Origin: Chloroflexia bacterium
GTDB lineage: Bacteria; Chloroflexota; Chloroflexia; Thermomicrobiales; JALYUS01
Reading direction: 5' to 3'
NCBI GenBank assembly: GCA_025924435.1
Contig: JAICIL010000250.1
Span: 1-6,729 of the forward strand
Length of the DNA: 6,729 nt
The notes beneath the pieces are model-generated. The model saw only the letters and a program-made list of their open reading frames with translations, was not told where the DNA came from and ran no database searches. The translations under genes were made by a program, and so were the position numbers. Positions 1-6,729 of the stretch are shown here, piece by piece (position 1 is the stretch's first letter; the number at the start of each line of letters is the position of its first letter).

Positions 1-7
1 GCTCGTC

Positions 8-1090
8 TCAATCGTTCCCAATGCCAAGACGCGGGTCGCGCGTCGTGTACAACTCCGTCAGTAAATCGCTCAACACCTGCGAGACGTACCGGACGGACGA
101 GATCGTCCGCTCGTAGTACATCCGCGTCGGCCCGAGCACCGCGACCATCCCCGTCACCTCGGACGGGATGCCATACGTCGCCAGGACGATGCCGAAATCC
201 CGCAGGGCATCCCACTGGTTTTCCGCGCCGATGATCACCTGCACGCTGTTGACGCGCTCGGTCTCCTCGGTGGCGACGAGCAACTGCGGCAGGAGCGCGG
301 TGAGGAGTGCGCCGCCGCGCAACAGTTCCACCAGCCGCCCGGCCCGCTCATGCCCGTCGAATTCCGGCTGCTGCAGGACGTTGCCGAGGCCGTCGTGGAC
401 GACCTCCGCGCTCATCGCCTCTTCGAGGTTCCGCAACATGCGTACCGCCTCGTCCGCGACGACGCGATCAATGCCGGCCATCTGCTCCGCCGCCGCCGCG
501 ATCTCGGCCCGGCCAAGGTTCGCCAATCGCGCGCTCACGCCGTCCGCGACCGCGCGCAGCCCCGCCTGATCGAAGGCGTCCGGCAGCGTCACCATCGCCT
601 GCCGCACCGCGCCTTCGCGCGTGACAAGGACCAGGAGCGCGGTCTTCTCCTGCACGGCGATCAACTCGACGTTCTTCACCTTCGGCAGCCGGGCGCGCGG
701 CGTTGTGACGACCGAGACGTTGCCCGCCACCCGCGCCAATACCGACGCGGCCAGTTTCACCCACTCGTCGAGATGCACCTCCACCTGGTGGAATTGGTGC
801 CGGATCAGCATCTGCTCGTTCGTCGAGAGCGATGGCTGCTCCATCAACCGCTCGACGTAGTAGCGGTACCCCGCGTCGGTCGGCGTGCGGCCGCCGGATG
901 TGTGCGCCTGCTGAATAAAGCCCATCCGTTCGAGCAGCGCCATGTCGTTGCGGACGGTCGCGCTCGAAATCTCCAGCCCGCCGCGTTCGACGACGGTCTT
1001 CGAGCCGATGGCGCGCACCGTTTCCGTATATTCGCGCACGAGGAGGCGGAGAATCCGCTCCTGCCGCGCGCTCAACCCCAGATCAGCCAT
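8..1090 (-). CDS. hrcA: HrcA, heat-inducible transcription repressor
   Basis: HrcA is a cytoplasmic dimeric repressor that binds CIRCE operators and shuts off chaperone genes (groESL, and the dnaK group in many bacteria) until heat stress. The 360-residue length is normal for the family. Residues 1-80 form the winged-helix DNA-binding domain with the family signature ISSATVRNDMALLE (41-54) and HTSGGRTPTDAGYRYYV (63-79). The middle is the GAF-like and dimerisation region. The C-terminus carries VIIGAENQWDAL (285-296), the Y-GIP turn and GMVAVLGPTRMYYER (314-328), all typical of HrcA. The ATG start is supported by AGGAG five bases upstream on the minus strand. A CIRCE operator lies 12 bp upstream and a promoter just beyond it, which implies autoregulation. 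The stop is 7 bp from the window edge, so a grpE-dnaK-dnaJ operon downstream cannot be seen. The identification is secure. Confidence 0.97.
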   Translation of the reverse strand: MADLGLSARQERILRLLVREYTETVRAIGSKTVVERGGLEISSATVRNDMALLERMGFIQQAHTSGGRTPTDAGYRYYVERLMEQPSLSTNEQMLIRHQFHQVEVHLDEWVKLAASVLARVAGNVSVVTTPRARLPKVKNVELIAVQEKTALLVLVTREGAVRQAMVTLPDAFDQAGLRAVADGVSARLANLGRAEIAAAAEQMAGIDRVVADEAVRMLRNLEEAMSAEVVHDGLGNVLQQPEFDGHERAGRLVELLRGGALLTALLPQLLVATEETERVNSVQVIIGAENQWDALRDFGIVLATYGIPSEVTGMVAVLGPTRMYYERTISSVRYVSQVLSDLLTELYTTRDPRLGIGND

Positions 1091-1102
1091 GCCTGCTCCT
1101 CA

Positions 1103-1129
1103 TTAGCACTCTCACCACACGACTGCTAA
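1103..1129 (-). promoter_or_regulatory. CIRCE operator (HrcA binding site)
   Basis: The site reads TTAGCACTC, a 9-bp spacer, then GACTGCTAA. The established CIRCE consensus is TTAGCACTC-N9-GAGTGCTAA, so the left half is perfect and the right half differs at one base (C for G in the third position). It lies between the hrcA ribosome binding site and the hrcA -10 box, at about +1 to +28 of the predicted transcript. There HrcA would block transcription initiation, and the operator would also sit in the 5' leader RNA. Confidence 0.95.
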
Positions 1130-1136
1130 TACTGGG

Positions 1137-1165
1137 ACAATACCACTTGACACAACTCATGTCAA
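1137..1165 (-). promoter_or_regulatory. hrcA promoter, sigma-A/sigma-70 type
   Basis: Read on the minus strand there is a perfect -35 box TTGACA (1160-1165), a 17-bp spacer and a -10 box TATTGT (1137-1142, four of six matches to TATAAT). Initiation is expected near 1130-1131, at the edge of the CIRCE operator. A perfect -35, ideal spacing and an operator at the start site together make this convincing without experimental mapping. Confidence 0.85.
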
Positions 1166-1189
1166 GGCGTTATCGCATGTTATGTCAAG
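1146..1189. repeat. CTTGACA inverted repeat plus third half-site over the hrcA -35 region
   Basis: CTTGACA (1146-1152) and its complement TGTCAAG (1160-1166) form a perfect 7-bp inverted repeat with a 7-bp gap. A third TGTCAAG (1183-1189) repeats the right half 23 bp further on, within an identical 8-mer ATGTCAAG at both places. The right arm contains the -35 box of the hrcA promoter. The dyad could be an operator for a second regulator. It could also be two opposed -35 boxes serving divergent promoters: plus-strand TTGACA at 1147-1152 would need a -10 near 1170-1176, where TTATCG or TATCGC is only a weak match. Function is unproven. Confidence 0.5.
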
Positions 1190-1256
1190 TATCTCGCTGG
1201 TGATTCGCGCTGTCTTGCCGTACCATGCACGATCGAAGGCTGGTGCGGAATGGCAG

Positions 1257-1389
1257 GGGATTGAACCACCAGGACACCAAGAACACGGAATACGCCAAGA
1301 AAATAGCGAGATCATTCACTCATTTCTTCCCATGCTCCTCTTCTCCCGTGGTGTCCTTGGTGTTCTTGGTGTCCTGGTGGTTCAATCCC
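1257..1389. repeat. Large intergenic hairpin element A (121-bp core with 9-bp periodic arms)
   Basis: A perfect 30-bp inverted repeat joins 1257-1286 to 1360-1389. The core from GAACC (1263) to GGTTC (1383) is 121 bp. Each arm is four tandem 9-bp units. The left units start at 1265, 1274, 1283 and 1292 (ACCACCAGG, ACACCAAGA, ACACGGAAT, ACGCCAAGA). The right units, read on the other strand, occupy 1373-1381, 1364-1372, 1355-1363 and 1346-1354 (ACCACCAGG, ACACCAAGA, ACACCAAGG, ACACCACGG). The centre, 1301-1345, is 45 bp. The element ends 29 bp before the lysA ATG, so in RNA it would be a long stem just upstream of the lysA ribosome binding site. I see no gene, T-tract or transposase. It is probably a dispersed repeat family member. 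Confidence 0.85.
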
Positions 1390-1401
1390 AACCGCGAAAT
1401 G

Positions 1402-1406
1402 AAAGG
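1402..1406 (+). promoter_or_regulatory. Ribosome binding site that decides the lysA start
   Basis: AAAGG sits six bases upstream of the ATG at 1413. The same reading frame stays open back to an ATG at 1182, but that extra stretch is translated from the hairpin element and has no comparable ribosome binding site. The 1413 start is therefore preferred. Confidence 0.6.
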
Positions 1407-1412
1407 CGATCC

Positions 1413-2771
1413 ATGGACGCGATCCCGACCCTCTCCGACGAGCAGCGCGTGCTGCCCCGCAGCGCGCGCCGCAACCGTGCGGGCCTGCTGACGCTCGGCA
1501 ATGTCCCGCTGACGACCTATGCGCTCCGCTACGGGACGCCGCTCTACCTCTTCGACGACGAGCATCTGCGCGCGACGATCTGGCGTTTCCGGCGCGCCTT
1601 CAGCGAGCGCCTGCCCGCCCCCGCGACCTTCACCCTCTCGTACGCCGCCAAAGCCTTCCTCTGCACCGCCCTCGTGCAAATATTGGCGGAGGAGCGCGTC
1701 GGCCTCGATGTCAATTCCGGCGGCGAACTGCACATCGCCCTGCACGGCGGCATGCCCGCCGCGATGATCCACATGCACGGCAACGCCAAGAGCGCCGACG
1801 AATTGCGCATGGCGCTCGAACGGGGCGTCGGCCGGGTCGTTGTGGACAACCCGACCGAACTCGCCGCGCTCGACCGGATCGCCGGGTCGCTCGGTGCGCG
1901 CGCCGCGATCTGGCTGCGCGTCAATCCCGGCGTCACCGTCCATACGCACGCGGCGATGGCGACGGGGCATCTCGACTCCAAGTTCGGCCTGCCGATCGAG
2001 ACGGGCGACGCCGCCCGCGCCGTCGCGACCGCCCTCGCCGCAGACAACCTCGATCTGATGGGGCTGCACGCCCACATCGGCTCCTCGATTGCGGAGACCG
2101 CACCGTATCAGGAGACGGCCCGCCGCTTCGTCCAATTCGCCGCCGAAATGCGCGCCCGGCATGGCTGGACGATGCGCGAGTGCAGCCCCGGCGGCGGTTT
2201 CGCTGTCCCCTACCTGCCGGACGACGAGGCGCTGGACGCCGATCGCGCCGCCGAGGCGATCATCCGTACGCTGGTGGAGGCATGCGCGGGCGCGGATTTC
2301 CCGGTGCCGGACATCACGATCGAGCCGGGCAAGGCGCTGATCGGCCCGGCGGCGATCGCGCTCTATACGGTCAACAACATCAAGGAGATCGCGGGCGTCC
2401 GCCGCTTCGTCGCGGTGGATGGCGGCATGGCGGACAATATCCGCCCGGCGCTCTACGGCGCGAATTACACGGTGCTGCTGGCGAACCGTGCGCCCGTGCG
2501 TGAGGCGGTCATCAGCACGGTCGTCGGGCGGTATTGCGAGAGTGGCGACATCCTCGCGCGCGACGTGCCGCTGCCCGCCGATCTCGAACCGGGCGACCTG
2601 CTCGCCTTCCCGACAGCGGGCGCGTACAGCATCCCGATGTCCAGCCAGTACAATGGCGTCCCGCGCCCGGCGATTGCCCTCGTGCGCGAGGACGGCACGC
2701 ACCAATTGATCCGCCGCCGCGAGACGTACGACGACCTCCTGCGCGCCGACGTGCCGCTGGAAGAGATGTAG
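1413..2771 (+). CDS. lysA: Diaminopimelate decarboxylase (LysA)
   Basis: LysA is a PLP-dependent fold-III decarboxylase that converts meso-2,6-diaminopimelate to L-lysine and CO2, the last step of lysine synthesis in the cytoplasm. The 452 residues have the N-terminal alanine-racemase-like barrel and C-terminal beta domain in order. YAAKAF carries the Schiff-base lysine K80. HGNAKS (122-127), TGHLDSKFG (184-192), HIGSS (221-225), GGGFAVPY (260-267), DGGMADNIRPALY (336-348) and CESGD (375-379, contributed across the dimer) follow, with GAYSIPMSSQYN (403-414) near the end. The motifs favour diaminopimelate over ornithine or arginine decarboxylases. One oddity is EPGK (304-307), where the family normally has EPGR. 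The ATG at 1413 has AAAGG six bases upstream, whereas an in-frame ATG at 1182 would add 77 residues read from repeat DNA. It probably leads an operon with the next two genes. Confidence 0.93.
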   Translation: MDAIPTLSDEQRVLPRSARRNRAGLLTLGNVPLTTYALRYGTPLYLFDDEHLRATIWRFRRAFSERLPAPATFTLSYAAKAFLCTALVQILAEERVGLDVNSGGELHIALHGGMPAAMIHMHGNAKSADELRMALERGVGRVVVDNPTELAALDRIAGSLGARAAIWLRVNPGVTVHTHAAMATGHLDSKFGLPIETGDAARAVATALAADNLDLMGLHAHIGSSIAETAPYQETARRFVQFAAEMRARHGWTMRECSPGGGFAVPYLPDDEALDADRAAEAIIRTLVEACAGADFPVPDITIEPGKALIGPAAIALYTVNNIKEIAGVRRFVAVDGGMADNIRPALYGANYTVLLANRAPVREAVISTVVGRYCESGDILARDVPLPADLEPGDLLAFPTAGAYSIPMSSQYNGVPRPAIALVREDGTHQLIRRRETYDDLLRADVPLEEM

Positions 2772-2816
2772 GATGCGTGTTTGCTAGTGTTCATTAAGAC
2801 GTAAGGAGCGCCCACC

Positions 2817-3542
2817 ATGCCATTCGCCGATCTCACGGGCCGTATCGCCATCGTCACCGGTGGGGCGGGCGCGCTCGGCCGGGCGACCGTCCGCGTGCTG
2901 CTCGACGGCGGCGCGACCGTCGTCACGACCGACACGCACGGCCACGGCATGCGCGATCTCGCCGCATCGCTCCCGGACGACCTCCGCGCCCGGTTCGCGA
3001 CCGTCGAGGCGGATGTGGCGACCGAGGGCGGCGCGGAGGCGGTCGTGCGCCAGGCGACGGATGCGCACGGACGGTTGGACATCCTCATCAATATCGTCGG
3101 CGGCTACGCGGGCGGGCCGACCGTCGCGGAGACCGATCCGGCGACCTGGCGCGAGCAGTTTGAATTGAACGCGACGACCGCCTTCCTGATGGCGCACGCG
3201 GCGATCCCGGCGATGCAATCGCGCGGCTGGGGGCGTATCATTAACGTCGCGTCGCGCGTCGCCCGCACCGCGCCCGCCGGATTGAGCGCGTACGCCGTGT
3301 CGAAGGCGGCGGTGATCACATTGACCGAGGTGCTGGCGAACGAGGTGCGCGAATACGGTATCACGGCGAACGCGATCATGCCGAGCGTCATTGATACGCC
3401 CGCCAATCGCCGCGCGATGCCGGACAGCGATTTCAGTCAGTGGGTGCGACCGGAGGAGATTGGCGGCGTAATCCGCTTCCTCGCGTCTGAGGAGAGCGGC
3501 ATCATCAGCGGCGCGGCGATCCCGGTCTACGGGCGCGCGTGA
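2817..3542 (+). CDS. Short-chain dehydrogenase/reductase (classical SDR), substrate unknown
   Basis: This is a single-domain Rossmann-fold NAD(P)-dependent oxidoreductase of 241 residues, the normal length for classical SDRs. The cofactor motif is TGGAGALG (14-21), a TGxxxGxG variant with Ala at the second glycine. D39 at the end of strand beta-2 (VVTTD) suggests NAD(H) over NADP(H). D66 in EADV and INIVGG (91-96, replacing the usual NNAG) follow. The catalytic tetrad is complete: N118, S146, Y159 and K163 (YAVSK). After IMPSVIDTPANR (187-198) comes the usual SDR C-terminus. AAGGAG (2803-2808) lies eight bases before the ATG, and the gap to lysA is 45 bp, which supports co-transcription. Alcohol/ketone substrates range from 3-oxoacyl-ACP to sugars and steroids across this family, and nothing here fixes the substrate. 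The fabG-like resemblance is general and I do not assign a symbol. Confidence 0.9.
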   Translation: MPFADLTGRIAIVTGGAGALGRATVRVLLDGGATVVTTDTHGHGMRDLAASLPDDLRARFATVEADVATEGGAEAVVRQATDAHGRLDILINIVGGYAGGPTVAETDPATWREQFELNATTAFLMAHAAIPAMQSRGWGRIINVASRVARTAPAGLSAYAVSKAAVITLTEVLANEVREYGITANAIMPSVIDTPANRRAMPDSDFSQWVRPEEIGGVIRFLASEESGIISGAAIPVYGRA

Positions 3543-3554
3543 CCCTCGCGAGGG
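3543..3554. repeat. 12-bp perfect palindrome directly after the SDR stop
   Basis: CCCTCGCGAGGG begins on the base after the dehydrogenase TGA. In RNA it could form only a 4-bp stem with a CGCG loop, and no T-tract follows, so it is not a convincing terminator. The rest of this 42-bp spacer is purine-rich, with GCAACGA at 3555-3561 and again at 3576-3582. Confidence 0.4.
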
Positions 3555-3570
3555 GCAACGAGCGAGGAGC

Positions 3571-3576
3571 AAGGAG
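3571..3576 (+). promoter_or_regulatory. Ribosome binding site supporting the GTG start at 3585
   Basis: AAGGAG with an 8-base spacer precedes GTG 3585. The first in-frame ATG, at 3651, has GAGGAG directly abutting it with no spacer, which is poor geometry. The GTG is therefore the better start. Confidence 0.75.
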
Positions 3577-3584
3577 CAACGAAC

Positions 3585-4535
3585 GTGTCACTGACGGGTG
3601 CGTACGGTGGGGGAAAATGGTCGCCGCGCACGCAATCGCGCCGCGAGGAGATGGCGGAGATCTGGGGCGATTGGGGGTCGGGGTCGGAGTGCGGCCGGTT
3701 GCGCGCGGTGCTGCTCCACCGGCCCGGCCCGGAACTCGATGAGATCGTGGACTTCGACGCGGTGCAGATGCGCGCCGACCTGCGGCCCGATCTCGCCCGC
3801 GCGCAGCACGACGCGATGGCCGATGCCTACGAGGCCGAAGGTATCGCCGTCCATTACGTCGAGGGATACCGGCCCGACAAGCCGAACCAACTCTTCTGCC
3901 GGGACCTGATGACGATGTCGCCGGAAGGGGCGATCCTCGCCCGCCCGGCGAGCACCGTCCGCGCGGGAGAGGAACGCATCCTCGCGGAGACGCTCGGCCT
4001 CCTCGGCGTGCCGATCCTGATGAGCGTCCACGGCGTCGGTACCTTCGAGGGGGCGGACGCGATGTGGGCCGCGCCCGACCTCTGCTTCGTCGCCGAGGGG
4101 CTGCGCACGAACCGCGCGGGCGCGGAGCAGGTGGCGTGGGCGCTCGAAAACATCGGCGTCGCGGTGGAGCGCGTCATGTTGCCGTATGGCGCGATGCATC
4201 TCGACGGCATGCTGAACTTCGCCGCGCCGGACCTCGCCGTCGTCTGGCCGCGCCGCACGCCGATGAATGTCGTGCGCGTGTTGCGGGAGCGCGGCGTGCG
4301 TATCGTCCATCTGCTCGATGAACCGGCGACGCACGACTGCCTGCCCGGCAACTTCGTCGCCCTCGCCCCGAACCGCATCCTCATGCCGACCGGCGCGCCC
4401 CGCCAGCGCGCCATCTACGAGGACGCGGGCATCACCTGCATCGAGGTAGAGGTGAGCGAACTGATCAAAGCAGGCGGCGGCATCCACTGCATGACCGCCT
4501 TCCTGAAGCGCGACGACACGGACGAAACCGGATGA
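3585..4535 (+). CDS. Pentein-fold guanidine-modifying enzyme (arginine deiminase/DDAH/amidinotransferase superfamily)
   Basis: Members of this superfamily attack a guanidine or related carbon with a cysteine, either hydrolysing it (deiminases, DDAH, ureidohydrolases) or transferring an amidino group. At 316 residues it is shorter than arginine deiminase (about 400), apparently lacking that enzyme's extra helical domain. The expected active-site order is present: LRAVLLHRPGPEL (39-51), FCRD with D107, GTFEGAD with E155, LRTNR (173-177), MHLDGML with H205 and D207, and GGGIHCMT with the likely nucleophile C302. By analogy with arginine deiminase, D107, E155, H205, D207 and C302 would be the catalytic and guanidine-binding set. 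Start is GTG with a good ribosome binding site; an ATG at 3651 is a weaker alternative that would remove the first 22 residues. It lies 42 bp after the dehydrogenase, probably in the same operon. Substrate is unknown; dimethylarginine, arginine and citrulline-like compounds are all possible. Confidence 0.85.
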   Translation: MSLTGAYGGGKWSPRTQSRREEMAEIWGDWGSGSECGRLRAVLLHRPGPELDEIVDFDAVQMRADLRPDLARAQHDAMADAYEAEGIAVHYVEGYRPDKPNQLFCRDLMTMSPEGAILARPASTVRAGEERILAETLGLLGVPILMSVHGVGTFEGADAMWAAPDLCFVAEGLRTNRAGAEQVAWALENIGVAVERVMLPYGAMHLDGMLNFAAPDLAVVWPRRTPMNVVRVLRERGVRIVHLLDEPATHDCLPGNFVALAPNRILMPTGAPRQRAIYEDAGITCIEVEVSELIKAGGGIHCMTAFLKRDDTDETG

Positions 4536-4543
4536 AACCGAAT

Positions 4544-4664
4544 GAACCGCAGAGGCGCAGAGGGCGCGGAGAGCGCGGAGAGGATTCTGAGAAGACGAGA
4601 TTTGGTATCTCGTTTTATCTCTCTTTCCTCTGTATCCTCTGCGTCCTCCGCGCCGCTGCGGTTC
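4544..4664. repeat. Large intergenic hairpin element B (121 bp with 9-bp periodic arms)
   Basis: The element runs from GAACC (4544-4548) to GGTTC (4660-4664). Left-arm 9-mers start at 4546, 4555, 4564 and 4573 (ACCGCAGAG, GCGCAGAGG, GCGCGGAGA, GCGCGGAGA). Right-arm units, read on the other strand, occupy 4654-4662, 4645-4653, 4636-4644 and 4627-4635 (ACCGCAGCG, GCGCGGAGG, ACGCAGAGG, ATACAGAGG). The outer 28 bp of the two arms pair with four mismatches. The first nine bases, GAACCGCAG and CTGCGGTTC, pair perfectly. The centre 4582-4626 is 45 bp. It begins 9 bp after the pentein gene stop and ends 32 bp before the recN ATG. Core length, ends, unit size and centre length equal those of element A, although the units differ. 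Confidence 0.85.
4592..4616 (+). terminator. Possible weak intrinsic terminator inside element B
   Basis: ACGAGAT (4595-4601) and ATCTCGT (4607-4613) form a perfect 7-bp stem with a 5-base loop. The stem extends by a G-T and two A-T pairs, and TTTT occurs at 4613-4616. This is the only hairpin in the window followed by a T-run, and it lies downstream of the pentein gene, where an operon end is plausible. The stem is short and AT-rich, and it may simply be the tip of the larger hairpin. Confidence 0.35.
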
Positions 4665-4696
4665 TCCCCGGTATCGTCCCACGCTGGTGAGTGGCG

Positions 4697-6475
4697 ATGC
4701 TAGTAGAGTTGAGCATTCAGAATATCGCGATCATTGACCGGCTGCGGGTCGCCTTCGAGCCGGGCATGAACGCGCTCACCGGCGAGACGGGCGCGGGGAA
4801 GTCCATCATCATTGACGCCCTCGGCGCGGTCGTCGGCGGGCGGACCTCGCCCGATATGCTCCGTGCCGGCGCGGAGCGGGCGCGGATCGAGGCGGTCTTC
4901 GATGTCACCGACCGGGACGATCCCGCGCTCGCCGCGCTGCTCGACGAGGCGGGTATCGAGCACGAGGACGGCACGCTCATCCTCGCGCGCGACCTGCAAT
5001 CGAATGGTCGCTCGGTCGCCCGCATCAACGGGCAGACCGTGACGGTCGGCCTGCTCGGTCGCGTCGGCGAGCGGCTGGTGGACATTCACGGCCAGAGCGC
5101 CCATCTCTCTCTGCTCCGTCCCGCCACCCATCTCGACTTCCTCGACGCCTACGCCGGGCTGATGGAACGGCGCGCGGCACTGACGGCGCTCGTTGGCCGC
5201 GTGCGACGCATCCGGGCCGAGCGCGCCACGCTGGAGCGGGACGACCGCGAACTCGCGCGCCGCATGGACCTCCTCCGCTTCCAGGTGGAGGAGATCGCGG
5301 GCGCGAACCTCGAACCTGAGGAAGATGACGCCTTGCGCGCCGAACGGCAACGGCTCGCCAACGCGTCCAATCTGCAAGTGATCGCGGACACGGTCTATCG
5401 TACACTGCGCGAGGGGGCGCCGCCGCGCGGCACGAGCGTCGTCGAGGGGCTGCGCGATGTGGCGAAGAACCTCGGCGAACTGGCGAAACTCGATCCCGCG
5501 CTGGCCGAGGCGGAGAGCGAGGTGGACGAGATGGTCTACCTGCTCGAGGATGTCGCCGCCACCGTCCGCACCTATCGGGACACGGTGGAGGACAACCCGG
5601 CGCGGCTGGCGGAAGTCGAGGAACGGCTCTCACTCATCCGCGATCTGGAGCGGAAATACGGCGGCACGGTGGCTGAAGTGCTCGCCTTCGGCGAAGAAGC
5701 GGAGCGCGAACTGGCGACGCTGGAGGGGAGCGAGGAACGCCTCGCCCAATTGCGCGACGAGGAAGCGCACGTGCTGCGGCAAATTGGCATGCAGGCGGGG
5801 AAGTTGTCGCAACTGCGGCAGAAGGGCGCGTCGCGCCTCGCCAAGGCGGTGGAGGCGGAGATCGCCCACCTCGCGATGGGCCGCACGCGCTTCACCGTCT
5901 ACCAGTCGCAGGAAGAAGACCCGGAGGGCGCACCGGTCGGCGGCGACGACGGCCACGCGCGCCATCTCGCCTTCGATGCGCGCGGCGTTGACCGCGTCGA
6001 ATTCCTGATCGCCCCCAACGTGGGCGAAGCGCCGAAACCGCTCGCCCGCATCGCCTCCGGCGGCGAGACCGCGCGCCTGATGCTCGCCCTCAAATCCGTC
6101 CTCGCGGCGGCGGACGCGACGCCGACGCTCGTCTTCGATGAGGTGGATGTCGGCATCGGCGGACGCAGCGGGCAGGTCGTCGGCGAGACGCTCTCGTCGC
6201 TCGCCCGCACCCATCAGGTGCTCTGCATCACCCACCTCGCACAGGTCGCCGCCTTCGCGGACGGCCATTTCCGCATCGTCAAGCGGGACGTGCGCGGCCG
6301 GACGGTCTCCGATGTCGAGCGATTAGACGAACCGGAGCGCGTCGAGGAGCTAGCCGCGATGCTCGATGGCGTCCCGATCACCCCCGCCGCTCGCGCCAGC
6401 GCGCGCGACCTCGCGGAACGCGCCGCCGCCCGGAAAACGGCAACCGAAACGCCGCGCCAGCCCGCCGCCGATTAG
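4697..6475 (+). CDS. recN: DNA repair protein RecN
   Basis: RecN is an SMC-like ATPase that gathers broken DNA ends during RecA-dependent double-strand-break repair, acting on the nucleoid. The 592 residues are close to the usual 550-590. The N-terminal ATPase half starts with the typical MLVELSIQNIAIIDRL, followed by Walker A GETGAGKS (29-36) and LVDIHGQSAHLSLL (127-140). Residues about 150-395 are rich in Arg, Glu, Ala and Leu and look like the antiparallel coiled-coil arm, with RDLERKYG (315-322) on the return strand. The C-terminal half has the ABC signature region RIASGGETARLMLALK (451-466), Walker B TLVFDEVDVGIGG (477-489) and an H-loop ITHLAQVAAFAD (511-522). ATG 4697 matches the family start, with GGTGA six bases upstream; a GTG two codons earlier lacks a ribosome binding site. 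No promoter or LexA-like box was seen upstream, and element B fills the gap. Confidence 0.96.
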   Translation: MLVELSIQNIAIIDRLRVAFEPGMNALTGETGAGKSIIIDALGAVVGGRTSPDMLRAGAERARIEAVFDVTDRDDPALAALLDEAGIEHEDGTLILARDLQSNGRSVARINGQTVTVGLLGRVGERLVDIHGQSAHLSLLRPATHLDFLDAYAGLMERRAALTALVGRVRRIRAERATLERDDRELARRMDLLRFQVEEIAGANLEPEEDDALRAERQRLANASNLQVIADTVYRTLREGAPPRGTSVVEGLRDVAKNLGELAKLDPALAEAESEVDEMVYLLEDVAATVRTYRDTVEDNPARLAEVEERLSLIRDLERKYGGTVAEVLAFGEEAERELATLEGSEERLAQLRDEEAHVLRQIGMQAGKLSQLRQKGASRLAKAVEAEIAHLAMGRTRFTVYQSQEEDPEGAPVGGDDGHARHLAFDARGVDRVEFLIAPNVGEAPKPLARIASGGETARLMLALKSVLAAADATPTLVFDEVDVGIGGRSGQVVGETLSSLARTHQVLCITHLAQVAAFADGHFRIVKRDVRGRTVSDVERLDEPERVEELAAMLDGVPITPAARASARDLAERAAARKTATETPRQPAAD

Positions 6476-6489
6476 CACGCTATTTCAGG

Positions 6490-6506
6490 GCGGTTGTGCC
6501 GACCGC
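6490..6506 (+). repeat. Short hairpin downstream of recN
   Basis: GCGGT (6490-6494) and ACCGC (6502-6506) form a 5-bp stem with a 7-base loop, 14 bp after the recN stop. There is no T-run behind it, so an intrinsic terminator is not supported. GGGCGGTT here resembles the start of the palindromes at 6579 and 6646, so it may be a decayed relative. Confidence 0.3.
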
Positions 6507-6526
6507 GCATCGGTGGTGGCGGCCGA

Positions 6527-6718
6527 AGCCCAATGCGGTTCAGTTAACGATCAAGCAGTGCTCCCGCTGGCTGCGTACGGGCGGTTCGCGAACCACCCTC
6601 CCCGGATCGTTCGCGCCGCTCCGACCGCGCCCTGCTGTCGCTAGAGGGCGGTTCGCGAACCGCCCGTACGGACAGTGAAAAGATGCTCCTGCCGCTCCTC
6701 ACTGAACCGCATTGGGCT
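6527..6718. repeat. Inverted repeat with 18-bp arms enclosing 156 bp (possible MITE-like element)
   Basis: The arm 6527-6544 (AGCCCAATGCGGTTCAGT) is matched exactly by its complement at 6701-6718. Similarity resumes further out: TGGCGG at 6517-6522 is complementary to CCGCCA at 6724-6729, the last bases of the window, so the right arm may continue outside. The right end also contains its own small hairpin, GGGC-TGAA-GCCC (6715-6725 area). No reading frame in 6476-6729 looks coding, no transposase is present and no target-site duplication can be judged because the right edge is cut. A non-autonomous mobile repeat or a structured RNA 3' end are both possible. Confidence 0.7.
6574..6670. repeat. 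Inner palindromic pair (GCGGTTCGCGAACC motif, two copies)
   Basis: A perfect 20-bp palindrome lies at 6646-6665 (GGGCGGTTCG followed by its complement). A second copy at 6579-6598 differs at one base (A for G at 6595). With flanks CGTAC (6574-6578) and GTACG (6666-6670), the two copies form a 25-bp inverted repeat with one mismatch, separated by 47 bp. Both lie inside the 18-bp outer repeat, so the region can fold either as two small hairpins or as one long stem. No T-tract follows. Confidence 0.75.
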
Positions 6719-6729
6719 GAAGCCCGCCA

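Follow-up and report, generated by a model that had tools for sequence, protein, structure and literature searches.

Tandem-unit hairpins in a Chloroflexia genome and their association with genes of the GxxExxY nuclease family

The window, the whole 6,729-nucleotide stretch of contig JAICIL010000250.1 from a Chloroflexia bacterium, carries two intergenic hairpins, elements A and B, which have the following parts:

1263..1383, element A: hairpin of 121 bp with CACCAAG-type units, between the divergent hrcA (-) and decarboxylase (+) genes
1257..1297, + strand: left arm of A with outer GGGATT extension, 41 nt, 88% complementary to 1349-1389
1349..1389, - strand: right arm of A with outer extension, pairing with 1257-1297
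4544..4664, element B: hairpin of 121 bp with CGCAGAG/CGCGGAG-type units, 8 bp past the stop codon of a DDAH-like gene, with 26 bp from its other end to the recN ORF
4535..4543, + strand: outer unit left of B, AAACCGAAT, of a kind that adjoins ACC in G001 elements (CGAATGA, CGATTGA)
4544..4571, + strand: left arm of B, 28 nt, 86% complementary to 4637-4664
4637..4664, - strand: right arm of B, pairing with 4544-4571
4665..4672, - strand: outer unit right of B, TCCCCGGT, of the GGGGAGA kind, present in G001 elements too

As the initial annotation had described, both elements are 121 bp long, run from GAACC to GGTTC and form strong hairpins, read from the sequence and from folds compared with shuffles; the z-scores on the plus strand were -8.85 for A and -8.06 for B, with equally good folds in 0 of 200 shuffles. 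The unit phase is likewise identical in the two, as had been claimed: ACC is followed by a 6-bp motif, by the next 8 bp on, and then by one every 9 bp. Measured from ACC to GGT, A and B are 117 bp each. The paired arms of A exceed the 121 bp, covering 1257-1389, and B is flanked by further outer units of about 9 bp each. At the site orthologous to that of B, the closest genome carries a 57-bp element (AACC to GGTT) whose left arm is mostly gone. No GxxExxY ORF was found within the window, a plasmid search with element A as the query returned 0 matches, and all matches in an Rfam search fell far under their gathering scores.

The significance that had been attached to the exact length and to a 45-bp core did not survive comparison with related elements. 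A catalogue of 146 hairpins from stretches of six related genomes, including a few chance or nested finds, spans 46-256 bp, and two of these hairpins, both in G009, measure 117 bp from ACC to GGT. Length and unit number vary freely in this set, the very variation that the initial annotation had named as the sign of chance, and the 121-bp layout common to A and B is therefore a coincidence; the exact layout was rejected as meaningful on the length spread. Within one genome, it is not unusual for two hairpins to be equally long (3 of 351 pairs in G001, 21 of 630 in G249, 52 of 561 in G357, 4 of 210 in G009). The conserved part is the arm, namely ACC and then RCNRAG motifs at 8-bp followed by 9-bp spacing. 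One genome holds several unit types, the two arms of a hairpin being mostly of the same type, and many arms are single, with a partner for 14 of 68 in G179 and for 0 of 20 in G297. Arm matches are patchy across 301 Chloroflexota, ranging from 0 to 411 per genome with the maximum in one 3.4-Mb genome, and arms were found in Pseudomonadota and viral contigs as well; closer inspection covered 80 of 120 arm-bearing loci. Period-7 hairpins, whose units are of many kinds, occur in G009 and phages; they have the same architecture as the ~9-bp family and no known partner gene. Six arm words had no match in any open-licence PMC paper, and before the link to GxxExxY the family is one of common, unexplained repeats.

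Elements adjoin stop codons in three genomes (G249, G357 and G001). Gene context could be classed for 98 of 125 elements, as 64 codirectional, 26 convergent and 8 divergent, the unclassed ones lying within called genes (21) or at edges (6); elements are depleted between divergent genes, where element A itself sits. At one intergenic phage site, relatives differ in the units of their hairpin or lack a hairpin altogether. The 64 kb aligned between G249 and G357 showed no clean empty site. A 3.9-kb difference between these genomes beside an element proved to contain ordinary genes, and a 1-kb difference next to an element was looked at as sequence only. Clear target-site duplication was not seen; direct repeats of 2-4 bp were slightly in excess, in G249 alone. 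Such duplications are not made by every transposon.

In eight orthologous element pairs, paired positions had changed on one side in 58 cases and on both sides in 3, for a chance expectation of 2.7-5.3; a ninth pair (L105:2468, both arms with CA units in one species and CG units in the other) was dropped by the finder and, on inspection by eye, would contribute about 3 more mirrored positions. Arm divergence at orthologous elements was 0.19, and sense-strand mismatches comprised 88 G:U and 100 A:C (p = 0.42), with no G:U excess. The orthologues show that, after insertion, the two arms change independently. Pair-specific covariation does occur within a genome, left-right unit identities in G009 being 0.96/0.95/0.91 versus 0.86/0.82/0.81 when shuffled, and it had at first made selection on pairing seem likely; that reading was dropped when orthologues lacked an excess of mirrored changes. 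As the two arms decay independently of each other and G:U mismatches are no more frequent than A:C ones, selection on arm pairing is not supported, nor is the selection on shape suggested in the initial annotation. Symmetry at birth accounts both for the covariation within genomes and for the missing mirrored changes at orthologues.

These data also bear on a function at the RNA level, in which 3'-end hairpins would be terminators, stabilisers or ribosome termination structures under selection. Ribosome termination structures past stops are on record in the text available of one report (PMC7518266), and the position of elements directly behind stops in G249, G357 and G001, their scarcity between divergent genes and the stable folds of A and B would suit such a role. 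However, G:U pairs do not exceed A:C on the sense strand, orthologues diverge in their arms without mirrored changes, element A lies between divergent genes and relatives do without a hairpin at the phage site, all of which make an RNA function quite improbable.

A candidate partner gene lies between arms of this kind. In G001, arms 499 bp apart enclose a 137-aa ORF (L138) that is a member of the GxxExxY family (PF13366, E = 1.1e-39; TIGR04256, E = 3.5e-40); ORFs were listed for three of six wide arm pairs, L138 with GxxExxY and L153 and L226 without it (L091, L155 and L216 being left out). GxxExxY genes lie between such arms in G001, G009 and G379, with unit types that often differ from most hairpins of the same genome. 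Inverted repeats with a score of at least 14 flank 38 of 56 GxxExxY genes versus 6 of 300 controls, while around the other 18 no arms stand out clearly at that score. The 56 remained from 70 loci after removal of four without a tblastn hit (L454, L457, L491, L494), two duplicates and, of the resulting 64, eight with less than 200 bp on one side. The tandem-unit flanking arms show many different unit sequences. Among 43 distinct flanked loci (45 rows, two overlapping), arms point outward in at least four (L431, L445, L495, L503), where the gene lies between two hairpins and not inside one, and L498 and L499 hold fragmentary GxxExxY genes between arms, that is, decayed cassettes. Named records place a GxxExxY cassette behind radA or fabD, with short spacers at the same sites in relatives; in the cases examined, a cassette or hairpin directly past a stop codon was missing from the same site in relatives. 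Y1 genes, taken as a control, had inverted repeats scoring at least 14 at 4 of 9 usable loci of 12, the best of three offsets being scored, and as a negative control for flanking repeats these loci were of little use.

The GxxExxY family is large, at least 7944 of 7997 scored clusters passing E 1e-10 among the matches listed. Catalytic positions E37, D76, E86 and K88 are conserved at 0.96-1.00 in 54 copies, and the structural neighbours of the predicted structure (mean pLDDT 90.5) are PD-(D/E)XK folds, the closest solved ones being lambda exonuclease and Cas4. Both of these enzymes work on DNA ends. Six weak matches to ankyrin-type chains in a PDB sequence search were dismissed as not credible.

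Arms and GxxExxY also co-occur among genomes. Of 26 arm-rich genomes, 22 have the gene, against 6 of the 40 that are arm-poor (p = 1.9e-8); when the three Pseudomonadota are set aside, the counts are 20 of 23 and 6 of 40. Among Pseudomonadota, the gene is carried by 20 of the 32 genomes that have an arm match and by 37 of the 267 that have none (p = 7.5e-9), the listed arm in one of the 20 (G521) being the gene's own neighbour. GxxExxY was not seen in four arm-rich genomes: G179 (a single 5.26-Mb contig), G298, G150 and G545. A search of viral contigs for close relatives gave 12 pattern stretches, none confirmed, and GxxExxY was absent from the 50,697 phage records searched; since viral contigs carry hairpins, the nuclease would have to act on them from the host. 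In the open-licence PMC literature searched, the family is named only in passing, with no role and nothing linking it to repeats.

Since hairpin arms also bracket GxxExxY genes, the hairpins are probably reduced versions of a tiny mobile element, and with confidence little better than even we regard A and B as non-autonomous relics, resembling MITEs, that derive from GxxExxY cassettes and belong to a family of very small mobile elements. In its complete form such an element would be a cassette of about half a kilobase, one GxxExxY ORF (PF13366/TIGR04256, a PD-(D/E)XK nuclease) between inverted arms of tandem ~9-10-bp units; hairpins such as A and B would have retained the arms and lost the ORF. 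The nuclease, or a host pathway fed by it, may process DNA at the arms, tolerating or following changes in unit sequence, and copies of cassette and hairpin, the latter moved in trans, would be inserted where harm is small, by direct transposition or by break repair and annealing. We infer that the nuclease moves the hairpins; what the data show is that arm and gene are associated, which does not test movement. The initial annotation had offered a shared copying mechanism able to tolerate different units, and this fits well with several unit types per genome, unit exchange at the phage site and many-sequence arms around one nuclease family.

Like bacterial MITEs, the hairpins are short and intergenic, have inverted terminal repeats and no ORF, and occur in several copies per genome; they share arms with a gene-carrying element (G001, G009, G379), a candidate fuller relative, and are present or absent at the same site in relatives (the phage site; cassettes at radA and fabD). 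They differ in their tandem 9-bp-unit arms, variable unit sequence, lack of clear target duplication and a nuclease that is not a known transposase.

Several observations were counted against the reading as cassettes: cassettes often have arm types other than those of most hairpins in their genome; four arm-rich genomes lack GxxExxY, and some genes lie between two hairpins; 18 of 56 genes are without clear arms, many arms are single (G179, G297) and target-site duplication is not clear; period-7 hairpins of the same architecture have no known partner; and Y1 transposase genes also have flanking inverted repeats (at 4 of the 9 loci that could be used, by a less strict measure).

A general DNA process could also act on any 7-9-bp unit, by replication slippage with hairpin-templated elongation or by hairpin annealing at forks, with GxxExxY as a passenger for which such sites are tolerable or preferred. 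An architecture independent of the unit, the period-7 hairpins with their many units in G009 and phages, the exchange of units at one phage site, the arm-rich genomes without GxxExxY and the genes between two hairpins would all be in keeping with it. Yet one and the same family of 9-bp units is repeated hundreds of times in a genome and is shared between phyla, so that dispersal is needed, and one nuclease family is strongly flanked; we consider such a process unlikely. Highly improbable, in our view, are REPIN-like elements mobilised by a RAYT/Y1 transposase. Inverted pairs and single arms behind genes, at high copy, are found in both, and Y1 matches are weakly associated with arms (present in 18 of 23 genomes rich in arms and in 19 of 40 poor in them, p = 0.02); however, G357, G001, G189, G298 and G359 are arm-rich without a Y1 match, some of these assemblies being incomplete, and a REPIN is a short palindrome with a GTAG-type end, whereas the arms here are tandem units.

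Similar repeats in Geobacter metallireducens have been proposed as binding sites of a global regulator (IHF/HU-like). In the text available of that report (PMC2700814), the predicted sites fall into classes 1-3 and, like the hairpins here, consist of tandem units of 7-9 bp in inverted pairs whose distance varies. A class 2 site has three copies of TCTCCGTS[Y] in tandem, with a partner on the opposite strand, and its published consensus, the sole basis of this comparison, agrees with CTCCGTG, the right-arm unit here. The same text differs in reading them as regulator sites, reports them as unique to that genome and makes no nuclease link (PMC2700814). The elements here lie past stops and not at promoters, are present or absent in close relatives, and have freely decaying arms, and arms of this kind enclose a nuclease ORF; regulator sites are an extremely improbable explanation for them.

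Cyanobacteria carry short tandem heptamer repeats, termed STRR, which are, as here, short tandem units between genes, patchy by taxon. In the available text of a report on Beggiatoaceae (PMC4679880), the TAACTGA heptamers share these features. They are arranged as direct repeats that lie mainly ahead of start codons, 1 of 170 sets being inverted, whereas the hairpins here are inverted arrays of ~9-bp units past stops (PMC4679880).

More tentatively, and as a proposal that we think somewhat doubtful in its full extent, the cassettes may be a new kind of mobile element, in which one small PD-(D/E)XK nuclease of the lambda-exonuclease/Cas4 type spreads itself and many hairpin satellites across several phyla and phages, with no known transposase, recombinase or reverse transcriptase and with tandem 9-bp-unit arms free to change if matched at birth; the period-7 hairpins would possibly be a sister class of another enzyme. 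Joining the hairpins to GxxExxY makes of two unexplained things a single system open to testing, which consists of a mobile element about half a kilobase long and its satellites. If true, the link would supply a first role for a large family without a known one, and would explain intergenic repeats until now interpreted as regulator sites, as well as why short gaps past stop codons vary among related operons.

Both 121-bp elements proposed in the initial annotation, each running from GAACC to GGTTC, are present in the window:

1263-1383, element A, hairpin of 121 bp, GAACC to GGTTC
4544-4664, element B, hairpin of 121 bp, GAACC to GGTTC

They also share the unit phase attributed to them (ACC, an RCNRAG-like motif, the next 8 bp further on and later ones at 9-bp steps). 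The arms of A span 41 nt with 88% complementarity (1257-1297/1349-1389) and those of B 28 nt with 86%, and + strand folding was much stronger than that of shuffles (z -8.85 for A, -8.06 for B; 0/200 shuffles as good). Element A is surrounded by a divergent gene pair, hrcA and a decarboxylase gene, while B begins 8 bp 3' of the stop of a DDAH-like gene, with the recN ORF 26 bp beyond it. The hrcA upstream region also holds an inverted repeat, ATTAGCACTC-N9-GACTGCTAAT (1102-1130), which closely resembles the CIRCE operator of HrcA, and an inverted pair, ACTTGACACAAC/GTTATGTCAAGT (1145-1190). Close to the contig end (6515-6720), a nested palindrome GCCCAATGCGGTTCAGT...ACTGAACCGCATTGGGC with inner GGGCGGTTCGCGAACC repeats belongs to a separate repeat family.

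The observation of A and B is genuine, but the regularity claimed for them is not. In the closest genome found (G001, locus L001, a Chloroflexia bacterium MAG; RecN identity 91% across the first 218 residues), the site orthologous to B is occupied by an element of 57 bp, from AACC to GGTT, whose left arm is mostly missing and whose flanks prolong the inverted repeat. Hairpins, consisting of a left arm (ACC, then RCNRAG motifs 8 and then 9 bp apart), a core and an inverted right arm, were catalogued in arm-carrying genomes: 45 in 363 kb of G249, 40 in 296 kb of G357, 29 in 254 kb of G001, 26 in 398 kb of G009, 1 in 172 kb of G297 and 5 in 168 kb of G079, counts that are not genome densities because the stretches were selected by arm matches. 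Reversed sequence gave 1 hairpin for G249, 2 for G357 and 0 for each of the others. From ACC to GGT, the 146 catalogued hairpins measure 46-256 bp, a few long ones being chance or nested finds, and the 117 bp of A and B recurs in 2/146; their identical 121-bp layout is a coincidence.

With up to one mismatch allowed, the arm pattern matched 411 times in G249, 164 in G001, 125 in G263 and 94 in G179. At least one match occurred in 130 of 301 Chloroflexota genomes, many at background level (reversed-pattern control, 0-3 matches per genome); among 61 scanned relatives of G009, G009, G001 and perhaps G005 (4 matches) stood above the rest. Arm matches were found in 32/299 Pseudomonadota genomes (maximum 34 each; 3 control matches altogether) and in at least 120 stretches of IMG/VR viral contigs, where about one was estimated by chance; 80 of these viral loci contained 57 hairpins, versus 1 in reversed sequence. 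In G179 (L210-L229), single arms lie within larger repeats that adjoin direct repeats resembling AACCCAAGTTGCTACC, and every unit of one tandem array (about 193 bp) holds one arm.

The arms are associated with a gene. Six wide arm pairs were present in the fetched stretches, and one in G001 surrounds a 137-aa ORF identified by PF13366 and TIGR04256 as GxxExxY, a PD-(D/E)XK nuclease family. Across 66 genomes pre-sorted by arm matches (arm-rich, at least 18; arm-poor, 0-3), TIGR04256 was present in 22/26 arm-rich versus 6/40 arm-poor genomes (p = 1.9e-8, kinship ignored). The Pseudomonadota carried it in 57/299 genomes, 20/32 with an arm match versus 37/267 without (p = 7.5e-9, kinship ignored); with G671, G545 and G529, counted in both comparisons, dropped, the former becomes 20/23 versus 6/40.

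The anatomy of the cassette, an ORF between inverted tandem-unit arms (e.g. CGCAAAGRA, CACGAATTT, GCGGATTAA, CGCGAATGAA, ACAGGATTA), recurs. Seventy loci yielded 64 distinct genes, 56 with at least 200 bp on each side; flanking inverted repeats scored at least 14 at 38/56 and at least 16 at 32/56, compared with 6/300 and 3/300 control genes. Once plasmid loci are included, 43 distinct loci score at least 14 (median span 535 bp over 45 rows). At four or more loci (L431, L445, L495, L503) the arms point outward, and the gene therefore lies between two hairpins. Among eight named plasmid records, arms were clear in Bacteroides, Bernardetia and Sphingomonas (in the last, the right arm lies within the ORF's end), and pointed outward in Gemmatirosa; Persicobacter, Treponema, Prevotella and Fusobacteria showed no clear arms.

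Sites were observed both filled and empty. In Bacteroides finegoldii the left arm begins 1 bp 3' of the stop codon of radA, and the end of the right arm is 5 bp short of the following start codon; 13 bp separate radA from the next gene in Parabacteroides distasonis, and Phocaeicola massiliensis has a different open frame there. In Sphingomonas parapaucimobilis the left arm begins 6 bp 3' of the fabD stop; S. paeninsulae and Sinorhizobium meliloti have just a short spacer between fabD and fabG. Since the spacers fail to align, these boundaries are not base-exact.

In 54 intact GxxExxY copies, E37, D76, E86 and K88 (G001 protein numbering) are conserved at 0.96, 1.00, 1.00 and 0.96. No credible solved homologue was found by sequence; the AlphaFold model (mean pLDDT 90.5) best matched LHK-Exo, lambda exonuclease and SSO0001, a Cas4 protein, with TM-scores of 0.44-0.55, probabilities of 0.99-1.00 and E-values from 0.0017 upward.

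The elements look to have been symmetric at creation and to have decayed afterwards. Eight orthologous pairs (seven G249/G357, one viral) gave 216 paired positions: 136 unchanged symmetric, 58 one-sided changes, 19 asymmetric in both and 3 mirrored, with 2.7-5.3 mirrored changes expected under independent arm change. Arm mismatches on the transcript strand comprised 88 G:U, 100 A:C and 89 others. The 64-kb alignment of G249 with G357 contains eight elements common to both species, one partly, and none that is cleanly absent from one of them. The cores of hairpins L092 and L105 (G249) and L118 (G357) hold a second repeat, CTGACA...CCTCCCGCAGGTT...GGGAGGCT, of roughly 130-150 bp, in one of the two species.

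A crude gene caller placed 98 of 125 elements from five genomes in gaps flanked by called genes on both sides: 64 lay in codirectional, 26 in convergent and 8 in divergent gaps, compared with 445, 112 and 136 intergenic regions of those orientations that reach 60 bp or more. Another 21 elements lay within called genes (10 in G009) and 6 at edges. Stop-to-element distances centred at ~8 bp in G249, ~5 bp in G357 and ~12 bp in G001, and were scattered in G009 and G079.

Phage sites point to gain and exchange of hairpins. One short intergenic site in related phage contigs (portal, scaffold and capsid genes assigned by reading) had 13 distinct sequences: hairpins of a 9-mer (L351), 7-mers AGGACTG (L360), GGCTGAA (L361) and GGGGTAA (L305 and four identical) and an 8-mer, AACAGGAG (L365); AGTGAAC arrays (L364, L359); an unclear form (L363); and five short spacers only (L355 and three identical, L374, L370, L375, L366). 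A second site, 3' of the portal gene, was comparably varied. Related contigs with phage-tail-like genes have a CACGAAG-type (L276, 7605-7775) versus a AACGCAGAGG-type hairpin (L279, 6549-6692) at one intergenic site; some hairpin cores in L276, L279 and L254 contain a further palindromic repeat, GTGGGTCCCGGCTT-CGCCGGGAC, making the palindromes nested. An unbiased scan of G009, G001 and the phage set found period 7 in 44/51 periodic-arm hairpins at the stricter cut; at the laxer cut, arms resembled each other more than units within an arm did in 41/57. Period-7 or -8 hairpins with many differing units (L159-L177 in G009; L352-L379 in phage contigs) have the same architecture as those with 9-bp units.

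The closest published description of the arms, among the papers covered, is that of the Geobacter metallireducens class 2 repeats, interpreted there as regulator sites (PMC2700814); heptamer repeats are known from Beggiatoaceae and cyanobacteria (PMC4679880). GxxExxY is named once each in two papers and PF13366 appears in PMC9756366; none joining GxxExxY and repeats was found among open-licence PMC papers. The association, the anatomy and the filled or empty sites are demonstrated. Hairpins of the A/B type most probably represent what remains of GxxExxY cassettes, and GxxExxY is inferred to cause the movement.
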